Of a stretch of DNA of 64,000 nt, positions 1-64,000 are shown one piece after another. Location: contig NZ_CP010776.1 of NCBI RefSeq assembly GCF_001577755.1, positions 1,674,001-1,738,000 of the forward strand, written 5' to 3'. Source of the DNA: Rufibacter sp. DG15C (GTDB lineage: Bacteria > Bacteroidota > Bacteroidia > Cytophagales > Hymenobacteraceae). Below the pieces are notes generated by a model. That model ran no database searches. It had not been told where the DNA came from and saw only the letters and a program-made list of their open reading frames with translations. The translations under genes were made by a program, and so were the position numbers. How positions within the stretch are numbered: the stretch's first letter is position 1; the number at the start of each line of letters is the position of its first letter.

Positions 1-1
1 A

Positions 2-1708
2 TCCTTAGTAGCCTTGTTGCCGCGTCACGTTACCAAAGCGTTTGCCCAATACCAAAGCGAGGGTGACGTCTATTTTAAAGGCACCGTGAAAGGCGAGACG
101 TCCGCGCAGAAGAATCCGTTTATTCAGGTGAGCTTCGGGTGCCGCGGGGCATCCTTCTTTCATCCAGAGTACAAAGAGAAGCTGGAGCAGGTGAGCTTTG
201 CCGGAAGCTTTACCAACGGTACCCAGCGCAACAGCCAGTCGTCTACAGTAGCCTTGCGCAACATCAAAGGCCAATTGCGCGGCAAGCCACTCTCGGGGGA
301 GTTTGTATACAAGAACTTTAAGGACCCAGACGTACAGGCCCAGCTGAAGGCAGACTTGGACGTGGCGCACGTTTTTGGCCTGTTTCCGGTAAAAGACGTC
401 AAAAATGGAAGTGGCCGTGCTTTGGTCAATTTTGCTTTTGCCGGGAACCTGCGCGCGTTCAAAGCCAATCCCAGCGGACCCAGCATCAAGACCTCCGGCG
501 AGGTGCAGTTGCAAAACGTGAGTCTGCAGTTCAGGCAACACCCATTGCCGTTCAAAGGCATGCAGGGAACGTTCCAAGTGCGTAAGAATGACGTGGCCAT
601 CTCTGGCCTCAAAGGTAAGATTGGCGACACAGACTTTCTGGTGAACGGCTTCCTTAAAAACATGCTGGGCTACTTGTTCTTGGACAAGCAACGCCTGCGC
701 GTAGAGGCAGACTTCTCTACCCGTTACCTTAACCTAGACCAGTTGCTGGCTGCCTCTACCACCGCTCCGCCGGTCAAGCGGCCCTCAGGCAAGGTTGATG
801 CGTATGGGTATGCCTTGAACATGCCCGCCAATCTAGAGTTGGACATCAACGCGGCGGTGAGCAGTTTAAAATTCAGACGGTTTAGAGCCAAGCAACTGCA
901 GGGCAACGTTCTTTTAAAGAACCAGGTCATCTCTTCGCCCAATATTGCCATGCAGGTGGTGGGTGGCCGCTTTCAAGTAAAGGGAAGCGTAGATGCGCGT
1001 CAGCCGCTCATCAAAATCAACTCTACGGCGCACATCCAGGACATTAAGGTAGACAGCCTGTTCTATGCGTTTGAGAACTTCGGGCAGGCCTTTATCACCC
1101 AGCGGCATTTGCACGGCACCTTGACAGCCCAGATCAACTCTGAGCTGTTTTTTGACCATAACCTTAACGCGCGGCCAGGCCTCATGCAAGCTGAGATTGC
1201 CACCACCCTGCGCAACGGGCAGTTGCTTAACTGGGCGCCCATGCAAAAGATGAGCATTTTCATTAACCGGAACGAGCTGGCCAACTTGCGCTTCTCAGAA
1301 ATCAAGAACAATTTCTACATTCAGAACCGCACCATCTACATTCCAGAGATGGAAATCAAGTCCAGCACCAGCCGGTTCAACAATATCACGCTGTCTGGCA
1401 TGCACACCTTTGACCAGCAGATGGACTACAAGCTCAAGATTCCACTGTCAGGTGCCACCAAAGCCAAACGCGACAAAGACGAACGCTTTGGCATCATCGC
1501 CACCACCACAACGGCCAGCCCCAACCTGTTCCTCACCATCAAAGGTAAAGAGGGCAACTTTAAAGTAGCCTATGACCAGGAGCGCGTCAAAACCAAAATA
1601 GCGGCAGACCTCAAAACCGAAAAGCAGGAACTGAAAGAACTCTTCCAGGGAAAAAAGAAAGAAGAGAAGAAGACTGTCAAACCCGCCACCGAGTACTTTG
1701 ATTTTTAA
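2..1708 (+). CDS. AsmA-like C-terminal domain protein, 5' end outside window
   Basis: The reading frame is open from base 2 to the stop at 1706-1708, so the window holds only the C-terminal 568 residues. There is no convincing start, and the gene must begin upstream. The protein is rich in beta-strand-like repeats with phrases such as SGEVQLQNVSLQF, VNGFLKN and VKGSVDARQP, and ends with a module (KMSIFINRNELANLRFSEI, then FNNITLSGMHTFDQQMDYKLKIPL) typical of the AsmA/YhdP/TamB-like C-terminal domain. Family members are anchored in the inner membrane, span the periplasm as beta-groove lipid-transfer proteins, and influence outer-membrane assembly. The extreme C terminus is Lys/Glu-rich (KELFQGKKKEEKK) and ends in YFDF. 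The next gene is 189 bp away with a Repeat A copy between them. Family assignment is fairly secure; the precise role is inferred. Confidence 0.8.
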   Translation, partial: SLVALLPRHVTKAFAQYQSEGDVYFKGTVKGETSAQKNPFIQVSFGCRGASFFHPEYKEKLEQVSFAGSFTNGTQRNSQSSTVALRNIKGQLRGKPLSGEFVYKNFKDPDVQAQLKADLDVAHVFGLFPVKDVKNGSGRALVNFAFAGNLRAFKANPSGPSIKTSGEVQLQNVSLQFRQHPLPFKGMQGTFQVRKNDVAISGLKGKIGDTDFLVNGFLKNMLGYLFLDKQRLRVEADFSTRYLNLDQLLAASTTAPPVKRPSGKVDAYGYALNMPANLELDINAAVSSLKFRRFRAKQLQGNVLLKNQVISSPNIAMQVVGGRFQVKGSVDARQPLIKINSTAHIQDIKVDSLFYAFENFGQAFITQRHLHGTLTAQINSELFFDHNLNARPGLMQAEIATTLRNGQLLNWAPMQKMSIFINRNELANLRFSEIKNNFYIQNRTIYIPEMEIKSSTSRFNNITLSGMHTFDQQMDYKLKIPLSGATKAKRDKDERFGIIATTTTASPNLFLTIKGKEGNFKVAYDQERVKTKIAADLKTEKQELKELFQGKKKEEKKTVKPATEYFDF

Positions 1709-1710
1709 GT

Positions 1711-1748
1711 CGTTTTTGGGCTGGTTTCTGGGAAATAGGCTGAAAACA
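1711..1748. repeat. Repeat A copy 1 (imperfect palindrome)
   Basis: Arms GTTTTTGGGCT and GGCTGAAAAC around TTTCTGGGAAA, starting two bases after the AsmA-like stop codon. The arm mismatches are G.U pairs if read as plus-strand RNA. The rest of the 189-bp gap shows nothing else I recognise. Confidence 0.75.
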
Positions 1749-1897
1749 GAAAGGCTCAAACGAATATTGTAGCTAGTGCTTTAATAGGAATGATTAACTC
1801 CTGCATTTATTATTGAATCAGAATCTTTGGGTGATGCATAAACATCAGACTATATAATGTTTACAGTTAGAGGCTAGCGCCAGTAATTACCTTGCAT

Positions 1898-2890
1898 ATG
1901 CAGTCCATAATACGAATCATAATAATAGTTTGCCTCCTTGCAGGATGTAAGGATGGGAAAGATTACCCAGAAGCTATCGAAGTCTCCAAACTGGGAGGTA
2001 CTGATTTAGTCCCCACCTTGGAACAAAGGATTGATAGGGATAAAAACCAAATATATTGCTCCACTTTTCTGTATGCCTGGAATGAAATTAAGAAGAACTC
2101 AAAGAGTGTTGTTATAGGACCAGGATTCAGGCAGTTACGGCTTATTAATCAATCGCCCTTATTCAAGAACTCCTTAGCCCCAGAGTACATAGGGAACCAG
2201 CTCACCTTTCAAGGGAATTCGGTAATAGCAAAATCCGAGTTCGCCAAGTCTCTCCCGTTCGAACTTGCTTTCGACAAAGGCAATAGTAAATTGATCTTCG
2301 GTTCTACCCCGGTTGAGTCTTTCGGTTTCAATGGTGCCAACCAGAAGGCTGGCTCACAAGCTGAGATCTTGTTTTACCGTAACAAGGATGAATTCGCCAT
2401 TAGGCTGAATACCAGGGCTGAGGACCATGAGATTCTTTTGTTCACCTCACCAAAGTTAACGGGGGAGGCGCTTGGGGATCTTATCAAGGTTCTGAATAAG
2501 GAAATAAAAAAGAGTACTAAATCTAAGAAACTAGATAAAGCGAACTGGAGGTATCATTTTGCGGAGTATGATACCTTAAGCGTCCCGATTATCGCCTTCA
2601 ACTTAGAAAAGAACTACCACTCTATTGTTGGCAACATGGTTGCGATAGACGGACAGGAATTTGATGTCCTGAAAGCCTACCAACGAATCGCCCTTTTCCT
2701 TGACCATACTGGTGCCAAGGTAGAAAGCGAGGCAGAAATCGGCCTAGTAACTGAGACCGTTGAGAATCTGCCCAAGCCCAAAAGGCTCGTTTTTGACAAA
2801 CCTTTTCTAATGGTGTTTAAAAGGAAATCGTCTAAAAACCCATATTTAGTTGCTTGGATACAGAATGCCGAACTGATGATAAAAAAGTAA
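1898..2890 (+). CDS. Hypothetical lipoprotein
   Basis: A 330-residue protein starting with a short hydrophobic signal (MQSIIRIIIIVCLLAGCKDG) that ends in a clear lipobox LAGC, so it is predicted to be lipidated on Cys17 and exported. An in-frame TTG lies two codons upstream, but the ATG gives the better signal peptide. I do not recognise the mature domain. It contains alternating strands and a C-terminal stretch ENLPKPKRLVFDKPFLMVFKRKSS followed by NPYLVAWIQNAELM. That ending recalls the serpin-type closing pattern (F-x-x-D-x-P-F-L) and may be a degenerate serpin fold, but I cannot support a function. Base composition is visibly more AT-rich than that of the neighbours. Gene confidence is high, function unknown. 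Confidence 0.75.
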   Translation: MQSIIRIIIIVCLLAGCKDGKDYPEAIEVSKLGGTDLVPTLEQRIDRDKNQIYCSTFLYAWNEIKKNSKSVVIGPGFRQLRLINQSPLFKNSLAPEYIGNQLTFQGNSVIAKSEFAKSLPFELAFDKGNSKLIFGSTPVESFGFNGANQKAGSQAEILFYRNKDEFAIRLNTRAEDHEILLFTSPKLTGEALGDLIKVLNKEIKKSTKSKKLDKANWRYHFAEYDTLSVPIIAFNLEKNYHSIVGNMVAIDGQEFDVLKAYQRIALFLDHTGAKVESEAEIGLVTETVENLPKPKRLVFDKPFLMVFKRKSSKNPYLVAWIQNAELMIKK

Positions 2891-2954
2891 AATATATGGC
2901 AACTACACCAAGAAGTCATTCAAGCGCTTTTTAGCTTAACTGGTAATAAATACT

Positions 2955-4124
2955 ATGAAAAAATCTCTCCACCGTTTCCTGCCTTTCCTGCTAGCAGGAG
3001 TAATTGCCTGCCAATCCAATTCCAGCACAACTTCCCAATCTGCCGGCTCAACCGCCAAAGTTTATTACCCCGGCTCCGGTGACAATTGGGAAACCAGAAA
3101 GCCCGAGGAGGTGGGCATGGACGCGGAATTGTTGGCGCAGGCAGTGGCGTATGCGCAGACGCAGGAGACTAAGCGGCCGAAGGATTTCTCTGATCAGGAA
3201 CAGGTCTTCGGGAAGTTGCTGGGGCCTATTCCCAATGACCGGGCGGCTACCAACGGCATCATCTTAAAGAACGGCTACATTGTGGCGGAGTGGGGAGACA
3301 CCCAACGCGCTGACCCTACCTACAGCATCGCCAAAAGCTTCTTGTCTACCATTCTGGGCATCACCGTGGACAAAGGCATAATTAAGGACGTGCAGGACCC
3401 GGTGGCCAATTACATCAAAGACGGTGGCTATGACTCTGAGCACAACAGAAAAGTAACCTGGCACCACCATGCCCAGCAGACCAGCGAGTGGGAGGGAGAG
3501 CTTTTTGGGAAGAGCCACACCTTTGTGGGCAAAGAGGAATTTGGAAGCGGCGAACGCAAGCCGCGCGCCTTGCAAGAGCCCGGCACTTTTTATGAGTACA
3601 ATGACGTGCGCATCAACCGGCTGTCTTTGTCCTTGCTACGCCTCTGGAAGAAACCCCTGCCCGAGGTCCTGAAAGAGCAGATCATGAACCCCATCGGTGC
3701 GTCCAATACGTGGCAGTACCTTCCCTATAAAAACTCTTATGTGGACGTAGACGGCAAACAACTGCCCAGCGTGAGCGGTGGTACCCGCTGGGGCGGCGGT
3801 CTCTGGATTAATACAAGAGATGAGGCCCGCTTCGGGTACCTGTTTCTGCGCAAGGGCAAATGGAAAAACAAGCAGCTGGTCTCTGAAAAGTGGATACAGC
3901 AAGCGCTTACGCCTGGCCCGCACGGTCCCGACTACGGATACCTCTGGTGGCTCAACACCCAGAAAAAACAATGGCCAGCCGCGCCCGCTACCAGCTACGC
4001 CGCCCTGGGTGCCGGTTCCAATACCATTTGGGTAGACCCCGAGCATGACATTGTGGTAGTATGGCGCTGGCACCAGACCAACGGCAATGAGTTCTTTAAG
4101 CGTATTCTGGCGGCGGTGAAGTAA
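2955..4124 (+). CDS. Beta-lactamase-family serine hydrolase, lipoprotein
   Basis: A 389-residue class C beta-lactamase/PBP-like hydrolase (Pfam Beta-lactamase family). The N terminus MKKSLHRFLPFLLAGVIAC is a lipoprotein signal with lipobox VIAC. The nucleophile motif SxxK is SIAK at Ser124, followed by FLSTILGITVDKGII as expected for the helix after it. The second motif is YEYND (YxN) near residue 213, and the C-terminal part GPDYGYLWWLNT leads to LGAGSNTIWVDPEHDIVVVWRW, the usual end of the fold. Members include esterases, D-aminopeptidases and DD-peptidases, and substrate cannot be read from sequence. It lies between two AT-rich lipoprotein genes, 64 bp after the first and 26 bp before the second, and may be co-transcribed with them. 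Confidence 0.85.
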   Translation: MKKSLHRFLPFLLAGVIACQSNSSTTSQSAGSTAKVYYPGSGDNWETRKPEEVGMDAELLAQAVAYAQTQETKRPKDFSDQEQVFGKLLGPIPNDRAATNGIILKNGYIVAEWGDTQRADPTYSIAKSFLSTILGITVDKGIIKDVQDPVANYIKDGGYDSEHNRKVTWHHHAQQTSEWEGELFGKSHTFVGKEEFGSGERKPRALQEPGTFYEYNDVRINRLSLSLLRLWKKPLPEVLKEQIMNPIGASNTWQYLPYKNSYVDVDGKQLPSVSGGTRWGGGLWINTRDEARFGYLFLRKGKWKNKQLVSEKWIQQALTPGPHGPDYGYLWWLNTQKKQWPAAPATSYAALGAGSNTIWVDPEHDIVVVWRWHQTNGNEFFKRILAAVK

Positions 4125-4150
4125 TTATAAAAGCATTTACCATTGCCTTG

Positions 4151-4609
4151 ATGCCTAATAAATATCTAACTAAGTTATTTGCCATATGCTTAATGGTCAC
4201 TGCCGGTGTTACATCTTGTACTATTGGCGCAGGTACTTTGGGCTCCTTTGAGGACAGGAAGTTTCAGGTTAGCATTGAGGAGATGTTAGTGGCAATGAAT
4301 TCGTTGGAAAGCCATAAGATTCCTGAGAAATGGAAACCAACAGCCGCCAGTATTGAAGGAACTTATGGTTTCTTTGAAAACACCAATTTCTATTTGAAGG
4401 GAAGCCCAGAAGAAATGTATTTCGTTTCTTATCAAGGAAACTCCAGAGTGACGGTCATGTCCATCCGATCAGTCTTCAAGAACGGTAAATGGTTCATTGA
4501 AAACGATTTGGCTGAAGACGAGAGAGAAAGGATTGAAAATCGTTTTGACAGGGAAATAATTGCAAAGCTTGAGAAATTAACCAATTCAAAAGCAACCCGA
4601 GACGAGTAA
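4151..4609 (+). CDS. Hypothetical lipoprotein
   Basis: A 152-residue protein with N terminus MPNKYLTKLFAICLMVTAGV followed by the lipobox TSC, so probably a lipoprotein. A TTG immediately upstream is in frame, but the ATG is the natural start. The mature part has a region (NTNFYLKGSPEEMYFVSYQGN, then SRVTVMSIRSVFKNGKWFIE) that looks like a small beta-sheet domain, and an acidic helical tail. No family recognised. The gene is AT-rich compared with neighbours and starts 26 bp after the serine hydrolase, so the two may share a transcript. A Repeat A copy lies 10 bp after its stop. Confidence 0.7.
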   Translation: MPNKYLTKLFAICLMVTAGVTSCTIGAGTLGSFEDRKFQVSIEEMLVAMNSLESHKIPEKWKPTAASIEGTYGFFENTNFYLKGSPEEMYFVSYQGNSRVTVMSIRSVFKNGKWFIENDLAEDERERIENRFDREIIAKLEKLTNSKATRDE

Positions 4610-4619
4610 TCCTAGCTGG

Positions 4620-4657
4620 CGTTTTTAGCTTGTTTCCTGGGAAATAGGTCAAAAACG
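4620..4657. repeat. Repeat A copy 2
   Basis: Arms GTTTTTAGCTTGTTTCC and GGAAATAGGTCAAAAAC directly after a plus-strand gene. Three of the four arm differences are G.U pairs in plus-strand RNA, and one is A.C. Confidence 0.8.
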
Positions 4658-4804
4658 GAGTCTGTATTTTCCAATCCAAAAATCTACAAGCAACTTACTC
4701 CGCCCAATTCATTCTCTTTAAATTTTCCTGTAGGCTACTGACAGACTGTTGTCACTGGGGGAGGGTACTTTTGGTCCATCGTTAAACCATTAACCCCAAG
4801 ACCT

Positions 4805-5296
4805 ATGGAAACTATGACCACCACAACCATCACATCCATTATTTCCTCTAAAGACCTGCTGGCCCACTGGCAAGGACACCGCGGCCTCACCAGAAGAGTC
4901 ATAGAGGCGTTCCCAGAGAAAGACCTGTTTGAATTTTCTATTGGCGGTATGCGAACGTTCTACAAAATGGTGCAGGAACTACTGATGCTGGCCGCACCCG
5001 GAGTAAAGCAAATAGCAGACGGTACCGTGCCACAACTCAGTGAAGAATTATACCAAGCTAACAGCAAAGAAGAACTACTGGCCCTTTGGGATGCCCAAAC
5101 CACGGCCATGGACCAAGACTGGGGCCTTATCCCAGACCAAAAGTTTAAAGAGACAATTCTGGCGTTTGGCGCCTATGAGGGAACCGTGATTTCTACCGTG
5201 CTTTACTACATAGACAATGAGATTCACCACCGCGGGCAGGGCTATGTGTACCTGCGGGCACTGGGCGTAACGCCTCCAAACTTCTATGAGAGATAA
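4805..5296 (+). CDS. DinB-family protein
   Basis: A 163-residue DinB/YfiT-type four-helix protein. The start METMTTTTITSIISSKDLLAHWQGHRGLTRRVIEAFPEKDL matches the usual first helix with its conserved W-x-x-x-R pattern, and the C-terminal IHHRGQGYVYLRALGVTPP carries the family's metal-ligand HHRGQ motif. An inner His typical of the family (usually H-x-x-x-H in helix 2) is replaced here by MVQELLMLAAPGVKQIADG, so metal binding may be altered. The family includes damage-inducible proteins and thiol-dependent metalloenzymes; the specific role is unknown. It precedes a small gene, and a WYL-domain regulator gene converges on the pair. A DinB gene near a YafY-type regulator is a familiar arrangement in this phylum. 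Confidence 0.85.
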   Translation: METMTTTTITSIISSKDLLAHWQGHRGLTRRVIEAFPEKDLFEFSIGGMRTFYKMVQELLMLAAPGVKQIADGTVPQLSEELYQANSKEELLALWDAQTTAMDQDWGLIPDQKFKETILAFGAYEGTVISTVLYYIDNEIHHRGQGYVYLRALGVTPPNFYER

Positions 5297-5312
5297 GCCT
5301 ACAATAACAGTT

Positions 5313-5534
5313 ATGAGAACCGTGCTGGTATTCAAGACGTCGGTGCTTACAGACAAAGGCGTAAAGCAGGTGGCGCCTCTGCTAAATCAACTGCTCACGC
5401 CCACAGAACGCTGGAACTTTGACTTGGAGGATTGTGACCATATCCTGAGAGTAGAAGCCCTGGCTGTAACGCCCTCCGTTATTATTGACAGGATGCAACA
5501 GGCGGGTTTTCTATGCGCCGAACTGGAGGACTAA
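5313..5534 (+). CDS. Small conserved hypothetical protein
   Basis: A 73-residue protein beginning MRTVLVFKTSVLTDKGVKQV and containing WNFDLEDCDHILRVEA, with a C terminus FLCAELED. The pattern beta-alpha-beta with a DxEDCD stretch resembles small ferredoxin-like or HMA-like folds, but the CxxC metal motif is absent. An in-frame ATG at 5286 would overlap the DinB-like gene by 11 bases; 5313 is preferred because M-x-T-V-x-V-F-K-T is a natural first strand. The stop TAA at 5532-5534 overlaps the stop of the convergent regulator gene. It is probably co-transcribed with the DinB-like gene. Function unknown. Confidence 0.7.
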   Translation: MRTVLVFKTSVLTDKGVKQVAPLLNQLLTPTERWNFDLEDCDHILRVEALAVTPSVIIDRMQQAGFLCAELED

Positions 5535-6514
5535 ATCAGAACGGGTTCAGGTGTAACTTGTAAAGAAGCCTGCACCTTGGCAATGATGTCGCTTACTTGT
5601 TCTTTCAGGCTTTCAGGCTCCAGAATCTGGGCGCAGTCCCCGAACATGAGGAACCACCTGGCAAAGCCTTCGCAGTGGGGCTCTGTCAGGAAGGTCATCA
5701 CCACGTAGTCGCCGTCTGGTTTTTCAGAGGTGAACCCGTAATACGTGCGGCTGGTCTGGATGTACTTTGCAAATTGCTTCTCTACCCGTAAGACCACTTT
5801 CATTTTCTCAGAAAGGGCTTTCGGCTTTCTATAATCAGATAACGGACCGTGCTCTTTGCTAAAGGGGCGGTCCGTTAATTTTATCTGCAGCATGCGGTCT
5901 GTCCTGAACTGCCGGTAATCTGCACGCAGGTGACAGTAGCCCATGATGTACCAAAAATTGTTTTCATGGAACAAGCCCACGGGCTCTATGAGGCGCTCAG
6001 TAGGTTCCTCAGAACTGAAGGCCTGGTACTGCATAGCCACCTGCTTTTTCTCGGCCATACTATCCAATAGCACATCCAGAGCATGGGGGGTGTGCTGATT
6101 GAAAAGCTGGGTAGAGGCGTCTACCCAAATCTGAGCTTCAAGTGTTGCCACCCGGTCTTTGGCACTGCCCCGCAGCACAGATTTAACTTTGTACATGGCA
6201 GACTCAAAATGCGCGCCTAATGCTTTGTCGCTGAACTTCTGCATCAGCTTCTCTGCCGCTACAAAACTGCCGGCTTCTTCATGGGTGAACATGACGGGCG
6301 GCAAGCGGTAACCTTCCAGTAAGGAGTAACCCACGCCTGCCTCGCCGGTGACGGGCACGCCTGAGGCTTCCAGGGACCGGATGTCGCGGTACACGGTGCG
6401 CAGGCTTACCTGAAAGCGGTCGGCCAGTTCCTGGGCTTTGACTGTGCGGCCTGACTGCAAATGCTGCAACATGGCCACGATGCGGTCAAAACGGTTGAGG
6501 GCTTCATTGTCCAT
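5531..6514 (-). CDS. YafY/WYL-family transcriptional regulator
   Basis: A 327-residue DNA-binding regulator. Residues about 7-60 form a winged helix of the HTH_11 type (RFDRIVAMLQHLQSGRTVKA, then SLRTVYRDIRSLEASGVPV). Residues about 150-220 form a WYL domain (QVAMQYQAFSSEEPTERLIEPVGLFHENNFWYIMGYCH, with the FWYIMGYC core), and a WCX-like C-terminal extension follows. WYL domains sense small ligands, often nucleotides or single-stranded DNA. The gene converges on the DinB-like/small-protein pair with overlapping stop codons, and its 5' end faces the TerB-like gene across a 187-bp gap holding a Repeat A copy. Regulation of the DinB-like gene is plausible from context but not shown. Confidence 0.9.
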   Translation of the reverse strand: MDNEALNRFDRIVAMLQHLQSGRTVKAQELADRFQVSLRTVYRDIRSLEASGVPVTGEAGVGYSLLEGYRLPPVMFTHEEAGSFVAAEKLMQKFSDKALGAHFESAMYKVKSVLRGSAKDRVATLEAQIWVDASTQLFNQHTPHALDVLLDSMAEKKQVAMQYQAFSSEEPTERLIEPVGLFHENNFWYIMGYCHLRADYRQFRTDRMLQIKLTDRPFSKEHGPLSDYRKPKALSEKMKVVLRVEKQFAKYIQTSRTYYGFTSEKPDGDYVVMTFLTEPHCEGFARWFLMFGDCAQILEPESLKEQVSDIIAKVQASLQVTPEPVLI

Positions 6515-6604
6515 AATCTAGAGGCGTTGGCTTGTTAAACTTACCAAAAATCAGAGTAGCATGTAGCCGGAAGAGCGGGTCCTTAGCAATTATTATAACG
6601 TTGC

Positions 6605-6642
6605 CGTTTTTGGGGTGTTTTCCAGAAATGAGGCCAAAAACG
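6605..6642. repeat. Repeat A copy 3
   Basis: Arms CGTTTTTGGGGTGTTTTC and GAAATGAGGCCAAAAACG with a CCA loop, that is, in the inverse orientation to most copies. It lies in the divergent gap between the WYL regulator and the TerB-like gene. Confidence 0.75.
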
Positions 6643-6701
6643 CCAACTCGTTTTTAAGTGCTTCGTTCATAAGGCTCTATACTATTGCAAACTGAACGAC
6701 T

Positions 6702-7529
6702 ATGACCGAAGAGACCACATTACTTAAAAACTATTCAGATCAAGAGAAAGGTGCCTATCTAGGCGCGCTGGCCACCATTGCCTCGGCAGACGGAACCGTC
6801 ACCGAAGACGAGCTGACTTTCTTGCGTTTGCTAGGCGAGGCCGCCGAGCTGCCGGCCAGCTTGGAGCAGGAGGTAGAGTCCATTGCCAAGAACCCTTCCC
6901 AGATAAGCCTGCAAAAGTGCCTGGACGTGCTAAAGGCCAGCGACCTGCGCTTCTCTTTTGTGACAGATCTCATCAGCTTCGCGAAGTCTGACGGCGAATA
7001 CTCACCTGAGGAACAGCAACGCATTGGCGAAATTGGCCAGTACCTGGGCATTGACCAGAAGCAGTTCAGTATCCTGGACCAGTTTGTAGACAAAGCCAAC
7101 CAGGCTCAGCAACAGGGCGAAGACCCAACCTCGCAATCCTTCCTGAACAAAAGCGGCTTTGGCGATATGTTCAAGAAGTCTGGCATCTCTCCGGGTATGG
7201 TGACGGGCATGCTGGGCATCTTGGCGCCTATGGTCATCTCTGGCATGATGCGCCGGAAAGGCGGTAGGAGCATGGGCATGGGTGGCGGTATGATGGGTGG
7301 CATGGGCGGTGGCCTAGGCGGACTCTTAGGAGGTCTGCTGGGCGGCGGCATGATGAGCAGAGGCGGTATGTACGGTGGAGGTCGTACAGGAGGTCTAGGT
7401 TCAATGGCTTCTATCCTGGGCGGTCTAGCTGGACGTAGCCGCTACGGCGGCATGGGTTCTGGTGGGTTAGGTGGCCTGTTGGGCGGTATTTTAGGCGGTG
7501 GCCGCAGAGGCGGCGGAACTGGTTGGTAA
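6702..7529 (+). CDS. TerB-like protein with glycine-rich tail
   Basis: A 275-residue protein in two parts. Residues about 10-125 form an all-helical TerB/DjlA-type acidic domain, recognisable from YLGALATIASADGTVTEDEL and LISFAKSDGEYSPEEQQRIG, two copies of the D-G-x-x-x-x-E-E metal-binding-like motif. Residues about 155-275 contain a short hydrophobic patch (MVTGMLGILAPMVISGMM) and a long Gly/Met/Arg-rich low-complexity tail with repeats of GGLGGLLGGLLGGG. TerB domains occur in tellurite-resistance and membrane-associated stress proteins. The glycine-rich tail could embed in or coat the membrane, which is inference. No operon partner: a Repeat A copy lies 23 bp after the stop and the next gene converges. 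Confidence 0.75.
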   Translation: MTEETTLLKNYSDQEKGAYLGALATIASADGTVTEDELTFLRLLGEAAELPASLEQEVESIAKNPSQISLQKCLDVLKASDLRFSFVTDLISFAKSDGEYSPEEQQRIGEIGQYLGIDQKQFSILDQFVDKANQAQQQGEDPTSQSFLNKSGFGDMFKKSGISPGMVTGMLGILAPMVISGMMRRKGGRSMGMGGGMMGGMGGGLGGLLGGLLGGGMMSRGGMYGGGRTGGLGSMASILGGLAGRSRYGGMGSGGLGGLLGGILGGGRRGGGTGW

Positions 7530-7552
7530 TACTGCGTGAGTAAATGAATCCC

Positions 7553-7590
7553 CGTTTTTGGCTTGTTTTCTGTAAAACAGCCCGAAAACG
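7553..7590. repeat. Repeat A copy 4, likely terminator
   Basis: Near-perfect arms CCCGTTTTTGGCTTGTTTTC and AAAACAGCCCGAAAACGGG, followed by GATTTTGATTT. It lies between convergent genes, where it could serve as a terminator for the TerB-like gene. Confidence 0.8.
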
Positions 7591-7618
7591 GGGATTTTGA
7601 TTTATGGGCTACTGCACT

Positions 7619-8005
7619 TTACCTTCTGTCTAAAGGAAGAACTGAACTGGCTATTATGATACTCGCTGAATAAACCCCTAGGATATTGGAAGTTATACCT
7701 AAGATGTAAAAAGTCACTATTACTCCCACTATTGATATTAGGCAGATGTATACTCTAAGTAATAATGATGGGATGGCTTTACTTTTTAGAAAGCTATATG
7801 CCAAATGACATAAGAATAGGGTGGGTAATGATAAGCTTAATCCTAATATTATGAAGAGATGAATGATTGGTAAAATCTTTAAATCATTGTCAAATATTTC
7901 GATTCCAACTAGTAATAAAGGAGCTATAAACGCTACACTAAAAAGCCAAAGCTTAATAATGTAAGGGTATAACATAGACTCTTCTTTTCTCAACTCTGTG
8001 GCCAT
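7619..8005 (-). CDS. Hypothetical four-helix membrane protein
   Basis: A 128-residue protein with four predicted hydrophobic segments (around LWLFSVAFIAPLLLVGI, IIHLFIILGLSLSLPTLFLC, VYICLISIVGVIVTFYIL and VYSASIIIASSVLP). No family recognised. By hand count four 60-base lines of the gene average about 34% G+C, clearly lower than the flanks, and codon choice is AT-rich, which suggests recent acquisition or relaxed constraint. It lies 22 bp beyond the start-distal end of no operon partner: the MscS gene upstream on this strand ends at 8028, so co-transcription with MscS is possible. Confidence 0.6.
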   Translation of the reverse strand: MATELRKEESMLYPYIIKLWLFSVAFIAPLLLVGIEIFDNDLKILPIIHLFIILGLSLSLPTLFLCHLAYSFLKSKAIPSLLLRVYICLISIVGVIVTFYILGITSNILGVYSASIIIASSVLPLDRR

Positions 8006-8027
8006 ATTGAAATCAAATTCATTTTTG

Positions 8028-9143
8028 TTAGTCCGTTTCCTGCTTCATGTACACCGTCTGCGTTGGGAACGCAAACTCGGCGCCGTGTTGCTCTACAATC
8101 TCTACAATCTTGTAGTTGATTTCCTCTTTGATGTTCACGTACTCATCCCAGTCAATGGTGTCAATAAAATAGAGCACCATCACGTCTTTGGAGTGAGGTC
8201 CCAGGTTCATGAAACGCACGCGGCCGTCCTGGTTGGTGCGGGGGTAGTGGTCTATGAAATACTGGATGTCCTGGACAATGCTTTTAATCTGCTGGGAGGT
8301 GGTGCTGTAGGTGAGCGTGATGTCAAACTTAACCCGCCGGAACGTGCGAAGGGTGAGGTTGTCCAGCGGCTTGTCAATCATGTGCTTGTTGGGGAGGGTC
8401 ACGTAGCTTTTCTCCATGGTGCGTATGCGCGTGCTCCTGAACCCGATCTTCTCAATGGTGCCCGTCACTTCACCTACCTGCACCAGGTCGCCTACCACAA
8501 ACGGGTGGTCCAAAAAGATGGTGAAGGAGGCCAGCAGGTTCTCCAGGCTTTCTTTGGCCGCGAAGGCAATGGCCAAACCACCCACTCCCAGACCAGCCAC
8601 CAAGCCCGCTACGTTCACCTTGAAGACTGTGCCCAGCATTACAAAAAAGCCAATGATGACCACAATCACCTTAATGAAATCCACGAAGAACGGGACTAGC
8701 TGGTCATCCAGTTTGGATTGGGTCTTGGCAGCACGCTTAGAGAAGATCAGGCCCGCAAAATCAACCAGGCGCATGACTACCCAGGTGAGCGAGAAGATCA
8801 GGAAGATGCTGTAAATGCGTTGCAAGACACGCTTGAGGCCCAGTTCATCCTTGGCAGGCAAGCCTAGTTCTGGCGGGTAGTTGAGGCGGTCAAAGGCGAT
8901 GTACAGGAAGACCAGAAACGTCAGCACTTCCAGCGGTACTACCAGCAGACGTCTGAACTCTTCTTTGGTCACCTCAGAAGAAAAGCGCTTGACCATCACC
9001 CTGAACAGGATGGAAGTGAGTAATTTAGAGAGGATTTCCTTGAACAGGAAACCGCAGAGCATAATCCCGATGAACAGGAAATACTGCTCCACGCTGTTCC
9101 CTAAAAAGACTTGGTCAAGTATGTTCTGAAGTTGTTCCTTCAT
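8028..9143 (-). CDS. MscS-family mechanosensitive ion channel
   Basis: A 371-residue small-conductance mechanosensitive channel. Several N-terminal membrane segments (YFLFIGIMLCGFLFKEILS, LLVVPLEVLTFLVFLYIAF, IYSIFLIFSLTWVVMRLV) lead to the pore helix VAGLVAGLGVGGLAIAFAAKESLENLL with its conserved Gly/Ala packing. The MscS beta domain follows (HPFVVGDLVQVGEVTGTIEKIG, then FRSTRIRTMEKSYVTLPNK), and then a C-terminal alpha/beta vestibule. Function is release of small solutes on membrane tension in the inner membrane. The start at 9143 (MKEQLQNILDQVFLG) is preferred over an upstream TTG that would add ten unlikely residues. It is monocistronic or leads into the AT-rich membrane-protein gene 22 bp downstream. 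Confidence 0.9.
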   Translation of the reverse strand: MKEQLQNILDQVFLGNSVEQYFLFIGIMLCGFLFKEILSKLLTSILFRVMVKRFSSEVTKEEFRRLLVVPLEVLTFLVFLYIAFDRLNYPPELGLPAKDELGLKRVLQRIYSIFLIFSLTWVVMRLVDFAGLIFSKRAAKTQSKLDDQLVPFFVDFIKVIVVIIGFFVMLGTVFKVNVAGLVAGLGVGGLAIAFAAKESLENLLASFTIFLDHPFVVGDLVQVGEVTGTIEKIGFRSTRIRTMEKSYVTLPNKHMIDKPLDNLTLRTFRRVKFDITLTYSTTSQQIKSIVQDIQYFIDHYPRTNQDGRVRFMNLGPHSKDVMVLYFIDTIDWDEYVNIKEEINYKIVEIVEQHGAEFAFPTQTVYMKQETD

Positions 9144-9217
9144 GGATGTAAATTTCAAGGCGCTTGCAACCAACGGGCCGCTAGCGGGGTCAATAAAGTA
9201 AAAATGGACATTAATCT

Positions 9218-9577
9218 ATGAAACGGAAAATTTTATCACTGCTTTTGATTGGCTTCGGGCTGTTTCTGAACATAGCCTGCCAAGGTCCTGACGGCAAATT
9301 AGAGTGGCCAGAAGAAGCCCAAACCAAATGGCTGTCTTACCAGGAAACCCAGTGCGCCGATCCTTGGGGATACGGCAACAGCAACCAAGACAAGGTGCAG
9401 TACATAAAAGAGTATCTGCAGAAGCAGGGAATAACTGTCCTGGATATTTCCCTTAACAAGGTGAATGATGGTGCCATGTGTATGGCCTGTACCTGTGCCA
9501 GCGGAAGAGTTTTAAAGGTGCAGGTGAAGAAAGAAGACGAAGCCAAGTTATTGGCCATGGGATTCAAGGCGATTTAG
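9218..9577 (+). CDS. Small cysteine-containing lipoprotein
   Basis: A 119-residue protein with a lipoprotein signal, MKRKILSLLLIGFGLFLNIAC, lipobox NIAC. The mature part contains ETQCADPWGYG and a Cys cluster CMACTCASGR near residue 90. The C terminus KVQVKKEDEAKLLAMGFKAI looks like a surface helix. The cysteines could bind metal or form disulfides, but no catalytic motif is identifiable. A strong hairpin terminator follows 24 bp after the stop, so it is transcribed alone. The family, which I recall only vaguely, is a Bacteroidota hypothetical lipoprotein; function unknown. Confidence 0.75.
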   Translation: MKRKILSLLLIGFGLFLNIACQGPDGKLEWPEEAQTKWLSYQETQCADPWGYGNSNQDKVQYIKEYLQKQGITVLDISLNKVNDGAMCMACTCASGRVLKVQVKKEDEAKLLAMGFKAI

Positions 9578-9600
9578 TTCTGCCGAGTCCTCAATAGTAA

Positions 9601-9640
9601 AAAAAAGCCTCTGCTCCTTGTGAGAAGCAGAGGCTTTTTT
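9601..9640 (+). terminator. Intrinsic terminator of the lipoprotein gene
   Basis: An AGCCTCTGCT / AGCAGAGGCT stem with a 10-base loop, flanked by an A run before and TTTTTT after. It could also work on the opposite strand. Confidence 0.9.
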
Positions 9641-9736
9641 GTGTTGATTTTATTTTATTTCTTTTCTGGTTTACTATTCTCGCTTTATCTCCTTCTTTCT
9701 ATCCCTGCTATTCAACCTATCACCCTAACCGTTTCT

Positions 9737-9763
9737 CCTATTGTCATCCTGAAAGGATCTTGT
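9737..9763 (+). repeat. Repeat B, left arm of a perfect inverted pair
   Basis: This 27-bp sequence contains GTCATCCTGAAAGGATCTTG. Its exact reverse complement lies at 10023-10049, so the pair brackets about 260 bp. The core itself is partly palindromic (ATCCT...AGGAT). Confidence 0.9.
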
Positions 9764-9810
9764 GGGCCAGCTAAATAGGCTATGACTAAACGCTTTCCTA
9801 TTTCCTGCTT

Positions 9811-9925
9811 CAAGCTTGTAGCTTGGAGCTAACCATGCTGGCAAGTTTTCAACTTGCTTTTATAACCAGTTCCTTTCCGCAAGTTTTTAAACTTGTCTCA
9901 TGTTTACCCACAAGCTATAAGCTTG
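9811..9925. repeat. Cluster of four small CAAG/CTTG palindromes
   Basis: Four hairpin-forming palindromes follow one another: CAAGCTTGTAGCTTG (9811-9825), GCAAGTTTTCAACTTGC (9841-9857), CAAGTTTTTAAACTTG (9880-9895) and CAAGCTATAAGCTTG (9911-9925). They share the CAAG/CTTG ends but differ in their centres. No coding frame of note lies here. Confidence 0.8.
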
Positions 9926-9940
9926 CGAGAGGATAGTTGT

Positions 9941-9978
9941 CGTTTTTGGCCTCTTTCCCAGAAAACAGGCCAAAAACG
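9941..9978. repeat. Repeat A copy 5
   Basis: Arms CGTTTTTGGCCT and AGGCCAAAAACG with a further matching GT/AC outside. It lies inside the Repeat B inverted pair, just right of the palindrome cluster. Confidence 0.85.
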
Positions 9979-10022
9979 ACAGTAGGCTCTTTGCACTTAG
10001 CACTCGCTACTACAGCTTGCCG

Positions 10023-10049
10023 ACAAGATCCTTTCAGGATGACAATAGG
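10023..10049 (-). repeat. Repeat B, right arm of a perfect inverted pair
   Basis: Exact 27-base reverse complement of 9737-9763. It ends 36 bp from the stop of the amino-acid dehydrogenase gene. Confidence 0.9.
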
Positions 10050-10084
10050 GGGAGTATAAGTGTAGTTGATTCGTTGGGTTTTAC

Positions 10085-11311
10085 TTACAACAACTGGCTC
10101 AAGGCAATCTCGAAAGAGGTTTTGGCTATCTCGGTTTTCTCTGGGTGGCGGGCGTGGGTTTTCTCCAGGGCCTGGCCAATGGTGCGGGAGATGTCGGTGA
10201 AGATGGCTTCATCCGTAATCTCCACGTCCTGCTCCATCAAGTAGGCAAATACGCGGGCCATGCCGCAGTTGGCAATAAAGTCGGGGATGACAGACACGTG
10301 CTGGTCGGCAAACTCACCCGTCGGCCCGAAGAAGATTTCAGGGTCCTGGAACGGTACGTTGGCACCGCTGGAAATCACCTCTAGGCCGTGCTGCAACATG
10401 CGCTCCACCTGCTCTTTGGTCACCAGTCTGGAGGCGGCCGCCGGGATGAAAATCTCAGACTCTAAATCCCAGATGCGGGCGTTGGTATCGTCAAAAGACA
10501 AAAGGTTTTCTGCGTACAGCGTGTTGCCGCGGCGGTTGAGGAACAGGTCTTTGATTTCGTCAAAGGAGAAGCCTTCTGGGTTAATCAAACCACCCGCGCG
10601 GTCTATGATGCCCACAATCTTCACGCCTTCAGACGCCAAATAATAGGCGGCGGCGGCGCCTACGTTGCCCCAGCCCTGGATGATGGCGCGTTTGCCTTGC
10701 AGCTCACCGCCCCAGATTTGGTAGTAATGACGAACGGCCTCGGCCACGCCATACCCCGTAATCATGTCTGCGATGTTGTATTTGCGGCTCAGGGAAGGAG
10801 AATAGTTGGGGTCCTCAATCACCTTGCTCACGCCCTGGCGCAGTTGGCCCAACTTGTTGATTTTCTGCGGTTCGGTGGCTTTGAAGTGGCCGTTCACAAT
10901 GCCTTCCTGCGGGTGCCACAGGCCGTATTCCTCGGTCATGGGGATTACCTCATGGATTTCGTCCACGTTGAGGTCGCCGCCGGTTCCGTAGTAGTTCTTC
11001 AATAAAGGGAACACCGCTTTGTACCAGCGCTCCAATACGCCTTTCTTTCTAGGGTCTGCCGGGTCAAAGTTGATGCCTGATTTGGCGCCGCCAATGGCCG
11101 GGCCCGAAACGGTGAACTTCACTTCCATGGTTTTGGCCAGAGACTCCACTTCGCGCTTGTCCAGGCCTTTGCGCATGCGGGTTCCACCACCGGCCGCGCC
11201 GCCTCTCAGGGAGTTGATGACCACCCAGCCTTCGGCCTCGGTTTCAGCGTCTTTCCACTCAAAAACAATCTCAGGACGTTTCGTCTCAAATTTGGCCAGT
11301 AAGTCTTTCAT
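10085..11311 (-). CDS. Glu/Leu/Phe/Val dehydrogenase, leucine-dehydrogenase-like active site
   Basis: A 408-residue NAD(P)-dependent amino-acid dehydrogenase that interconverts an amino acid and its 2-oxo acid with ammonia. The substrate region reads RGGAAGGGTRM, then MEVKFTVSGPAIGGAKSGINFDP, so the two catalytic lysines (MEVK and GGAK) are kept. The lysine of glutamate dehydrogenases in GPSKGG is replaced by AAGG, as in leucine/valine/phenylalanine dehydrogenases (GPALGG). The nucleotide-binding Rossmann motif is GWGNVGAAAAYYLASEG around residue 210. At 408 residues it is longer than typical leucine dehydrogenases. A second enzyme of the superfamily at 25259 keeps the glutamate-type lysine, so the two probably differ in substrate. 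A TACCTTTG box lies upstream at 11343-11350. Confidence 0.85.
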   Translation of the reverse strand: MKDLLAKFETKRPEIVFEWKDAETEAEGWVVINSLRGGAAGGGTRMRKGLDKREVESLAKTMEVKFTVSGPAIGGAKSGINFDPADPRKKGVLERWYKAVFPLLKNYYGTGGDLNVDEIHEVIPMTEEYGLWHPQEGIVNGHFKATEPQKINKLGQLRQGVSKVIEDPNYSPSLSRKYNIADMITGYGVAEAVRHYYQIWGGELQGKRAIIQGWGNVGAAAAYYLASEGVKIVGIIDRAGGLINPEGFSFDEIKDLFLNRRGNTLYAENLLSFDDTNARIWDLESEIFIPAAASRLVTKEQVERMLQHGLEVISSGANVPFQDPEIFFGPTGEFADQHVSVIPDFIANCGMARVFAYLMEQDVEITDEAIFTDISRTIGQALEKTHARHPEKTEIAKTSFEIALSQLL

Positions 11312-11342
11312 AGAAATGAAGTGTTGGTTTTTGATGATGGCG

Positions 11343-11350
11343 CAAAGGTA
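11343..11350 (-). promoter_or_regulatory. Minus-7 box TACCTTTG for the 10085-11311 dehydrogenase
   Basis: A perfect match, on the minus strand, to the Bacteroidota TAnnTTTG minus-7 consensus, followed by GCGCC, about 32 bp upstream of the start codon. No clear minus-33 TTG was seen. Confidence 0.55.
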
Positions 11351-11423
11351 GGATTTAACGAGCGTTCCTCCTTAGCAGAATAATAAAAACCAGAATAATT
11401 CTATTGTCCTTGAAAGACCTAGC

Positions 11424-11461
11424 CGTTTTTAGCCTGTTTTTTGGAAATAAGGTCAAAAACG
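11424..11461. repeat. Repeat A copy 6
   Basis: Arms CGTTTTTAGCCT and AGGTCAAAAACG. It lies between two minus-strand genes and ends two bases before the anmK stop. Confidence 0.75.
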
Positions 11462-11463
11462 AA

Positions 11464-12537
11464 TTACATCCAGTAGATGGCGCCGCCGCAGTTGTCCTGG
11501 CTGGCACCTGTCACGCTCTTCAGGCAGTTGGTTTCCTGCCGCCAGCGCAATACGCCCAAAAACGCGAAAATGAGCGCTTCCTTGAAATTAACCAGCTCCG
11601 GTTCCGGCACCACCACTTCAAACGCAGGCCCCAGGTAATGTTGAATCTGCTCCACCAGAAAGCCGTTGAAGGCCCCGCCGCCGGTCAACAACAATCTGCC
11701 ATGGGCTTGGGAAGCGTGCTGTTTCACTGCCTGGGCCACCTGGTAGCCGATGTGGTGACAGGCGGTGTTCAGTTTGTCTTGAGTAGACGCTTTGGAATGG
11801 CTCAGGACTTTTAGGCTGTTCTCGTCGGCCCACTCCTTGCCGATGGATTTTGGATAGGCCGCGGAGAAATAAGCAGCCTCATTGAGCTTCTCAAACAAGT
11901 CTGGCTGGAACTGTCCTTGTCTGGCCAGTTCCCCATTCCGGTCATAGGCAAAGCCCAGTTCCTCGGCCAGTGGGTTCAGGAGCATGTTGCAGCACGAGAT
12001 GTCAAAGGCCACGCGGCGGTCTGGCCCTTCCTGGGAGATGTTGGAGATGCCACCCAAATTCAGGCAGAAATCATAATCTGAGAAGAGAAGCTTGTCCCCG
12101 ATGGGCACCAGCGGAGCGCCTTGTCCGCCCAAGGCAATGTCCAGAGTCCTGAAGTCACAGACCACGGGCCGGCCGGCGGCGGCGGCCAGGTAGGCGCCGC
12201 TTCCTACCTGGAACGTGATGTCCAGCTGGGGCTGGTGAAAAATGGTGTGGCCGTGCGAAGAGACAAAATCCACCGAAAGATTATTGGCCTCCACGAAGTT
12301 TTTTGCCAACTCGCCCAAATAACGTCCGTAGGCCCTGTCAGTGGCTATTATTTCAGCGGCGCTGGCTTCTGTGAGCGTTGAAAGACGCTTCAACCAAACA
12401 TCTGTATATGGAAGTGTTTCAGTATTAAGGATTTTATATATCCAATTCTTTTCATTATACGTAAATCTGCAATAAGCTAAGTCAACTCCGTCAAGGGAGG
12501 TGCCTGACATTATTCCTATAACATGGTAAGTCGCCAT
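11464..12537 (-). CDS. anmK: Anhydro-N-acetylmuramic acid kinase
   Basis: A 357-residue AnmK. The N terminus MATYHVIGIMSGTSLDGVDLAYC is the family signature with its ATP-binding Gly/Ser loop, VSSHGHTIFHQP is the substrate-pocket region, and DFRTLDIALGGQGAPLVPIGDKLLF the ligand loop. LLLTGGGAFNGFLVE is the C-terminal nucleotide-binding segment. It hydrolyses and phosphorylates 1,6-anhydro-MurNAc to MurNAc-6-phosphate in peptidoglycan recycling, in the cytoplasm. It converges with nothing: the gene downstream on this strand is the dehydrogenase 152 bp away across a Repeat A copy. Functionally it connects with the muropeptide-processing locus at 42-49 kb. Confidence 0.95.
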   Translation of the reverse strand: MATYHVIGIMSGTSLDGVDLAYCRFTYNEKNWIYKILNTETLPYTDVWLKRLSTLTEASAAEIIATDRAYGRYLGELAKNFVEANNLSVDFVSSHGHTIFHQPQLDITFQVGSGAYLAAAAGRPVVCDFRTLDIALGGQGAPLVPIGDKLLFSDYDFCLNLGGISNISQEGPDRRVAFDISCCNMLLNPLAEELGFAYDRNGELARQGQFQPDLFEKLNEAAYFSAAYPKSIGKEWADENSLKVLSHSKASTQDKLNTACHHIGYQVAQAVKQHASQAHGRLLLTGGGAFNGFLVEQIQHYLGPAFEVVVPEPELVNFKEALIFAFLGVLRWRQETNCLKSVTGASQDNCGGAIYWM

Positions 12538-12643
12538 GCGTTAAAGTAACGTAATGTTCAGGTGCCGTCAAAAACTGGAGGGGATTTGGCGGGTTTAAAG
12601 GCGTGTAGTAGCGCTAATTGTAGTACTGGTAAGTGTGTCCCTT

Positions 12644-12952
12644 ATGAAAAGTTTATTATCCAGAGTTGAATCTAAGAAGATAGATAAGGCGGCGTCCATG
12701 CTGAAGGTGTTGGCGCATCCTAAAAGGTTGGCCATTGTGGATCTTCTGGGTAAGGAAGACAAAATGACCGTGACGGAGATCTATAACTATTTGGATTTGC
12801 CTCAGGCCATTGCCTCACAGCATTTGATTACCTTGAAAGACAAGGGAGTTCTTTCTTCCTTTAAGGTGGGCACCAAAATCTATTATTCCCTTTCCATCCC
12901 TAAGCTGATTGATGTGATTGACTGCCTGGAGGAATGTTGCGGTGATCTGTAA
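12644..12952 (+). CDS. ArsR-family HTH regulator
   Basis: A 102-residue winged-helix regulator. MKSLLSRVESKKIDKAASML leads to KVLAHPKRLAIVDLLG, the conserved first helix, followed by EIYNYLDLPQAIASQHLITLKDKGVLS, the recognition helix and wing. The usual metal-binding CxCxxC of metal-sensing ArsR members is absent in the recognition helix, and the C terminus has CLEECCGDL, three Cys residues that might respond to metals or oxidants. An in-frame GTG three codons upstream is less likely than the ATG. It stands alone between the anmK promoter side and a convergent glycosidase gene, so a target cannot be inferred. Confidence 0.85.
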   Translation: MKSLLSRVESKKIDKAASMLKVLAHPKRLAIVDLLGKEDKMTVTEIYNYLDLPQAIASQHLITLKDKGVLSSFKVGTKIYYSLSIPKLIDVIDCLEECCGDL

Positions 12953-12996
12953 TCTTTCTCCGGCGTAAGTAAATCTGTCAAGTAAGTACCCCCTGG

Positions 12997-13037
12997 AACC
13001 GTTTCCAGTCTGCAGTAAGTGTAGGCTAGAAACGGTT
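12997..13037. terminator. Bidirectional terminator hairpin
   Basis: AACCGTTTCCAG and CTAGAAACGGTT form a stem with a 17-base loop, followed by TTATTTTTTG on the plus strand. It lies between the convergent ArsR and phosphodiester glycosidase genes and abuts the latter's stop. Confidence 0.7.
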
Positions 13038-14006
13038 TTATTTTTTGCCGCCAGATTCTTTGTACTTGAGTACCAGCACTGCTGGCACAGGGCGCTGGCC
13101 TTCCTTGTCTGATGGCTTTATGGTGTCCCTGCCTTTTATAAAGAGGGCACTAGAGCCGCCGCCATCTAAGTTCACTGCTTCCTGACTACCCAAATCTATC
13201 ATGAGTTGGGCCAGTTGGTCTAGGGTGGCGCCTTCGGCTACGCCCTTGTTGCGGCCTTCTACCACCAGAATAATCAATTGGTTGTTTGGTGTATAGCCCA
13301 TAGCCGTGCGCGGATTTAGCCCTCTAAAGCTGGCCCCGCCGCGCATTTCTTCTTCTGCCGTTATGTGCATCTGCCCATTCTGTACTAAAACCGGTCCTCC
13401 GGCCACGGCTGTGCGGGGCTTCCAGCGCCTCATGCCGGGTACATTGCGTTTTGAAGGTGCCGGAGCAGGCAGGTCTCCTATTTTTGTAGGGTAAGGTGCA
13501 GACAGTTCTACAGGTTTCTTTTTCTTACCTAGGGTATAGGCCCATGCCACATCAGCTCTCCCTTTCTTAAAGAAGCCAATGGCGCCCGTGGTAGGATGGT
13601 AGGTGAGGGTGTCATTACCCTTGGGGTTTTTGCGTTTGACAGATGCTTGCGCCGCCAGCACTTTCCCGTTATTGATAACCAGATTCAAGTTACTGTTGTC
13701 TGCGAAGGAAAAGAAGGTAGTGTTTACCACGGCTAGAACCTGGCCAGCTTCCTGATTATAATACTGTTTGGGTGTATAGCGCTTGCCATTGCCTACTCTG
13801 GTTTCAATTTCCAGCTTCGGGTCTTTTAAATCTGCTAGCAAATAATAGGCCTTGAAAGGTTTGCCGTCTAATGAATCTGTGGTTGAAAATACCTTGACCG
13901 AGGCTGGCAACCCTTGTTGGTGCTCTATTGACGGTACCCAGGTAACCTGTGCCCAGCTTGGTATAGAGATTAGAAGAGCGAAAAGAATAGGGAGCAACTT
14001 TTTCAT
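13038..14006 (-). CDS. Phosphodiester glycosidase family protein
   Basis: A 322-residue secreted protein of the NAGPA-like phosphodiester glycosidase family (uncovering-enzyme domain). A signal peptide, MKKLLPILFALLISIPSWAQ, is followed by a first half with VNTTFFSFADNSNLNLVINNG and KRKNPKGND, and the C-terminal signature EGATLDQLAQLMIDLGSQ followed by EAVNLDGGGSSALFIKG, with the catalytic-core NLDGGGSS loop. Members cleave phosphodiester-linked sugars, and in bacteria often act on wall teichoic or polysaccharide decorations; the substrate here is unknown. The gene follows hemA on the same strand, separated by a terminator hairpin, so it is probably separately expressed. Confidence 0.85.
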   Translation of the reverse strand: MKKLLPILFALLISIPSWAQVTWVPSIEHQQGLPASVKVFSTTDSLDGKPFKAYYLLADLKDPKLEIETRVGNGKRYTPKQYYNQEAGQVLAVVNTTFFSFADNSNLNLVINNGKVLAAQASVKRKNPKGNDTLTYHPTTGAIGFFKKGRADVAWAYTLGKKKKPVELSAPYPTKIGDLPAPAPSKRNVPGMRRWKPRTAVAGGPVLVQNGQMHITAEEEMRGGASFRGLNPRTAMGYTPNNQLIILVVEGRNKGVAEGATLDQLAQLMIDLGSQEAVNLDGGGSSALFIKGRDTIKPSDKEGQRPVPAVLVLKYKESGGKK

Positions 14007-14024
14007 GAGGCCAATATAAACGAA

Positions 14025-14054
14025 AGCGGGACTCTCTGTAAAGAAAGTCCCGCT
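14025..14054 (-). terminator. Terminator after hemA
   Basis: AGCGGGACT and AGTCCCGCT form a perfect stem with a short loop between the hemA stop and the glycosidase start. On the minus strand TTTCGTTT follows the hairpin. Confidence 0.75.
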
Positions 14055-14077
14055 CTATTAATAAGGTTTGCGTTGGC

Positions 14078-15352
14078 TTAGTGATTGGCCTCTGCAGATT
14101 GTTTTTCTAAGTCAAACAGGTCAGTCAAGACGTCAATCAGGGTCTCAGCCTCACCGCGTTTGCAGGCGGCTTTCAATTGAAGTACTGGCAACTTGATGAT
14201 TTTCTGCATCATGGACTTGGTGATGTCGTCAATGTGCTTGGCTTCCTCAGCAGAAACCTTCTTCATGTAACGGGCCATCTCCTCCTGACGGATGGTCTCC
14301 AAGGCGTTCTTCAGTTTCTGGATAGTAGGGGAGACGTTCATCTCTTTGCTCCAGTCCTCAAAAGAAGCAATGGACTCTGTGATAATCTGCTTCACGTGCG
14401 GTACAGACTCTAGGCGGCGTTGCAGGGCATCAGAGGCTTTGTTCTGGATGGTGTCAATGTTGTAAAGCAACACACCCGGTACACTTTCTACTTCTGGCTC
14501 TACACTTCGTGGTACGCTCAGGTCAATGAAGAACTTGTAGGTCAAGACGTCCAGACGGCTCACCATTTCTTTGGTGAAGAATGGCTCATCGCGGGCCACC
14601 GAAGAGATAATGACATCGGCCTCTTTCATGGCTTCTACCAGATTCTCAAACGGAACTACTTCCAGTCCGCACTCATCTGCCAGGATTTGGGCCTTGGCCT
14701 GGGTACGGTTAGAGATTTTTACGTTCTGGAATTCTGAGTCTTTCAAGTGACGGCACACATCGGCGCCAATCTCGCCTAGGCCAACTACTAAGATTTTAGG
14801 GTTGGCTACTTCGGCGGTCAGGCTTTCTACCAGTTCCAGGGCAGCGTAAGAAGTAGAGGCGGCTCCGTCACGGAACGATGTCTCTTGCACTACGCGCTTG
14901 TTGGTAAAGAAGATGGTGTGCAACAAGCGGTGCAGGAACGGGCCGGCGGCCTCATTGTCTGCGCTCCACTGGTAGGCTTGCTTTACCTGGTTGGAGATTT
15001 GCATGTCACCTACCACTTGTGCCTCTAGGCCCATGGCCACGTTGAACAGATGCAGAACGGCGTCTGCGTGCTCATTGACAATGGTGAAGTAGTCCAGGTA
15101 CTGTGAAATGTTCTGGATTCCCTTGCTGATGCCCAACAGCTTCACAATCTCGTGGCTGTAGTCAGAGTCAGCGGTATAGTAAACCTCCGTGCGGTTGCAC
15201 GTGGAAAGTACAAGGATGTCAGTAGCTTGGATGTATGTTTTGAGCGTTTGCAGGAACTGTCGGCACGACCCCTCATCCAACGCGATAAGCTCCCTTATGT
15301 CTAAAGGCGCTTTTTTATAGGAAAGACTGACGGCTCTAAAGTTTTGGAACAT
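14078..15352 (-). CDS. hemA: Glutamyl-tRNA reductase
   Basis: A 424-residue HemA. The start at 15352 (MFQNFRAVSLSYKKAPLDIRE) matches the family's usual N terminus better than the in-frame ATG further upstream. The catalytic Cys is in LVLSTCNRTEVYY at Cys52. The NADPH-binding domain shows ILVVGLGEIGADVCRHLKDS, and the C-terminal dimerisation helix region has EMARYMKKVSAEEAKHIDD. The enzyme reduces glutamyl-tRNA to glutamate-1-semialdehyde, the first step of C5 haem synthesis. It is divergent from a sensor kinase gene across a 204-bp gap in which I found no strong promoter. Confidence 0.95.
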   Translation of the reverse strand: MFQNFRAVSLSYKKAPLDIRELIALDEGSCRQFLQTLKTYIQATDILVLSTCNRTEVYYTADSDYSHEIVKLLGISKGIQNISQYLDYFTIVNEHADAVLHLFNVAMGLEAQVVGDMQISNQVKQAYQWSADNEAAGPFLHRLLHTIFFTNKRVVQETSFRDGAASTSYAALELVESLTAEVANPKILVVGLGEIGADVCRHLKDSEFQNVKISNRTQAKAQILADECGLEVVPFENLVEAMKEADVIISSVARDEPFFTKEMVSRLDVLTYKFFIDLSVPRSVEPEVESVPGVLLYNIDTIQNKASDALQRRLESVPHVKQIITESIASFEDWSKEMNVSPTIQKLKNALETIRQEEMARYMKKVSAEEAKHIDDITKSMMQKIIKLPVLQLKAACKRGEAETLIDVLTDLFDLEKQSAEANH

Positions 15353-15556
15353 ACGGCACTTTAAAATAGCACGCAAAATTACAATCGCAATAGTTAAGAT
15401 GAAACCTTATTCTTTTAATATTTCCTTTATTTATAGTCATTCAAAATTAGCGCGGGTAGACGCTTCTTCTGCTATCTTCGTTAAGAGTATGCTTAAATTG
15501 CTCTGGGCATAACCCTCTCACAGGACGGGCGTATCTCCTGAAGCGTTGCTTTGTAC

Positions 15557-16744
15557 ATGATTCCAACCTCCATTTATTCTAAAAAAGCCCGGATTAAGCT
15601 CCTCATCATGACCGTCGCCCTGGTCATTGGCGCTTCTACCGTGATTTATACCAACCTTCTGGTGGCTAAGTTGTCTGAGCGCGAACAACAGCTCATTGAC
15701 TTGTACGCCAAAGGGTTACGGTACATGAACAACGCCGACATCAACAGCGGAAACCTGGTTTTTATTCAGGAGGAAATCATTGACGCCAACCGCTCGGTGC
15801 CCGTGATTCTCACAGATGAGAACGAGGAACCCATCGCTTATAAGAACCTCACCCTGCCCGGAAAGATTTCAAAAAAGCGCGAAAATAACCTCCTGCGCCG
15901 TGAAATTGCCAAGATGAAGCTTCAGCACAAGCCCATTGTGGTGGAGGAGCCGGGCGTGTTCAAAAACTACATTTTCTACAAGGACTCTGAACTGCTCACC
16001 CAGTTGCGCTACTACCCTTATGTGCAACTCACGGTCATCGCGTGTTTGTCCTTGATTGCCTACTATGCCTTCAGTTACTCGCGCAAGGCCGAGCAGAACC
16101 GCGTGTGGGTGGGCCTGGCCAAAGAGACGGCTCACCAGTTGGGCACCCCGCTTTCCTCGCTCATGGCGTGGTATGAGTACATGAAAGGGAGCCCGCGTTT
16201 TGACAACGAGCCCATTGTAGAGGAGCTAGGCAAGGATGTGCGACGGCTGGAGATTATCACCGAGCGTTTCTCCAACATTGGGTCGGTGCCTATTTTAAAA
16301 GACGAGCCTTTGAAAAAGGTGGTGGAGAACGCCATTGGCTACCTGCGCAACCGCGTGTCCCAGAAGGTGGCCTTTTATATAGAGTCTGAGTTCCCCGAGG
16401 AGACGACCGCCAAGGTCAACATCCCGCTGTTTGAGTGGGTGATTGAAAACATCTGCAAGAACGCCGTAGATGCTATGGACGGCAAAGGCAGTATCACGCT
16501 CCGCATCACCAAGAGCAACACCAAGAATGCCATCGCGCTAGATATCCAGGACACGGGCAAGGGCATCCCGAAGACCAAGCAGGAGGAAGTCTTCGTGCCG
16601 GGCTTTACCACCAAAAAGCGTGGATGGGGCTTGGGCTTGGCCCTAGCCAGACGTATTATTGAGAACTACCACCAGGGGAGGCTCTTCGTGAAGAACTCAG
16701 AAGTGGGGAAGGGTACCACCTTTAGAATGGTCTTGAATAGGTAA
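15557..16744 (+). CDS. Membrane-bound sensor histidine kinase
   Basis: A 395-residue kinase. An N-terminal membrane helix (LLIMTVALVIGASTVIYTNLL) precedes a short periplasmic region with PVILTDENEEPIAYKN, and a second membrane helix (YVQLTVIACLSLIAYYAF). The H-box is AHQLGTPLSSLMAWYEYM with phospho-acceptor His193. The N-box is ENICKNAVDAM, the G1 box DIQDTGKGIPK and the G2 box GWGLGLALARRIIENY. This layout resembles the two-helix kinases common in Bacteroidota, without a recognisable receiver domain, and no response regulator gene adjoins it. The cognate regulator must be elsewhere. The start at 15557 is preferred over a TTG two codons upstream. Confidence 0.9.
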   Translation: MIPTSIYSKKARIKLLIMTVALVIGASTVIYTNLLVAKLSEREQQLIDLYAKGLRYMNNADINSGNLVFIQEEIIDANRSVPVILTDENEEPIAYKNLTLPGKISKKRENNLLRREIAKMKLQHKPIVVEEPGVFKNYIFYKDSELLTQLRYYPYVQLTVIACLSLIAYYAFSYSRKAEQNRVWVGLAKETAHQLGTPLSSLMAWYEYMKGSPRFDNEPIVEELGKDVRRLEIITERFSNIGSVPILKDEPLKKVVENAIGYLRNRVSQKVAFYIESEFPEETTAKVNIPLFEWVIENICKNAVDAMDGKGSITLRITKSNTKNAIALDIQDTGKGIPKTKQEEVFVPGFTTKKRGWGLGLALARRIIENYHQGRLFVKNSEVGKGTTFRMVLNR

Positions 16745-16746
16745 GC

Positions 16747-16785
16747 CGTTTTTTAGCTTGTTTTGGTGAAAAGAGGCCAAAAACG
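16747..16785. repeat. Repeat A copy 7
   Basis: Arms CGTTTTTTAGCTTGTTTTG and GGCCAAAAACG. It fills nearly the whole 43-bp gap between the convergent kinase and regulatory-domain genes, starting two bases after the kinase stop. Confidence 0.8.
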
Positions 16786-16787
16786 GA

Positions 16788-17537
16788 TTAGTGGAAGAGG
16801 TTGCGGACTCTGTAATACAATTTGCGAGGGGTACGCCAAAAGGAGCCACCGACTATGATTACTTCTCCTGATAATACGTTTTCGTCAACTCCTATCGAAA
16901 TGATTGCCATTTCTTGTTTCATCAGGTCTGCTAAACTTCTCTCTTGAGTTTTATACCCAATAAAGCTAAATACGACCACTCCTTGATTGAGTCTGTCGCT
17001 ATTAGGAATATTCATTACGAATTTACCCTTTGCATCAGAAGGTACAGCAATTGTACTGCCTTTAAGTTGAATATATACCCCCGGTATTTCTTCTTTTGTT
17101 TGGGCATCCAAAACTTGGCCTTTTATAGTAATGATACTGTCTTGAGTTGGAAGTGTATTCTTATCCTGAGGCTGTACCCCAAGAGTTGTGAATAGACTTT
17201 CGTGAGTAGTAGGAGTATTATTTTTAGTTTGAGCCTCCGCCGTTTTAGTGCTCAACCAGGCAGAAAGTCCCAAAGCCACTGCCCGCCACGTCCAGCTTTG
17301 GGCAGAAGCTTTAGTTGCGACAAGTTCTCTGGCTAATTGCTTTTCTGTGAACCGACCGCAAGTGTTTCCTTCCTGCTTCGTCAGCCAGCGCACCACTTCA
17401 GCATCTGTCATGGAGGTAAAGTCCACCACTGTCTTCTGGCAATTGTGGCAGAACCGTCCTTCGTCTTGGCGCGTCATAGCGTTCCAATCCTCGTGGCAAG
17501 GTTCAGGAACTGTGACGGTGAGACGGCTTTTAAACAT
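16788..17537 (-). CDS. Zinc-knuckle/carboxypeptidase-regulatory-domain membrane protein
   Basis: A 249-residue protein. Residues 1-60 hold a Bacteroidota-type domain, PEPCHEDWNAMTRQDEGRFC-HNCQK, then VVDFTSMTDAEVVRWL and CGRFTEKQL. Its conserved Cys residues (PxPC, FCxNC, TCGRF) probably bind zinc. A membrane segment (SWTWRAVALGLSAWLSTK) follows. Residues about 125-225 form a CarboxypepD_reg-like beta-sandwich (ITIKGQVLDAQTKEEIPGVY, then AVPSDAKGKFVMNIP and VVFSFIGYKTQERSL). The cytosolic N-terminal domain with an exported or periplasmic C-terminal sandwich suggests a membrane-spanning scaffold, but no function is known. The gene is followed by a shorter paralog on the same strand. Composition is more AT-rich than the surroundings. 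Confidence 0.8.
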   Translation of the reverse strand: MFKSRLTVTVPEPCHEDWNAMTRQDEGRFCHNCQKTVVDFTSMTDAEVVRWLTKQEGNTCGRFTEKQLARELVATKASAQSWTWRAVALGLSAWLSTKTAEAQTKNNTPTTHESLFTTLGVQPQDKNTLPTQDSIITIKGQVLDAQTKEEIPGVYIQLKGSTIAVPSDAKGKFVMNIPNSDRLNQGVVVFSFIGYKTQERSLADLMKQEMAIISIGVDENVLSGEVIIVGGSFWRTPRKLYYRVRNLFH

Positions 17538-17542
17538 ACAGG

Positions 17543-17581
17543 CTGTTTTTGGGCTGTTTTCTGGAAATTAGGCGAAAAACT
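17543..17581. repeat. Repeat A copy 8 (diverged)
   Basis: Arms CTGTTTTTGGGCTGTTTTC and GAAATTAGGCGAAAAACTG with CTG in place of CCG. It starts 5 bp upstream of the start of the 16788-17537 gene and fills the gap to its paralog's stop. Confidence 0.7.
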
Positions 17582-17596
17582 GAATTATTGAAAGAG

Positions 17597-18232
17597 CTAC
17601 TCCTTTTTCTTTGGGCTTGAAAGTACCTTTTTGAATCCAGGTTTTTCTGCACAGATGGCAGTAACCACTATTTCTACTCTTGAAATCAAATCAGGGGATA
17701 AGCCAATGACTGGGTTTTGATTGGTCAGAAGGTCTTCCAGGGAAATTTCTTGTTTTAAATAGCCAATGTAAGTAACTACCAGAATTTGTGGAATAGGTAT
17801 TTGATTTTCTGGAACTACAAGGTTGAATTTGCCTTCTGCATTGGTCGATACACCAATAGAGGTTCCTTTCCAATAGAGTGACACACCTGGCATCGGTTCT
17901 TTGGATGCTGAATCAAGTACTGTTCCTTTCAGCACTTTAATGCTATCTGTAGATGCAGTTTCTGTTGCCAAGAAAGCCAAGAATGTATAGGGCGGCTGAG
18001 AGTCCTTAGCTTCCACTGTCATAGCGCTTAGCCATATAGATAATCCCAACGCTAATATTAATACCCGACATATCAGTCTCTTCTGAATAGCAGAAGCCGC
18101 CGTCACTAACTCATTCTCAATCTGGTCTTTTCTGAACCTGCCGAAAATGCGTCCCTGTCCCTGCGGGGTCATAGTGTGCCAGGCCTTGTGGCAGGGCTGG
18201 GGGATAGAAACGGTGAGGCGTTGGCTAGGCAT
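17597..18232 (-). CDS. Paralog of the preceding zinc-knuckle protein with internal deletion of the Cys motif
   Basis: A 211-residue protein. Its N terminus [21 protein letters not shown] aligns with the paralog at 16788, but then reads [20 protein letters not shown]. The paralog has about 33 more residues (FCHNC through NTC) between its GRF and CGRF. Thus the predicted zinc-binding Cys pair is missing while the flanks and frame are intact. A membrane helix ([19 protein letters not shown]) and a CarboxypepD_reg-like sandwich ([21 protein letters not shown], then [14 protein letters not shown] and [15 protein letters not shown]) follow. The C terminus ends [21 protein letters not shown] and is Lys-rich. 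The deletion may have arisen between short repeats. It is probably an expressed variant, but whether it still functions is unknown. Confidence 0.7.
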
Positions 18233-18326
18233 GAGACATATAGCTATGTCTAAATATACGCAAGCTTCAACAGTTCTGAATATTTTGACTAAATTTCACC
18301 TCCAAAACCTACACCAAACAAACAAA

Positions 18327-20063
18327 GTGAGTCTAAAGAGCCTTTTCCGTCGCAAGAGTTTGACGGCCTTATTACACACGCCTCCCGCCGATGTGGCTGT
18401 CCACCCGGGCACTGTGGAGGAAGGGTTGGAGCGCAACCTAACCGTACGCGACTTAACCTCGCTGGGGATTGCCGCCATTATTGGAGCCGGTATCTTCAGT
18501 ACTATTGGCAATGCCAGTTTTGAAGGCGGTCCGGCGGTATCTATGTTGTTTGTTTTCACGGCTATTGCCTGTGCGTTCTCGGCGCTGTGCTATGCGCAGT
18601 TTGCGGCCACTATTCCGGTGAGCGGTTCTGCCTACACGTACGCCTACACGTCTTTCGGTGAGCTGGCGGCCTGGATTATTGGTTGGGCGCTTATCATGGA
18701 ATACACCGTGGGGAACATTGTGGTGGCCATCTCCTGGAGCGATTACTTTACCGGACTCCTGAGCGGCGTTGGGTTAGACATGCCTGCCTGGCTTACCATG
18801 GGCACCCAGAGCGCTTACATTGGCCACCAGGCGGTGTTAGACTTACTGGCGTCGGGACAGCCTGCTTCGGCCGCAGATCCAGCTACTTTAGAGGCGTACA
18901 AAACGTGGCAGTCGGCCCCTAATTTTCTGGGTGGTAAACTGGTGATTGACCTTCCGGCGTTTATGATCAATGCCTTGGTAACCACGCTGGTTTATATTGG
19001 TATCAAAGAATCTAAGAACGCTTCTAACCTGTTGGTTATCTTGAAGATGGCCGTGGTGTTGGTGGTGATTGCCGTAGGTATTTTCTACGTAGAGCCTGCC
19101 AACTGGAGCCCGTTTGCACCAAACGGCATTGGCGGTGTCTTAAAAGGCGTGTCTGCTGTGTTCTTCGCCTACATTGGGTTTGACGCCATCAGTACCACCG
19201 CCGAAGAATGTAAAAATCCACAGCGCGACTTGCCGAGGGCCATGCTCTATGCGCTGGTCATCTGTACTGTTTTATATGTGATCATCACGCTGGTCTTGAC
19301 CGGAATGGTGCCTTATACAGAATTAGCAGTGGGTGACCCATTAGCCTATGTGTTCACCAAAGTAGGAGTGGATTGGCTGGCTGGCGTGGTAGCGGTAAGC
19401 GCAATTTTTGCTATGGCTTCTGTGCTATTGGTGTTCCAGATTGGACAGCCCCGCATCTGGATGGCTATGTCTAGAGACGGTCTCTTACCTCCGGTATTCT
19501 CCAAAGTGCATCCGCGTTTCAGAACGCCTTCGTTCTCTACCTTAGTAACTGGTTTCTTTGTGGGTGTGCCGGCGTTGTTGTTGAACATGGACCTGGTAAT
19601 TGACCTGACAAGTATTGGAACCTTGTTCGCGTTTGCCTTGGTATGCGGCGGTATCTTGATCATTGATCCGCGCGGTACCTCAGACGCCCGCTTTAAAGTG
19701 CCTTACATGAACGGCCGTTACTATGTGCCGTTGATTTTGGCTGTGTTAGGCGTTTTAGTGCTTATGTATAACCGTACTGCCATTGATGAATTCTGGACGG
19801 CTGTAGGAGGCGAAGGCGGGTATGAGGACTTCAAGCACCAAATCCCAATGATTGTGTTCCTGATTGCCTGTGTGCTGTTAGCATGGGTGTCCTTTATGAA
19901 GCAGCTTTCTCTGTTGCCGGTGCTGGGCCTGTTGACCAACCTGTATTTGATGACCCAATTGGGCGTCAATAACTGGCTATTGTTCTCTATCTGGCTGTTA
20001 ATTGGTCTGGCTATTTACTTCGGCTATAGCCACAAGCACAGCAAGCTGGCTGTCAAAGCGTAA
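18327..20063 (+). CDS. APC-superfamily amino acid permease
   Basis: A 578-residue polytopic permease. The GTG start at 18327 ([20 protein letters not shown]) gives the usual N-terminal layout; an ATG at 18246 would add 27 residues, and starts further upstream overlap the neighbouring gene. [19 protein letters not shown] is the conserved first helix of amino acid/polyamine/organocation transporters, followed by [20 protein letters not shown] and the helix-8 motif [25 protein letters not shown], a signature of cationic amino-acid transporters (CAT/YfnA type). About 12-14 membrane helices are visible. Substrate, probably cationic or neutral amino acids, is inferred. A strong terminator hairpin follows 24 bp after the stop. 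Confidence 0.9.
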
Positions 20064-20083
20064 CCGTTTCTACTTTTAATAAA

Positions 20084-20130
20084 CTATTGGTCTGCCTTGG
20101 GCGCTGTAAACGCGCAGGGCAGACCAGTTT
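20084..20130 (+). terminator. Terminator after the permease
   Basis: TGGTCTGCC (20088-20096) pairs with GGCAGACCA (20118-20126), with GCGCT/CGCGC partly pairing inside. It lies between the permease and the small cytosolic gene and ends close to that gene's GTG start. Confidence 0.7.
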
Positions 20131-20150
20131 ACATTTGAACCTGCTAACTA

Positions 20151-20591
20151 GTGATTGAAAAGGACCTCCCCGAAAGCCATTTGCAACTCACCTTCCGGAA
20201 GGACATGGGCATTCTGTTCCTGCGCTGGTCTAAACAGGTGGGTTCTGCGTTGTTGCGTCAGGGATACCTGCAGGCCCTGGACTTCGCCGAAGAGGTAAAG
20301 GCCAACCTTTGGCTGTTTGATTTGCGCGGAAGGGGCGGTGCCACGCCAGAGGATGAGACCTGGATTCTGGAGGAGTTTTACGGGAATGTGGTGGAGCGTC
20401 TTCAGCGCACAGGCTATTTCGCGTATCTGGTTTCGCCCACGCATTACGCCCATTTGCGGGAAACCGTGGGCTTTGAGAAACTCGCTAACTTTAGTGAGGT
20501 GGTGAAGATTCACCTCTTCGTGTCTGAGCTGGAAGCCATAGAATGGTTAAGGCTGCACAAAAACATATCTTCCGCTCAAGAAGACAGTTAA
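20151..20591 (+). CDS. Hypothetical cytosolic protein
   Basis: A 146-residue soluble protein beginning at a GTG (V)IEKDLPESHLQLTFRKDMG. It contains ILFLRWSKQVGSALLRQGYLQA, AKANLWLFDLRGRGGATPED-like strands (EEVKANLWLFDLRGRGGA), and a C-terminal helix FVSELEAIEWLRLHK. The beta-alpha alternation and the WLFDLRG strand recall the STAS-like (SpoIIAA) fold, but I cannot show a conserved phosphorylation serine. Function is unknown. Its stop lies only 3 bp from the stop of the convergent EamA transporter, so the two transcripts must overlap. Confidence 0.65.
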   Translation: MIEKDLPESHLQLTFRKDMGILFLRWSKQVGSALLRQGYLQALDFAEEVKANLWLFDLRGRGGATPEDETWILEEFYGNVVERLQRTGYFAYLVSPTHYAHLRETVGFEKLANFSEVVKIHLFVSELEAIEWLRLHKNISSAQEDS

Positions 20592-20594
20592 GTC

Positions 20595-21494
20595 CTACTT
20601 AGCCCGGTTCACCAACAGCACCCCGGCTAGAATCACCGTCATGCCCACATAGTGCATCAGGTGGATGGTTTCTCCATCGGCCACACCCCAAATCAAAGCT
20701 ACAATGGGCATAAGATAGGTAGAGGTGCTGGCAAACAAGGTGCCTGTCATGTGGATGAGCTTGTTGTAGAGCACCAGCCCAATGGCCGTACTGAAAATGG
20801 CGAGCAGCCCTATATAGCCCAAGGCCTCCCAGGCCTGCGGTACCGTGTTCAATTTATGGAAAGCATCTGTCGTGCACAGGTACACAAAGGCAATGGGTCC
20901 CACGGTCAGTAAAGCCAGGCTCGCCATGGTGATAGCCGATAACCCCACCAGTTTGTGTTTGATGATGTTGAGGCTTCCGCCGTACATGATGGTGGCCAGC
21001 ACCACGTACAAGCCATAGAACCCATTGGACGAATTCTCCTCCGCACTACCTGAGAAAATCAATACGGCCGTGCCCACAATCCCAATCACAATGCCCGTCA
21101 CGCGCAAAGCGGTAATCTTCTGCTGAAAGAAAATGGCCCCGATGATGAGCGTGAACAAGGCCGTCAAAGAATTCAACACCCCCGCCAGGCCGCTGGCCAG
21201 CTGCGTCTCTGCGTAGGCAAAGAGAAAAGCCGGAATCAGGTTGCCAATGAGCCCGCTGAAGAGTAAAAACTTCCACTGCTGACGCGTAGGCGCTTTCAAA
21301 CCTCTCAACGCGAATGGCAGCAAGGACACCGTGGCAATGGTGATTCTAATGGCGCCCAACTCATCTGAACTGTACACTTCCAGCCCTTTCTTAATAAGGA
21401 TAAAAGACGTGCCCCAGATGAGGGCCAAGCCAAACAGGATAATCCAGGCTAGGAGCGGGGTAGAAGTAGGTGCGGTGGTATCTTTTGTGGTCAC
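20595..21494 (-). CDS. EamA/DMT-family transporter
   Basis: A 299-residue drug/metabolite-superfamily transporter with about ten membrane helices in two EamA repeats. The first repeat begins LAWIILFGLALIWGTSFILI (residues about 15-34). The second includes GFYGLYVVLATIMYGGSLNIIK. The GTG start at 21494 is followed by MTTKDTTAPTSTPL. Members export amino acids, purines or other small metabolites, and the substrate is not predictable. Its upstream region has a TATCTTTG box at 21524-21531 and a Repeat A copy at 21545. It converges within 3 bp on the small cytosolic gene. Confidence 0.9.
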   Translation of the reverse strand: MTTKDTTAPTSTPLLAWIILFGLALIWGTSFILIKKGLEVYSSDELGAIRITIATVSLLPFALRGLKAPTRQQWKFLLFSGLIGNLIPAFLFAYAETQLASGLAGVLNSLTALFTLIIGAIFFQQKITALRVTGIVIGIVGTAVLIFSGSAEENSSNGFYGLYVVLATIMYGGSLNIIKHKLVGLSAITMASLALLTVGPIAFVYLCTTDAFHKLNTVPQAWEALGYIGLLAIFSTAIGLVLYNKLIHMTGTLFASTSTYLMPIVALIWGVADGETIHLMHYVGMTVILAGVLLVNRAK

Positions 21495-21523
21495 GGTGCG
21501 TGAGGAGGATGGAAGTAAGATGG

Positions 21524-21531
21524 CAAAGATA
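21524..21531 (-). promoter_or_regulatory. Minus-7 box TATCTTTG for the EamA gene
   Basis: A perfect TAnnTTTG on the minus strand about 30 bp upstream of the GTG start. A Repeat A copy starts 14 bp further upstream. Confidence 0.55.
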
Positions 21532-21544
21532 GAAGAAGCTTTTC

Positions 21545-21582
21545 CGTTTTCGGGCTACTTTCTGGAAAACAGGCTGAAAATG
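21545..21582. repeat. Repeat A copy 9
   Basis: Arms CGTTTTCGGGCT and AGGCTGAAAATG, slightly diverged. It lies just upstream of the EamA promoter box. Confidence 0.7.
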
Positions 21583-21704
21583 GGATGCTAGTGTAGACAC
21601 TCGTAGGGGCTTCGCGCAACCGAAGTCTTTTGAGTTTCTGCTTCGTTTATCGTTCAGGCTTTCCTATTGTACTCTTTCTATTCCTGTGGTTGATTTTCCT
21701 ACCC

Positions 21705-21730
21705 CCTATTGTCATCCTGAAAGGATCTTG
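21705..21730 (+). repeat. Repeat B, single copy
   Basis: Contains GTCATCCTGAAAGGATCTTG preceded by CCTATT, identical over 25 bases with the 9737 copy. No facing copy was found in the same gap. Confidence 0.85.
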
Positions 21731-22047
21731 GTAGCAAACTAGACAGGCGGTTGAATGAACGCAGATTCTCCCCTTGAGGGGAGCGAAGAGGGGTGTTTAT
21801 ACAAGCAGATAATACTTTCCGTATCTGCCACCCAACCCCGTCCCTACCAATCTTCTCTGATTTTACTTTCTGCCCGCGTTTGTCCCTTTTCTCCTTGATG
21901 AGAAAAGGGACCAAAAGAATCAAGAGCCCCCGAACTCGCTGACCGCTCAAACAGGGCGAGGGCTCACAGAGGCGCACCGTGAGAAGCTATCTGTTTCATG
22001 GTGGGCTTACGCCTCTGCCAGTTGACAAGCCACTACTTTCTCCCTCA

Positions 22048-22081
22048 GGCAAAGAGACTTAGATTGACCAGTCTCTTTGCC
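22048..22081. repeat. Perfect 12-bp-stem hairpin
   Basis: GGCAAAGAGACT pairs with AGTCTCTTTGCC around a 10-base loop. It has no adjacent U-tract, so a terminator role is not supported. Confidence 0.7.
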
Positions 22082-22150
22082 CTCGGTCAAGGGCAGGCGG
22101 ACTGCGGTGGGAGAGGTTGCAATGCTTGCATGCGCTGGGTAGAATGATGC

Positions 22151-22187
22151 CGTTTTTGCCTCCTTTCATGAAAACTGGCTAAAAACG
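22151..22187. repeat. Repeat A copy 10
   Basis: Arms CGTTTTTGCCTCCTTTCATG and AAAACTGGCTAAAAACG. Read on the minus strand, its CGTTTTT directly follows the terminator hairpin after dusB and would serve as the U-tract. Confidence 0.8.
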
Positions 22188-22188
22188 A

Positions 22189-22222
22189 GAAGGCCTCAAA
22201 GAATTATCTTCGAGGCCTTCTT
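22189..22222 (-). terminator. Terminator of dusB
   Basis: AGAAGGCCTC and GAGGCCTTCT form the stem. On the minus strand the hairpin is followed by CGTTTTT from Repeat A copy 10. Confidence 0.8.
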
Positions 22223-22247
22223 ATGGTATTTATGAATGACTCAAGAC

Positions 22248-23252
22248 TCAGGACTCCATTTCGGCGTATTCCAGCGTGTTGGCAATCTCATCTAAGATGG
22301 CGTAGATCTCAGCTGGGTCCTCGGTCTGCACCAAGCGCATGCGGTAGCTTTTCACGTTAGGCAAACCTCTGAAGTAGTTGGCGTAGTGGCGGCGCATCTC
22401 AAAGATGCCCAGTTTGAGGCCTTTCCACTCCAGGCTTCGGTCAAAGTGCATTTTGCACATGTCAATGCGTTCCTGGATGGTAGGCGGGGCCAATAACTCA
22501 CCGGTTTGCTGGAAGTGCTTGATTTCCCTGAAAATCCAGGGGTAGCCAATAGACGCACGGCCAATCATGACACCGTCTACGCCGTATTTTTCTTTGTATT
22601 CCACCGCTTTCTGCGGGGTGTCAATGTCGCCGTTCCCGAAGATGGGAATCTTAATGCGCGGGTTTTCCTTGATTTTTCGGATGAGGGTCCAGTCGGCCTC
22701 GCCTTTGTACATCTGCACGCGCGTGCGGCCGTGCACGGTCAGGGCCTGGCACCCGATGTCCTGCAGACGCTCGGCTACTTCCTCCACGTTCTTGGTAGAG
22801 TCGTCCCAGCCCAGGCGCGTCTTCACCGTCACCGGCAAACCAAACGGCTCCACGGCTTTGACAATGGCAGAGGTCATGGCCACCATCTTGGGAATGTCAC
22901 GTAGGAGAGCTGCACCGGCGCCTTTGCAGGCTACGTTCTTGACCGGGCAGCCGTAGTTGATGTCTATCAAATCTGGGCCCACAGCGGCAGAAATAGCGGC
23001 CGACTCGCGCATAGCCTCAATCTCAGACCCGAAAATCTGGATGCCGATGGGGCGCTCGTAATCAAATATGTCTAGCTTCTGACGGCTTTTGGCGGCGTCC
23101 CTGATGAGCCCTTCCGAAGAGATGAACTCGGTGTACATCAGGTCGGCGCCGTTGGCCTTGCACACGGCCCTAAACGGCGGATCACTCACATCCTCCATAG
23201 GAGCCAGCAACAACGGAAAGTCCGGAAGCTCTATCTTGCCAATTTTTACCAC
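22248..23252 (-). CDS. dusB: tRNA-dihydrouridine synthase
   Basis: A 334-residue DusB-type flavoenzyme (TIM barrel). The N terminus MVKIGKIELPDFPLLLAPME has the FMN-binding LAPMEDVSDPPFR. DINYGCPVKNVACKGAGAALL carries the catalytic Cys that follows KNVA. ALTVHGRTRVQMYKGEADW is the TVHGRT phosphate-binding strand, and DGVMIGRASIGYPWIF the second FMN-binding segment. A C-terminal helical RNA-binding domain follows (CKMHFDRSLEWKGLKLG...). It reduces uridine to dihydrouridine in tRNA D-loops. The start is GTG. It is divergent from the CPBP protease gene (56 bp gap), and its terminator uses a Repeat A copy. Confidence 0.95.
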   Translation of the reverse strand: MVKIGKIELPDFPLLLAPMEDVSDPPFRAVCKANGADLMYTEFISSEGLIRDAAKSRQKLDIFDYERPIGIQIFGSEIEAMRESAAISAAVGPDLIDINYGCPVKNVACKGAGAALLRDIPKMVAMTSAIVKAVEPFGLPVTVKTRLGWDDSTKNVEEVAERLQDIGCQALTVHGRTRVQMYKGEADWTLIRKIKENPRIKIPIFGNGDIDTPQKAVEYKEKYGVDGVMIGRASIGYPWIFREIKHFQQTGELLAPPTIQERIDMCKMHFDRSLEWKGLKLGIFEMRRHYANYFRGLPNVKSYRMRLVQTEDPAEIYAILDEIANTLEYAEMES

Positions 23253-23308
23253 GTGGAACAGTTTAATAATTTCGCGTAAATTTACGTCAAGTAAACCACA
23301 CCGCCTAT

Positions 23309-24253
23309 ATGAAAGGTTTCATCTCATCGCGTCTGCATCCTTTGACCGCTCTTCTGTTGTTGACGGCTTTTGTCATTGCAGGCTTTTTTGTGGGCATGTT
23401 CCTGTCCATGGTGCTGGTGAAAGTTCTTTTTGGGTATGGCATAGTAGAAATGCAACAGCTCTTGCAAAGCCCTACGGATTACCCCGAGGGACGTCAGGCG
23501 CTGTTAGTTTACCAGGGCGTGACCATGGTCTGCGGGTTTGCCCTAGGCGCCTTGGCCTTCATCAAATTCAACAAAGGCAACGTGGGCGAGTATCTTTCGC
23601 CCAAACCCCAAGTGCCGTTCAACGCCCTTTTATTGAGCGCGGTGCTCATCATCTTGATTATGCCCGCCAACAGTTGGTTGATTGAATGGAATGTGAATTT
23701 TCAGTTTCCGGAGTTTTTGAAGGAGATGGAGGCGGGCATGAAAGCCAAGGAAGAGCAACTAAAAGTCTTGACGGAGTACCTGACTAAGTTTGATACGATT
23801 GGGTCACTACTCTTCGGGATGGTGATTATTGCGGTGCTGCCAGCCATCTGTGAGGAGCTTTTGTTTAGAGGCGTTTTGCAGCAGGAGTTGATTAGGTGGT
23901 TCAAGAACCCACACGTGGGCATTTTGGTGGCATCGTTCATCTTTGGCGCCATCCACTTTCAGTTTTACGGTCTGTTCCCGCGCATGGCGCTGGGCATGGT
24001 GCTGGGCTACCTGTATTACTGGTCTAAAAACATCTGGGTGCCTATTGTGGGCCACTTCATGAATAACGGTTTTACGCTGCTCTTTTTGTACCTGCACCAG
24101 CAAGGGCAGGTAGATGTAAAGGTAGAATCTACGGAGGCCATGCCGTGGTATTGGTCTTTAGGCTCCGTGGTGATTAGCGGCCTGGTTTTATATGTCTTGC
24201 ACAAAGGATACAACCAAGTGGCGCATCCGGCAGTAAACGAAGACCGTTTTTAG
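23309..24253 (+). CDS. CPBP-family intramembrane metalloprotease
   Basis: A 314-residue membrane protein of the CPBP/Abi (Rce1-like) family. About seven or eight hydrophobic segments are seen. The catalytic motifs are EELLFRGVLQQELI (EExxxR), then FGAIHFQFYGLFPRM and PIVGHFMNNGF (H residues). The function, endoproteolysis in the plane of the membrane, is known for the family, but the substrate is unknown. The last two codons and stop (CGT TTT TAG) lie within a Repeat A copy, so the C terminus is set by the repeat. cdsA follows on the same strand 71 bp downstream. Confidence 0.9.
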   Translation: MKGFISSRLHPLTALLLLTAFVIAGFFVGMFLSMVLVKVLFGYGIVEMQQLLQSPTDYPEGRQALLVYQGVTMVCGFALGALAFIKFNKGNVGEYLSPKPQVPFNALLLSAVLIILIMPANSWLIEWNVNFQFPEFLKEMEAGMKAKEEQLKVLTEYLTKFDTIGSLLFGMVIIAVLPAICEELLFRGVLQQELIRWFKNPHVGILVASFIFGAIHFQFYGLFPRMALGMVLGYLYYWSKNIWVPIVGHFMNNGFTLLFLYLHQQGQVDVKVESTEAMPWYWSLGSVVISGLVLYVLHKGYNQVAHPAVNEDRF

Positions 24254-24282
24254 CCTCTTTTCCAGAAAACAGCCCAAAAACG
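24245..24282. repeat. Repeat A copy 11, overlaps gene end
   Basis: Arms CGTTTTTAGCCTCTTTTC and GAAAACAGCCCAAAAACG, CCA loop. The CPBP gene's terminal CGT TTT TAG is made by the left arm. Confidence 0.85.
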
Positions 24283-24324
24283 AAACATCCATCACGCAGG
24301 CCGTACAACGCCTATCCAAATTCT

Positions 24325-25158
24325 ATGGAGATACCAACCAAGAAACCTTCCAGCAACCTGCAACAGCGCATTTGGGCCGGGGCCGCGGGCGCCGCTCTTT
24401 TTGTAGGAGGCATTTACTTTAGTGAGTGGACCTTCTTTCTGCTGTTTCTAGCTTTGACGGTGCTGGGTCTCTTAGAATTCTACCGGCTTCTTTCTGTAAA
24501 AGGGTTTCAGCCGAACCGCGCCATGGGTCTTTTGTTAGGCGTGGGACTGTACGTGCTGTGCTTCCTGATCAAGCAGGACCAGCTAAGCAGTGACTGGCTG
24601 TTCCTGTTGCCGCCGGTCATGCTGCTGGTCTTGGTAGCCGAACTGTACCGCAAGAAAGAACAACCGTTCACCAACATCGCCTTGACGCTTACGGGCGTGC
24701 TCTACATTGCCGCGCCGTTTAGTATGCTTCACGTGCTGGCCTTTCTGCCAGACCGTTACAGCTGGCAGATCATCTTGGGCGTCATGCTTTTGATCTGGTC
24801 CTCAGACACTGGCGCGTACATAGCAGGCAAGTCGTTTGGCAAGCACAAGCTGTTTCCTAGAATATCGCCGGGCAAAACCTGGGAAGGCTGGGTAGGCGGC
24901 GTCATTCTTTCTCTGGTGGTGGCCTATGTGCTGTCTCTGTACTTTGAGGACCTGACCCTGGCACAATGGCTGGGCGTGGGAGCGCTGGTATCAGTGTTTG
25001 GCGTGCTGGGCGATCTGGTGGAATCTATGCTGAAAAGAAGCCTGGACGTGAAGGACTCCGGTACGTTGATACCAGGCCACGGTGGTATTTTGGACCGCTT
25101 TGACAGCTTGATTTTAGTAGTGCCTTTTTTGGTAGCCTTTTTGGAGTTAGTCCGTTAA
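24325..25158 (+). CDS. cdsA: Phosphatidate cytidylyltransferase
   Basis: A 277-residue integral membrane enzyme that forms CDP-diacylglycerol from phosphatidate and CTP. About eight hydrophobic helices are visible. The C-terminal signature SMLKRSLDVKDSGTLIPGHG, then GILDRFDSL, matches the CdsA family motif S-x-x-K-R-x(4)-K-D-x-G-x-x-x-P-G-H-G-G-x-x-D-R-x-D. The mid-region SDTGAYIAGKSFGKHKLFPRISPGKTWEG is also typical. psd lies 1.5 kb downstream with glutamate dehydrogenase between, so two phospholipid genes are near but not strictly co-transcribed, because gdh has its own promoter box. Confidence 0.95.
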   Translation: MEIPTKKPSSNLQQRIWAGAAGAALFVGGIYFSEWTFFLLFLALTVLGLLEFYRLLSVKGFQPNRAMGLLLGVGLYVLCFLIKQDQLSSDWLFLLPPVMLLVLVAELYRKKEQPFTNIALTLTGVLYIAAPFSMLHVLAFLPDRYSWQIILGVMLLIWSSDTGAYIAGKSFGKHKLFPRISPGKTWEGWVGGVILSLVVAYVLSLYFEDLTLAQWLGVGALVSVFGVLGDLVESMLKRSLDVKDSGTLIPGHGGILDRFDSLILVVPFLVAFLELVR

Positions 25159-25213
25159 GCAAGAACAAATACTGAATAGCGCATTGATTTCTGGCTTTGC
25201 GTTAAAAAACTTC

Positions 25214-25221
25214 TAATTTTG
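25214..25221 (+). promoter_or_regulatory. Minus-7 box TAATTTTG for glutamate dehydrogenase
   Basis: A perfect TAnnTTTG followed by GCGACC, 37 bp upstream of the start codon. A TTTG lies 14 bases upstream of it, closer than usual for a minus-33 element; CTGG at the expected distance is a poor match. Confidence 0.6.
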
Positions 25222-25258
25222 CGACCCTAATAGTATCCAGAATTATAAAATTGATAAT

Positions 25259-26533
25259 ATGGCCTATAAAGAACCTGCCCCTATAAAGGACAAAGAGAGC
25301 CCATTTGAGTCTATGATGTCCCGTTTCAACATTGCTGCTGAAGCACTTGGACTAGATGATGAGACCTATAACGTATTAAAATCGCCAGCCCGTCAGGTGA
25401 TTGTGAACCTGCCCGTGACCATGGATGATGGCAGCATCCGGGTGTTTGAAGGCTTCAGAGTAGTACACTCTACCATCTTGGGCCCTTCTAAAGGCGGTAT
25501 CCGTTATGATATGGGTGTGTTTTTGGACGAGGTGAAAGCCCTTGCCGCCTGGATGACCTGGAAATGCGCCGTGGTGGATATTCCGTATGGTGGTGCCAAA
25601 GGTGGTATCATCTGTGATCCTAGCACCATGTCTGCTGGTGAACTAGAGCGCTTAACCCGTGCCTATACCGTTGCCTTGATTGATACCTTTGGCCCTGACC
25701 AGGATATTCCTGCGCCAGACATGGGTACCGGCCCAAGAGAAATGGCGTGGTTGATGGATGAGTACTCCAAGACCAAAGGCATGACCGTGAACTCTGTAGT
25801 GACGGGTAAACCATTGGTATTAGGTGGTTCATTGGGCCGTGTGGAGGCTACAGGCCGTGGCGTGATGGTGTCTGCCATGGCGGCCATGGAGAAACTGGGC
25901 ATGGACCCGTACCAGTCTACGGCGGCGGTGCAAGGCTTCGGGAACGTAGGTTCTTGGGCGGCTAAACTGTTGTCTGAGCGCGGCGTGAAGATCTTGGGCG
26001 TGAGTGACGTGAGTGGTGCTTATTGGAACGACAACGGCATCAACATTGACGAGGCCATCTTGTACAAAAACGCTCACAACGGTAGACTGGAAGGCTACGC
26101 CGGCGCGCAGAAAATCAGCAATGATGACCTGTTGACGTCTAAAGTAGATATTCTGGTGCCAGCCGCGGTAGAAGACGTGATCACCGTGCACAACGCAGAT
26201 AAGATCCAGGCCAAGCTGATTGTAGAAGGCGCCAACGGACCAACGTCTGCCAACGCAGACCGCATCATCAATGAGAAAGGCATCATGGTAGTGCCAGACA
26301 TCCTGGCCAACTCTGGCGGGGTGACGGTGTCTTACTTTGAGTGGGTGCAGAACCGCATGGGTTACAAGTGGAGCCTGGACATGGTGACCGAGCGTTCTGA
26401 GCGCATCATGACCGAGGCCTTCAACAAGGTTTACAACGCGTCGCAGAAATACAACGTGCCAATGCGTATTGCCGCGTACATTGTGGCTATTGACAAAGTG
26501 GCCCAGACCTATAAATTCCGCGGCGGATTCTAA
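25259..26533 (+). CDS. Glutamate dehydrogenase family enzyme (Glu/Leu/Phe/Val)
   Basis: A 424-residue hexameric-type glutamate dehydrogenase. The substrate lysine is in GPSKGGIRYDM, the second in AWMTWKCAVVDIPYGGAKGG, and the catalytic Asp in IPAPDMGTGPREMAW. The Rossmann motif is VQGFGNVGSWAAKLLSERG. The C terminus closes with KYNVPMRIAAYIVAIDKVAQTYKFRGGF. Oxidative deamination or reductive amination of glutamate is expected. It differs from the enzyme at 10085 in keeping the glutamate-specific lysine. It lies between cdsA and psd with its own promoter box and a terminator. Confidence 0.93.
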   Translation: MAYKEPAPIKDKESPFESMMSRFNIAAEALGLDDETYNVLKSPARQVIVNLPVTMDDGSIRVFEGFRVVHSTILGPSKGGIRYDMGVFLDEVKALAAWMTWKCAVVDIPYGGAKGGIICDPSTMSAGELERLTRAYTVALIDTFGPDQDIPAPDMGTGPREMAWLMDEYSKTKGMTVNSVVTGKPLVLGGSLGRVEATGRGVMVSAMAAMEKLGMDPYQSTAAVQGFGNVGSWAAKLLSERGVKILGVSDVSGAYWNDNGINIDEAILYKNAHNGRLEGYAGAQKISNDDLLTSKVDILVPAAVEDVITVHNADKIQAKLIVEGANGPTSANADRIINEKGIMVVPDILANSGGVTVSYFEWVQNRMGYKWSLDMVTERSERIMTEAFNKVYNASQKYNVPMRIAAYIVAIDKVAQTYKFRGGF

Positions 26534-26575
26534 GACGCCCAGGCCCTTAGCGGGTAAAAATTTATAAAACTTAAG

Positions 26576-26615
26576 AAACCGCTTCCCGTCTTTGTAGATA
26601 GGAGGCGGTTTTTTT
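26576..26615 (+). terminator. Terminator of glutamate dehydrogenase
   Basis: AAACCGCTTCC pairs with GGAGGCGGTTT, followed by TTTTTTATATT. It overlaps the upstream part of the psd promoter region. Confidence 0.8.
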
Positions 26616-26616
26616 A

Positions 26617-26624
26617 TATTTTTG
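26617..26624 (+). promoter_or_regulatory. Minus-7 box TATTTTTG for psd, with strong SD downstream
   Basis: A perfect TAnnTTTG; TTTG at 26591 lies 22 bases upstream, inside the gdh terminator. A strong Shine-Dalgarno AAGGAG (26638-26643) precedes the psd ATG at 26648, unusual in this phylum. Confidence 0.55.
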
Positions 26625-26647
26625 CTGTAACTATCTAAAAGGAGTAC

Positions 26648-27313
26648 ATGAAAATTCACAAAGAAGGACGAAAGATTCTGTTCTTTACCTTGCTCGGCTT
26701 GTTGGTCGTTAACCTGGTACTTTATTACTTTAACAGCAACCTCACCTTTAACTGGATTTTCACCGGTGCCTCTGCCATTGTCTTTCTGTTGATCCTCCAG
26801 TTCTTCCGGAGCCCGTACCGCAACCTGCTGTTGCATGAGGACTTGGTCATCGCCCCCGCCGATGGGAAGGTAGTGGTGATTGAGGATGTGGAGGAGCCTG
26901 AGTACTTCCAAGGCATGCGCAAGCAGATCTCCATTTTCATGTCGCCTATCAACGTGCACATTACCCGCAACCCGGTTTCTGGCGTGGTGAAATACTTTAA
27001 ATACCACCCGGGCAATTACCTGGTGGCGTGGCACCCAAAGTCCAGCACCAAGAATGAACGCACCACCACGGTGGTAGAATCATTGGCTGGCCCCGAGGTG
27101 TTGTTCCGTCAGATTGCCGGCGCCATGGCCCGCCGCATAGTGTGGTACGTGACAGAAGGAGACGAAGTCAACCAGGGTGAGGAGTTCGGTTTCATCAAGT
27201 TCGGATCACGGGTAGACATTTTTGTACCCTTGGACACCGAGGTGAAAGTGCAGCTAGGTCAGAAGACCAAAGGCGGCCAGACCGTCATTGCTCAATTGAA
27301 AACCACAGTGTAA
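26648..27313 (+). CDS. psd: Phosphatidylserine decarboxylase
   Basis: A 221-residue prokaryotic-type Psd. It begins with two hydrophobic segments (ILFFTLLGLLVVNLVLYYF and WIFTGASAIVFLLILQFF), then the conserved ISIFMSPINVHITRNPVSGVV. The C terminus FGFIKFGSRVDIFVPLDTEV carries the self-cleavage Gly-Ser, from which the pyruvoyl group forms. It decarboxylates phosphatidylserine to phosphatidylethanolamine at the inner membrane. cdsA lies 1.5 kb upstream. A 58-bp perfect palindrome follows 24 bp after the stop. Confidence 0.93.
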   Translation: MKIHKEGRKILFFTLLGLLVVNLVLYYFNSNLTFNWIFTGASAIVFLLILQFFRSPYRNLLLHEDLVIAPADGKVVVIEDVEEPEYFQGMRKQISIFMSPINVHITRNPVSGVVKYFKYHPGNYLVAWHPKSSTKNERTTTVVESLAGPEVLFRQIAGAMARRIVWYVTEGDEVNQGEEFGFIKFGSRVDIFVPLDTEVKVQLGQKTKGGQTVIAQLKTTV

Positions 27314-27336
27314 GTTGGAAATACAATTTACTAGAT

Positions 27337-27394
27337 TTCTATAAAATCAGAAGCGGCTCCTTTCATGAAAGGAGCCGCTTCTGATTTTATAGAA
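27337..27394. terminator. 58-bp perfect palindrome, likely bidirectional terminator
   Basis: Left arm TTCTATAAAATCAGAAGCGG continues to CTCCTTTCA and is matched base for base by the right arm, centred on CATG at 27364-27367 with no unpaired loop. The core AGCGGCTCCTTT/AAAGGAGCCGCT with TTTTAT on both sides fits a terminator for both the convergent psd and the GAF gene. Repeat A copy 12 begins 5 bp after it. Confidence 0.85.
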
Positions 27395-27398
27395 GTTT

Positions 27399-27436
27399 CG
27401 TTTTTGGCTTGTTTTCCAGGAATCAGGCTAAAAACG
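27399..27436. repeat. Repeat A copy 12
   Basis: Arms CGTTTTTGGCTTGTTTTC and GAATCAGGCTAAAAACG, CCA loop, in the gap between convergent psd and GAF genes, adjoining the 58-bp palindrome. Confidence 0.8.
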
Positions 27437-27474
27437 AAGGTCCTGCTACCTAGTACTCGCTACGCGATACCAAA

Positions 27475-27957
27475 TTAGAACCAGTTCTCGGCTAGTTTCA
27501 TCAATTGCTCCAAGTATTTCTGGTCTACCTCATCGAAGTCATTGAGGCGGTCGCTGTCTACGTCTAGGACCATTTTCACTTCGCCGTTTTTGATGACCGG
27601 TACCACAATTTCAGACTTAGATTCTGAGCTGCAGGCAATGTGTCCCGGGAAGGCTTCCACGTCTGACACTACCAACGTCTCCTGTCGGGTGTAGCAGGCG
27701 CCGCACACGCCTTTGTGGAACGGAATGCGCGTGCAGGCCACCGGTCCCTGAAACGGTCCTAGCACCAATTCGCCGTCCTTCACCAAATACGCGCCTACCC
27801 AGAAGAATCCGAAGCCTTGGCGCAAGGCCGCCATGGTGTTGGCTAGGTTGGCGATCAAATCTGTCTCCGGGCCTACAAGCGCTTCAATCTGTGGTAGTAA
27901 TGCTTTATATTTCTCCTCTTTGCTGAGGCTTGCGTCTATTAATAGATTCTCTGCCAT
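27475..27957 (-). CDS. msrC: Free methionine-R-sulfoxide reductase (GAF domain)
   Basis: A 160-residue GAF-fold protein with the fRMsr pattern of cysteines: VACTRIPFHKGVCGACYTRQ and FPGHIACSSESKSEIVVPV. The Cys residues in GVCGAC and HIACSS match the catalytic and resolving positions of the family. It begins MAENLLIDASLSKEEKYKAL. It reduces free methionine-R-sulfoxide in the cytosol, contributing to oxidative-stress defence. A TACCTTTG box with a TTG spaced 20 bases upstream lies at 28043, giving one of the best promoters in the window. Confidence 0.9.
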   Translation of the reverse strand: MAENLLIDASLSKEEKYKALLPQIEALVGPETDLIANLANTMAALRQGFGFFWVGAYLVKDGELVLGPFQGPVACTRIPFHKGVCGACYTRQETLVVSDVEAFPGHIACSSESKSEIVVPVIKNGEVKMVLDVDSDRLNDFDEVDQKYLEQLMKLAENWF

Positions 27958-28042
27958 GAGTTTAATTTTCTTATGAGTGAATGTGCTGAGGTGCTAACGT
28001 GCTAACGTTAAAATAGCATAGCCTTCAGGATTCATTGAGATG

Positions 28043-28050
28043 CAAAGGTA
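28043..28050 (-). promoter_or_regulatory. Promoter of the fRMsr gene: TTG-N20-TACCTTTG
   Basis: On the minus strand TACCTTTG lies at 28050-28043 and TTG (complement of CAA at 28071-28073) is 20 bases upstream, matching the Bacteroidota layout. The start codon is 85 bp downstream. Confidence 0.7.
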
Positions 28051-28103
28051 GCCTCTGGAGTTTCCTGTCACAACTGTAACGCGGTAGAGTAAAGGAAACT
28101 CAT

Positions 28104-28141
28104 CGTTTTTGGCCTGTTTTCTAGGAAATAGGCCAAAAACG
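28104..28141. repeat. Repeat A copy 13
   Basis: Arms CGTTTTTGGCCTGTTTTC and GAAATAGGCCAAAAACG, CTAG in the loop. It lies between the fRMsr promoter and the ribD stop, ending 5 bases before it. Confidence 0.85.
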
Positions 28142-28146
28142 GATGC

Positions 28147-29184
28147 TTAAAAGTGATTACGGTAGATGGTCAGTTCGTCCTCGCCAATTCTCTCTTTAAA
28201 AGTGAAAACAAGATTTGGGAGTTGCGGGCCGGCTATGCCATCATGTAAATATTTGGGAGACTTGAAAACCCTGATCTCGTCCCAAAGCCCCTTTTCAATA
28301 AAAGACTCTAATAAAGTCGTGCCGCCTTCTACCAACACAGACTGCACCTGACGCTGGTACAGATCCTGCATCATCTTGCCAAGCACATCCACATCTTCGG
28401 AAAGTGTCACAAAATGCGTCTGCGATTGGCTTTGCTTTTGCTCAAAGGTGTATACCCAAGTGGGATGGGAATTGTCTAAAATATGATGCGTAGTGGGGAG
28501 TTGCAGGTGCTTGTCAATGGTAATCCTGAGCGGCGAGGGGCCAGCCCAGTGCCGGACGTTTAAAGTGGGGTTGTCATGCAGGGCGGTGCGCGTGCCTACC
28601 AGAATGGCCTGCTCCTGGGTGCGCCATTTGTGCACCAGTTTCAGGGAGATCACCCCCGAGATTTGACAGGCTTGGTGCTGGGGTAGGGCAATGAATCCGT
28701 CGGCCGATTCGGCCCATTTTAAAACTAGGTAGGGACGCTTCTGGGTCTGGAAGGTGAAGAAACGTTTGTTCACTTCCAGTCCTTTTTCTTCTAAAATACC
28801 AGTCACTACAGCACAACCCGCGTCTTTTAGTTTCTGGATGCCACGCCCGGCCACTAGCGGGTTGGGATCTGTGTTGCAGATGACCACGTCTTTTACGCCG
28901 TGTTGAATGAGTAGGTCGGCGCAGGGAGGCGTCTTGCCGTAATGAGAGCAGGGCTCCAAGGTCACGTACACGCGGCTGTGCTGCAGCAGGCTTTTGTCCT
29001 GTACGCTGTTGATGGCGTTGACCTCGGCGTGCGGTCCGCCGTATTGTTGGTGCCAGCCTTCGCCGATGATGTTCTCTTCATGCATAATCACGCAGCCTAC
29101 CATAGGGTTAGGCCGGGCGTAGCCTTCGCCTAAAAGCGCCAAGTCAAGCGCGCGTTGCATGAATTTCTCGTCTACCGTTTCCAT
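28147..29184 (-). CDS. ribD: Bifunctional riboflavin biosynthesis protein RibD
   Basis: A 345-residue two-domain enzyme. The N-terminal cytidine-deaminase-like domain (residues about 5-145) has the zinc motif HAEVNA and LEPCSHYGKTPPC, and deaminates 2,5-diamino-6-ribosylamino-pyrimidinone phosphate. The C-terminal reductase domain has KWAESADGFIALP, then RTQEQAILVGTRTALHDNPT and VQSVLVEGGTTLLESFIEKG. Both reactions are in riboflavin synthesis. It is head-to-head with prmC across a 64-bp gap. I saw no FMN riboswitch upstream. Confidence 0.95.
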   Translation of the reverse strand: METVDEKFMQRALDLALLGEGYARPNPMVGCVIMHEENIIGEGWHQQYGGPHAEVNAINSVQDKSLLQHSRVYVTLEPCSHYGKTPPCADLLIQHGVKDVVICNTDPNPLVAGRGIQKLKDAGCAVVTGILEEKGLEVNKRFFTFQTQKRPYLVLKWAESADGFIALPQHQACQISGVISLKLVHKWRTQEQAILVGTRTALHDNPTLNVRHWAGPSPLRITIDKHLQLPTTHHILDNSHPTWVYTFEQKQSQSQTHFVTLSEDVDVLGKMMQDLYQRQVQSVLVEGGTTLLESFIEKGLWDEIRVFKSPKYLHDGIAGPQLPNLVFTFKERIGEDELTIYRNHF

Positions 29185-29248
29185 AAGCCTTCGTTGATGT
29201 GCCGAATATCGGGTGTTTTTTCAGAAATTGCCCAAAACTGGCAAAAGC

Positions 29249-30103
29249 ATGATTCTTCAGCAGCTCCTTCAATCGCTCACTACGCATCTGGAAACGGTCT
29301 ATGAGGCCCATGAGGCCAGAACCATCGCTGAGTGGGTGTTGCAGCATGAGTTGAAATGCTCTCGGTTTGAGTTGCTCCAGCACCGGTTTTCTGAAGCGTC
29401 TATTGAGTTACAAGAGCAGGTCAATGGCTATCTGCCAAGATTGCTCCAACAAGAACCTGTGCAGTATGTCTTAGGCGAGGCTTCCTTTTACGGCCGCGAG
29501 TTTCAGGTTTCCCCGGCAGTTCTAATCCCTAGGCCAGAAACCGAGGAACTGGTACAGATGGTCATTCAGGCGTACAAGCTCAATCCAGAAGCTAGGCTGC
29601 TGGACATTGGTACCGGTAGTGGCTGCATTCCCATCACCTTGTCCTTAGAGCTGCCCACCGCCCAGGTCTGGGGGTTGGATGTCTCACCTGAGGCTCTAGG
29701 CATAGCCCAGCAGAATGGGCACCAATTGGAGGCTAGCGTCCAATGGCTGCAGCAGGACATCTTGCAGGAGATACCAGCATTAGACTCTCATTCTTTAGAT
29801 GCTATCATTAGTAATCCACCGTATGTGCTGGAAGACGAAAAAGAGCTGATGCGGGAGAACGTGCTGGCCTTTGAGCCGCACCTGGCTTTGTTTGTGCCCA
29901 ACCATGACCCTTTGCTGTTCTATCGGCGCATTGCCAAGGTAGCGCAGTTGCTGTTGAAGCCCCAGGGAAAACTTTTCTTTGAGATTAATGAGCGGTACGC
30001 CAAGGAGACTGCGACCATGCTTGAGGGTTTGGGCTACCAAGAAATAAAATCGGGAAAAGATTTACGCGGGAAAGATAGATTCGTAACCGCTTCTTACGTT
30101 TAG
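29249..30103 (+). CDS. prmC: Release factor glutamine N5-methyltransferase
   Basis: A 284-residue Rossmann-fold methyltransferase. MILQQLLQSLTTHLETVYEA starts a helical N-terminal domain that binds release factors, and the catalytic region has LDIGTGSGCIPITLSLELP (SAM motif I) and AIISNPPYVLEDE, the NPPY motif that holds the glutamine. The C-terminal part is typical (GKLFFEINERYAKETATML). It methylates the GGQ glutamine of peptide-chain release factors. The ATG at 29249 is preferred over a TTG twelve codons upstream. Confidence 0.95.
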   Translation: MILQQLLQSLTTHLETVYEAHEARTIAEWVLQHELKCSRFELLQHRFSEASIELQEQVNGYLPRLLQQEPVQYVLGEASFYGREFQVSPAVLIPRPETEELVQMVIQAYKLNPEARLLDIGTGSGCIPITLSLELPTAQVWGLDVSPEALGIAQQNGHQLEASVQWLQQDILQEIPALDSHSLDAIISNPPYVLEDEKELMRENVLAFEPHLALFVPNHDPLLFYRRIAKVAQLLLKPQGKLFFEINERYAKETATMLEGLGYQEIKSGKDLRGKDRFVTASYV

Positions 30104-30159
30104 CCAACAGGCCTTTTCTGCGCTTTCAACAGGGCATGGGGGAATTATTATAAATACTG

Positions 30160-30167
30160 TACCTTTG
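30160..30167 (+). promoter_or_regulatory. Minus-7 box TACCTTTG for the nucleotide-sugar operon
   Basis: A perfect TAnnTTTG followed by CC, 75 bp upstream of the first gene of the cluster. A clear minus-33 was not found. Confidence 0.55.
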
Positions 30168-30241
30168 CCAATTAAAAATAATGATATCCTTTTGTCAGGT
30201 TTGTCCGTAGGTAGCCTGATTCTCTAGGGTCCTTTTAACTG

Positions 30242-30832
30242 ATGTCAGATACTTCCCCATCCTATTTCGCCCATGCAACTGCCGTCCTTGATGAAGGCTG
30301 TATCATTGGCGAGGGCACAAAAATCTGGCATTTCTCCCACATCATGCCTAAATGCACCATTGGCAAGCGCTGTAACATTGGGCAGAACGTGGTCATATCA
30401 CCAGACGTGGTTTTAGGGGAGAATGTAAAGATTCAGAACAATGTGTCTGTGTACAGTGGGGTGGTCTGCGAGGATGATGTGTTCCTAGGGCCCTCTATGG
30501 TCTTTACCAATGTGTTGAACCCTAGAAGTGCCATCAACAGAAGAGGCGAGTACCAAAAGACACTAGTGCAGAAAGGTGCCAGTATTGGGGCTAATGCCAC
30601 CATTGTCTGCGGAAACACTATTGGTGCCTATGCCTTGATTGGCGCCGGCGCCGTGGTCACCAAAGACGTGCCGCCATATGCCTTGGTGTACGGAAACCCG
30701 TCCAAGCAGCACGGCTGGGTGAGCGAGGCAGGCCACAAGCTTGCTTTCAACGAAGAATCTAAGGCCACCTGCCCTGAGACGGGAGAGGTCTACCAGATAG
30801 AAAATAATACAGTAACAAAGTTATCCATTTAA
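30242..30832 (+). CDS. Left-handed beta-helix N-acetyltransferase (WbpD/WlbB type)
   Basis: A 196-residue hexapeptide-repeat acyltransferase. The repeats run from about residue 14 (IIGEGTKIWHFSHIMPKCTI-GKRCNIG) to residue 145 (IGANATIVCGNTIGAYALIG-AGAVVTKDVPPYALVYG). The block VLNPRSAINRRGEYQKTLV and NPSKQHGWVSEAGHKL is typical of UDP-2-acetamido-3-amino-glucuronate N-acetyltransferases. In known pathways the substrate comes from WbpA/B/E-type enzymes; only the dehydrogenase follows here, so the exact substrate is open. It is first in a tightly spaced operon (11 bp to the next gene) with a promoter box upstream. Confidence 0.85.
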   Translation: MSDTSPSYFAHATAVLDEGCIIGEGTKIWHFSHIMPKCTIGKRCNIGQNVVISPDVVLGENVKIQNNVSVYSGVVCEDDVFLGPSMVFTNVLNPRSAINRRGEYQKTLVQKGASIGANATIVCGNTIGAYALIGAGAVVTKDVPPYALVYGNPSKQHGWVSEAGHKLAFNEESKATCPETGEVYQIENNTVTKLSI

Positions 30833-30843
30833 ATAGAATACTT

Positions 30844-32133
30844 GTGTATCAGCAACTACTTAACAAAGAGGCCAAACTAGCAGTAATCGGATTAGGATAT
30901 GTGGGACTCCCCATTGCGTTGGAGTTCGCCAAAAAGATCAGTGTGATTGGGTTTGATATCAATGAGAAGCGTGTAGAGATGATGCGCAACAACATTGACC
31001 CAAGCGGAGAGCTAGAGGCGTCTGCGTTTGAAGGCACCGATATCACCTTCACACATGACTTAGAGGTGCTACGTGAAGCTCGCTTCTTCATTGTGGCAGT
31101 TCCTACTCCCATTGATGCCTATGCGCTTCCTGATTTGAAGCCGCTTTTAGGCGCTTCTTCTACGGTAGGCAAAGTATTGAAGGCAGGGGACTACGTGGTA
31201 TATGAGTCTACTGTGTATCCAGGTTGTACTGAAGAGGATTGCATTCCAGTGTTGGAGCGCGAGTCTGGCTTGAAGTTTCATTCAGACTTTAAAGTAGGCT
31301 ACTCTCCGGAACGCATCAATCCAGGCGACAAAGAGCATACGCTAACCAAGATCGTGAAAGTAGTTTCTGGCTGTGACGCTGAGTCATTGGATGTAGTGGC
31401 TAAGGTATATGAGCTGGTGATTGAGGCAGGCGTGCACCGTGCGTCTTCCATCAAGGTAGCCGAGGCGGCCAAGATCATTGAGAACACCCAGCGCGATGTG
31501 AACATCGCCTTGATGAATGAGTTGTCCATCATCTTTGACAGAATGAACATCAATACCTATGAGGTGTTGGAAGCCTCTGGCACTAAGTGGAACTTCTTAA
31601 AATTCTTCCCGGGTCTGGTGGGTGGTCACTGCATTGGCGTGGACCCATATTATTTGACCTACAAAGCGAAAGCTCTGGGTTATGACTCCAAGATTATCTT
31701 GAGCGGTCGTACCATCAACGACGGGATGGGCGCTTATGTGGCCAGCAAAGCCATCAAGATGATGATCAAAGAAGGAAAGGCCATCTCCAAAGCCAAAGTT
31801 TTGGTGATGGGCGCTACTTTCAAGGAGAACGTGGAAGACATCCGTAACTCTAAAGTGGCAGATGTCATCAACGAGCTGAAGAGCTTCGGGGTACAGGTGG
31901 ACGTAGTAGACCCATATGCTGATTCTGAGGAGTTGAAACATGAGTACGGCTTCGCCTTGACCCAGAACCCAACCAACGACTATGACGCAATCGTGGTGGC
32001 GGTAAATCATAAAGATTATTTGGGCTTGGACGAGACATACTTCAAGAGCATTTCCACTGATCATCCCATTGTGATTGATTTGAAGGGAATCTATCGTGGT
32101 AAGATCAACTCTCTGCCTTACTGGAGTCTATAA
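30844..32133 (+). CDS. tviB: UDP-N-acetylhexosamine 6-dehydrogenase, TviB/WbpO type
   Basis: A 429-residue nucleotide-sugar dehydrogenase with a GTG start. LAVIGLGYVGLPIALEFAKK is the NAD-binding loop; VVYESTVYPGCTEEDCIPVL and KVGYSPERINPGDKEHTLTK are conserved blocks close to TviB; GLVGGHCIGVDPYYLTYKAK holds the catalytic Cys. The C-terminal domain ends with SFGVQVDVVDPYADSEELK. It oxidises a UDP-N-acetylhexosamine to the uronic acid. With the TviC-like epimerase two genes on, UDP-GlcNAc to UDP-GalNAcA, as in Vi antigen synthesis, is plausible but inferred. Confidence 0.9.
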   Translation: MYQQLLNKEAKLAVIGLGYVGLPIALEFAKKISVIGFDINEKRVEMMRNNIDPSGELEASAFEGTDITFTHDLEVLREARFFIVAVPTPIDAYALPDLKPLLGASSTVGKVLKAGDYVVYESTVYPGCTEEDCIPVLERESGLKFHSDFKVGYSPERINPGDKEHTLTKIVKVVSGCDAESLDVVAKVYELVIEAGVHRASSIKVAEAAKIIENTQRDVNIALMNELSIIFDRMNINTYEVLEASGTKWNFLKFFPGLVGGHCIGVDPYYLTYKAKALGYDSKIILSGRTINDGMGAYVASKAIKMMIKEGKAISKAKVLVMGATFKENVEDIRNSKVADVINELKSFGVQVDVVDPYADSEELKHEYGFALTQNPTNDYDAIVVAVNHKDYLGLDETYFKSISTDHPIVIDLKGIYRGKINSLPYWSL

Positions 32134-32142
32134 GAAAGAAAC

Positions 32143-33159
32143 ATGAGTAAAATACTTGTTACAGGCGGGGCGGGCTACATAGGCTCCCATACGGTGGTTG
32201 AGTTGGTGCATGCTGGCTACACGCCCATTATAGTTGACAACTTCAGCAACTCAGAGGAGCGTGTGTTGAAAGGCATCGCTGGCATCTTGGGGCATGAGGT
32301 AGTTTGTCATAAAGTTGACTGCACAGACGCTAAAGCCCTGCAAGAGGTTTTCACCAAAGAAGGTGACATTGCCGGGGTTATCCACTTCGCTGCTTTTAAG
32401 GCTGTGGGTGAGTCGGTGGCAGAGCCGTTAAAATACTACCACAACAACGTGGCCGGCTTGGTGACGCTTTTGCAAGTGATGGAAGCCAACAAGGTGACGC
32501 GTCTTGTATTTTCCTCATCCTGCACCGTGTATGGCATTCCTGAGAAGTTACCGGTCACCGAAGAGACGCCTACCCAGAAAGCCAACTCTCCTTACGGGAA
32601 CACCAAAAAGATAGACGAGGAAATCTTAAGAGACGTAGCCGCCAGCGGAATTTCGCTTAGAACCATTGCCCTACGGTATTTTAACCCGATTGGTGCCCAT
32701 GAGTCAGCGTTGATTGGTGAACTTCCCTTAGGCATTCCAAACAACCTAGTGCCGTTCATCACGCAGACCGCCGCTGGGTTAAGAGACAGCCTTACCGTGT
32801 ATGGCACGGACTACGACACCCCAGACGGAAGCTGCATCAGAGACTATGTCCATGTGGTTGACTTGGCCAAAGCACACGTAGCGGCCATCAAACGGTTAGA
32901 GAAAGAAGAACCTGCCGCTTTTGAGGTCTTCAATATTGGCACTGGCAAAGGAAGCAGCGTGCTGGAGGTGGTAAAAGCCTTTGAGAAAGCAACGGGCAAA
33001 CCTTTCCCTTATAAAACAGGACCACGTAGAGCTGGTGATGTCCCGGCCATTTATGCGGATGTGACCAAGGCCACCCAAGAATTAGGGTTTAAAACCTCGC
33101 TCTCTCTAGAGGAGAGTTTGGCTAGCTCATGGAAGTGGCAACAACAATTAGGAAAGTAA
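32143..33159 (+). CDS. galE: UDP-glucose 4-epimerase
   Basis: A 338-residue short-chain dehydrogenase/reductase of the GalE subfamily. ILVTGGAGYIGSHTVVELV is the NAD-binding Gly loop, and VFSSSCTVYGIPEKLPVTE with SPYGNTKK carries the catalytic Ser-Tyr-Lys (YxxxK). GTDYDTPDGSCIRDYVHVVD is the conserved GalE substrate block. It interconverts UDP-glucose and UDP-galactose for polysaccharide synthesis. Only 9 bp separate it from the dehydrogenase, and rmlB follows 14 bp later. Confidence 0.93.
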   Translation: MSKILVTGGAGYIGSHTVVELVHAGYTPIIVDNFSNSEERVLKGIAGILGHEVVCHKVDCTDAKALQEVFTKEGDIAGVIHFAAFKAVGESVAEPLKYYHNNVAGLVTLLQVMEANKVTRLVFSSSCTVYGIPEKLPVTEETPTQKANSPYGNTKKIDEEILRDVAASGISLRTIALRYFNPIGAHESALIGELPLGIPNNLVPFITQTAAGLRDSLTVYGTDYDTPDGSCIRDYVHVVDLAKAHVAAIKRLEKEEPAAFEVFNIGTGKGSSVLEVVKAFEKATGKPFPYKTGPRRAGDVPAIYADVTKATQELGFKTSLSLEESLASSWKWQQQLGK

Positions 33160-33173
33160 ATATCTAAGAAAGA

Positions 33174-34220
33174 ATGAAAGTATTAATCACAGGAGGAGCA
33201 GGATTTATTGGTTCGCACGTAGTGCGGTTGTTTGTCAACAAGTACCCTCACTATCAAATCTTCAACTTGGATAAGTTGACGTATGCGGGTAACCTGCAAA
33301 ATCTGACTGATATTGAAGATGCTCCCAACTATACTTTCATCAAAGGAGACATCACCGACCAGGAATACATCAACAGTCTTTTTCAAGAGCATCAGTTTGA
33401 TGCCGTGATGCACTTGGCTGCAGAATCGCACGTGGATCGGTCTATCACAGACCCCATGGCCTTTGTACGCACCAACGTCAACGGTACCTGCAACCTGCTG
33501 CATGCCGCCAAAGAGCTCTGGAAGATTGACTATACAGGCAAAACATTCTACCATATCTCTACTGATGAAGTCTACGGCTCTCTAGGCGAGGAAGGAATGT
33601 TTACCGAGGAGACCAAATATGACCCCCGGTCTCCTTATTCTGCCTCCAAAGCAAGTTCAGACCATTTTGTAAGAGCCTACTATCATACCTATGGTTTGCC
33701 AGTTAAAATCTCTAACTGCTCCAACAACTACGGTCCGAACCACTTTCCTGAGAAGCTGATTCCGCTGGCGCTAAACAACATCAAGAACATGAAACCGGTG
33801 CCAGTGTATGGCAAAGGCGAGAACATTAGAGACTGGCTGTATGTGATTGACCATGCCAGGGCCATTGACGATGTCTTCCATAAAGGAGTGTTAGGCGAAA
33901 CCTATAACATTGGCGGAGTAAACGAGTGGCGCAACATTGACCTCATTCATCTGCTGTGTGACATTATGGACCAGAAGCTTGGCCGTGAGCTAGGCACTTC
34001 CCGCCAGCTCATCACCTTCGTGACAGACAGAGCAGGCCATGACCTGCGTTATGCCATCGATTCTTCAAAAATCATGAATGAGTTGGGTTGGGCGCCGTCC
34101 GTCACCTTTGAGGAGGGCTTAGAGAAAACAGTAGACTGGTACCTGCAAAATGAAGAGTGGCTCACCAATGTCACCTCTGGCAACTACCAAACCTATTATC
34201 AAGAGCAATATAATCGCTAA
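33174..34220 (+). CDS. rfbB: dTDP-glucose 4,6-dehydratase
   Basis: A 348-residue RmlB. VLITGGAGFIGSHVVRLFVN is the Rossmann loop; MHLAAESHVDRSITDPMAF is the RmlB block; HISTDEVYGSLGEEG has the active-site T-D-E; SPYSASKASSDHFVRAYY holds the YxxxK; and SNNYGPNHFPEKLIPL and DWLYVIDHARAI are conserved. It makes dTDP-4-keto-6-deoxyglucose, precursor of rhamnose and other deoxysugars. rmlA is downstream, but rmlC and rmlD are not in this window. A 136-bp gap with a Repeat A copy precedes the next gene. Confidence 0.95.
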   Translation: MKVLITGGAGFIGSHVVRLFVNKYPHYQIFNLDKLTYAGNLQNLTDIEDAPNYTFIKGDITDQEYINSLFQEHQFDAVMHLAAESHVDRSITDPMAFVRTNVNGTCNLLHAAKELWKIDYTGKTFYHISTDEVYGSLGEEGMFTEETKYDPRSPYSASKASSDHFVRAYYHTYGLPVKISNCSNNYGPNHFPEKLIPLALNNIKNMKPVPVYGKGENIRDWLYVIDHARAIDDVFHKGVLGETYNIGGVNEWRNIDLIHLLCDIMDQKLGRELGTSRQLITFVTDRAGHDLRYAIDSSKIMNELGWAPSVTFEEGLEKTVDWYLQNEEWLTNVTSGNYQTYYQEQYNR

Positions 34221-34230
34221 CATCAGCTTC

Positions 34231-34268
34231 CGTTTTTAACCTGATTCTTAGGAAATAGGTTAAAAACG
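34231..34268. repeat. Repeat A copy 14
   Basis: Arms CGTTTTTAACCT and AGGTTAAAAACG, with ATTCTTAGGAA between: AACC/GGTT is a compensated change relative to GGCC. It is inside the polysaccharide operon, between rfbB and the epimerase. Confidence 0.85.
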
Positions 34269-34356
34269 GAAGTTTGTTTAACTACTTAGGCTCAAATATG
34301 TAGTTCACCCGAGCTTGTTAAACACCTATAATTAATTCTTATTTAATTCTCCATCT

Positions 34357-35364
34357 GTGTACAATCATCCTTTTCATACTGGCTCATTAGAGCAAACTTC
34401 TTTTCTAGTGACCGGCGGCGCGGGCTTCATCGGCTCCAATCTGGTGGAATATCTATTAAAGTACAATGCTAAAAAGGTGCGCGTCTTGGACAACTACTCC
34501 AACGGCTTCCATAAAAACCTGAGAGCGTTTGAAGGCAATGAGCGGTTAGAGGTCTTGGAAGGCGACATCCGGAACCTGGAAGACTGCATGAAAGCCTGCG
34601 AAGGGATGGACGTGGTCTTACACCAAGCCGCCCTGGGTTCAGTGCCGAGAAGTGTGAAAGACCCGGTAACATCTAATGAGGTGAACGTAGGCGGATTCGT
34701 GAATATGCTCATGGCCACCAAAGAGCAGAACGTGAAACGCTTTGTATACGCGGCCTCTTCCTCTACCTACGGTGACAGCAAATCGCTACCCAAAGTAGAA
34801 GACGTAATCGGGAAGCCGCTTTCACCGTACGCGGTGACCAAGTATGCCAATGAACTGTACGCCGATGTGTTTGGCAAGACCTATGGCATGGAGATTATTG
34901 GACTGCGGTATTTCAATATCTTTGGGCCTAGACAGGACCCGAATGGCGCGTATGCCGCCGTGATTCCTTTGTTTATTGACGCGGTGATGAATGGCAAATC
35001 GCCTAGAATGAACGGGGACGGAGAACAGACCCGAGACTTTACCTTCGTGGAAAACTGCGTGGAGGCCAACATCAGAGCCGCTTTGATAGAGAATCCTGAG
35101 GCCATTAACCAAGTCTATAACATTGCGGTAGGCGACCGAACTTCTTTGAATGACCTGTTCAATATCTTGAAAGATGAGGCCGGTGTGGATATTACCCCAG
35201 AATATGGTCCAGAACGAGCTGGCGATATTAGGGACAGCCTAGCGGATATCTCCAAGGCCAAGCGTCTTTTGGGCTATGATCCGCAAATCAGAATTCAGGA
35301 AGGTCTACAAAAGACTTTGGCTTGGTTCAAAGACAACCAGGACTTTATCTACAACCAGAAATAA
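34357..35364 (+). CDS. UDP-N-acetylglucosamine 4-epimerase-like SDR protein (TviC/WbpP type)
   Basis: A 335-residue extended short-chain dehydrogenase. The N terminus VYNHPFHTGSLEQTSFLVTG, then GAGFIGSNLVEYLL, is the NAD loop. VLHQAALGSVPRSVKDPVTS and YAASSSTYGDSKSLPK precede SPYAVTKYANELYADVF (YxxxK). GLRYFNIFGPRQDPNGAYAAVIP and NGDGEQTRDFTFVENCVEAN match the TviC/WbpP group, which epimerises UDP-GlcNAc to UDP-GalNAc. GTG start. With the TviB-like dehydrogenase it could give UDP-GalNAcA. rfbA follows 6 bp later. Confidence 0.88.
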   Translation: MYNHPFHTGSLEQTSFLVTGGAGFIGSNLVEYLLKYNAKKVRVLDNYSNGFHKNLRAFEGNERLEVLEGDIRNLEDCMKACEGMDVVLHQAALGSVPRSVKDPVTSNEVNVGGFVNMLMATKEQNVKRFVYAASSSTYGDSKSLPKVEDVIGKPLSPYAVTKYANELYADVFGKTYGMEIIGLRYFNIFGPRQDPNGAYAAVIPLFIDAVMNGKSPRMNGDGEQTRDFTFVENCVEANIRAALIENPEAINQVYNIAVGDRTSLNDLFNILKDEAGVDITPEYGPERAGDIRDSLADISKAKRLLGYDPQIRIQEGLQKTLAWFKDNQDFIYNQK

Positions 35365-35370
35365 GACATC

Positions 35371-36234
35371 ATGAAAGGAATTATCCTAGCCGGTGGCTCA
35401 GGCACCAGATTACACCCATTAACCTTGGCGGTGAGCAAGCAATTAATGCCGGTGTATGACAAACCCATGATTTATTACCCGCTATCTACCTTGATGTTAG
35501 CGGGAATTAAAGATATTCTCATCATCTCCACCCCGCATGATTTGCCCATGTTTGAGCGCCTCTTAGGCGATGGGAGCCAGATTGGCTGTAACTTTCAATA
35601 TGCGGTGCAGGAGGTTCCTAATGGACTAGCTCAAGCATTTGTAATCGGTGAAGATTTTGTAGGGAATGATAGTGTTGCTTTAATTCTAGGGGATAACATA
35701 TTTTATGGATCAGGCATGATTCCACTCCTGAAATCAAATAGTGATCCTGAAGGTGGAGTAGTTTATGCATATCATGTCCATGATCCTGAACGTTACGGGG
35801 TTGTTGAGTTTGATGCAGATTATAATGCCGTATCAATTGAGGAGAAACCTGTAAAGCCAAAATCAAATTATGCGGTGCCAGGTCTATATTTCTACAATAA
35901 CAGTGTCATCGAGATTGCTAAAAAATTAGAGCCAAGTCCAAGAGGTGAATACGAAATCACGGATATAAATAAGGAGTACCTTCGTAGAGGTACTCTTAAA
36001 GTTGGAGTAATAGGTAGAGGAACCGCCTGGTTAGATACAGGCACTATTCAATCTCTCATGCAGGCGGCCACGTTTGTGCAGGTGATTGAAGAGCGTCAAG
36101 GCTTGAAGATTGGTGCTATTGAGGAAATAGCCTACCGCATGGGCTTCATCAATGCCGAGCAGTTGCAGCGCGTAGCCGAGCCTTTGCGCAAGAGCGGCTA
36201 CGGGGATTACCTATTAAACATCTTGAAACACTAG
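35371..36234 (+). CDS. rfbA: Glucose-1-phosphate thymidylyltransferase
   Basis: A 287-residue Rml[21 protein letters not shown] is the nucleotide-binding start, [18 protein letters not shown] the sugar-phosphate loop, [13 protein letters not shown] the metal-binding GDN block, and [19 protein letters not shown] and [10 protein letters not shown] further family blocks. It makes dTDP-glucose for rmlB. The middle third (about 35640-36000) is markedly more AT-rich than both ends (hand count about 38% versus about 52%), while the frame and motifs remain intact. This suggests replacement of an internal segment by recombination. It is the last gene of the cluster and ends 14 bp before a terminator. 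Confidence 0.93.
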
Positions 36235-36248
36235 ATACAAGCATTCTT

Positions 36249-36295
36249 AAACCGAAAGAGCCGGCACTTTTTAAAGTGTCGGCTCTTTCGGTTTT
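36249..36295 (+). terminator. Terminator of the nucleotide-sugar operon
   Basis: AAACCGAAAGAGCCGGCACT pairs with AGTGTCGGCTCTTTCGGTTT almost completely. The T run GTTTT at the base is also the left arm of Repeat A copy 15. Confidence 0.9.
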
Positions 36296-36325
36296 GGCCT
36301 AGTTGGTGAAAACAGGCCAAAAACG
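36289..36325. repeat. Repeat A copy 15, fused to a terminator
   Basis: CGGTTTTGGCCT and AGGCCAAAAACG around AGTTGGTGAAAAC. Its left arm doubles as the U-tract of the operon terminator. Confidence 0.8.
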
Positions 36326-36329
36326 GCGC

Positions 36330-37505
36330 TTACCCCGGAAAGATAAAGCCCACGATGAGTCCAGTTAGAATGAGGAGCGGGGAAGGAATCTTGGTCCAGA
36401 GCAGGAGTGCGAATGTGACTACCACCAGCCCGAAGTTGTAAGGTGTGTTCTCAATGGGGTGGTACAGCATGATGGCAGCGGCGCAGACCATGCCAGAACC
36501 CACGGCATTGATGCCTTCCAGTGAGGCTTGAATGACGCGGTACTTGCGCAGCTCCTCCCAAAACCGAATCACAAAGAAAATCAAAAACGTGCCGGGTAAA
36601 AAGATGGCCACCGTAGACACAAAGGCGCCCAACAGCAGTCCTAACATGCCATAATCGCGCATGGACAGGGCGCCAATGTAGGTGCAGAAAGAAAAGACCG
36701 GGCCGGGCAGGGCTTGTACCAAGGCAAAGCCAGAGAGGAATTCCTTTGAGGTGAGGTATTCCTTGAACTCCACAAACTCGGTGTACATCACGGGAATCAG
36801 CACCTGGCCGCCGCCAAAAATGAGGCTGCCGTTCCGGTAGAAGTTCTCAAAGAGCAATACCGCCCTAAACTGAGTAAACCTACCCAGCAAGGCCGCCGCC
36901 ACCAACACCCCAATGAACAGCAGGAAATTAGCCCATTCTACGTGCATAGGCTCCTTCTTGAGGATAGGCTGTTTCTGGAAGCGCAGGGCCGTCAGACTTC
37001 CGCCAATCAGGAGCAGCAAAGGAAACACCCACGGCGACCGGAAAAAGAACGCCAGAATGGCGGAGAAGACCATGATGACAATGCCCCCTTTGGTGAACAC
37101 TACCTTGGAGCTTATCTTCCAGGCGGCAAAGGCTACAAACCCAACCGCCATGGGCTGAATGAACCGGGTAAACCCCAGCGGGGCGCCTTGGTCACCCAGA
37201 ATGGAGATGGCCAAAGCCGCAGCCGTCATAATCAAGGCCGCGGGCAGAATCCAAACTAGGAGGGTAAGATACGCCAGATTAGGGCCGCCCACTTTAAAGC
37301 CTATGGCCGTAATGGTCTGCGTGGACGAAGGGCCGGGCAGAATCTGACACAGGGCGTTGAGCTCCATGAGCTCCTTCTCATCAATGTAGTTGCGCTTCTC
37401 CACCAGGAGCCGCATCATCATGGCAATGTGCGCCTGCGGCCCTCCATACGCGGTGATGGCCAGATAGGCCACGTCCTTTAAGAAGATGTAATTACGAGGG
37501 CGCAA
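36330..37505 (-). CDS. chrA: Chromate transporter (ChrA), two-domain form
   Basis: A 391-residue CHR-family transporter. NYIFLKDVAYLAITAYGGPQ, then AHIAMMMRLLVEKRNYI, and NALCQILPGPSSTQTITAIGF are the CHR signature of the first domain. The second domain has ENFYRNGSLIFGGGQVLIPV and GFALVQALPGPVFSFCTYIG, the same pattern. About ten to twelve membrane helices. ChrA exports chromate; many genomic homologues are untested. The assigned start is a TTG (LRPRNYIFLKD). Repeat A copies flank the gene on both sides. Confidence 0.9.
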   Translation of the reverse strand: MRPRNYIFLKDVAYLAITAYGGPQAHIAMMMRLLVEKRNYIDEKELMELNALCQILPGPSSTQTITAIGFKVGGPNLAYLTLLVWILPAALIMTAAALAISILGDQGAPLGFTRFIQPMAVGFVAFAAWKISSKVVFTKGGIVIMVFSAILAFFFRSPWVFPLLLLIGGSLTALRFQKQPILKKEPMHVEWANFLLFIGVLVAAALLGRFTQFRAVLLFENFYRNGSLIFGGGQVLIPVMYTEFVEFKEYLTSKEFLSGFALVQALPGPVFSFCTYIGALSMRDYGMLGLLLGAFVSTVAIFLPGTFLIFFVIRFWEELRKYRVIQASLEGINAVGSGMVCAAAIMLYHPIENTPYNFGLVVVTFALLLWTKIPSPLLILTGLIVGFIFPG

Positions 37506-37523
37506 CAGAGTAGCGTTAGAAGT

Positions 37524-37561
37524 CGTTTTTGGGCTGTTTTCTAAAAATAGGCATAAAAACG
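37524..37561. repeat. Repeat A copy 16
   Basis: Arms CGTTTTTGGGCTGTTTTC and AAAATAGGCATAAAAACG. On the minus strand its CGTTTTT follows the terminator hairpin of the oxygenase gene. Confidence 0.8.
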
Positions 37562-37588
37562 AAAGGAGCCCGTAAGGCTCCTTTCTAA
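37559..37588 (-). terminator. Terminator of the 2OG-Fe(II) oxygenase gene
   Basis: GAAAGGAGCC and GGCTCCTTTC stem around CGTAA. On the minus strand it is followed by CGTTTTT from Repeat A copy 16. Confidence 0.85.
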
Positions 37589-37606
37589 ATTGCTAAAAAA
37601 ACTGAA

Positions 37607-38581
37607 TTATTTCTTCTTCAGGCCAAGCTCTACCAAACGCTCATTCAAGAAATCACCCGCGGTGATGTCTGGAAACTGCTTAGGGTTCTGCTCGTCAATA
37701 CAACCTTCCAGGCAGGTCAAGTCCATCTCTGAACGAGGGTGCATGAAGAACGGGATAGAGAAGCGGGACGTGTTCATCAGCTCACGCGGCGGGTTCACCA
37801 CGCGGTGGATGGTGGACTTTAGCTTGTTGTTGGTGTGACGGGACAGCATGTCGCCTACGTTCACAATCACTTGCTCGGGTAGGGCGGTGATAGGAATCCA
37901 CTTACCGTCGCGGCGCAGCACCTGCAGACCGTCAGCAGAGGCACCCATCAACAAGGTAATCAGGTTGATGTCCCCGTGCTCAGCGGCACGTACGGCGTCA
38001 GCCGGAACCGCATCTGGGTTCTCAATAGGGAAGTAGTGGATAGGGCGCAGGATGCTGTTGCCGTTGTGCACTTTGGCGTCAAAGTAGTCTTCAGACAAAC
38101 CCAGGTAGATAGCCAAGGCCTTCAAAACCTGCTTGCCGGCAGACTCCAGGCGCCGGTAGGCGTCCAGGGCTACCTCTTTGAACTCAGGTACCTCTTCAGG
38201 CCAGATGTTGTCTGGGTACTCTTCCTTGATAGGGTCATTGTCGGTTACCTCCTGGCCCACGTGGTAGAACTCTTTCAAGTCACCGGTGTTGCGGCCTTTG
38301 GCATGCTCTTTCCCTTTGCCCACGTAGCCGCGCTGGCCGGCCAGCTCAGGCACCTCGTATTTCTGCTTCACGTCATCGGGCAGCGCGAAGAACTTCTTGA
38401 TGGCCGCATACAGACGCTCGGTCAGGTCATCGCTCAGGCCGTGGTTCTTAAGGGCCACAAAGCCTATGTTCTGGTGCGCGTCTCCCATGGCTTTTACAAA
38501 CGCCGCCTTGCGGGCAGGGTCGCCAGAGGTGAAATCGGCTAGGTCTAATGAGGGGATTTCCTCTAATAACTTATCGTTCAT
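37607..38581 (-). CDS. Isopenicillin N synthase-family 2OG-Fe(II) oxygenase
   Basis: A 324-residue non-haem iron oxygenase. The N-terminal DIOX_N-like domain begins MNDKLLEEIPSLDLADFTSG with GFVALKNHGLSDDLTERLY. The catalytic core has AAEHGDINLITLLMGASADG (HxD), VGDMLSRHTNNKLKSTIHRVVNPP (distal His) and RFSIPFFMHPRSEMD, the RxS 2-oxoglutarate-binding motif. The substrate is unknown; bacterial members oxidise varied small molecules. It is divergent from the His-rich lipoprotein gene. Confidence 0.9.
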   Translation of the reverse strand: MNDKLLEEIPSLDLADFTSGDPARKAAFVKAMGDAHQNIGFVALKNHGLSDDLTERLYAAIKKFFALPDDVKQKYEVPELAGQRGYVGKGKEHAKGRNTGDLKEFYHVGQEVTDNDPIKEEYPDNIWPEEVPEFKEVALDAYRRLESAGKQVLKALAIYLGLSEDYFDAKVHNGNSILRPIHYFPIENPDAVPADAVRAAEHGDINLITLLMGASADGLQVLRRDGKWIPITALPEQVIVNVGDMLSRHTNNKLKSTIHRVVNPPRELMNTSRFSIPFFMHPRSEMDLTCLEGCIDEQNPKQFPDITAGDFLNERLVELGLKKK

Positions 38582-38641
38582 ATGAAATTGATAAACGGTT
38601 CTTGAAAAGGGTGTTTATAGCTGGGCAAGTTACAAAATTTC

Positions 38642-38649
38642 TATCTTTG
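38642..38649 (+). promoter_or_regulatory. Minus-7 box TATCTTTG for the 38686 lipoprotein
   Basis: A perfect TAnnTTTG 36 bp upstream of the ATG. TTTA near 38614 is the best minus-33 candidate. Confidence 0.55.
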
Positions 38650-38685
38650 AAACATTCTCCTGAGTTATACGAAAACTATTGTACT

Positions 38686-39543
38686 ATGAAAAAGAAACAC
38701 TTGTCTTTTGTAGCCATCGCGGCTATGCTTATGGCCTCTGCCTGCAGCGAGAAAAAAACCACCACTGAAACCACCACCACCGAAGAGCACACCGTTGCGC
38801 ATGACACCGCGTCTGCAGTGCAGCATAACGGCACCATGGGCACGCCCATGGAGAAAGGCGGTTTGAAGGTATACTCCTACAGCAACTCGGTTGACTTCCC
38901 GGACGCCGATCTGGAGCTGAAACAGCCCGAGAAAAACGCCAAGGTAACCGGCGATTCTACCCAGTTCACCTATGAGGTGAAGAACTTCCAGCTCACGCAG
39001 CAGACCTCAGACGCAGGCACGCATGAGCACGCCAACTCTAAAGAAGGCCAGCACATCCATAACATTGTGGACAACGAGCCTTACACGGCGCACTACAAGC
39101 CAAGCTTCAAGAAGGCCATCAAGCCGGGCCAGCACGTGGTGCTTTCGTTCCTGTCGCGCTCGTACCATGAGAGCATCAAGCACCAGGACGCCTATGACCT
39201 GCGCGTGATCAACGTGGGCAACGCCGCAGCCAACGCCACCAAGTTTGACGAGAGCGCCCAGCACCTGTTCTACAGCCGCCCTAAAGGCGAGTACAAAGGC
39301 GCCGACACCAAGAAAGTGATGCTGGATTTCTATCTGGTGAACACCACTCTCAACAAAGACGGAAACAAGGTGCGCGCCACCATCAACGGCAACGAGTTTA
39401 TCCTGGACCAGTGGTTGCCGTACCTGGTAGAAGGCTTGCCCATGGGCGAGAACACCTTCAAGCTGGAGTTGATCAACAGCCAGGGTCAGGTGATTCCTGG
39501 TCCATTCAATACCGTAGAGCGCAAAATCACGTTGATGCAATAA
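38686..39543 (+). CDS. Histidine-rich lipoprotein, phosphopeptide-binding-like
   Basis: A 285-residue lipoprotein. The start at 38686 (MKKKHLSFVAIAAMLMASAC) has the lipobox ASAC; the longer frame upstream is not preceded by a signal peptide. After a Thr/Glu-rich linker (TTTETTTTEEHT) there is a region with TYEVKNFQLTQQTSDAGTHE, HANSKEGQHIHNIVDNEPYT and HYKPSFKKAIKPGQHVVLSF, containing several His residues that could bind a metal. The C-terminal half KKVMLDFYLVNTTLNKDGNK, then ATINGNEFILDQWLPYLVEG, is a beta-sandwich. Similar Bacteroidota proteins carry phosphopeptide-binding names without firm evidence. It has its own promoter and terminator and is probably monocistronic. Confidence 0.75.
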   Translation: MKKKHLSFVAIAAMLMASACSEKKTTTETTTTEEHTVAHDTASAVQHNGTMGTPMEKGGLKVYSYSNSVDFPDADLELKQPEKNAKVTGDSTQFTYEVKNFQLTQQTSDAGTHEHANSKEGQHIHNIVDNEPYTAHYKPSFKKAIKPGQHVVLSFLSRSYHESIKHQDAYDLRVINVGNAAANATKFDESAQHLFYSRPKGEYKGADTKKVMLDFYLVNTTLNKDGNKVRATINGNEFILDQWLPYLVEGLPMGENTFKLELINSQGQVIPGPFNTVERKITLMQ

Positions 39544-39562
39544 GCTCCGCGCCCATACAAAC

Positions 39563-39596
39563 AAAAAGGCAGTCTGAGAACGGACTGCCTTTTTGT
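39563..39596 (+). terminator. Terminator of the 38686 lipoprotein gene
   Basis: AAAAAGGCAGTC pairs with GACTGCCTTTTT around TGAGAACG; Repeat A copy 17 starts inside the U-tract. Confidence 0.85.
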
Positions 39597-39630
39597 TTTT
39601 GGCCTGTTTTCTGGACAAGAAGCCAAAACC
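39594..39630. repeat. Repeat A copy 17 (diverged)
   Basis: TGTTTTTGGCCTGTTTTC and ACAAGAAGCCAAAACC; the right arm is diverged. It is fused to the preceding terminator. Confidence 0.65.
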
Positions 39631-39681
39631 AAATAGCTACAACGTATACTACCGCCGTTCACATTAGTACCTAATAAACCT

Positions 39682-40794
39682 ATGAAAAACCAATCCTTTC
39701 CCCTTGAGCTTCAGTTTGACCCCAAGCAGAGCGTCAACGCAGATGGCAAGCACGTGCGCGACGGCCTCTCAACCGTGCTGCGCACCGGCGACTACCTCTG
39801 GGTGAGCTGTGACGAGCGCACGTCTCTGGAGCGCCTGAAGAAGACCGGCGAGAACACCTTCGGGGAGCATACCCACTTTGACTTGTCTGAGTACCTGGAC
39901 CTGCCCGACGGCAAGAACTCTGAGGTGGACATTGAAGGCTTGGGCGAGTCTGGTGGCTACCTCTGGATTGTAGGCTCGCATAGTTTAAAGCGCAAGAAGC
40001 CGCGCAAGGACGAGTCCTTTAAAAAGCAGATCAAGCGTTTGGCCAAAGTCGCGGCAGACCCCAACCGGTACATCATTGCCAGAATCCCCCTGACCAAAGA
40101 CAAGGACGGGGTTTTCAGCCTGTGCCGGGAGTGCCCAGACCCTAACACACCCGGCGAGGTGCTGCGCGCGGCGCAGCTCAAAGGCGACAAGGACAGCAAC
40201 CAGCTCATGGACGCCATCCAGGATGACCCGCATATCAAAGACTTCCTGAAGATACCGGGCAAGGACAACGGCTTTGACATTGAAGGCTTGGCCATGCATG
40301 AGAACCGCGTGTTTGTGGGCTTGCGGGGGCCGGTGGTACGGGGCTGGGCCATGGTCCTGGAACTGAAACTAGAGGAAACCAAGCACGAGGGCGTGTTGCA
40401 GCTGGCTACGTTCAAGGAGACGGGAAAACCCTACAAGAAGCATTTCATTCATGCCAGCGGCAAGGGCGTGCGCGAACTCAGGATCCAGAACAACGACCTC
40501 TACATCCTGGCCGGTCCTACCATGGATTTGGACGGCGTCATTGCCGTGTACCGCTGGCCAGACGCCATGCTGCATACCAAAGGCGAAGAGCAGATCGTTC
40601 ACCTCAAGGAGCTGGAGCATCTCTTTGACGTTCCCCACGGAAGCGGCGAAACCACCGGCAAAGACAAAGCCGAGGGCCTGGCCATTTTTGACGAGAACCA
40701 CCTGCTCGTGGTCTTCGACAGCCCTACAGATGCGCGCAAAGTAGGCGAAGACAATGTGGTGGCCGACGTCTTCTCAGTAGCCAAAGTAAAATAA
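39682..40794 (+). CDS. DUF3616 domain protein
   Basis: A 370-residue soluble protein with no signal peptide and several beta-propeller-like repeats: LSTVLRTGDYLWVSCDERTS, SEVDIEGLGESGGYLWIVGS, GFDIEGLAMHENRVFVGLRG and DKAEGLAIFDENHLLVVFDS. These are the blades typical of the DUF3616 family, which has no established function. The N-terminal and C-terminal segments close the ring. It is flanked by Repeat A copies on both sides and has no clear operon partner. Confidence 0.85.
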   Translation: MKNQSFPLELQFDPKQSVNADGKHVRDGLSTVLRTGDYLWVSCDERTSLERLKKTGENTFGEHTHFDLSEYLDLPDGKNSEVDIEGLGESGGYLWIVGSHSLKRKKPRKDESFKKQIKRLAKVAADPNRYIIARIPLTKDKDGVFSLCRECPDPNTPGEVLRAAQLKGDKDSNQLMDAIQDDPHIKDFLKIPGKDNGFDIEGLAMHENRVFVGLRGPVVRGWAMVLELKLEETKHEGVLQLATFKETGKPYKKHFIHASGKGVRELRIQNNDLYILAGPTMDLDGVIAVYRWPDAMLHTKGEEQIVHLKELEHLFDVPHGSGETTGKDKAEGLAIFDENHLLVVFDSPTDARKVGEDNVVADVFSVAKVK

Positions 40795-40819
40795 CCGGCT
40801 TCACCTTATCCAGGTCCGT

Positions 40820-40857
40820 CGTTTTTGGGCTGTTTCCTGGAAATCAGGCCAAAAACG
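40820..40857. repeat. Repeat A copy 18
   Basis: Arms CGTTTTTGGGCTGTTTCC and GAAATCAGGCCAAAAACG, TGG loop, between two plus-strand genes. Confidence 0.85.
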
Positions 40858-40897
40858 ACGGATCTGCTTTTACCTTACATCCTAAACTAAATCACGT

Positions 40898-41785
40898 ATG
40901 CGGCCACTTGGGTTTCTGGTCTTCGTCCTGTGTCTTTTGTCTGGAACTGTCTTCGGGCAGGTGAAGGGAGTGGTGATAGACCAAGCCACCGGGAAGCCGG
41001 TGCCCTACGCCAACATCTGGGTAGAGAACGAAAACCTGGGCACCACCTCAGACGAGTCTGGCAAGTTCTCCTTTAGCAACGCCACCGCCGGCAAAACCCT
41101 GATGGTTTCCTGTCTGGGCTATGACCGAACCAAAGTTGCCGCGCAATCAGGAGCCATGACGGTACAACTGGTGCCCGTGCAGACCACGCTCAAGGAAGTG
41201 GTGGTCAAGAAGAACACGCCCAGAGACAAGAAGGTGGTGAATCAGTTGAGTGACCGCACCGAGTTTGCTTTTAGTAGCAACGGCACGCCCTGGATTGTGG
41301 CGCAGTATATTCCGTACCAGCCTGCGTTTGCCGCCACTCCTTTTCTGGATGAGGTGGCCCTGGTCACGCTCAGCAACATCAAGAAAGCCAAGTTCAAGGT
41401 GCATCTCTACCAAATGGGCGCAGACGGCGCGCCCGGCGCAGATTTATTGCCGGTGCCCTTGGTGGTAGAAGCCGGGAAAGGCGTGCAGAAAGTGACGGTA
41501 GACGTGAGCCTCTATGATGTGCAGATTCCCAAGACGGGCATGTTCATCGCCTTTGAGTGGCTCATTCTCAAGGAGAACATCTATGAACGGGTAGACGCAG
41601 AAACGGGCCAAAAGCTAAAAGGCAACGTGGCCTATGAACCCAGCCTCAGGACCTACGGCCCGTCGCCCAGCCAGAAACGCAACGGCTGGATTTACGACCA
41701 GGGCAAATGGCGATCCACCGACGAGAAAGACGGCGACGGCATCACCCAAGCTTCCCCTCATTTCCAGCTGACGTTGAGTAACTAA
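40898..41785 (+). CDS. Secreted carboxypeptidase-regulatory-domain protein
   Basis: A 295-residue secreted protein. A signal peptide (MRPLGFLVFVLCLLSGTVFG) is followed by a CarboxypepD_reg-like beta-sandwich, VKGVVIDQATGKPVPYANIW, LGTTSDESGKFSFSNATAGK and TLMVSCLGYDRTKV, as at the N terminus of SusC-like receptors. However, no TonB plug or barrel follows. The remaining 190 residues (EVALVTLSNIKKAKFKVHLYQ and IPKTGMFIAFEWLILKENIY) form another beta-rich domain. The protein may be a periplasmic or surface adhesin-like module; function unknown. It ends between a Repeat B core and a Repeat A copy. Confidence 0.8.
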   Translation: MRPLGFLVFVLCLLSGTVFGQVKGVVIDQATGKPVPYANIWVENENLGTTSDESGKFSFSNATAGKTLMVSCLGYDRTKVAAQSGAMTVQLVPVQTTLKEVVVKKNTPRDKKVVNQLSDRTEFAFSSNGTPWIVAQYIPYQPAFAATPFLDEVALVTLSNIKKAKFKVHLYQMGADGAPGADLLPVPLVVEAGKGVQKVTVDVSLYDVQIPKTGMFIAFEWLILKENIYERVDAETGQKLKGNVAYEPSLRTYGPSPSQKRNGWIYDQGKWRSTDEKDGDGITQASPHFQLTLSN

Positions 41786-41825
41786 CCGATGGGATAATAT
41801 AACCGTTGCATTGCTCCTCCTTATT

Positions 41826-41845
41826 TTGTCATCCTGAAAGGACTC
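41826..41845 (+). repeat. Repeat B, single diverged copy
   Basis: GTCATCCTGAAAGGA followed by CTCGG instead of TCTTG. It lies in the gap between the 40898 gene and the convergent GH3 fusion gene. Confidence 0.75.
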
Positions 41846-41865
41846 GGTAAGTGAACTAAAAAAGT

Positions 41866-41902
41866 CGTTTTTAGCCTGATTTCCGGAAAACAAGCCAAAA
41901 AA
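41866..41902. repeat. Repeat A copy 19
   Basis: Arms CGTTTTTAGCCT and AAGCCAAAAAAG, right arm slightly diverged. It adjoins the terminator of the GH3 fusion gene. Confidence 0.75.
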
Positions 41903-41912
41903 GATATCCATG

Positions 41913-41949
41913 AAAAAGGCCACGCTGACTAATTCAGCGTGGCCTTTTT
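41913..41949. terminator. Bidirectional terminator between convergent genes
   Basis: AAAAAGGCCACGCTGA pairs with TCAGCGTGGCCTTTTT, with a 5-base loop and T runs on both strands. It could serve the 40898 gene and the GH3 gene. Confidence 0.9.
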
Positions 41950-41952
41950 GAA

Positions 41953-41984
41953 TGTCTATAATCTAACGTCTACTATCTAGCGTC
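41953..41984. repeat. Short TCTA-rich heptad repeat
   Basis: TCTATAATCTAACGTCTA followed by CTATCTAGCGTCTACTT, immediately 3' to the GH3 fusion gene. Similar runs lie 3' to the minus-strand genes at 53539 and 60261. Confidence 0.6.
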
Positions 41985-44900
41985 TACTTGCCCGGCGTGT
42001 CTTTCTTCTTCGCTTTTTCCATGGCGTCATAGACCACCTGCATGATGTTGGTGCGGGTGTTGAGTTGGCTCAGTTTGCTGTTCTCACGGGTAGGGTACAC
42101 GCGGTTAGAGGTGAACACATACACTAGTCTGTTCACTGGGTCTACCCAGGTGTAAATGCCCGTAAAGCCCGTGTGCCCGAAGCTTTCAATAGGCGCGCTT
42201 GGCGCGGCGTTCCCGTTAGGGGTGCCAGGCTTGGAAGGACGGTCGAAGCCCAGGGCGCGGTAATTGTCCGGGCAGAACTGACATTTGCTGAAGGTGCTCA
42301 CCACGTGGTTCGCAATCAAACGCTTGCCGGCATAAATACCGTCGTTCAAATACAGTTGCATCACCTTGGCTACGTCGTTGGCATTCCCGAACAAGCCGGC
42401 GTGTCCACTGACACCACCTAGCATAGCGGCGCCCTCGTCATGGACGGTGCCATGCAACAACTGCTTCCTGAACAGGGAGTCATACTCCGTGGGCACAATG
42501 CGCGACAACGGGTACAATTTGTAAGGATTGAACGTCAATGTATTGGCGCCCAGCGGACGGTAAATGCTGTCTTTCAAATAGGTCTCAAAGTCCTGGCCGG
42601 TAATCTTCTGGACTACCAGCGGCGCCAGAATGAAGGACAGGTCACTGTACACGTAACCCAGCTTCTCGTTGAGCGGCGAGTCTTTTATCTCCTCGTAAAT
42701 CTTCTCCTCAGCGTAATCTTTTCTAATGAACAGGTTCTGGGCCACGCGGTACGGGTACTTCTCTGATGAGTCTGGTTTAAAGACATGGCTCTTCAGTTCA
42801 CCGTTGTGCTTGACGGCATCCTTCCAGAACGGAATCCAGGATTTGAGGCGGGCTTGGTGCGTCAAGACATCCCTAAAGCGCAGGTTGTCTTTGTTAGACT
42901 CCTTCATGAGCGGCAGATACTCGCCCAGGGTCTTGTCCACGTCAAAGCGTCCCTGGCCGTGCAAGCGCATGTAGGCCGCCAGAGAGGTGGTAATCTTAGT
43001 CACCGAAGCCAAGTCATACAAGTCTGTATTCTGCACCGGCGTCTTGTTCTCATAGGTATGGTACCCGAAGGATTTGTTATAAATCACCTTTCCGTTTTTT
43101 GCGACCAAAACCTGTCCACCGGGTGTGGCTTTCTCTCTTATTGCCTGCGCCATTAAAGAGTCAATGCCGGCCAAATCCTGGCTCTTGAGGCCCACGGCCT
43201 CTGGGTAGGTATAAGCCAGTCTAAAGCCAGTTTCAGTCTTAAGGCCGTCACCTACTTTAAAGGCGCTGGAAAGTGTCACCGGCAATTTGCCTTTGGCGCC
43301 AATGCCGCCAAAAATCAGCTGCGCGGCTAGGTCTTGGGTGATGTCATTCTCCTGGTAACCGGCCACCACGGCGTCGGCGCGTTCAATATCCTCAAACTTG
43401 GCCAAGCTGTACACGTTACCGAATACGCCCACAATGGTGCGCTTGCTTCGGATGAGGTCTTTCAGGAAGAGGTTCATCTCGGCGGTGATGCCAAAATTGC
43501 TGCTTCCGGCTTTCAATTGCAGTTTGTGCACACCGGCAATCACCAGGTTATAGTCCTTTAGTTGGTCTTTCAGCTTCAGTAGGTCTGCAATGGAGCTAGT
43601 GGAGGGCAGGTAGAAGTTGTCTACTTTGGTATAGCGCGCCAGGCCTTTCTGGAAGTCGGTTTCCTGGGTGGTGCCCACGGCCAGCGTGGCAATCTTCAAG
43701 GTGTCCAAGCCCTGCAAAGGCAAGATTTTGTTCTTGTTTCTGAGCAGGGTCAGCGAGGCCTCGGTCAGCTGGTTGTTGAGGTAGTTGGCGTACGGGTTGT
43801 TCAGGTCCGCAATGAGGTTCTTGGTCTCAATGGGTTTGATGTTGTCTAAGCCCAACCACTGTTTGGCAGCCAGCACTTTCTTGCAACGCAGGTCAATCTC
43901 AGCCTGCGTGATTTCTTTGTTGACGATGGCTTTCTTCACCTCTTCAATGGTGTTTTTTACATCCATGGTATTGAGGAGCATGTCATTGCCGGCCAACAGG
44001 GCTTTCACGTCTACCACGCCCGGCGCGTAATACTTGGCAACAGCCTGCATGTTCATGGCATCTGTGAAGACCAGTCCTTTGTAACCCATCTCTTGCTTGA
44101 GCAATCCCCACACAATGGGCTTAGAAAGGGTAGAGGCTAGGTCTTTGGTGTTGTCCAGCACGGGGATGTTCATGTGCGCGACCATCAAGCTGCCCAAGCC
44201 GTTTTTCATCAGTTCTCTGAACGGGTACAACTCCACTGAATCTAAGCGTTGCTTGGAGAAATGAAGCACCGGCAGGCCATAATGCGAGTCCACGTTGGTG
44301 TCGCCGTGGCCGGGGAAGTGCTTGGCGTTGGCCAGCACCTGGTTGTCTTGCATGCCCTTCACGTAGGCCAATGCCTTGCGGGTCACGTTGTGTTTATCCT
44401 CGCCAAACGACCGGAAGCCAATCACTGGGTTGTTAGCGTTGTTATTCACGTCAATCACCGGCGCAAAGTTCACGTGAATGCCCAGCCTACGGCACTGACG
44501 CGCAATTTCGGCGCCCATGTCATAAATAAGTTTCTCATTCTCAATGCCGCCCAAAGCCATCTGGTACGGGAACTTGATGGTACTGTCCAAACGCATCCCC
44601 AAGCCCCACTCGCCGTCAATAGACACCATCAAAGGCACCTTACTTTCCTTCTGGTAGCGGTTGGTCATGTGCGCCTGCCGCACCGGTCCGCCCTGAAAGA
44701 AAATCAAGCCACCCACTTTATAAGTGTTGATGAGCCTGGAGATAGAGTCCACGTGTGCCTGGTTCTTGTTAGAGTACACCGGAATCATGATCAATTGCGC
44801 AATCCGTTCCTCAGGGCTCAGGGTCTTGAACACCGAGTCCACCCAGCGGTTGTTGCCGCCCAGAAAGGGAGGGTCGGTCTTCGGGTTGAACGCCGGAACG

Positions 44901-45055
44901 GCTGGTTTTTTGGGAGTGGCAGATTTGGCAGTAGCTGTTTTCTTGGCAGGTGCCTTTTTAGCCGGGGCTTTTTTGCGGGTCTGGGCCTCTAGAGAGCCAG
45001 TAGCCAGTAAGAAAAACAGAAACAGAAACAGGGGGCGTAAACTATACTTTTTCAA
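41984..45055 (-). CDS. GH3 N-acetylglucosaminidase fused to beta-lactamase-family hydrolase
   Basis: A 1023-residue secreted fusion. A TTG start at 45055 (LKKYSLRPLFLFLFFLLATG) gives a good signal peptide; the longer frame adds 33 unlikely residues. A Lys/Ala/Pro-rich linker (KKAPAKKAPAKKTATAKSAT) is followed by the GH3 domain (about 60-430), with KHFPGHGDTNVDSHYGLP, the NagZ-type His-Asp motif, at about residues 244-261. Then comes a GH3 C-terminal domain, and from about 625 a class C beta-lactamase-like domain with SVTK (Ser684) and HTG (His961). The order resembles Bacillus NagZ plus the AmiE amidase joined in one chain. The joint action on muropeptides is inferred. It follows ldcA after 88 bp on the same strand. 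Confidence 0.85.
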   Translation of the reverse strand: MKKYSLRPLFLFLFFLLATGSLEAQTRKKAPAKKAPAKKTATAKSATPKKPAVPAFNPKTDPPFLGGNNRWVDSVFKTLSPEERIAQLIMIPVYSNKNQAHVDSISRLINTYKVGGLIFFQGGPVRQAHMTNRYQKESKVPLMVSIDGEWGLGMRLDSTIKFPYQMALGGIENEKLIYDMGAEIARQCRRLGIHVNFAPVIDVNNNANNPVIGFRSFGEDKHNVTRKALAYVKGMQDNQVLANAKHFPGHGDTNVDSHYGLPVLHFSKQRLDSVELYPFRELMKNGLGSLMVAHMNIPVLDNTKDLASTLSKPIVWGLLKQEMGYKGLVFTDAMNMQAVAKYYAPGVVDVKALLAGNDMLLNTMDVKNTIEEVKKAIVNKEITQAEIDLRCKKVLAAKQWLGLDNIKPIETKNLIADLNNPYANYLNNQLTEASLTLLRNKNKILPLQGLDTLKIATLAVGTTQETDFQKGLARYTKVDNFYLPSTSSIADLLKLKDQLKDYNLVIAGVHKLQLKAGSSNFGITAEMNLFLKDLIRSKRTIVGVFGNVYSLAKFEDIERADAVVAGYQENDITQDLAAQLIFGGIGAKGKLPVTLSSAFKVGDGLKTETGFRLAYTYPEAVGLKSQDLAGIDSLMAQAIREKATPGGQVLVAKNGKVIYNKSFGYHTYENKTPVQNTDLYDLASVTKITTSLAAYMRLHGQGRFDVDKTLGEYLPLMKESNKDNLRFRDVLTHQARLKSWIPFWKDAVKHNGELKSHVFKPDSSEKYPYRVAQNLFIRKDYAEEKIYEEIKDSPLNEKLGYVYSDLSFILAPLVVQKITGQDFETYLKDSIYRPLGANTLTFNPYKLYPLSRIVPTEYDSLFRKQLLHGTVHDEGAAMLGGVSGHAGLFGNANDVAKVMQLYLNDGIYAGKRLIANHVVSTFSKCQFCPDNYRALGFDRPSKPGTPNGNAAPSAPIESFGHTGFTGIYTWVDPVNRLVYVFTSNRVYPTRENSKLSQLNTRTNIMQVVYDAMEKAKKKDTPGK

Positions 45056-45143
45056 GACGAAGCAATTGTAGGGTGTGTGAGCGGTGATTAACCTGCAAGA
45101 TAACCTGTTTTTCTCATAAAAGGATAAAACAGTGGCCTGCAAG

Positions 45144-46205
45144 TTACACCACAACGCCGTTTAGCAGTTGAATAGTGCCATTGGTGGCGTTAATTTCTGC
45201 CTCGGCGCCCACGGGTATGGTAAATTTGTGGGTGATGTGGCCAATCATGGCTCCGCTGTAAACTGGTACTTTTAAAGGTTGCAGGTGCTGTTCCAAAACT
45301 TCCTCCAAGGTAAGGGAGCCGTAGCTATTGTTGCCAGGCTCACAGTCGCTGCACTTGCCAAACACCACGCCGCTCACCTGGTGTAGCACGCCCGCCAGCT
45401 TTAACTGCGTGAGCATGCGGTCTACCCGGTACACATTCTCATTGGTATCTTCCAGAAACAGGATGGCGTCCTTCCAGTTGGGTAGGTACTCAGAGCCAAT
45501 AATGGAGGTAAGCACGGTCAGGTTACCGCCCACCAATCTGCCTTTGGTCGTGCCCGGGGTGATGGTGGTGATGCGGTCTTTGGTCAAGGCCAGGTTGTCG
45601 CCTAGTTCCTTGGGGTTCTCAAACAGGGCCGGCGCGCCGTCAAACAGCACTTGCTTGAAGGAATCCACGGAGAACTTGTTCCAGGTGGCAGAACCCACTG
45701 GGCCGTGGAAGGTCACTAGGCCGGTCTTGGCAGTGATGGCCAGCAGCAGCGAGGTAATGTCTGAATAGCCAATAAAGGCCTTCGGGTTACGCTGAATGGT
45801 CTTGTAGTCCAACAGAGGCAACAGGCGTGCGCAGCCCCAACCGCCATGAATGGCCAAGATGCCCTGCACGCTTTTGTCCGCGAACATGGCGTTCACGTCC
45901 TCGGCGCGGGCCTGATCGGTGCCGGCCAAGTACCCGAACCGGTCAAAGACATGCTTGCCCAGCTTTACCTTCAGGCCCAAGGCCTCCAGAGACTCTACCG
46001 TAATCTGCACCTTTTCCTTGCTGAATGCCGCGCCCGCCGGACAAATCAGGCCCACGGTATCATTGGGTTTCAGGCGCGGGGGCAAAATGGTCTTGGGGCT
46101 CTTATCAACCGTCTTAGAATCAGAAGAAGAAAAACCCAGCAGGGGAAAAGAGGCGGCTGCCAGGGAAAGGGAAGCCAACACCTCGCGGCGCGAACGGAAC
46201 GTCAT
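45144..46205 (-). CDS. LD-carboxypeptidase (peptidase S66)
   Basis: A 353-residue S66 peptidase. The N terminus MTFRSRREVLASLSLAAASF, with SRREVL, looks like a twin-arginine signal, followed by PLLGFSSSDSK. The catalytic domain shows LLPLLDYKTIQRNPKAFIGYSDITSLL (nucleophile Ser) and GRLVGGNLTVL, with Glu/His near the C terminus (KVPVYSGAMIGHITHKFTIPVG). LdcA removes the terminal D-Ala from muropeptide tetrapeptides in recycling. It is upstream of the GH3 fusion gene on the same strand (88 bp), probably an operon, and divergent from dacB. Confidence 0.9.
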   Translation of the reverse strand: MTFRSRREVLASLSLAAASFPLLGFSSSDSKTVDKSPKTILPPRLKPNDTVGLICPAGAAFSKEKVQITVESLEALGLKVKLGKHVFDRFGYLAGTDQARAEDVNAMFADKSVQGILAIHGGWGCARLLPLLDYKTIQRNPKAFIGYSDITSLLLAITAKTGLVTFHGPVGSATWNKFSVDSFKQVLFDGAPALFENPKELGDNLALTKDRITTITPGTTKGRLVGGNLTVLTSIIGSEYLPNWKDAILFLEDTNENVYRVDRMLTQLKLAGVLHQVSGVVFGKCSDCEPGNNSYGSLTLEEVLEQHLQPLKVPVYSGAMIGHITHKFTIPVGAEAEINATNGTIQLLNGVVV

Positions 46206-46285
46206 AAGCTCTACAAAATTTGCGAACCTGAAAATAAGCAGTTTGCCCGTAGCACCCAGTTTTTACCGGGTATTTTCTTGCCATT

Positions 46286-46323
46286 CGTTTTTGGCCTGGT
46301 TTCCAGATTTCAGCCTAAAAACG
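46286..46323. repeat. Repeat A copy 20
   Basis: Arms CGTTTTTGGCCTGGTTTC and AGATTTCAGCCTAAAAACG, CCA-type loop. It lies in the divergent gap between ldcA and dacB. Confidence 0.75.
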
Positions 46324-46369
46324 ATTTTTTTACCGCGGTGCTTTACCCATCCAGAATTTTTAAGGTACT

Positions 46370-46377
46370 TACCTTGG
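46370..46377 (+). promoter_or_regulatory. Weak minus-7-like box TACCTTGG for dacB
   Basis: One mismatch from TAnnTTTG, only 15 bp before the ATG. Low confidence. Confidence 0.3.
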
Positions 46378-46391
46378 CAAATTCAAGAACC

Positions 46392-47783
46392 ATGTCTTTA
46401 TACTTCCCCAAAGCATTTAATAAACTGTTGCCGGTGCTAAGCCTCTGGGCGGTGATGGGCTGCTCCACTAGCAAGCCTGCCTCTGCCATAGAGAGCGCTC
46501 CCGCCGCAGTGACCCCGGCTGTGCCCACACCGCCTCCCTACGGACCCGCTGAAATCAAACGGCAGGTCTTAGCTTCTGAAGCTTTGAAGAACCGGTTTGT
46601 GGGCTTTGCCTTGTATGATCCCGAGCTCAAGCAGATGGTGGTAGAGCACAACGCTGACAAGTACTTTGTGCCTGCCTCCAATACTAAGCTGTTCACGTTC
46701 TACGCCAGCCTTAAAATGCTGGGGGATTCTATTCCGGCCTTGAAGTATGTAGTGCGCGGTGATTCGCTTATCTTCTGGGGAACTGGTGACCCTACCTTCA
46801 CGCACATGGATGTGAAGAACTCCCTGGCCTATGATTTCCTGAAGAACCGCAAAGAGAAACTGTATTACCTGGAGGCACCGTTTGAGAGCGAGCCCTTCGC
46901 GCCCAACTGGTCTTGGGACGACTACAACTACTACTACCAACCCGAAAGAAGCGTTTTTCCCATCCATGGGAACGTGGTCAAGTTCGTGAAGAAGGCAGGC
47001 GTAGCTTCTTACTCGGTGACGCCCAAGCGCTTCAAGGCCTCCACAAAAACAGACACGGCCCGCAACGTAAATAAAGATGAGTTTGTGAGGGCCTGGCGAA
47101 GCAATGATTTCCAGTATTTCCCTCGGCACGCGCCTGCCAGTTTCTCGGTGGAAGTGCCGTTCATTCCCTCGCCAGACATGACCGTGAAACTGTTGGCGGA
47201 CACCTTGAAGCGGTCGGTGACGCTGTTGAAACAACGGGCCTTGCCGAAGGGCGGGCAGACGTTTTATGGATTGCCAGCTGACACCGTGCTCAAGCGCATG
47301 ATGCAAGTGAGTGACAACTTGTTTGCAGAGCAGTTGATGGCCCTTTGCTCCGGCACGCTGTCAGATACGCTTTCGGTGGAGCGGGGCATCCAGCATGCCA
47401 CCAAAACCTATTTGGCTGATTTGCCCGACGCGCCTATCTGGGTGGACGGCTCGGGCTTGTCGGTGAAGAATATGTTTACACCGCGCAGCATCATTGCGCT
47501 CTTGAAGAAGTTACAGCAGGAAAGACCCACAGAGCGCTTGCTGACACTTATGGCCACTGGCGGACAGCCCGGCACCTTCAAATCCATTTACCAGGCGGCG
47601 GTGCCCTTCGTCTTCGGGAAGTCCGGGACGCTGTCCCATGTGCACAACCAGAGCGGTTACATCAAAACCAAAAGCGGCAAGCTGTTGCTCTTCAGTTTCA
47701 TGAACAACAACTACAGCGCCACCTCCATAGAAATCAGGAATGAGATGGTGCGCATCATGACCGAAGTGCACGAGAAATACTAG
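46392..47783 (+). CDS. dacB: D-alanyl-D-alanine carboxypeptidase/endopeptidase (PBP4)
   Basis: A 463-residue class C low-molecular-mass PBP. MSLYFPKAFNKLLPVLSLWA precedes VMGCSTSK, a lipobox, so it is predicted as lipoprotein. Active-site motifs are SNTK (Ser96), SDN (Ser307) and KSG (Lys410). The long insert between the first and second motifs is typical of DacB. It cleaves D-Ala and peptide crosslinks in peptidoglycan. It lies in a locus with LD-carboxypeptidase, the GH3 fusion and an NlpC/P60 hydrolase. The start at 46392 is chosen because of the signal peptide and lipobox. Confidence 0.92.
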   Translation: MSLYFPKAFNKLLPVLSLWAVMGCSTSKPASAIESAPAAVTPAVPTPPPYGPAEIKRQVLASEALKNRFVGFALYDPELKQMVVEHNADKYFVPASNTKLFTFYASLKMLGDSIPALKYVVRGDSLIFWGTGDPTFTHMDVKNSLAYDFLKNRKEKLYYLEAPFESEPFAPNWSWDDYNYYYQPERSVFPIHGNVVKFVKKAGVASYSVTPKRFKASTKTDTARNVNKDEFVRAWRSNDFQYFPRHAPASFSVEVPFIPSPDMTVKLLADTLKRSVTLLKQRALPKGGQTFYGLPADTVLKRMMQVSDNLFAEQLMALCSGTLSDTLSVERGIQHATKTYLADLPDAPIWVDGSGLSVKNMFTPRSIIALLKKLQQERPTERLLTLMATGGQPGTFKSIYQAAVPFVFGKSGTLSHVHNQSGYIKTKSGKLLLFSFMNNNYSATSIEIRNEMVRIMTEVHEKY

Positions 47784-47804
47784 ACCGCGTTCCGCTGAAA
47801 ACTA

Positions 47805-47854
47805 AAAAGCCGTTTTTGGCCTGATTCCTGGGAATCAGGCCAAAAACGGCTTTT
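47805..47854. terminator. Repeat A copy 21 extended to a 50-bp perfect inverted repeat
   Basis: AAAAGCCGTTTTTGGCCTGA with TTCC pairs exactly with GGAATCAGGCCAAAAACGGC with TTTT; only TG (47829-47830) is unpaired. It lies between convergent dacB and NlpC genes, with T runs on both strands, and fits a bidirectional terminator. The Repeat A core is 47811-47848. Confidence 0.85.
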
Positions 47855-47879
47855 GTGTGTTATGCTCAAGGAGTTCTCT

Positions 47880-49079
47880 TTACTTCACGGCAGGCGCTTC
47901 ATACAAAGCCGAGGTGCGCAGGTCTTGGAGCGCGGCCTGGGCCGGAATGCGTTTGGCACGCAGGAAACGGTTCAGTTCATAAGCGTCAAAGTTGGCGGCT
48001 TTGGGGTCCATGCTACTAATGCGCACGCGGCCCGCCGAGTGGATGAACTCATGGTTGCCAATCCACATGCCCACGTGCACCACGCGCTCAGCCTTCCCAT
48101 CCTTGGCCGGCACCCCGAAGAACAGTAAATCGCCGGGGCGCAGGTTCTGGAAGCCGTTTTGGGTGTCCAGCAGTTCCCCCACATGTACCTGCTGTGAGGC
48201 GTCACGTGGCAAAACCAGGCCGTTCATGAAATAGACCGTCTTGGTGAAGCCGCTGCAATCCACGCCTTTCAAAGAGGTGCCTCCCCACAGATACGGCAAG
48301 CCCATCAACCGCTTGGCAGAGGCTACCAGATTTTCCTCAGAAGGCTGCCGCGAAGCCACCCAATCCTTATACAAGACCGCATCTGCCACCGGCACAAAAC
48401 CGGTGCGGCCATCGGGGAATTCTACTTCGTAAAAGTCTTTGGTCTTATTTTTCAGAGCTAACACATCGCCGTACACCAAGTCAGAAACCGTGGCGCTCTG
48501 CGGCTGCGCCGAGGCCTGGGCAAAGCCAAACAATTGCGTGTAGAGCAGTTTCTCTTTCTGCTGCCAGCTTGCAAAGCCGGCGGCGTCCAAGAGCTTGATG
48601 CCGGCCGCGTCTACCCAAGACAGGTATTTGTCTGGGGTCTGCACCAGGTACCAACCGTCTTTGTATTTGTAGACGTTCAGGGGCGTGCCCATGGTGGCCT
48701 GCGTGGCCAGTTCGGCGGGGTGTTTGGGTTCACTTCTCAGGTTGGCCACTGACAGCGTAACCACGGCAAAATGCTTTCCCTGGAGACTAGCCTCGGGCAA
48801 TACCTGAATGCTGTCTTGGAACGGAATACCCGCCGAGGTCAGGCGGGCCAGCAGGGCGGCTTTGGCGGCGGGCGTGTTGGTCTCGCCGCGCAGTACTTGG
48901 CCGTTGGGGCTCACTTGAAACAGAACGGTGCGTTTGTCGGGCGCAAACTGCTGGCGCACGGCCTCAATGTGCGGCATCAAGGGCGAAGGCGCAGACGTAG
49001 TTTCTGACGGCGGTGTTTTGGCGGTGGCGCAGGCCATCAGAAACACCAGAAGATATAAAAGGGGGCTGTTCTTCATCAT
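47880..49079 (-). CDS. NlpC/P60 peptidoglycan hydrolase with SH3 domains, lipoprotein
   Basis: A 399-residue C40 peptidase. The start at 49079 (MMKNSPLLYLLVFLMACATA) has the lipobox LMAC; the second Met is equally possible. SH3-like domains fill the middle (NVYKYKDGWYLVQTPDKYLS, and KNKTKDFYEVEFPDGRTGFV). The C-terminal NlpC/P60 domain has KGVDCSGFTKTVYFMNG with catalytic Cys275 and VVHVGMWIGNHEFIHSAG with catalytic His335. It cleaves gamma-D-Glu-diaminopimelate bonds in muropeptides. It converges on dacB and is part of the peptidoglycan-turnover locus. Confidence 0.92.
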   Translation of the reverse strand: MMKNSPLLYLLVFLMACATAKTPPSETTSAPSPLMPHIEAVRQQFAPDKRTVLFQVSPNGQVLRGETNTPAAKAALLARLTSAGIPFQDSIQVLPEASLQGKHFAVVTLSVANLRSEPKHPAELATQATMGTPLNVYKYKDGWYLVQTPDKYLSWVDAAGIKLLDAAGFASWQQKEKLLYTQLFGFAQASAQPQSATVSDLVYGDVLALKNKTKDFYEVEFPDGRTGFVPVADAVLYKDWVASRQPSEENLVASAKRLMGLPYLWGGTSLKGVDCSGFTKTVYFMNGLVLPRDASQQVHVGELLDTQNGFQNLRPGDLLFFGVPAKDGKAERVVHVGMWIGNHEFIHSAGRVRISSMDPKAANFDAYELNRFLRAKRIPAQAALQDLRTSALYEAPAVK

Positions 49080-49174
49080 ACAAACATGGATTCCTAAAGA
49101 TACAGGTTCTCTCTGCAAAAAGTAGGCTTTGTCTTCAACAGGCAGTTGCCAATCCAAGTTCTGGGAAGGGCTGC

Positions 49175-49212
49175 CGTTTTTGGCTTATTTTCCGGAAATG
49201 AGGGCAAAAACG
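49175..49212. repeat. Repeat A copy 22
   Basis: Arms CGTTTTTGGCTTATTTTC and GAAATGAGGGCAAAAACG, with CGG in the loop. It lies in the divergent gap upstream of the GNAT promoter box. Confidence 0.75.
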
Positions 49213-49228
49213 GCATGTGGGCATTGCT

Positions 49229-49236
49229 TATCTTTG
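49229..49236 (+). promoter_or_regulatory. Minus-7 box TATCTTTG for the GNAT gene
   Basis: A perfect TAnnTTTG 25 bp upstream of the ATG, starting 16 bp after the end of Repeat A copy 22. Confidence 0.6.
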
Positions 49237-49261
49237 TAAATAATCTTAAACGAAACACAGC

Positions 49262-49741
49262 ATGACCAGCGCCCCGGCACAAGATACCGTCCACATCATA
49301 GACTATACCCCCGCGCACGCCACCCATTTCAAAGACCTGAACCAAGCCTGGATTGAGCGCTACTTTGAGATGGAAGAACTAGACCACAAATCCCTGGGCA
49401 ATCCAGACAGCTACATCATCCAGAAAGGCGGGCACATTCTCATGGCCGAATACAACGGCGAGATTGTGGGCACCTGCGCGCTCATCAAAATGGAGAACGA
49501 CACCTTTGAGCTGGCCAAGATGGCCGTCACGGACAAGGCGCAGGGCCTCAAGATTGGCCGCAAGCTAGGCGAAGCCGCCATTATGAAAGCCAGAGAACTG
49601 GGCGGTAAAACCTTGATGCTGGTCTCTAACCGCAAACTGGAGACCGCTATTCACCTGTACCATCGGTTGGGTTTCGTGGAAGTGCCCATTGACAGCCAAG
49701 ACTACAAACGCGCCGACATCAAGATGGAAATGCCGCTCTAA
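49262..49741 (+). CDS. GNAT-family N-acetyltransferase
   Basis: A 159-residue acetyltransferase. The N-terminal HIIDYTPAHATHFKDLNQAW and the central block ELAKMAVTDKAQGLKIGRKL, with the Q/R-x-x-G-x-G/A acetyl-CoA loop (AQGLKIGRKLG), define the GNAT fold, followed by LMLVSNRKLETAIHLYHRLGFVEVP. It transfers an acetyl group to an amine; the substrate is unknown. Its promoter box is clear, and the TonB receptor gene follows 71 bp later on the same strand. Confidence 0.9.
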   Translation: MTSAPAQDTVHIIDYTPAHATHFKDLNQAWIERYFEMEELDHKSLGNPDSYIIQKGGHILMAEYNGEIVGTCALIKMENDTFELAKMAVTDKAQGLKIGRKLGEAAIMKARELGGKTLMLVSNRKLETAIHLYHRLGFVEVPIDSQDYKRADIKMEMPL

Positions 49742-49812
49742 TACTTACATTTGAGAGATGGCACGGGCAAGTGTCATGACAGTTTTTAAATCAGTTTTCC
49801 TCTTCAAGTTTC

Positions 49813-52221
49813 ATGAAAAAAATAGTTCAGCTGCTGGTGGTGTTCGCGCTACCGGTGGCAGTGCAGGCGCAGACCGCCGTAGTGCAGGATAAAAGTAATC
49901 TAACCCCGCTGGTAGGAGTGAGCGTGGTGCCCACCACGGGCGGCGGCACCGTGCAAACCGACAGCAGAGGACGGTTCAGGCTAGACGAGTTCCGGCCATC
50001 AGACAGCCTTCGGTTTGAGCGCTCAGATTACCAGCCGCGCACTTTGGCGGTGAGTCAGTTAAAGACCATGCAGTACCGCGTCTTGCTTTCAGAGAGAAGC
50101 TATTCTCTCAATGAGGTGGTGGTGTCTGCCAGCAAGTTTGAAGAGAAGCGCGCCGATGTGCCCCAGCAGATTCAGGTGTTGAAATCCCGCGAGCTAGCCT
50201 TCCAGAACAACCAGACCACGGCAGACGTGTTGCAGCAAAGCGGCCAGGTGTTGGTGCAGAAAAGCCAGGCCGGCGGCGGCAGCCCCATTCTGCGTGGCTT
50301 TGAGGCCAACAAGGTCTTGATGGTGATGGACGGGGTGCGCCTGAACAACGCCATTTACCGCGGCGGCCACCTGCAGAACGTGATTACCGTAGACAATGCC
50401 GCCCTGGAGAAAGTAGAAGTGGTGTTCGGGCCGGGCTCGGTGGTGTACGGCTCAGATGCCTTGGGCGGAGTGGTGCATTTCTATACCAAGAACCCGGTCT
50501 TATCTGACAGCGTTGGGCAGACCAGGTTCACCGGCAATGCCTATACCCGCTATTCCACCGCCAATCAAGAGAAAACCGCGCACGTAGACGTGGCCTTCGG
50601 TGGGCAGCGCTGGGGAAGTTTGACCAGCCTTACCATTTCAGACTTTGACGACCTGCGCCAGGGCGCGAAGCGAAATCCGTTCTACGGGAACTGGGGACTT
50701 AGACCATTCTATGCCGAACGCGTCGATGGAAAAGATGTGATGGTGCCCAATGACAACATCAATGTGCAGAAGCAGAGCGGCTACCAGCAGTATGACGTCT
50801 TGCAGAAAGTGCTGTTCCAAGCCAGCCCTAGTACGTCACATGTCTTGAACCTTCAATATTCCACCTCATCCAATATTCCCAGGTATGACCGCTTAACCGA
50901 GGTGGACGGTAAAGGCATTGTGAAAAGTGCCCAGTGGTACTACGGTCCGCAGGAGCGCCTCATGGCCGCGTACACGGTTGCCACCAAAGGAACAGGCTGG
51001 CTGGAGAACCTGCGCACCACGCTGGCCTACCAAAGCATTGCTGAGAGCCGGAACAACCGCAGCTTCGGGAAGACTTTGCTGCAGCACCGCAAAGAGCACG
51101 TGGACATCTTTACCCTGAACGTAGACGCCAGCCGTTTGCTGGGCGAGCATGAGTTGCGCTACGGTCTGGAGGGTACCTACAATGACGTGCAATCCCGCGC
51201 GTACGGCGAACACATAGACACTGGCGAACGCTCTGCCCTGGACACCCGCTACCCGAGCGGTGGTTCTGACATGCGCTCTGCCGCCGCCTACTTTACCCAC
51301 ACCTGGGAAATCAGCCCGCGCTGGATTCTGTCTGACGGCATTCGTATTAGCCGCGTAGAACTGAACGCCGATTTCACCGATAAGCGGTTCTTCAATTTCC
51401 CGTTTGACGAGGTGAGCCAGAAGAACACCGCCCTGAATGGTAACCTGGGACTGGTGTTTCAGCCGGGGCATGACTGGCGACTGGCGGCCGTGGTCTCCTC
51501 TGGTTTTAGAGCGCCTAACGTGGATGACTTAGCCAAGGTGTTTGAATCAGTGGCTGGGCAAGTAGTAGTCCCTAACGCTGACTTGAAACCAGAATACACT
51601 TACAACACAGAGCTCACCCTTGGCAAGACCATCCAGCAGAACATACATCTGGAGGGAACCGGTTTCTATACCTGGTACCGTGACGCCATCACCACGCAAC
51701 CCTTCCTGTACAATGGTCAGCCCGAGATTGAGTACAACGGCCAAGTGAGTCGCGTAACCGCCAATGTGAACGCCAACAAAGCCTACATCTACGGGTTCTC
51801 AGGAAGCCTCTCAGCCGACGTGACGCAGGCCTTCAGACTGGCTTCCACGCTTACCTACACCTACGGCCGCATCCAAGCCGAGGCTAGCGAGATTCCGCTG
51901 GACCACATTGCGCCGGTGTTCGGGAAGACTAGTTTGTATTTGACTCTGCCTAAGTTCAGGTCTGAATTTTTTGTGCAGTACAACGGCTGGAAACGCCTGG
52001 AAGACTACAACCCCGTAGGCGAAGACAACTTGCAGTATGCTACTCCGCAGGGCGTTCCGGCATGGTACACCTTGAACCTGCGCACCTCGTACCAGTTTCA
52101 TCCTAAGCTACAGGTTCAGGCTGCGCTGGAGAATATTCTGGACCAGTTCTACCGCGTCTATGCTTCTGGTGTAAGTTCTCCCGGTAGGAATTTCGTGTTG
52201 ACGTTGCGGAGTAATTTTTAG
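49813..52221 (+). CDS. TonB-dependent outer-membrane receptor
   Basis: An 802-residue outer-membrane transporter. Signal peptide MKKIVQLLVVFALPVAVQAQ, a short CarboxypepD_reg domain (TPLVGVSVVPTTGGGTVQTD, then SRGRFRLDEF), a plug with LQQSGQVLVQKSQAGGGSPI, LRGFEANKVLMVMDGVRLNN and IYRGGHLQNVITVD, and a beta-barrel ending in a strand PGRNFVLTLRSNF with terminal Phe. The LRGFEANKVLMVMDG block recalls haem/haemoglobin-type receptors, but the ligand is not established. An RDD protein gene follows 9 bp downstream and may be co-transcribed. Confidence 0.92.
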   Translation: MKKIVQLLVVFALPVAVQAQTAVVQDKSNLTPLVGVSVVPTTGGGTVQTDSRGRFRLDEFRPSDSLRFERSDYQPRTLAVSQLKTMQYRVLLSERSYSLNEVVVSASKFEEKRADVPQQIQVLKSRELAFQNNQTTADVLQQSGQVLVQKSQAGGGSPILRGFEANKVLMVMDGVRLNNAIYRGGHLQNVITVDNAALEKVEVVFGPGSVVYGSDALGGVVHFYTKNPVLSDSVGQTRFTGNAYTRYSTANQEKTAHVDVAFGGQRWGSLTSLTISDFDDLRQGAKRNPFYGNWGLRPFYAERVDGKDVMVPNDNINVQKQSGYQQYDVLQKVLFQASPSTSHVLNLQYSTSSNIPRYDRLTEVDGKGIVKSAQWYYGPQERLMAAYTVATKGTGWLENLRTTLAYQSIAESRNNRSFGKTLLQHRKEHVDIFTLNVDASRLLGEHELRYGLEGTYNDVQSRAYGEHIDTGERSALDTRYPSGGSDMRSAAAYFTHTWEISPRWILSDGIRISRVELNADFTDKRFFNFPFDEVSQKNTALNGNLGLVFQPGHDWRLAAVVSSGFRAPNVDDLAKVFESVAGQVVVPNADLKPEYTYNTELTLGKTIQQNIHLEGTGFYTWYRDAITTQPFLYNGQPEIEYNGQVSRVTANVNANKAYIYGFSGSLSADVTQAFRLASTLTYTYGRIQAEASEIPLDHIAPVFGKTSLYLTLPKFRSEFFVQYNGWKRLEDYNPVGEDNLQYATPQGVPAWYTLNLRTSYQFHPKLQVQAALENILDQFYRVYASGVSSPGRNFVLTLRSNF

Positions 52222-52230
52222 AGTAAAATA

Positions 52231-52998
52231 ATGATAACTCAAACAGCAGAAATGAAAGGCCAGCCCGTAAAGCTGGCTCCTAGAGCCAGGAGAATAATCG
52301 CTTTTCTAATAGATCATTTTGTCATTACTTCCCTTTTGGTGGCATTAACCTTTTTAGGTATTGGTCCAGATTTTTTGAATGAGCGCCCAGATATTTCTAC
52401 ACTCTTGAGTTTAGTTCTTGTGCCTGGTTTTATACTCTATTTTCTGAAGGATTCTATAAAAGGAAGAAGCCTTGGTAAATGGAGCATGGGATTAATGATC
52501 AGGAAAAACCATGATACCACAGAGGTTCCATCTCTAGGTAGTTTGTTTGTTAGAAACTTGTTTCTGATTATTTGGCCCATTGAGGCTCTGGTATTATTGG
52601 CCAGTCAAGGAAAAAGGAGGATAGGAGATAGAGTGACCAATTCAGTTGTCCTTATTGACCCAGAAAAGCCTGCCCAGTGGAAACGAATGTTGCCTTTGAT
52701 TGGAGCATGCTTTGCCTTTTGCTTCTTCATTTTAATGTTTGTGGGCGTGGCCATAAAAAGCTCTGATGCTTACAAAACAGCCATTGATGGCATAGAGCAG
52801 GACAAAGAATTGCAAAAAGAGACGGGCGGAATTATAGGCTATGGTTGGATGCCCAGTGGTAATATTAGTATAAAAAATGGCTATGGAGAAGGCCAGTTAC
52901 AAATACACGTGAAGGGGAAGGAGCGTGATGTAAATGTACAGGTCTACTTAACCAAAGACGCCAACCACGGTTGGGAAGTAGAAGAAATAGAAAATTAG
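52231..52998 (+). CDS. RDD-family membrane protein
   Basis: A 255-residue protein with the RDD domain: RARRIIAFLIDHFVITSLLVA at residues about 17-37 begins the first helix with the R-x-x-A-x-x-I-D motif, followed by KGRSLGKWSMGLMIRKNHDT and SLGSLFVRNLFLIIWPIEAL. A later helix (LIGACFAFCFFILMFVGVAI) precedes a soluble C-terminal part. Function unknown; some RDD proteins act as ion antiporters. It is 9 bp after the TonB receptor and more AT-rich, and is probably a separate acquisition that joined the transcript. Confidence 0.8.
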   Translation: MITQTAEMKGQPVKLAPRARRIIAFLIDHFVITSLLVALTFLGIGPDFLNERPDISTLLSLVLVPGFILYFLKDSIKGRSLGKWSMGLMIRKNHDTTEVPSLGSLFVRNLFLIIWPIEALVLLASQGKRRIGDRVTNSVVLIDPEKPAQWKRMLPLIGACFAFCFFILMFVGVAIKSSDAYKTAIDGIEQDKELQKETGGIIGYGWMPSGNISIKNGYGEGQLQIHVKGKERDVNVQVYLTKDANHGWEVEEIEN

Positions 52999-53026
52999 AA
53001 AGTTGCAGAGTACTTTCCCCGTGTCC

Positions 53027-53064
53027 CGTTTTTAGCCTGATTTCAGTAAAACAAGCCAAAAACG
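53027..53064. repeat. Repeat A copy 23
   Basis: Arms CGTTTTTAGCCTGATTTC and AAAACAAGCCAAAAACG, immediately before the next terminator. Confidence 0.8.
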
Positions 53065-53077
53065 AAATCCACTATAG

Positions 53078-53114
53078 AAACCTCACAGCTGTTTAACGCT
53101 TGTGAGGTTTTTTA
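53078..53114 (+). terminator. Terminator after the RDD gene
   Basis: AAACCTCACA pairs with TGTGAGGTTT, followed by TTTTATG; a second stem GCTG/CGCT adds little. Confidence 0.8.
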
Positions 53115-53173
53115 TGTAATGGCAAAAAGGACCTGTTAGGTGGGAAGGAATACAGCGAGTAACGGAAACTAGC

Positions 53174-53215
<42 letters not shown>

Positions 53216-53216
<1 letters not shown>

Positions 53217-53241
53217 TTGTCATCCTGAAAGGAACTTGTGG
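53216..53241 (+). repeat. Repeat B, left copy of inverted pair
   Basis: GTCATCCTGAAAGGAACTTG, 19 of 20 bases of the core. The facing copy is 53285-53311, with 43 bp between. Confidence 0.85.
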
Positions 53242-53284
53242 GCAAGCTGTAATAGCGTTTACTCCATCGCTTAGCTAGTTTGTT

Positions 53285-53311
53285 CACAAGGTCCTTTCAG
53301 GATGACAAAAG
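53285..53311 (-). repeat. Repeat B, right copy of inverted pair
   Basis: CAAGGTCCTTTCAGGATGAC is the reverse complement of the core with one change. Confidence 0.85.
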
Positions 53312-53414
53312 AGGAGATAAGAAAAGAGGAAAGGCAAAAGGCTAACACCAGAAGAACTTGCAGCGTACGCAGATTCTAGGAGTGCTTTCCTCTACCACAG
53401 ATGCATATAAAAGA

Positions 53415-53468
53415 AGAGCTTCCGTTTTTGGCCTACTTTCTCAAAAACAGGCCAAAAACGGAAGCTCT
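53415..53468. repeat. Repeat A copy 24 with extended 20-bp arms
   Basis: AGAGCTTCCGTTTTTGGCCT (53415-53434) pairs exactly with AGGCCAAAAACGGAAGCTCT (53449-53468). T runs at either end suggest bidirectional termination. The core copy is 53423-53460. Confidence 0.85.
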
Positions 53469-53470
53469 AA

Positions 53471-53540
53471 AAATCTTGAATCTTGTGACTTATGTCCTGT
53501 GTCTAAAATCTAAATTCTAACGTCTAGCATCTTAAAGACT
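53471..53540. repeat. TCTA/TCTT heptad-like repeat
   Basis: Runs such as ATCTTGAATCTTGTGACTT and TCTAAAATCTAAATTCTAAC, then GTCTAGCATCTTAAAGAC, lie between Repeat A copy 24 and the M28 stop, similar to 41953 and 60168. Confidence 0.55.
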
Positions 53541-54831
53541 ACTGCACCTGAGCCTTGTCAACGCGCTTAGGCGTTTTCTTGCCGGCTACAAAGTCCTTCG
53601 CACCTAAGGCCACGGCTTTGATCATATTGGTCATGTGGGCCAGGTCCAGGCTTTCTACCTCGTCATCCACAGAGTGGTAGAGCTTATCCTGGTCAATCTG
53701 CACGGAGGAGATGGTGTGGGCCGGTACGCCAAGGCGGGCCAGGGTGGCATTGTCTGAGCGGTAGAACAGATTCTCCTTTGGATACGGGTCTGGGTGGAAG
53801 CTGTAGGCGGTGCCTTTCACGGCCTGCTGCAACAACGTCCCGAAGTCTGATTTGTCAAAGCCCGTGATGTAGGCGGTGTTAGGGCCAAACTTGGAGCCTT
53901 TGCCGATCATCTCAATGTTGAACATGGCCACAATCTCGTCTGGGTTCAACTGCTTGGAGAAGTGCTGCGACCCGAAGCCGCCAATCTCCTCGGCGGTGAA
54001 GGCCACAAAAATAAGGGTGCGCTCAGGCTTGCCTTGTTTCTTGAAGTGCTTGGCCAGGGTAATCACGGCGGTGGTGCCAGAAGCGTCGTCATCGGCGCCG
54101 TTGGCAATAGAGTCCCCGGCTACGGGTTTGCTAATGCCAATATGGTCATAATGGCCAGAGAAGACCACGTACTCGTTGGCGCGCTTGCCAGGGATCATGC
54201 CGGCCACGTTGGCCAGTGACATCTCATTGACCTTGTTCTTGATTTCAATGTCAAAAGAAGAAATCTGGGCCTTGTCTGTAAGCACGAAAATCAAGGTAGG
54301 GCCTTTTCCTAGCTCTGCCACCGGCGACGCTTGCTTAAAGAAACCGGCGTAGCGGTTGAACATCTCCTGGTGCTTAGGGTGTACCAGAATCATGGCGTCT
54401 TTGGTAGAACGGCGCGCCTTGTTAATGGCGGCTCTAAAATCATCGGCCTCGCCAATCACAATGGGCTGGGGGGCTTTGTCTTCCCACTCAATCTTCTGGT
54501 GCGTGGTGCTGTAAAAGAAGGCCTCTGGCTTTACCTGGGTGCCGTCAATCTCAATGTCTGCTTTCTCAGAAGTGAGCGTGTACATCTTAAACTCCTGCTT
54601 GTAGTCCGTGTCACCGGCCAGAGGAGTGAGGCCAATGCTCTTGAATTCAGCAGAGATAAAATCAGCGGCTTTTTCTATGCCGGGCGTAAAGGTCTTGCGG
54701 CCCATCATGTCATCATGGGCCAGGGTCTTGATGATGCGCTCTACGTCTTTCTGGACAATGTGCTTCTGCGCGAAGGCACTGCCCAGGGGCAGCAAGGCCA
54801 GACACAAGGCGAAGGTTTTCTTTGAGGTCAT
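53539..54831 (-). CDS. M28-family metallopeptidase
   Basis: A 430-residue secreted aminopeptidase. Signal peptide MTSKKTFALCLALLPLGSAF-AQ. The M28 motifs are VVFSGHYDHIGISKP, GADDDASGTTAVITLAKHF, TLIFVAFTAEEIGGFGSQHF and NIEMIGKGSKFG, giving the two zinc ligand sets and the catalytic Glu (EE). The C terminus has the last His (QDKLYHSVDDEVES). A PA-like insert lies upstream of the metal-binding part. Its role is extracellular peptide degradation; substrate unknown. The gene ends amid Repeat A and TCTA repeats. Confidence 0.92.
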   Translation of the reverse strand: MTSKKTFALCLALLPLGSAFAQKHIVQKDVERIIKTLAHDDMMGRKTFTPGIEKAADFISAEFKSIGLTPLAGDTDYKQEFKMYTLTSEKADIEIDGTQVKPEAFFYSTTHQKIEWEDKAPQPIVIGEADDFRAAINKARRSTKDAMILVHPKHQEMFNRYAGFFKQASPVAELGKGPTLIFVLTDKAQISSFDIEIKNKVNEMSLANVAGMIPGKRANEYVVFSGHYDHIGISKPVAGDSIANGADDDASGTTAVITLAKHFKKQGKPERTLIFVAFTAEEIGGFGSQHFSKQLNPDEIVAMFNIEMIGKGSKFGPNTAYITGFDKSDFGTLLQQAVKGTAYSFHPDPYPKENLFYRSDNATLARLGVPAHTISSVQIDQDKLYHSVDDEVESLDLAHMTNMIKAVALGAKDFVAGKKTPKRVDKAQVQ

Positions 54832-54862
54832 AGTTGGTGTGTATGCTGAAATTTGGTAACCT

Positions 54863-54900
54863 AAGTTTAGGCTTTTTTTCTGAAAAACAGGCCAAAAACG
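54863..54900. repeat. Repeat A copy 25 (left arm diverged)
   Basis: TAAGTTTAGGCTTTTTTTC and GAAAAACAGGCCAAAAACG: the right arm is good and the left arm has decayed. It lies between the M28 start and the AI-2E stop. Confidence 0.65.
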
Positions 54901-54902
54901 AT

Positions 54903-56036
54903 TTACTCTTGTTCCTCTGGAGGCGTGGGCCGGTGTTCTTCCTGGGCAATAGCGTCTTCTTCACCCTTCACCTCAATGCTTCTATCCTCCAGCACGTCTT
55001 CTATGTAGAGCATTTTCACCAGCACCATGATGACCGCCACCATGGGCACAGCCAGGAGCAGACCCCACGGCCCGGCAATAATGCCCATCAAGACCTGGCC
55101 CATGATGGTGAGCACCGGCGGCAGGTCAATGATGTGTTTCTGGACCAGCGGTGTGAGCACGTAACCTTCCAGGCTTTGAATGGCGATGAAGAAAATCACC
55201 ACCGTCAGGGCTTTGTTAGGGTCTTCTACCAAGGCTAGCAAAATGGCGGGCGCGCTGGCTATGAACGGACCAATGTTGGGCACAAACTCCAGCAATCCGG
55301 CAAACACGCCCAACAACAAGGCCAGCGGTACGCCAATGATCATCAAGCCAATAGAAGTAAGGGTACCAATCACCAGCATGGCCAGCAAGGTGCCTTTGAG
55401 CCAGCCCCAGAGCGTGAACCGCAATACGTGCACCACCTCACGCGCCCGCGGCCTGTGGGCTTTGGGAACCAGCCGTACAATACCACTCGCTGACTCCTGC
55501 GGTGAGGACGCCAGGTAAATACCAATCACCAGCACAATCAAGACGTTAGCCAGCGCACCCAAGGAAGAAGAGAACAAGGCGATGGCATTTTTAAACGAGG
55601 CGCCTTTGCTGTTCATCAACTCTTCCTGCGTGGGCAGCTGCCTGATGATCTGGTCGCCCATGGGCAGGGTTTTTACCTTGGCTTCTAGTTTCTGCAAAAC
55701 GTCTGGCAGCTTCTCTCTCAATTCTTGCCCCTGTTCGGCAAGGCTAGGCCCTAGTGCCATGAACGCGCCAGCCGCCAGTCCCACTATCAGCAAACAAACT
55801 AAACCCAGCGCCCAGTGGTAGTGCATTCTGGTTTTCCGGTGGAGCCAACTGCTTAAGCCGTGCAGCAAAATGCCAAACAGGACCGCCGCAAAAAACACCA
55901 GCAGCACATGGAATGCTATCTTCATGACGGTATGTAAAACCACCAGCAGAATGACCACCAAGGCGGTGAGCAACAACTTGTGTACAAAAGAGACAGAGGC
56001 TTTGTCTGAGGGCGAAGTAGGGGTGTCTTGCAGCAT
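54903..56036 (-). CDS. AI-2E transporter family (UPF0118/PerM-like) membrane protein
   Basis: A 377-residue polytopic protein with about seven or eight membrane helices. VHKLLLTALVVILLVVLHTV begins the first; the family's C-terminal half is visible in FAGLLEFVPNIGPFIASAPA, LVEDPNKALTVVIFFIAIQS and LEGYVLTPLVQKHIIDLPPV. Members include TqsA-like AI-2 exporters and Na+/H+ antiporter-like proteins; the substrate here is unassigned. The N-terminal periplasmic helical region around KLEAKVKTLPMGDQIIRQLP is usual. The C-terminal tail is acidic and proline-rich. Confidence 0.88.
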   Translation of the reverse strand: MLQDTPTSPSDKASVSFVHKLLLTALVVILLVVLHTVMKIAFHVLLVFFAAVLFGILLHGLSSWLHRKTRMHYHWALGLVCLLIVGLAAGAFMALGPSLAEQGQELREKLPDVLQKLEAKVKTLPMGDQIIRQLPTQEELMNSKGASFKNAIALFSSSLGALANVLIVLVIGIYLASSPQESASGIVRLVPKAHRPRAREVVHVLRFTLWGWLKGTLLAMLVIGTLTSIGLMIIGVPLALLLGVFAGLLEFVPNIGPFIASAPAILLALVEDPNKALTVVIFFIAIQSLEGYVLTPLVQKHIIDLPPVLTIMGQVLMGIIAGPWGLLLAVPMVAVIMVLVKMLYIEDVLEDRSIEVKGEEDAIAQEEHRPTPPEEQE

Positions 56037-56056
56037 ACTGTTAAATAGGTATATAT

Positions 56057-56094
56057 TGTTTTTGCCCTATTTTACGGAAAGTAGCTTAAAAACG
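56057..56094. repeat. Repeat A copy 26 (diverged)
   Basis: TTGTTTTTGCCCTATTTTAC and GGAAAGTAGCTTAAAAACG in the divergent gap between the AI-2E gene and the Q/S-rich gene. Confidence 0.65.
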
Positions 56095-56102
56095 ATGACG
56101 TG

Positions 56103-56110
56103 TATTTTTG
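56103..56110 (+). promoter_or_regulatory. Possible minus-7 box TATTTTTG
   Basis: A perfect TAnnTTTG followed by CCGG, 9 bp after Repeat A copy 26. If used, it would give the Q/S-rich gene a leader of about 180 bp. Confidence 0.4.
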
Positions 56111-56288
56111 CCGGCCAGCAAGGCGTTAAAGGATTCCAAGCTGAAATATAATTTTTGAAAAAATATGGGTTAAATCATAAAGGAACGCAACCATTCAGGC
56201 GGTTTCACGATAAAATAGATTCGGTTGCCCGCAAGGGAAGCCAATGATAGAACGAAATTTTTAGTACCACTTAACTTACTTTAATACT

Positions 56289-56774
56289 ATGGAAAACAGA
56301 ACCAACCAAGCAGGACAACAGTCTTCTGCCTCTTCGCAAAATAATCCATCAGCTAGCAACCAAAATACTTCTTCTGCACAGTCAAGAAGCCAAAACGCTT
56401 CTGCCAGCAGCCAGCAGCAGGGACAACCTAGCTATACTTCACAGAGCCAAAGCCAACAGAGCCCTAGCGCACAGCAGCAAAGCCAGTTCAGCGGCCGTGG
56501 CCAGCAGCAGGACCGTCAGCAGCAAGACCGTCAAGGTCAGCAGAGCAGCGGCATCTTGGGCAGCATCACCAGCTCATTAAGCAACATCCAGGTGCCACAG
56601 GCCGTGAAAGACTTCGGTTCTACTGTGTCACGTTCTTACGGTGGCCTAACCACTACTCAAAAAGTAGTAGGCGGTGCAGCCTTAGCCTTAGGCGCCAGCT
56701 ACTGGGCAGCCAAGTCTAGCGGATGGGTTGGCCAAGGAAAAGCCAATAAGAACCGCAACAAGTCAGGAAGATAA
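56289..56774 (+). CDS. Gln/Ser-rich hypothetical protein
   Basis: A 161-residue protein with no signal peptide. Residues 1-95 are almost wholly Gln, Ser, Asn, Ala and Arg (ASSQNNPSASNQNTSSAQSR, then SQQSPSAQQQSQFSGRGQQQ), a low-complexity, probably disordered segment that might phase separate. Residues about 96-161 contain SGILGSITSSLSNIQVPQAV, a glycine-rich hydrophobic stretch (KVVGGAALALGASYWAAKSS) that could touch a membrane, and a basic tail KANKNRNKSGR. No family recognised. The 250-bp upstream gap contains a Repeat A copy and a possible minus-7 box. A good terminator follows. Confidence 0.6.
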   Translation: MENRTNQAGQQSSASSQNNPSASNQNTSSAQSRSQNASASSQQQGQPSYTSQSQSQQSPSAQQQSQFSGRGQQQDRQQQDRQGQQSSGILGSITSSLSNIQVPQAVKDFGSTVSRSYGGLTTTQKVVGGAALALGASYWAAKSSGWVGQGKANKNRNKSGR

Positions 56775-56798
56775 GCAGAAACGCTTTTTCCTGTAAAC

Positions 56799-56837
56799 AA
56801 AGAAGCCGGACACGCATTGTGTCCGGCTTCTTTGTTT
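56799..56837. terminator. Terminator of the Q/S-rich gene
   Basis: AAAGAAGCCGGACAC pairs with GTGTCCGGCTTCTTT, a perfect 15-bp stem around GCATT. It lies between convergent genes and could work in both directions. Confidence 0.9.
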
Positions 56838-56859
56838 TAGTATGGGGTGATGAGGAGAA

Positions 56860-58236
56860 TTACCTTCCGCCAGATCTGCGGCCACCGCCACCAGAACCAG
56901 AGCGTCTGTCTCTGTTTCCGCCACCGCCAGAGGCGCTACCGCCGCCCGCTGCACTTCCACCACTACCTGATGGCTTTGGCTTGCGTGAGGACTGTGGTCT
57001 GCCCGCCTGCGGTTGTCTGAAGCCTCGGTTACCACCGCCGCCGTTGCCGGCTTTGGCAATTTTGTCCGTAGACTTTCCGCCAGTCAAGGGGAGCTTCTTG
57101 TAATCAATGTGGAACGGGTGCTCTTCATCAATCTCAATGGTCTGCTTGGTCAGGCGCTCAATGTCGCGTAGGTATGGCAGCTCAGTGTCATCACAGAAAG
57201 AAAGGGCCAACCCTTCGGCGCCCGCTCTGCCTGTACGGCCAATGCGGTGCACGTAGGTTTCGGGCTCATTGGGCAGGTCAATGTTGATCACGTGCGTCAG
57301 GTCATCCACGTCAATACCGCGGGCGGCAATGTCTGTGGCTACCAGGGCGCGCAGCTCGTTGTTCTTGAACTGGGTCAGGGCTTTTACTCTTGTGCTCTGG
57401 GCTTTGTCACCGTGAATGGCTTGCGCCGAGATGCCGGCTTTGGCCAAGTCCTTGGCAATTCTATCGGCGCCGTGTTTGGTGCGGGAGAATACCAGGGCAC
57501 GGGAGATATCACCGGTCTCCAGTAAATGTCTTAACAAAGCACGCTTGGCGGTCTTATCCACGAAGTACACTTTCTGGGCAATCTTCTCAGCGGTACTGGA
57601 AACGGGCGTCACTTCTACATACACCGGGTCCCGCAGTACGCTGCTAGACAGCTTCTGGATTTCCTGGGGCATGGTAGCCGAGAACAACAGCGTCTGGCGC
57701 TTGGCCGGGATCTGGGCAATCACTTTGCGCACGTCATGGATAAAGCCCATGTCTAGCATGCGGTCAGCCTCGTCTAAGATAAACGTTTCCAGGTGCTTAA
57801 TGGAAAGCAGGCCCTGGTTCATTAAATCTAACAGACGGCCGGGAGTGGCTACGACTATGTCAACACCTCTCCGGATTTGTTCTACCTGCGGGGTCTGGCC
57901 CACGCCGCCAAAAATCACGGTGTGCTTAATATTGGTATACCGGCCGTAGGCGGCAATGCTCTCGCCAATTTGCAAGGCCAGCTCACGCGTAGGCGTCAGG
58001 ATCAAGGCTCTGATGGCTTTGGCTGGGTGCGCCGGTCCTGCTTCGTGCAAACGCTGCAACAACGGCAAGCTGAAGGCGGCAGTTTTACCGGTTCCGGTTT
58101 GGGCGCAGCCTAAGATGTCATCTCCGTTCAAGATAGGCGGGATGGCTTGTTCTTGAATGGGCGTGGGATGGGTATAGCCTTCTTCGTGCAACGCTTGCAA
58201 AAGAGGCTCAATTAAATTAAGATCTGAGAATGTCAT
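56860..58236 (-). CDS. rhlE: DEAD-box RNA helicase, RhlE-like
   Basis: A 458-residue helicase. The Q motif region ([20 protein letters not shown], then [13 protein letters not shown]), motif [14 protein letters not shown], Ia [25 protein letters not shown], and the C-terminal motifs [37 protein letters not shown] and [12 protein letters not shown] are all present. The C-terminal 80 residues are Gly/Ser/Arg-rich ([20 protein letters not shown], ending SGGR), a disordered RNA-binding tail. It unwinds RNA, often in cold adaptation and ribosome assembly. A minus-strand TACTTTTG box lies at 58312. Confidence 0.93.
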
Positions 58237-58311
58237 TCTGAATGGAAATGGCCAGTGTTCGGCCTAAATAAAAAAGGCGTGGGCTATGTGCCCGCCGCCG
58301 GATGTATGACA

Positions 58312-58319
58312 CAAAAGTA
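58312..58319 (-). promoter_or_regulatory. Minus-7 box TACTTTTG for the helicase
   Basis: A perfect TAnnTTTG on the minus strand about 76 bp upstream of the start codon. Repeat A copy 27 lies 20 bp further upstream. Confidence 0.6.
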
Positions 58320-58338
58320 CGCAAAAAGATTCAGTTTC

Positions 58339-58376
58339 CGTTTTTGGCCCCTTTTGGCTAAAACAGGCCAAAAACG
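58339..58376. repeat. Repeat A copy 27
   Basis: CGTTTTTGGCCC and AGGCCAAAAACG around CTTTTGGCTAAAAC, in the divergent gap just upstream of the helicase box. Confidence 0.8.
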
Positions 58377-58452
58377 ATATGGCTTTCATGCAAGGACAGG
58401 CAACCTTCACACAGAAAACAGGTTAAAAGGAGGGAAGAAAATCTAAGAAACT

Positions 58453-59001
58453 ATGGCAAAGCGACTAACCTTGAGAGGCACCCAGAATGAAACCATGGAA
58501 CCTGCTCAAACCAAAAATAAACGAACCAAAACCACCAAGAAGCCCAAGAAGAAACGCATGAGCAAATGGGTGCGCGCGGGTCTGAGTGGCTTGGCCGGCG
58601 CCGTAGCCGTGACGCTGGTGCATGAGACCGTGCGCCGGTTCTATCCCAACGCCCCGCGCATGGACGTACTGGGCATGCGCGCCATTGCCAAAGGCATGCG
58701 CTACGCCGGCCAGACGCCGCCCAATGACGACAAGCTGCACACCTGGTCTATGGTAGGCGACATCATTTCTAATGGTTTGTACTATAGCTTAGTGGGTGGC
58801 GGTAAAAAGGCCTTGGCCAAAGGCACCATTTTGGGCGCGGCCGCTGGTCTAGGAGGGGTCTTGTTACCCGGTCCTATGGGGTTAGGCACTGCGCCTAGCA
58901 ACAGAACCCGTGAAACCCAAGCCCTCACCATTGGCTACTACTTGTTTGCGGGCTTGGTGTCTGCTGCAGTAGCGGCTAGTTTAAGAAAAGTGCGGGTGTA
59001 G
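58453..59001 (+). CDS. Hypothetical protein with basic N terminus and two hydrophobic segments
   Basis: A 182-residue protein. The start MAKRLTLRGTQNETMEPAQT is followed by a strongly basic stretch (KNKRTKTTKKPKKKRM). A later start at 58495 (MEPAQTKNKR) or 58558 cannot be excluded. Two membrane-like segments, VRAGLSGLAGAVAVTLVHE and YYLFAGLVSAAVAASLRKV, flank a middle with KKALAKGTILGAAAGLGGVLL and a motif ETVRRFYPNAPRMDVLGMR. The combination suggests an inner-membrane protein of unknown family. It has its own terminator, and the gene downstream also runs on the plus strand. Confidence 0.65.
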   Translation: MAKRLTLRGTQNETMEPAQTKNKRTKTTKKPKKKRMSKWVRAGLSGLAGAVAVTLVHETVRRFYPNAPRMDVLGMRAIAKGMRYAGQTPPNDDKLHTWSMVGDIISNGLYYSLVGGGKKALAKGTILGAAAGLGGVLLPGPMGLGTAPSNRTRETQALTIGYYLFAGLVSAAVAASLRKVRV

Positions 59002-59022
59002 CAAAAAGTATTTCTGATACCC

Positions 59023-59056
59023 AAGGGCTGGACTTTGCCAAAGTTCAGCCCTTTTT
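59023..59056 (+). terminator. Terminator of the 58453 gene
   Basis: AAGGGCTGGACTTT pairs with AAAGTTCAGCCCTT (one G.T pair), followed by TTTGC. Confidence 0.85.
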
Positions 59057-59099
59057 GCTTTTATTAGTAGCCTTGAGCACGCGCTTTATTTAAACACCT

Positions 59100-59840
59100 A
59101 TGGGCAAGACACTGCTAACCAGCTTCCTCCTTTTTTTGACCAGTTTTACATTTGCCCAAACCTACAATGAGGAGTATGGAGTGCCTATGGTAGTGCTCAC
59201 CGAAGTGGATCCTTGGCTCATGGTCATCGGGTCTGATGTGCCCACCTTTGTGTTGTATGAAAACGGGCAAATCATCTACAAGAAGGTTGAAAACAGACAG
59301 GTGAGGTACTTTACTTTGAGCCTGAGCAAGGAAGAAACGCAAGCCGAGATTTACAAGATGGGTTTCTCAGATAGCCTCTTGAAACTACCCTCTTTTATGG
59401 AAGCCAATGGCGCCACAGACCAGCCCACCAATGAGCTTATCTTGAATTTTGATACCACCAGAACGTACAGAGTGTATGGCAACCTGAGAAACGATGAGGC
59501 GCGGTCTGCTACGCCCAAAGCTTTCTTAACCGTGTATGATTACCTCAGAAGCTTCTCACATGCAAAGGCCACGCCATGGATGCCAGAGAAAATAGAAGTA
59601 TTGGTCACAGACTATAGCCACTCTAAGGAGAAAGCCGCCCAGTGGCCTGCCACCTGGCCCGACTTGAAAAGCCCTGATACCGTGAGCAGAAACGAGGAGT
59701 TATACAGCATCTACCTGCCCATAGCCCAATTTGAAAGCTTTTTGAAACTGTCTAAATCCCTTAAAGAGAAACAGGCGGTAGAAATTAACGGCAAGAAATT
59801 CAGTCTGTCTTATAGGCTTCCGTTTCCTAATATTAAGTAG
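59100..59840 (+). CDS. Secreted hypothetical protein
   Basis: A 246-residue protein with signal peptide MGKTLLTSFLLFLTSFTFAQ. The mature protein alternates strands and helices (EVDPWLMVIGSDVPTFVLYE, then NGQIIYKKVENRQVRYFTLS), with a C-terminal part KAAQWPATWPDLKSPDTVS. No family recognised. It is probably periplasmic or secreted. A Repeat A copy follows 18 bp after the stop. Confidence 0.65.
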   Translation: MGKTLLTSFLLFLTSFTFAQTYNEEYGVPMVVLTEVDPWLMVIGSDVPTFVLYENGQIIYKKVENRQVRYFTLSLSKEETQAEIYKMGFSDSLLKLPSFMEANGATDQPTNELILNFDTTRTYRVYGNLRNDEARSATPKAFLTVYDYLRSFSHAKATPWMPEKIEVLVTDYSHSKEKAAQWPATWPDLKSPDTVSRNEELYSIYLPIAQFESFLKLSKSLKEKQAVEINGKKFSLSYRLPFPNIK

Positions 59841-59852
59841 TCTGTAAACAAG

Positions 59853-59900
59853 AAACCCGTTTTTGGCTTGTTTCTGAGAAATCAGGCCCAAAACGGGTTT
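59853..59900. repeat. Repeat A copy 28 with extended arms
   Basis: AAACCCGTTTTTGGCTTG and CAGGCCCAAAACGGGTTT; the extension AAACCC/GGGTTT is perfect. It lies between convergent genes with a T run on either side. Confidence 0.8.
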
Positions 59901-59922
59901 TCCATGATATGCTGCAAAAAGC

Positions 59923-60099
59923 TTAGCTCTTTTTTCCGGAGCCGCTTTTCTTACCGCCGCCGTCATGTTTGTTCACGGTAGCCCAGGCGCGTTTTTCGGC
60001 TTCGTCTTCAGAAAGACCTTTCTTCTCGTAGCTTTCCTCAATATGCTGGGCCTGCCGCTTCTGTTTGTCGGTGTAGGCAGATTTATCTCCTTGTGGCAT
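59923..60099 (-). CDS. Small basic conserved protein
   Basis: A 58-residue protein. The start at 60099 (MPQGDKSAYTDKQKRQAQHI) is typical of a widespread small family ending RAWATVNKHDGGGKKSGSGK; an upstream ATG adds twelve residues less likely to be real. It is all-helical and strongly charged, and related proteins carry plasmid-stabilisation-type names without evidence. No toxin or antitoxin partner is adjacent. Function unknown. Confidence 0.75.
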   Translation of the reverse strand: MPQGDKSAYTDKQKRQAQHIEESYEKKGLSEDEAEKRAWATVNKHDGGGKKSGSGKKS

Positions 60100-60167
60100 G
60101 GTTTCCTCCTTTCTGGTTAAAATTGAAAAACACATCTAGCTGTTGTATACGAAATCAGTTTAGAAAA

Positions 60168-60256
60168 GAGACACAAGACGCAAGACACAAGATGTAAGAC
60201 TTTTAATATAGCACGACAAGAAAATCTTATGTCTTGCGTCTTACATCTTGTGTCTC
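60168..60256. repeat. GACGCAAGACACAAGA-type inverted repeat
   Basis: GAGACACAAGACGCAAGACA continuing to GTAAGAC (60168-60200) faces GTCTTGCGTCTTACATCTTG, then TGTCTC (60231-60256), an imperfect inverted repeat of 7-9-bp units with a 26-bp AT-rich centre. It lies 3' to the HTTM gene. Confidence 0.75.
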
Positions 60257-60260
60257 CAAA

Positions 60261-61772
60261 CTAAGGTTTGCAGTGGCAGAGGACTTCGCGCTGAAGGGGT
60301 TTGGTTTTGTAGTTGGGTAGGGTGGTTTCCTTCATGTAGACAATGGAAAGTTCGTCAATCTTCTCATCGCCAACGTGGGTCTCGTTCCAGCGGCGCAGGA
60401 GGTAAAAGCAGTAGTAAGGGCGCATGAAGGCGTTGGGCGCAAAGAGGTAGTTCTCTGAGTACTTGCGCCAACGGTCATTCTTAAAAAGGCTTACTACGCT
60501 GGCCGGCTTGATGGTGTCTGGCTCCTTGCCCTGTTGGTTGAGGTCTACTTTTTTGTCCTTCAGGTTGATGCCCTCCAGCACGTACCAGCCATCGTCTTTG
60601 AACACGTTGGGGGCAAACATGCTCCAGTTCTGGTCCAGCCGCAGCACCAAGGCCACTTGCTGGGTAGATTCAGGCAGTTTGACTAGGTTTGGTTTGTTGA
60701 GGGTGTCTACGTTCCACCAGAAGGCAATGACCACGGCAGTTAAGACCAAGACTTCGCGCAGCGCAATGATAGGAAAGTTGCGCGCCCACCTTGGTGATTC
60801 CCACTGCACCTGCACCCTAACCGGCGACCTCCACTGCTGGGTGGCCGCGCTCCAGCGCCGCTGTATTTTGGCATAACCCAGCCAGAGCCTTCTATCCAGA
60901 AAATCCATGACGGGCGTAGGCAGCAAGCCAATCACCGCCGAGATGCTGATGAGGTAGAACAAGCCTACAAACAAGGTTAGACTGATGCCAATGTGCAAGC
61001 CAACAATGGCCAGAATGAACACCATCCTAAACCACGTATTCTTCCAGGGGATGAGTAAGACAAACGGCAACCACAACTCCACAAACATGGTGGCGTGCGT
61101 CAGGAACTTCATGAGCTCTGGGTACTGGTACAGCACGCGGCCGCCCGGCATTAAGATCTGGTCAATGCTGAGGGCGTAGTACAAGGCCGTGCCGGTGGTC
61201 GTCCACTCGGGTCCCGACTTGAGCAGGGCGGTGAACACATATACCCAAGCCACCTGCAAGAGGTAGGCAAACGTAGCGGCACTGAAGTAGAAGGTAGAAA
61301 CTGGAGCTGGTTCTGTTTTTAGGGCTTTTCTTGCATCCAGGGAATAATGGCGGTGCCAAGGCAGGAACATTCCCCAGAACAAGAGCATGCGCAAAAGACT
61401 ATCACCGGACTGGGTGATGAGCGGGTTCCTGTTTTGAATGGACAGCAGTAGAAGCCAGGAGATGACCGTAGCCCAGCGCGTTTTATAGCCTAACATTAGA
61501 CTTATGGCCGCTGCCGCCGCAATGGCAAACAACACCGCTTGGAACTGCCATAGGCCGCTCAGCGTGTGAAGGGAGAAGTAGTACTGGTTCCAGGCGTTGG
61601 CGTGCAGGGTGTGCAGGGGCAGAATGCCCATGTTGGAATAATGGGCCTCTAGGTCGGTGACCCGGGTGAGGATGTCTAGAAGCAGGACGCTGGCCACCCA
61701 AATGCGCATAAGGGACAGGGCGCGGGTATCAGCGTAAAACACACGGTGCAAATACTGCTGTAGAAGGTGCAT
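60261..61772 (-). CDS. HTTM-domain membrane protein
   Basis: A 503-residue protein of the HTTM family (vitamin K-dependent gamma-carboxylase-like). MHLLQQYLHRVFYADTRALS, then LMRIWVASVLLLDIL, starts the first helices, and several more follow (e.g. LWQFQAVLFAIAAAAAISLM and TRWATVISWLLLLSIQN). In the C-terminal part, VALVLRLDQNWSMFAPNVFK and DDGWYVLEGINLKDKK are the family's soluble region. HTTM proteins have an unestablished bacterial role. The ATG at 61772 is preferred over a TTG two codons before. It is followed by the inverted repeat at 60168. Confidence 0.85.
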   Translation of the reverse strand: MHLLQQYLHRVFYADTRALSLMRIWVASVLLLDILTRVTDLEAHYSNMGILPLHTLHANAWNQYYFSLHTLSGLWQFQAVLFAIAAAAAISLMLGYKTRWATVISWLLLLSIQNRNPLITQSGDSLLRMLLFWGMFLPWHRHYSLDARKALKTEPAPVSTFYFSAATFAYLLQVAWVYVFTALLKSGPEWTTTGTALYYALSIDQILMPGGRVLYQYPELMKFLTHATMFVELWLPFVLLIPWKNTWFRMVFILAIVGLHIGISLTLFVGLFYLISISAVIGLLPTPVMDFLDRRLWLGYAKIQRRWSAATQQWRSPVRVQVQWESPRWARNFPIIALREVLVLTAVVIAFWWNVDTLNKPNLVKLPESTQQVALVLRLDQNWSMFAPNVFKDDGWYVLEGINLKDKKVDLNQQGKEPDTIKPASVVSLFKNDRWRKYSENYLFAPNAFMRPYYCFYLLRRWNETHVGDEKIDELSIVYMKETTLPNYKTKPLQREVLCHCKP

Positions 61773-61803
61773 GGTCAATAGGAGGTAGCGTGGCAGGAAA
61801 TGG

Positions 61804-61833
61804 AAAAGGCAAAACCAAACGGCTTTGCCTTTT
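61804..61833 (-). terminator. Terminator of the Thr-Gly lipoprotein
   Basis: AAAAGGCAAA pairs with TTTGCCTTTT with an inner CC/GG; it lies between the lipoprotein stop (61874) and the HTTM start on the minus strand. Confidence 0.75.
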
Positions 61834-61873
61834 CTGCTTTATGCAAAGTGTTCTTTAACAGAACAGGGAGTGC

Positions 61874-62242
61874 TTAGCGACCAGTAGTAGTACCAGTGGT
61901 GGTTCCAGTAGTAGTGCCGGTGGTGGTACCAGTAGTAGTGCCTGTAGTGGTACCAGTTGTGCCGGTAGTTGTACCAGTGGTAGTTCCTGTTGTGGTTCCA
62001 GTAGTAGTACCGGTGGTAGTACCCGTAGTGGTACCAGTTGTAGTGCCTGTGGTTGTTCCTGTAGTAGTACCGGTGGTGGTGCTAGTGGTACCCGTAGTGG
62101 TGCCGTCTGTAGTACCAGTCTCAGTAGACATATCTGTAGAGGTTGTGTCTGTAGTGGTTTCAGTGCTTCCAGAGCAAGAAGTAAGTGCTGAAGCGGCTAC
62201 AAAAGCGACTGCTGCGAACACGTTTAAAAATGTCTTTTTCAT
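61874..62242 (-). CDS. Lipoprotein consisting mostly of Thr-Thr-Gly-Thr repeats
   Basis: A 122-residue protein. MKKTFLNVFAAVAFVAASAL and then TSC form a lipoprotein signal, so the mature protein is lipidated and exported. The rest is almost only Thr and Gly: first STETTTDTTSTDMSTETGTT, then about twenty tetrapeptides of the type TTGT to the C terminus. The 12-base DNA repeat is degenerate at third positions, so the repeat has been kept at protein level or is old. Its antisense strand is also open, a shadow of the repetition. Function unknown; it could be a spacer or a glycosylation target. A terminator follows. Confidence 0.6.
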   Translation of the reverse strand: MKKTFLNVFAAVAFVAASALTSCSGSTETTTDTTSTDMSTETGTTDGTTTGTTSTTTGTTTGTTTGTTTGTTTGTTTGTTTGTTTGTTTGTTTGTTGTTTGTTTGTTTGTTTGTTTGTTTGR

Positions 62243-62431
62243 AGTCTTTGACAGGTTAAGTGTATAATGTTGATTTGGTTTTAGGTTACGAATCCTCTTT
62301 TACGACCTATTCTCAGAAAGGTGCTATATTTTATCTGAAATTTATTCTTTGCCCAAAAAGTCGGTTCTTTGGAAGAACTCAACCAAGCCCGGGGCAATGC
62401 GTATTTCCCGCAGGTTCTCTTACCTTTTTCT

Positions 62432-62839
62432 ATGCAAGCTTCCCTGCCCACCACCATCCTGTTTGACGGCGTCTGCAACCTTTGTAACGGATTTGTACAG
62501 TTTGTCATTCAACATGACCCCGCAGGCCGTTTCCATTTTGCCGCCTTGCAATCTGAACTAGGGCAGCAGATCCTAAAAGAGCACGGCCTGCACACCCAGA
62601 ACTTCCAGACGGTGCTGCTTCTGGAGGACGGGAGGCTTTATAAGCAGTCCACCGCCGCGCTGCGCATTGCCCGCCGCTTGCATGGAGCCTGGTCCTGGAC
62701 GTACGCCTTGGTAGTAGTGCCTTCCTTTCTACGAGATGCCGTGTATGACTTTGTATCCAGAAACCGCTACCGGTGGTTTGGTCAACAGGAAAGCTGCCTA
62801 CTGCCTACCCCTGAGTTAAAAGCACGTTTTCTCTCCTGA
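62432..62839 (+). CDS. DCC-family thiol-disulfide oxidoreductase
   Basis: A 135-residue DUF393/DCC protein. MQASLPTTILFDGVCNLCNG has the DxxCxxC active site with Cys15 and Cys18, followed by FVQFVIQHDPAGRFHFAALQ, and the C-terminal YDFVSRNRYRWFGQQESCLL, typical of the family. It is a predicted small thioredoxin-like redox protein. The ATG at 62432 is preferred, although the frame continues upstream. Confidence 0.88.
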   Translation: MQASLPTTILFDGVCNLCNGFVQFVIQHDPAGRFHFAALQSELGQQILKEHGLHTQNFQTVLLLEDGRLYKQSTAALRIARRLHGAWSWTYALVVVPSFLRDAVYDFVSRNRYRWFGQQESCLLPTPELKARFLS

Positions 62840-62962
62840 ATGTTTACTTGAAAACTTATAAGATTTTCTCCCTCAGTGAGTTACTCTGGTTATTTGCTTG
62901 GAATAGCAAAAGGGATGTTTTGTTACTGATTTTACAATCTCTACTAAATCTATAGAGATTTT

Positions 62963-63000
62963 AGTTTTTCGCCTCGTTTCATGAAAATAAGTCAAAAACG
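62963..63000. repeat. Repeat A copy 29 (diverged left arm)
   Basis: AGTTTTTCGCCTCGTTTCATG and AAAATAAGTCAAAAACG, lying between the DCC gene and the symporter promoter box. Confidence 0.65.
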
Positions 63001-63005
63001 GCGCT

Positions 63006-63013
63006 TACTTTTG
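63006..63013 (+). promoter_or_regulatory. Minus-7 box TACTTTTG for the symporter gene
   Basis: A perfect TAnnTTTG followed by CGCCC, 45 bp upstream of the GTG start and 5 bp after Repeat A copy 29. Confidence 0.6.
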
Positions 63014-63057
63014 CGCCCTGCTTTCTAAAGCGGCTTTACTTATTTAACAGAATTCAC

Positions 63058-64000
63058 GTGCAAAAAATAGATGCTTTTTTAGCCGAGGCCAGCAGTCTGG
63101 CCTGGGGAATGCCTTTGTTGATTTTATTGATGGGAGGCGGGTTGTTTCTCATGCTCTACAGCCGGTTGGTGCCGTTCAGGATGTTGAAACATTCCATTGC
63201 GGTGATACGGGGCAAATACCAAGACCCTAATGCCGCCGGACAGATCACCCCTTTTGAGGCCATGGCCGGCGCTTTGGCGTCTACCATTGGCATGGGCAGT
63301 ATCAGTGGCGTGGCCGTGGGCATTGCCATGGGCGGACCGGGCGTCTTGTTCTGGATGTGGATAAGCGCCCTGGTGGGTATGGCCACCAAGTTCTTTACCT
63401 GCACGCTCGCCATCATGTACCGGGGCCGCAATGAACTAGGCGAGGTAGAGGGCGGGCCCATGTACATAGTGACCGAAGGATTAGGCAAGAAATGGAAGCC
63501 CTTGTCCATCCTGTTTGCCGGTGCCGGTCTGTTTGGCACCTTGCCGCTATTTCAGGCCAACCAGCTGACGCAGATTTTAACCGATGTCCTCTTAAAACCC
63601 AGTGGAGTGGTGGGAGAGGAGAACCTGTTTGTCTCTAACCTTTTGATGGGCATGGCCTTCGCATTTCTGGTGTCCATTATTCTGTTTGGAGGCTTAAAGC
63701 GGATTGCCGCGGTGGCTACCAAACTGGTGCCGTTTATGGTGGTGTTATTCTCGGGGTCGGTGATTTACATTGTGTTTTCTAACCTGGAGGCGGTGCCTGG
63801 CATGTTCGCCCTCATCTTTGAAGACGCGTTCACTGGCAAAGCCGTGCTGGGAGGCTCTGTGATTCAAATCATCATCATGGGTGCCCGCCGCGCCTCTTTC
63901 TCCAATGAAGCCGGAATTGGCACCGCCGACATGATGCACGGCGAGTCCCGGAACAATGAGCCCGTGCGTGAAGGCCTGGTGGCTATGTGGGAACCTTTCA
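63058..64000 (+). CDS. Alanine/glycine:cation symporter (AGCS family), 3' end outside window
   Basis: The frame is open from a GTG at 63058 to the window edge, giving 314 residues of a longer protein. The N terminus VQKIDAFLAEASSLAWGMPL leads to LILLMGGGLFLMLYSRL, then GQITPFEAMAGALASTIGMG and SISGVAVGIAMGGPGVLFWM, the AGCS-family signature region (T/SxxG-GxGNxxG-like). Further helices (IAAVATKLVPFMVVLFSGSV) and IIIMGARRASFSNEAGIGTA follow, where FSNEAGIG is a hallmark of the sodium/alanine symporters. It imports alanine or glycine with Na+. No stop lies within the window. Confidence 0.85.
   Translation, partial: MQKIDAFLAEASSLAWGMPLLILLMGGGLFLMLYSRLVPFRMLKHSIAVIRGKYQDPNAAGQITPFEAMAGALASTIGMGSISGVAVGIAMGGPGVLFWMWISALVGMATKFFTCTLAIMYRGRNELGEVEGGPMYIVTEGLGKKWKPLSILFAGAGLFGTLPLFQANQLTQILTDVLLKPSGVVGEENLFVSNLLMGMAFAFLVSIILFGGLKRIAAVATKLVPFMVVLFSGSVIYIVFSNLEAVPGMFALIFEDAFTGKAVLGGSVIQIIIMGARRASFSNEAGIGTADMMHGESRNNEPVREGLVAMWEPF

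Follow-up and report, generated by a model that had tools for sequence, protein, structure and literature searches.

A 313-bp intergenic unit of Rufibacter sp. DG15C, located at positions 9737-10049 of the window (the whole 64,000-nucleotide stretch of DNA that was analysed), is probably a non-autonomous member of a family of mobile elements that end in TGTC-tagged REPs and depend on a small GIY-YIG nuclease, by which it would have been mobilised. Full-length members of this family encode a GIY-YIG nuclease of ~98 aa between the same ends as those of the window unit, and the pairing of the nuclease with [C/T]GTC REPs recurs in other phyla. The association of nuclease and REPs is well supported, and from it we infer an enzymatic role for the nuclease. 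The best reading of these elements is that they are functionally analogous to RAYT/REPIN systems. The pairing points to a candidate for the enzyme that has so far been missing for a widespread type of bacterial repeat.

The sequence-only reading described the unit as bounded by a perfect 27-bp inverted pair and as holding four CAAG/CTTG palindromes and a copy of Repeat A but no gene, and each part of this description was borne out. Within the window, the ends are exact reverse complements over 27 bp, and at 94% identity the arms reach 36 nt; the only other perfect inverted pairs of at least 20 nt with a span up to ~420 bp were three ordinary short-span hairpins. The palindromes lie at 9811-9825, 9842-9856, 9880-9895, and 9911-9925. 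No credible gene was identified in the unit, where the longest frame lying mostly inside is 40 aa, and Rfam matches to it were all sub-threshold, with none in the REPs. The unit sits between convergent genes, close to their 3' ends, and is predicted to fold strongly. The features of the unit, and of the other Repeat B copies in the window, are as follows:

9728-9741, + strand: pyrimidine-rich tract 5' of the left tag, counted into the extended terminal repeat (from the flank composition of 29 pairs)
9737-9763, + strand: left 27-bp perfect inverted repeat, exactly matching the right end
9742-9762, + strand: left REP, with tag TGTC, stem ATCCT-GAA-AGGAT, and tail CTTG
9763-9795, + strand: left-end arm (TGGGCCAGCTAAATAGGCTATGACTAAACGC...), resembling the arm before the nuclease start codon in full-length members
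9811-9925, no strand: array of four C-palindromes (CAAGYTnnnARCTTG), a repeat module that also occurs outside B elements
9938-9981, no strand: Repeat A hairpin, from a separate multi-copy family, with similar hairpins at the syntenic sites of relatives
9998-10022, - strand: right-end arm (on the reverse strand, CGGCAAGCTGTAGTAGCGAGTGCTA)
10024-10044, - strand: right REP, inverted
10023-10049, - strand: right 27-bp perfect inverted repeat
10045-10058, - strand: tract 5' of the right tag that is rich in pyrimidines, or in purines as read on the + strand (flank composition of 29 pairs)
21711-21730, + strand: solo Repeat B copy
53217-53308, no strand: short inward Repeat B pair of the ~88-bp class, which folds as one long hairpin

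The terminal repeat, Repeat B (TGTC-ATCCT-gaa-AGGAT-CTTG), forms a family of about 70 copies in the genome that includes 29 inward-facing pairs. Its 20-nt core (GTCATCCTGAAAGGATCTTG) matched 68 sites in the 4.14-Mb genome with up to two mismatches, as compared to none for a reversed-pattern control, and five sites in the window as compared to 0.01 in shuffles. When up to four mismatches were allowed, the 74 sites in the loci examined resolved into the 29 inward pairs and 16 solo copies; outward pairs within 700 bp numbered zero. The pairs fall into size classes of ~88 bp, ~136 bp, 220-310 bp (to which the window unit belongs), 377 bp, and ~600 bp, with start-to-start spacings of 67-68 (nine pairs), 115-135 (12), 202-281 (four, including the window unit), 357 (two), 562, and 597. 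Beyond the REP, the two ends of the family are distinct, the left arm being AACTAGACAGGC..GGCTATGAAACAA and the right arm GCAAGCTGTAGTAGCGTTTACT, and the window unit has its own version of both.

Among the 29 pairs, the stretch of 10-14 nt beyond each tag is ~80% pyrimidine and nearly lacks G. Individually palindromic target sites were rejected as an explanation because left and right flanks were no more alike than in shuffled pairs (p = 0.56), and we therefore treat the pyrimidine tract as part of the ends. A flanking target duplication, which the sequence-only reading proposed to check for, was absent at the window unit, and no direct repeat was detected at any of the 29 pairs. Likewise, the search for the whole 313-bp unit elsewhere returned a single copy in the genome and no full-length match among 18 relatives. 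Since there is no second copy, our conclusion on this unit rests on its ends and on its absence in relatives.

Both 377-bp members (357 spacing) hold an intact gene for the ~98-aa GIY-YIG nuclease (PF01541, E = 8e-14; no NCBIfam model matched). The genome has five GIY-YIG matches, comprising three in open frames of 477-603 codons and two small genes, both of which lie within inward Repeat B pairs. The catalytic residues Y9, Y20, G22, R30, E69, and N88 are conserved in at least 96% of the nucleases compared, and dN/dS of 0.04-0.05 indicates strong purifying selection. The fold, predicted with a mean pLDDT of 94.5, is most like that of UPF0213, with Slx1 as a weaker match. Exactly 46 nt from the tag, at the position of the nuclease start, nine of the 12 elements with 115-135 spacing have ATGAAA or a variant that differs from it by one base. 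That the start-codon motif is kept there in the ~136-bp members indicates that these shorter members, as read from their sequences, are internal-deletion derivatives of a nuclease-bearing parent. RAYT was ruled out as the mobilising enzyme, as no RAYT/Y1 transposase (PF01797) was detected in the genome while five of 14 control genomes gave matches. The search for a transposase with matching ends, another proposed check, led to a gene between the same ends that encodes a GIY-YIG nuclease and no known transposase.

Two B-bounded units, at G000:C1:473977-474558 (L017) and 1125002-1125618 (L028), contain other ORFs (128 and 145 aa, neither with a Pfam family) and no nuclease. The ORFs of the 562- and 597-spacing elements match no Pfam family. 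The L017 unit retains the right arm of the nuclease element, which suggests cargo exchange. The short B pair in the window is directly touched by a run of AAC trinucleotides (53167-53217).

The repeats associated with these nucleases follow one plan, [C/T]GTC-AT-NNN-loop-N'N'N'-AT-CT. Of 156 distinct copies, 96 have a stem that closes, with eight triplet types in use, as compared to 24 +/- 4 with shuffled triplets, and twelve elements have unlike left and right repeats whose stems both close, indicating stem covariation. Stem dimensions vary, from 5 bp with a 3-nt loop in Rufibacter to 9 bp with a 5-nt loop in an alphaproteobacterial REP beside a GIY-YIG gene (L207). A Mantel comparison of protein distance with REP distance yielded r = 0.68, a correlation that arises partly through host phylogeny, and REP type required five changes on the nuclease tree versus 27.9 when shuffled. 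On that tree, the nucleases of Mucilaginibacter that are paired with CTGAG-type repeats fall among those of Pedobacter and not with other Mucilaginibacter nucleases. Two Rufibacter nuclease clades each have their own repeat tail within the same genomes (clades a and b; ...CCTTGTGGGC and ...ATCTCGGTGGC repeats).

A scan for relatives of the nuclease yielded 80 named loci, mostly from Bacteroidota, with a few from KSB1, Calditrichota, Deferribacteres, and Chlorobiota MAGs. Of these 80 loci, 57 have inverted repeats on their flanks, versus 39 of 239 shuffled pairings, and inward GTCAT/ATGAC tags were detected within 200 bp of 51 of 76 nuclease genes versus 2.2% of control segments from the same loci. 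In a broader sample of 40 nuclease loci from 148 Bacteroidota genomes, inverted repeats were identified at 18 of 40 loci (2.1% in controls) and inward tags at 20 of 39 (6.3% in controls); a clear inverted REP pair is absent at about half of this sample.

Relatives of the nuclease in plasmid records were affiliated with Alphaproteobacteria, Aeromonas, Planktothrix, and Spirosoma, and most are bounded by inward REPs (e.g., CGTCATCCTCGGGCTTGACCCGAGGATCCA and CGTCATCCCCGCGAAGGCGGGGATCCA). Inward CGTC REPs flank most of the nuclease genes in plasmid records of Rhizobium, Shinella, Sphingobium, Novosphingobium, Azospirillum, and Aeromonas. The exceptions among 14 plasmid-record loci are L213 (no repeats), L216 (another palindrome), and Planktothrix L205 (repeats further away); as three Sphingobium loci represent one insertion site, the independent count of REP-bounded loci is ~9 or 10 of 12. 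Empty or collapsed sites were identified at Sphingobium fnrL, at Azospirillum sufB-sufC, and at a further Sphingobium REPIN site, where the inserted block (~140 bp) exceeds the REP pair. Exact insertion junctions were sought at the empty sites in Sphingobium and Azospirillum, but divergence or a composite make-up of the flanks keeps the target from being defined.

Two side observations concern these loci. At L219 and W07:99435-99463, REP pairs have collapsed to one palindrome that carries CGTC at each end, the outcome expected of a deletion between the inner direct repeats. In Planktothrix agardhii plasmid p1 (L205), the GIY-YIG gene and REP-like repeats lie between genes for an MmeI-type restriction enzyme and a DISARM helicase.

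Repeat B is present in all 16 Rufibacter genomes, whereas the nuclease was undetected in four species that retain Repeat B and is broken in some others. The relation of repeat copy number to presence of the nuclease in Rufibacter is suggestive only (one-sided exact p = 0.025, n = 4 vs 9), and the three species in which the nuclease is broken depart from it. Many Rufibacter nuclease copies of one clade occupy one locus, beside acyl-CoA dehydrogenase and thiolase-like genes, and because this conserved locus accounts for most copies of that clade, the nuclease gene itself appears to move rarely. In this the Rufibacter nuclease is much like RAYT genes, which are mostly conserved and single-copy. 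At L119 and related Rufibacter loci, a conserved acyl-CoA dehydrogenase gene has the nuclease on one side or the other, depending on the species, and G012 has a copy on each side of it.

These distributions bear on an alternative that we consider unlikely, in which REPs spread by another route, their hairpins serve as insertion sites for a GIY-YIG gene that behaves as a homing-like parasite, and the window unit is two REPs around other intergenic repeats. Such a passenger would account for the small number of nuclease genes relative to REPs, for the persistence of REPs in the four Rufibacter species without the gene, and for the Sphingobium site at which a REP pair with the nuclease alternates with one collapsed palindrome. 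It does not sit well, however, with short elements in which the region around the nuclease start persists at an unchanged offset, with REP types that follow nuclease lineage even inside one genus, with left and right arms outside the REP that are distinct and conserved, or with a genome that encodes no other REP enzyme (RAYT).

The intergene that holds the window unit, between a small lipoprotein gene and a glutamate dehydrogenase-like gene, could be delimited in seven relatives. In six of these (L090-L094 and L096), both genes are in place but no B repeat lies between them, the gaps being 108-346 bp with an A-like hairpin, and the absence from related strains that the sequence-only reading proposed as a check was thereby observed. 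In G012 the syntenic intergene contains an 88-bp B pair, and in G001 a degenerate B pair lies beside the second (glutamate dehydrogenase-like) gene. The A-like hairpins, together with an interior made of repeats found elsewhere, would suit a reading in which the inverted pair is not one unit but two independent REP insertions flanking a resident Repeat A terminator; we regard this as improbable, given that the arms at the two ends differ, each being typical of its side in the family, and that Repeat B pairs always face inward. It is likewise improbable that the nuclease and REPs are instead kept for a host function such as cruciform trimming, transcription termination, or protection of mRNA 3' ends, with transposition ancient or absent, since site-by-site presence or absence among species, broken nuclease copies, and deletion derivatives are as expected of mobile DNA, although strong purifying selection, the conserved home locus, and the strongly folding position near the 3' ends of convergent genes would accord with it.

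Under our preferred reading, in which the unit is a non-autonomous, nuclease-dependent REP element, the earlier suggestion of a MITE or transposon relic holds in part. Family arms in multiple copies, absence from the syntenic sites of relatives, and the presence of a gene in longer members that share these ends agree with it, while the single copy, the lack of target duplication, ends that are TGTC REPs and not IS ends, and a nuclease in place of a transposase do not. Like MITEs of insertion sequences, the family has short non-coding copies with terminal inverted repeats that arose by internal deletion from a longer coding element; this likeness, including multiple copies derived from a coding element, applies at the family level only, as the exact 313-bp unit is single copy. 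Unlike MITEs, no classical transposase lies between matching ends and no target duplication accompanies the 29 pairs.

The elements resemble RAYT/REPIN systems (GTAG REPs; PMC2817692, PMC3116915, PMC8266576) in having tagged hairpin repeats as inverted pairs and one or few enzyme genes flanked by repeats alongside many non-autonomous pairs per genome, but differ in that the Rufibacter tag is TGTC and not GTAG and the enzyme is GIY-YIG instead of a Y1/HuH tyrosine transposase (Y1_Tnp, PF01797), which the genome lacks. The repeats themselves correspond to the CGTC-tagged REP superfamily, with a tag of CGTC or often TGTC, a stem of 8-9 bp that opens on complementary AT residues, a loop of 4-5 nt, mostly head-to-head dimers, and Azospirillum lipoferum among its named hosts (Di Nocera et al., 2013, PMC3733652). 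The window unit has the TGTC tag at both ends, its stem opens with complementary AT pairs (ATCCT/AGGAT), pairs in its genome are head-to-head (29 inward, none outward), and several alphaproteobacterial repeats beside nuclease genes share the superfamily form. The differences are the shorter Rufibacter stem and loop (5 bp and 3 nt) and the GIY-YIG gene between the repeats; no dedicated enzyme or transposase was reported for the superfamily (PMC3733652). The nuclease shares its fold and active-site residues with UPF0213, other small GIY-YIG proteins, and Slx1, for which an association with mobile repeats was not found described in the literature searched; Slx1 also differs in its far longer chains and in working with Slx4. 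In open-licence papers, to which the search was confined, no link was found between GIY-YIG proteins and REPs, REPINs, RAYT, dRS3, MITEs, or palindromic repeats.

Slx1 enzymes, which are structure-specific nucleases that process branched DNA, are the nearest solved relatives of the nuclease beyond UPF0213. The nuclease may recognise the tagged hairpin, extruded as a cruciform or in single-stranded DNA, and cut near the TGTC tag. Such a cut would start the copying or moving of the DNA between two inward ends, the interior carried by the window copy being the C-palindrome array and the Repeat A hairpin. Host repair would finish the process, as GIY-YIG chemistry does not account for strand joining; these enzymes act by hydrolysis of DNA and are not known as strand-joining enzymes, so the nuclease alone does not explain the integration step. 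Also weighing against this reading are the four Rufibacter species that retain Repeat B and in which the nuclease was undetected, the rare movement of the nuclease gene, the share of the broader Bacteroidota sample with no clear inverted REP pair, the absence of target duplication, and the part of the protein-REP correlation that reflects host phylogeny.

More broadly, we lean, on balance, toward the view that small GIY-YIG nucleases and [C/T]GTC hairpin repeats constitute a second, independent REP-mobilising class that spans several phyla, is convergent with RAYT/REPIN, and underlies many of the commonest intergenic repeats (GTCAT... families). CGTC/TGTC repeats are found across several bacterial phyla, and in 2013 no dedicated transposase was reported for them; a single-domain candidate enzyme between matched repeat types in several phyla makes the question of how they spread directly testable. 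If true, this would also hint at what is done by a very common gene whose usual annotation is no more than GIY-YIG nuclease family protein.

Repeat A hairpins (GTTTTTGGCC...GGCCAAAAAC) occur in the window at 9938-9981, 47805-47854, 53026-53067, and 53420-53468, and dozens of copies in the genome often occupy a terminator-like position between genes. At G000:C1:1614184-1614297, a CAAG/CTTG palindrome array similar to that of the window unit lies between two A hairpins with no surrounding B element, which indicates that the array and Repeat A are separate repeat modules.
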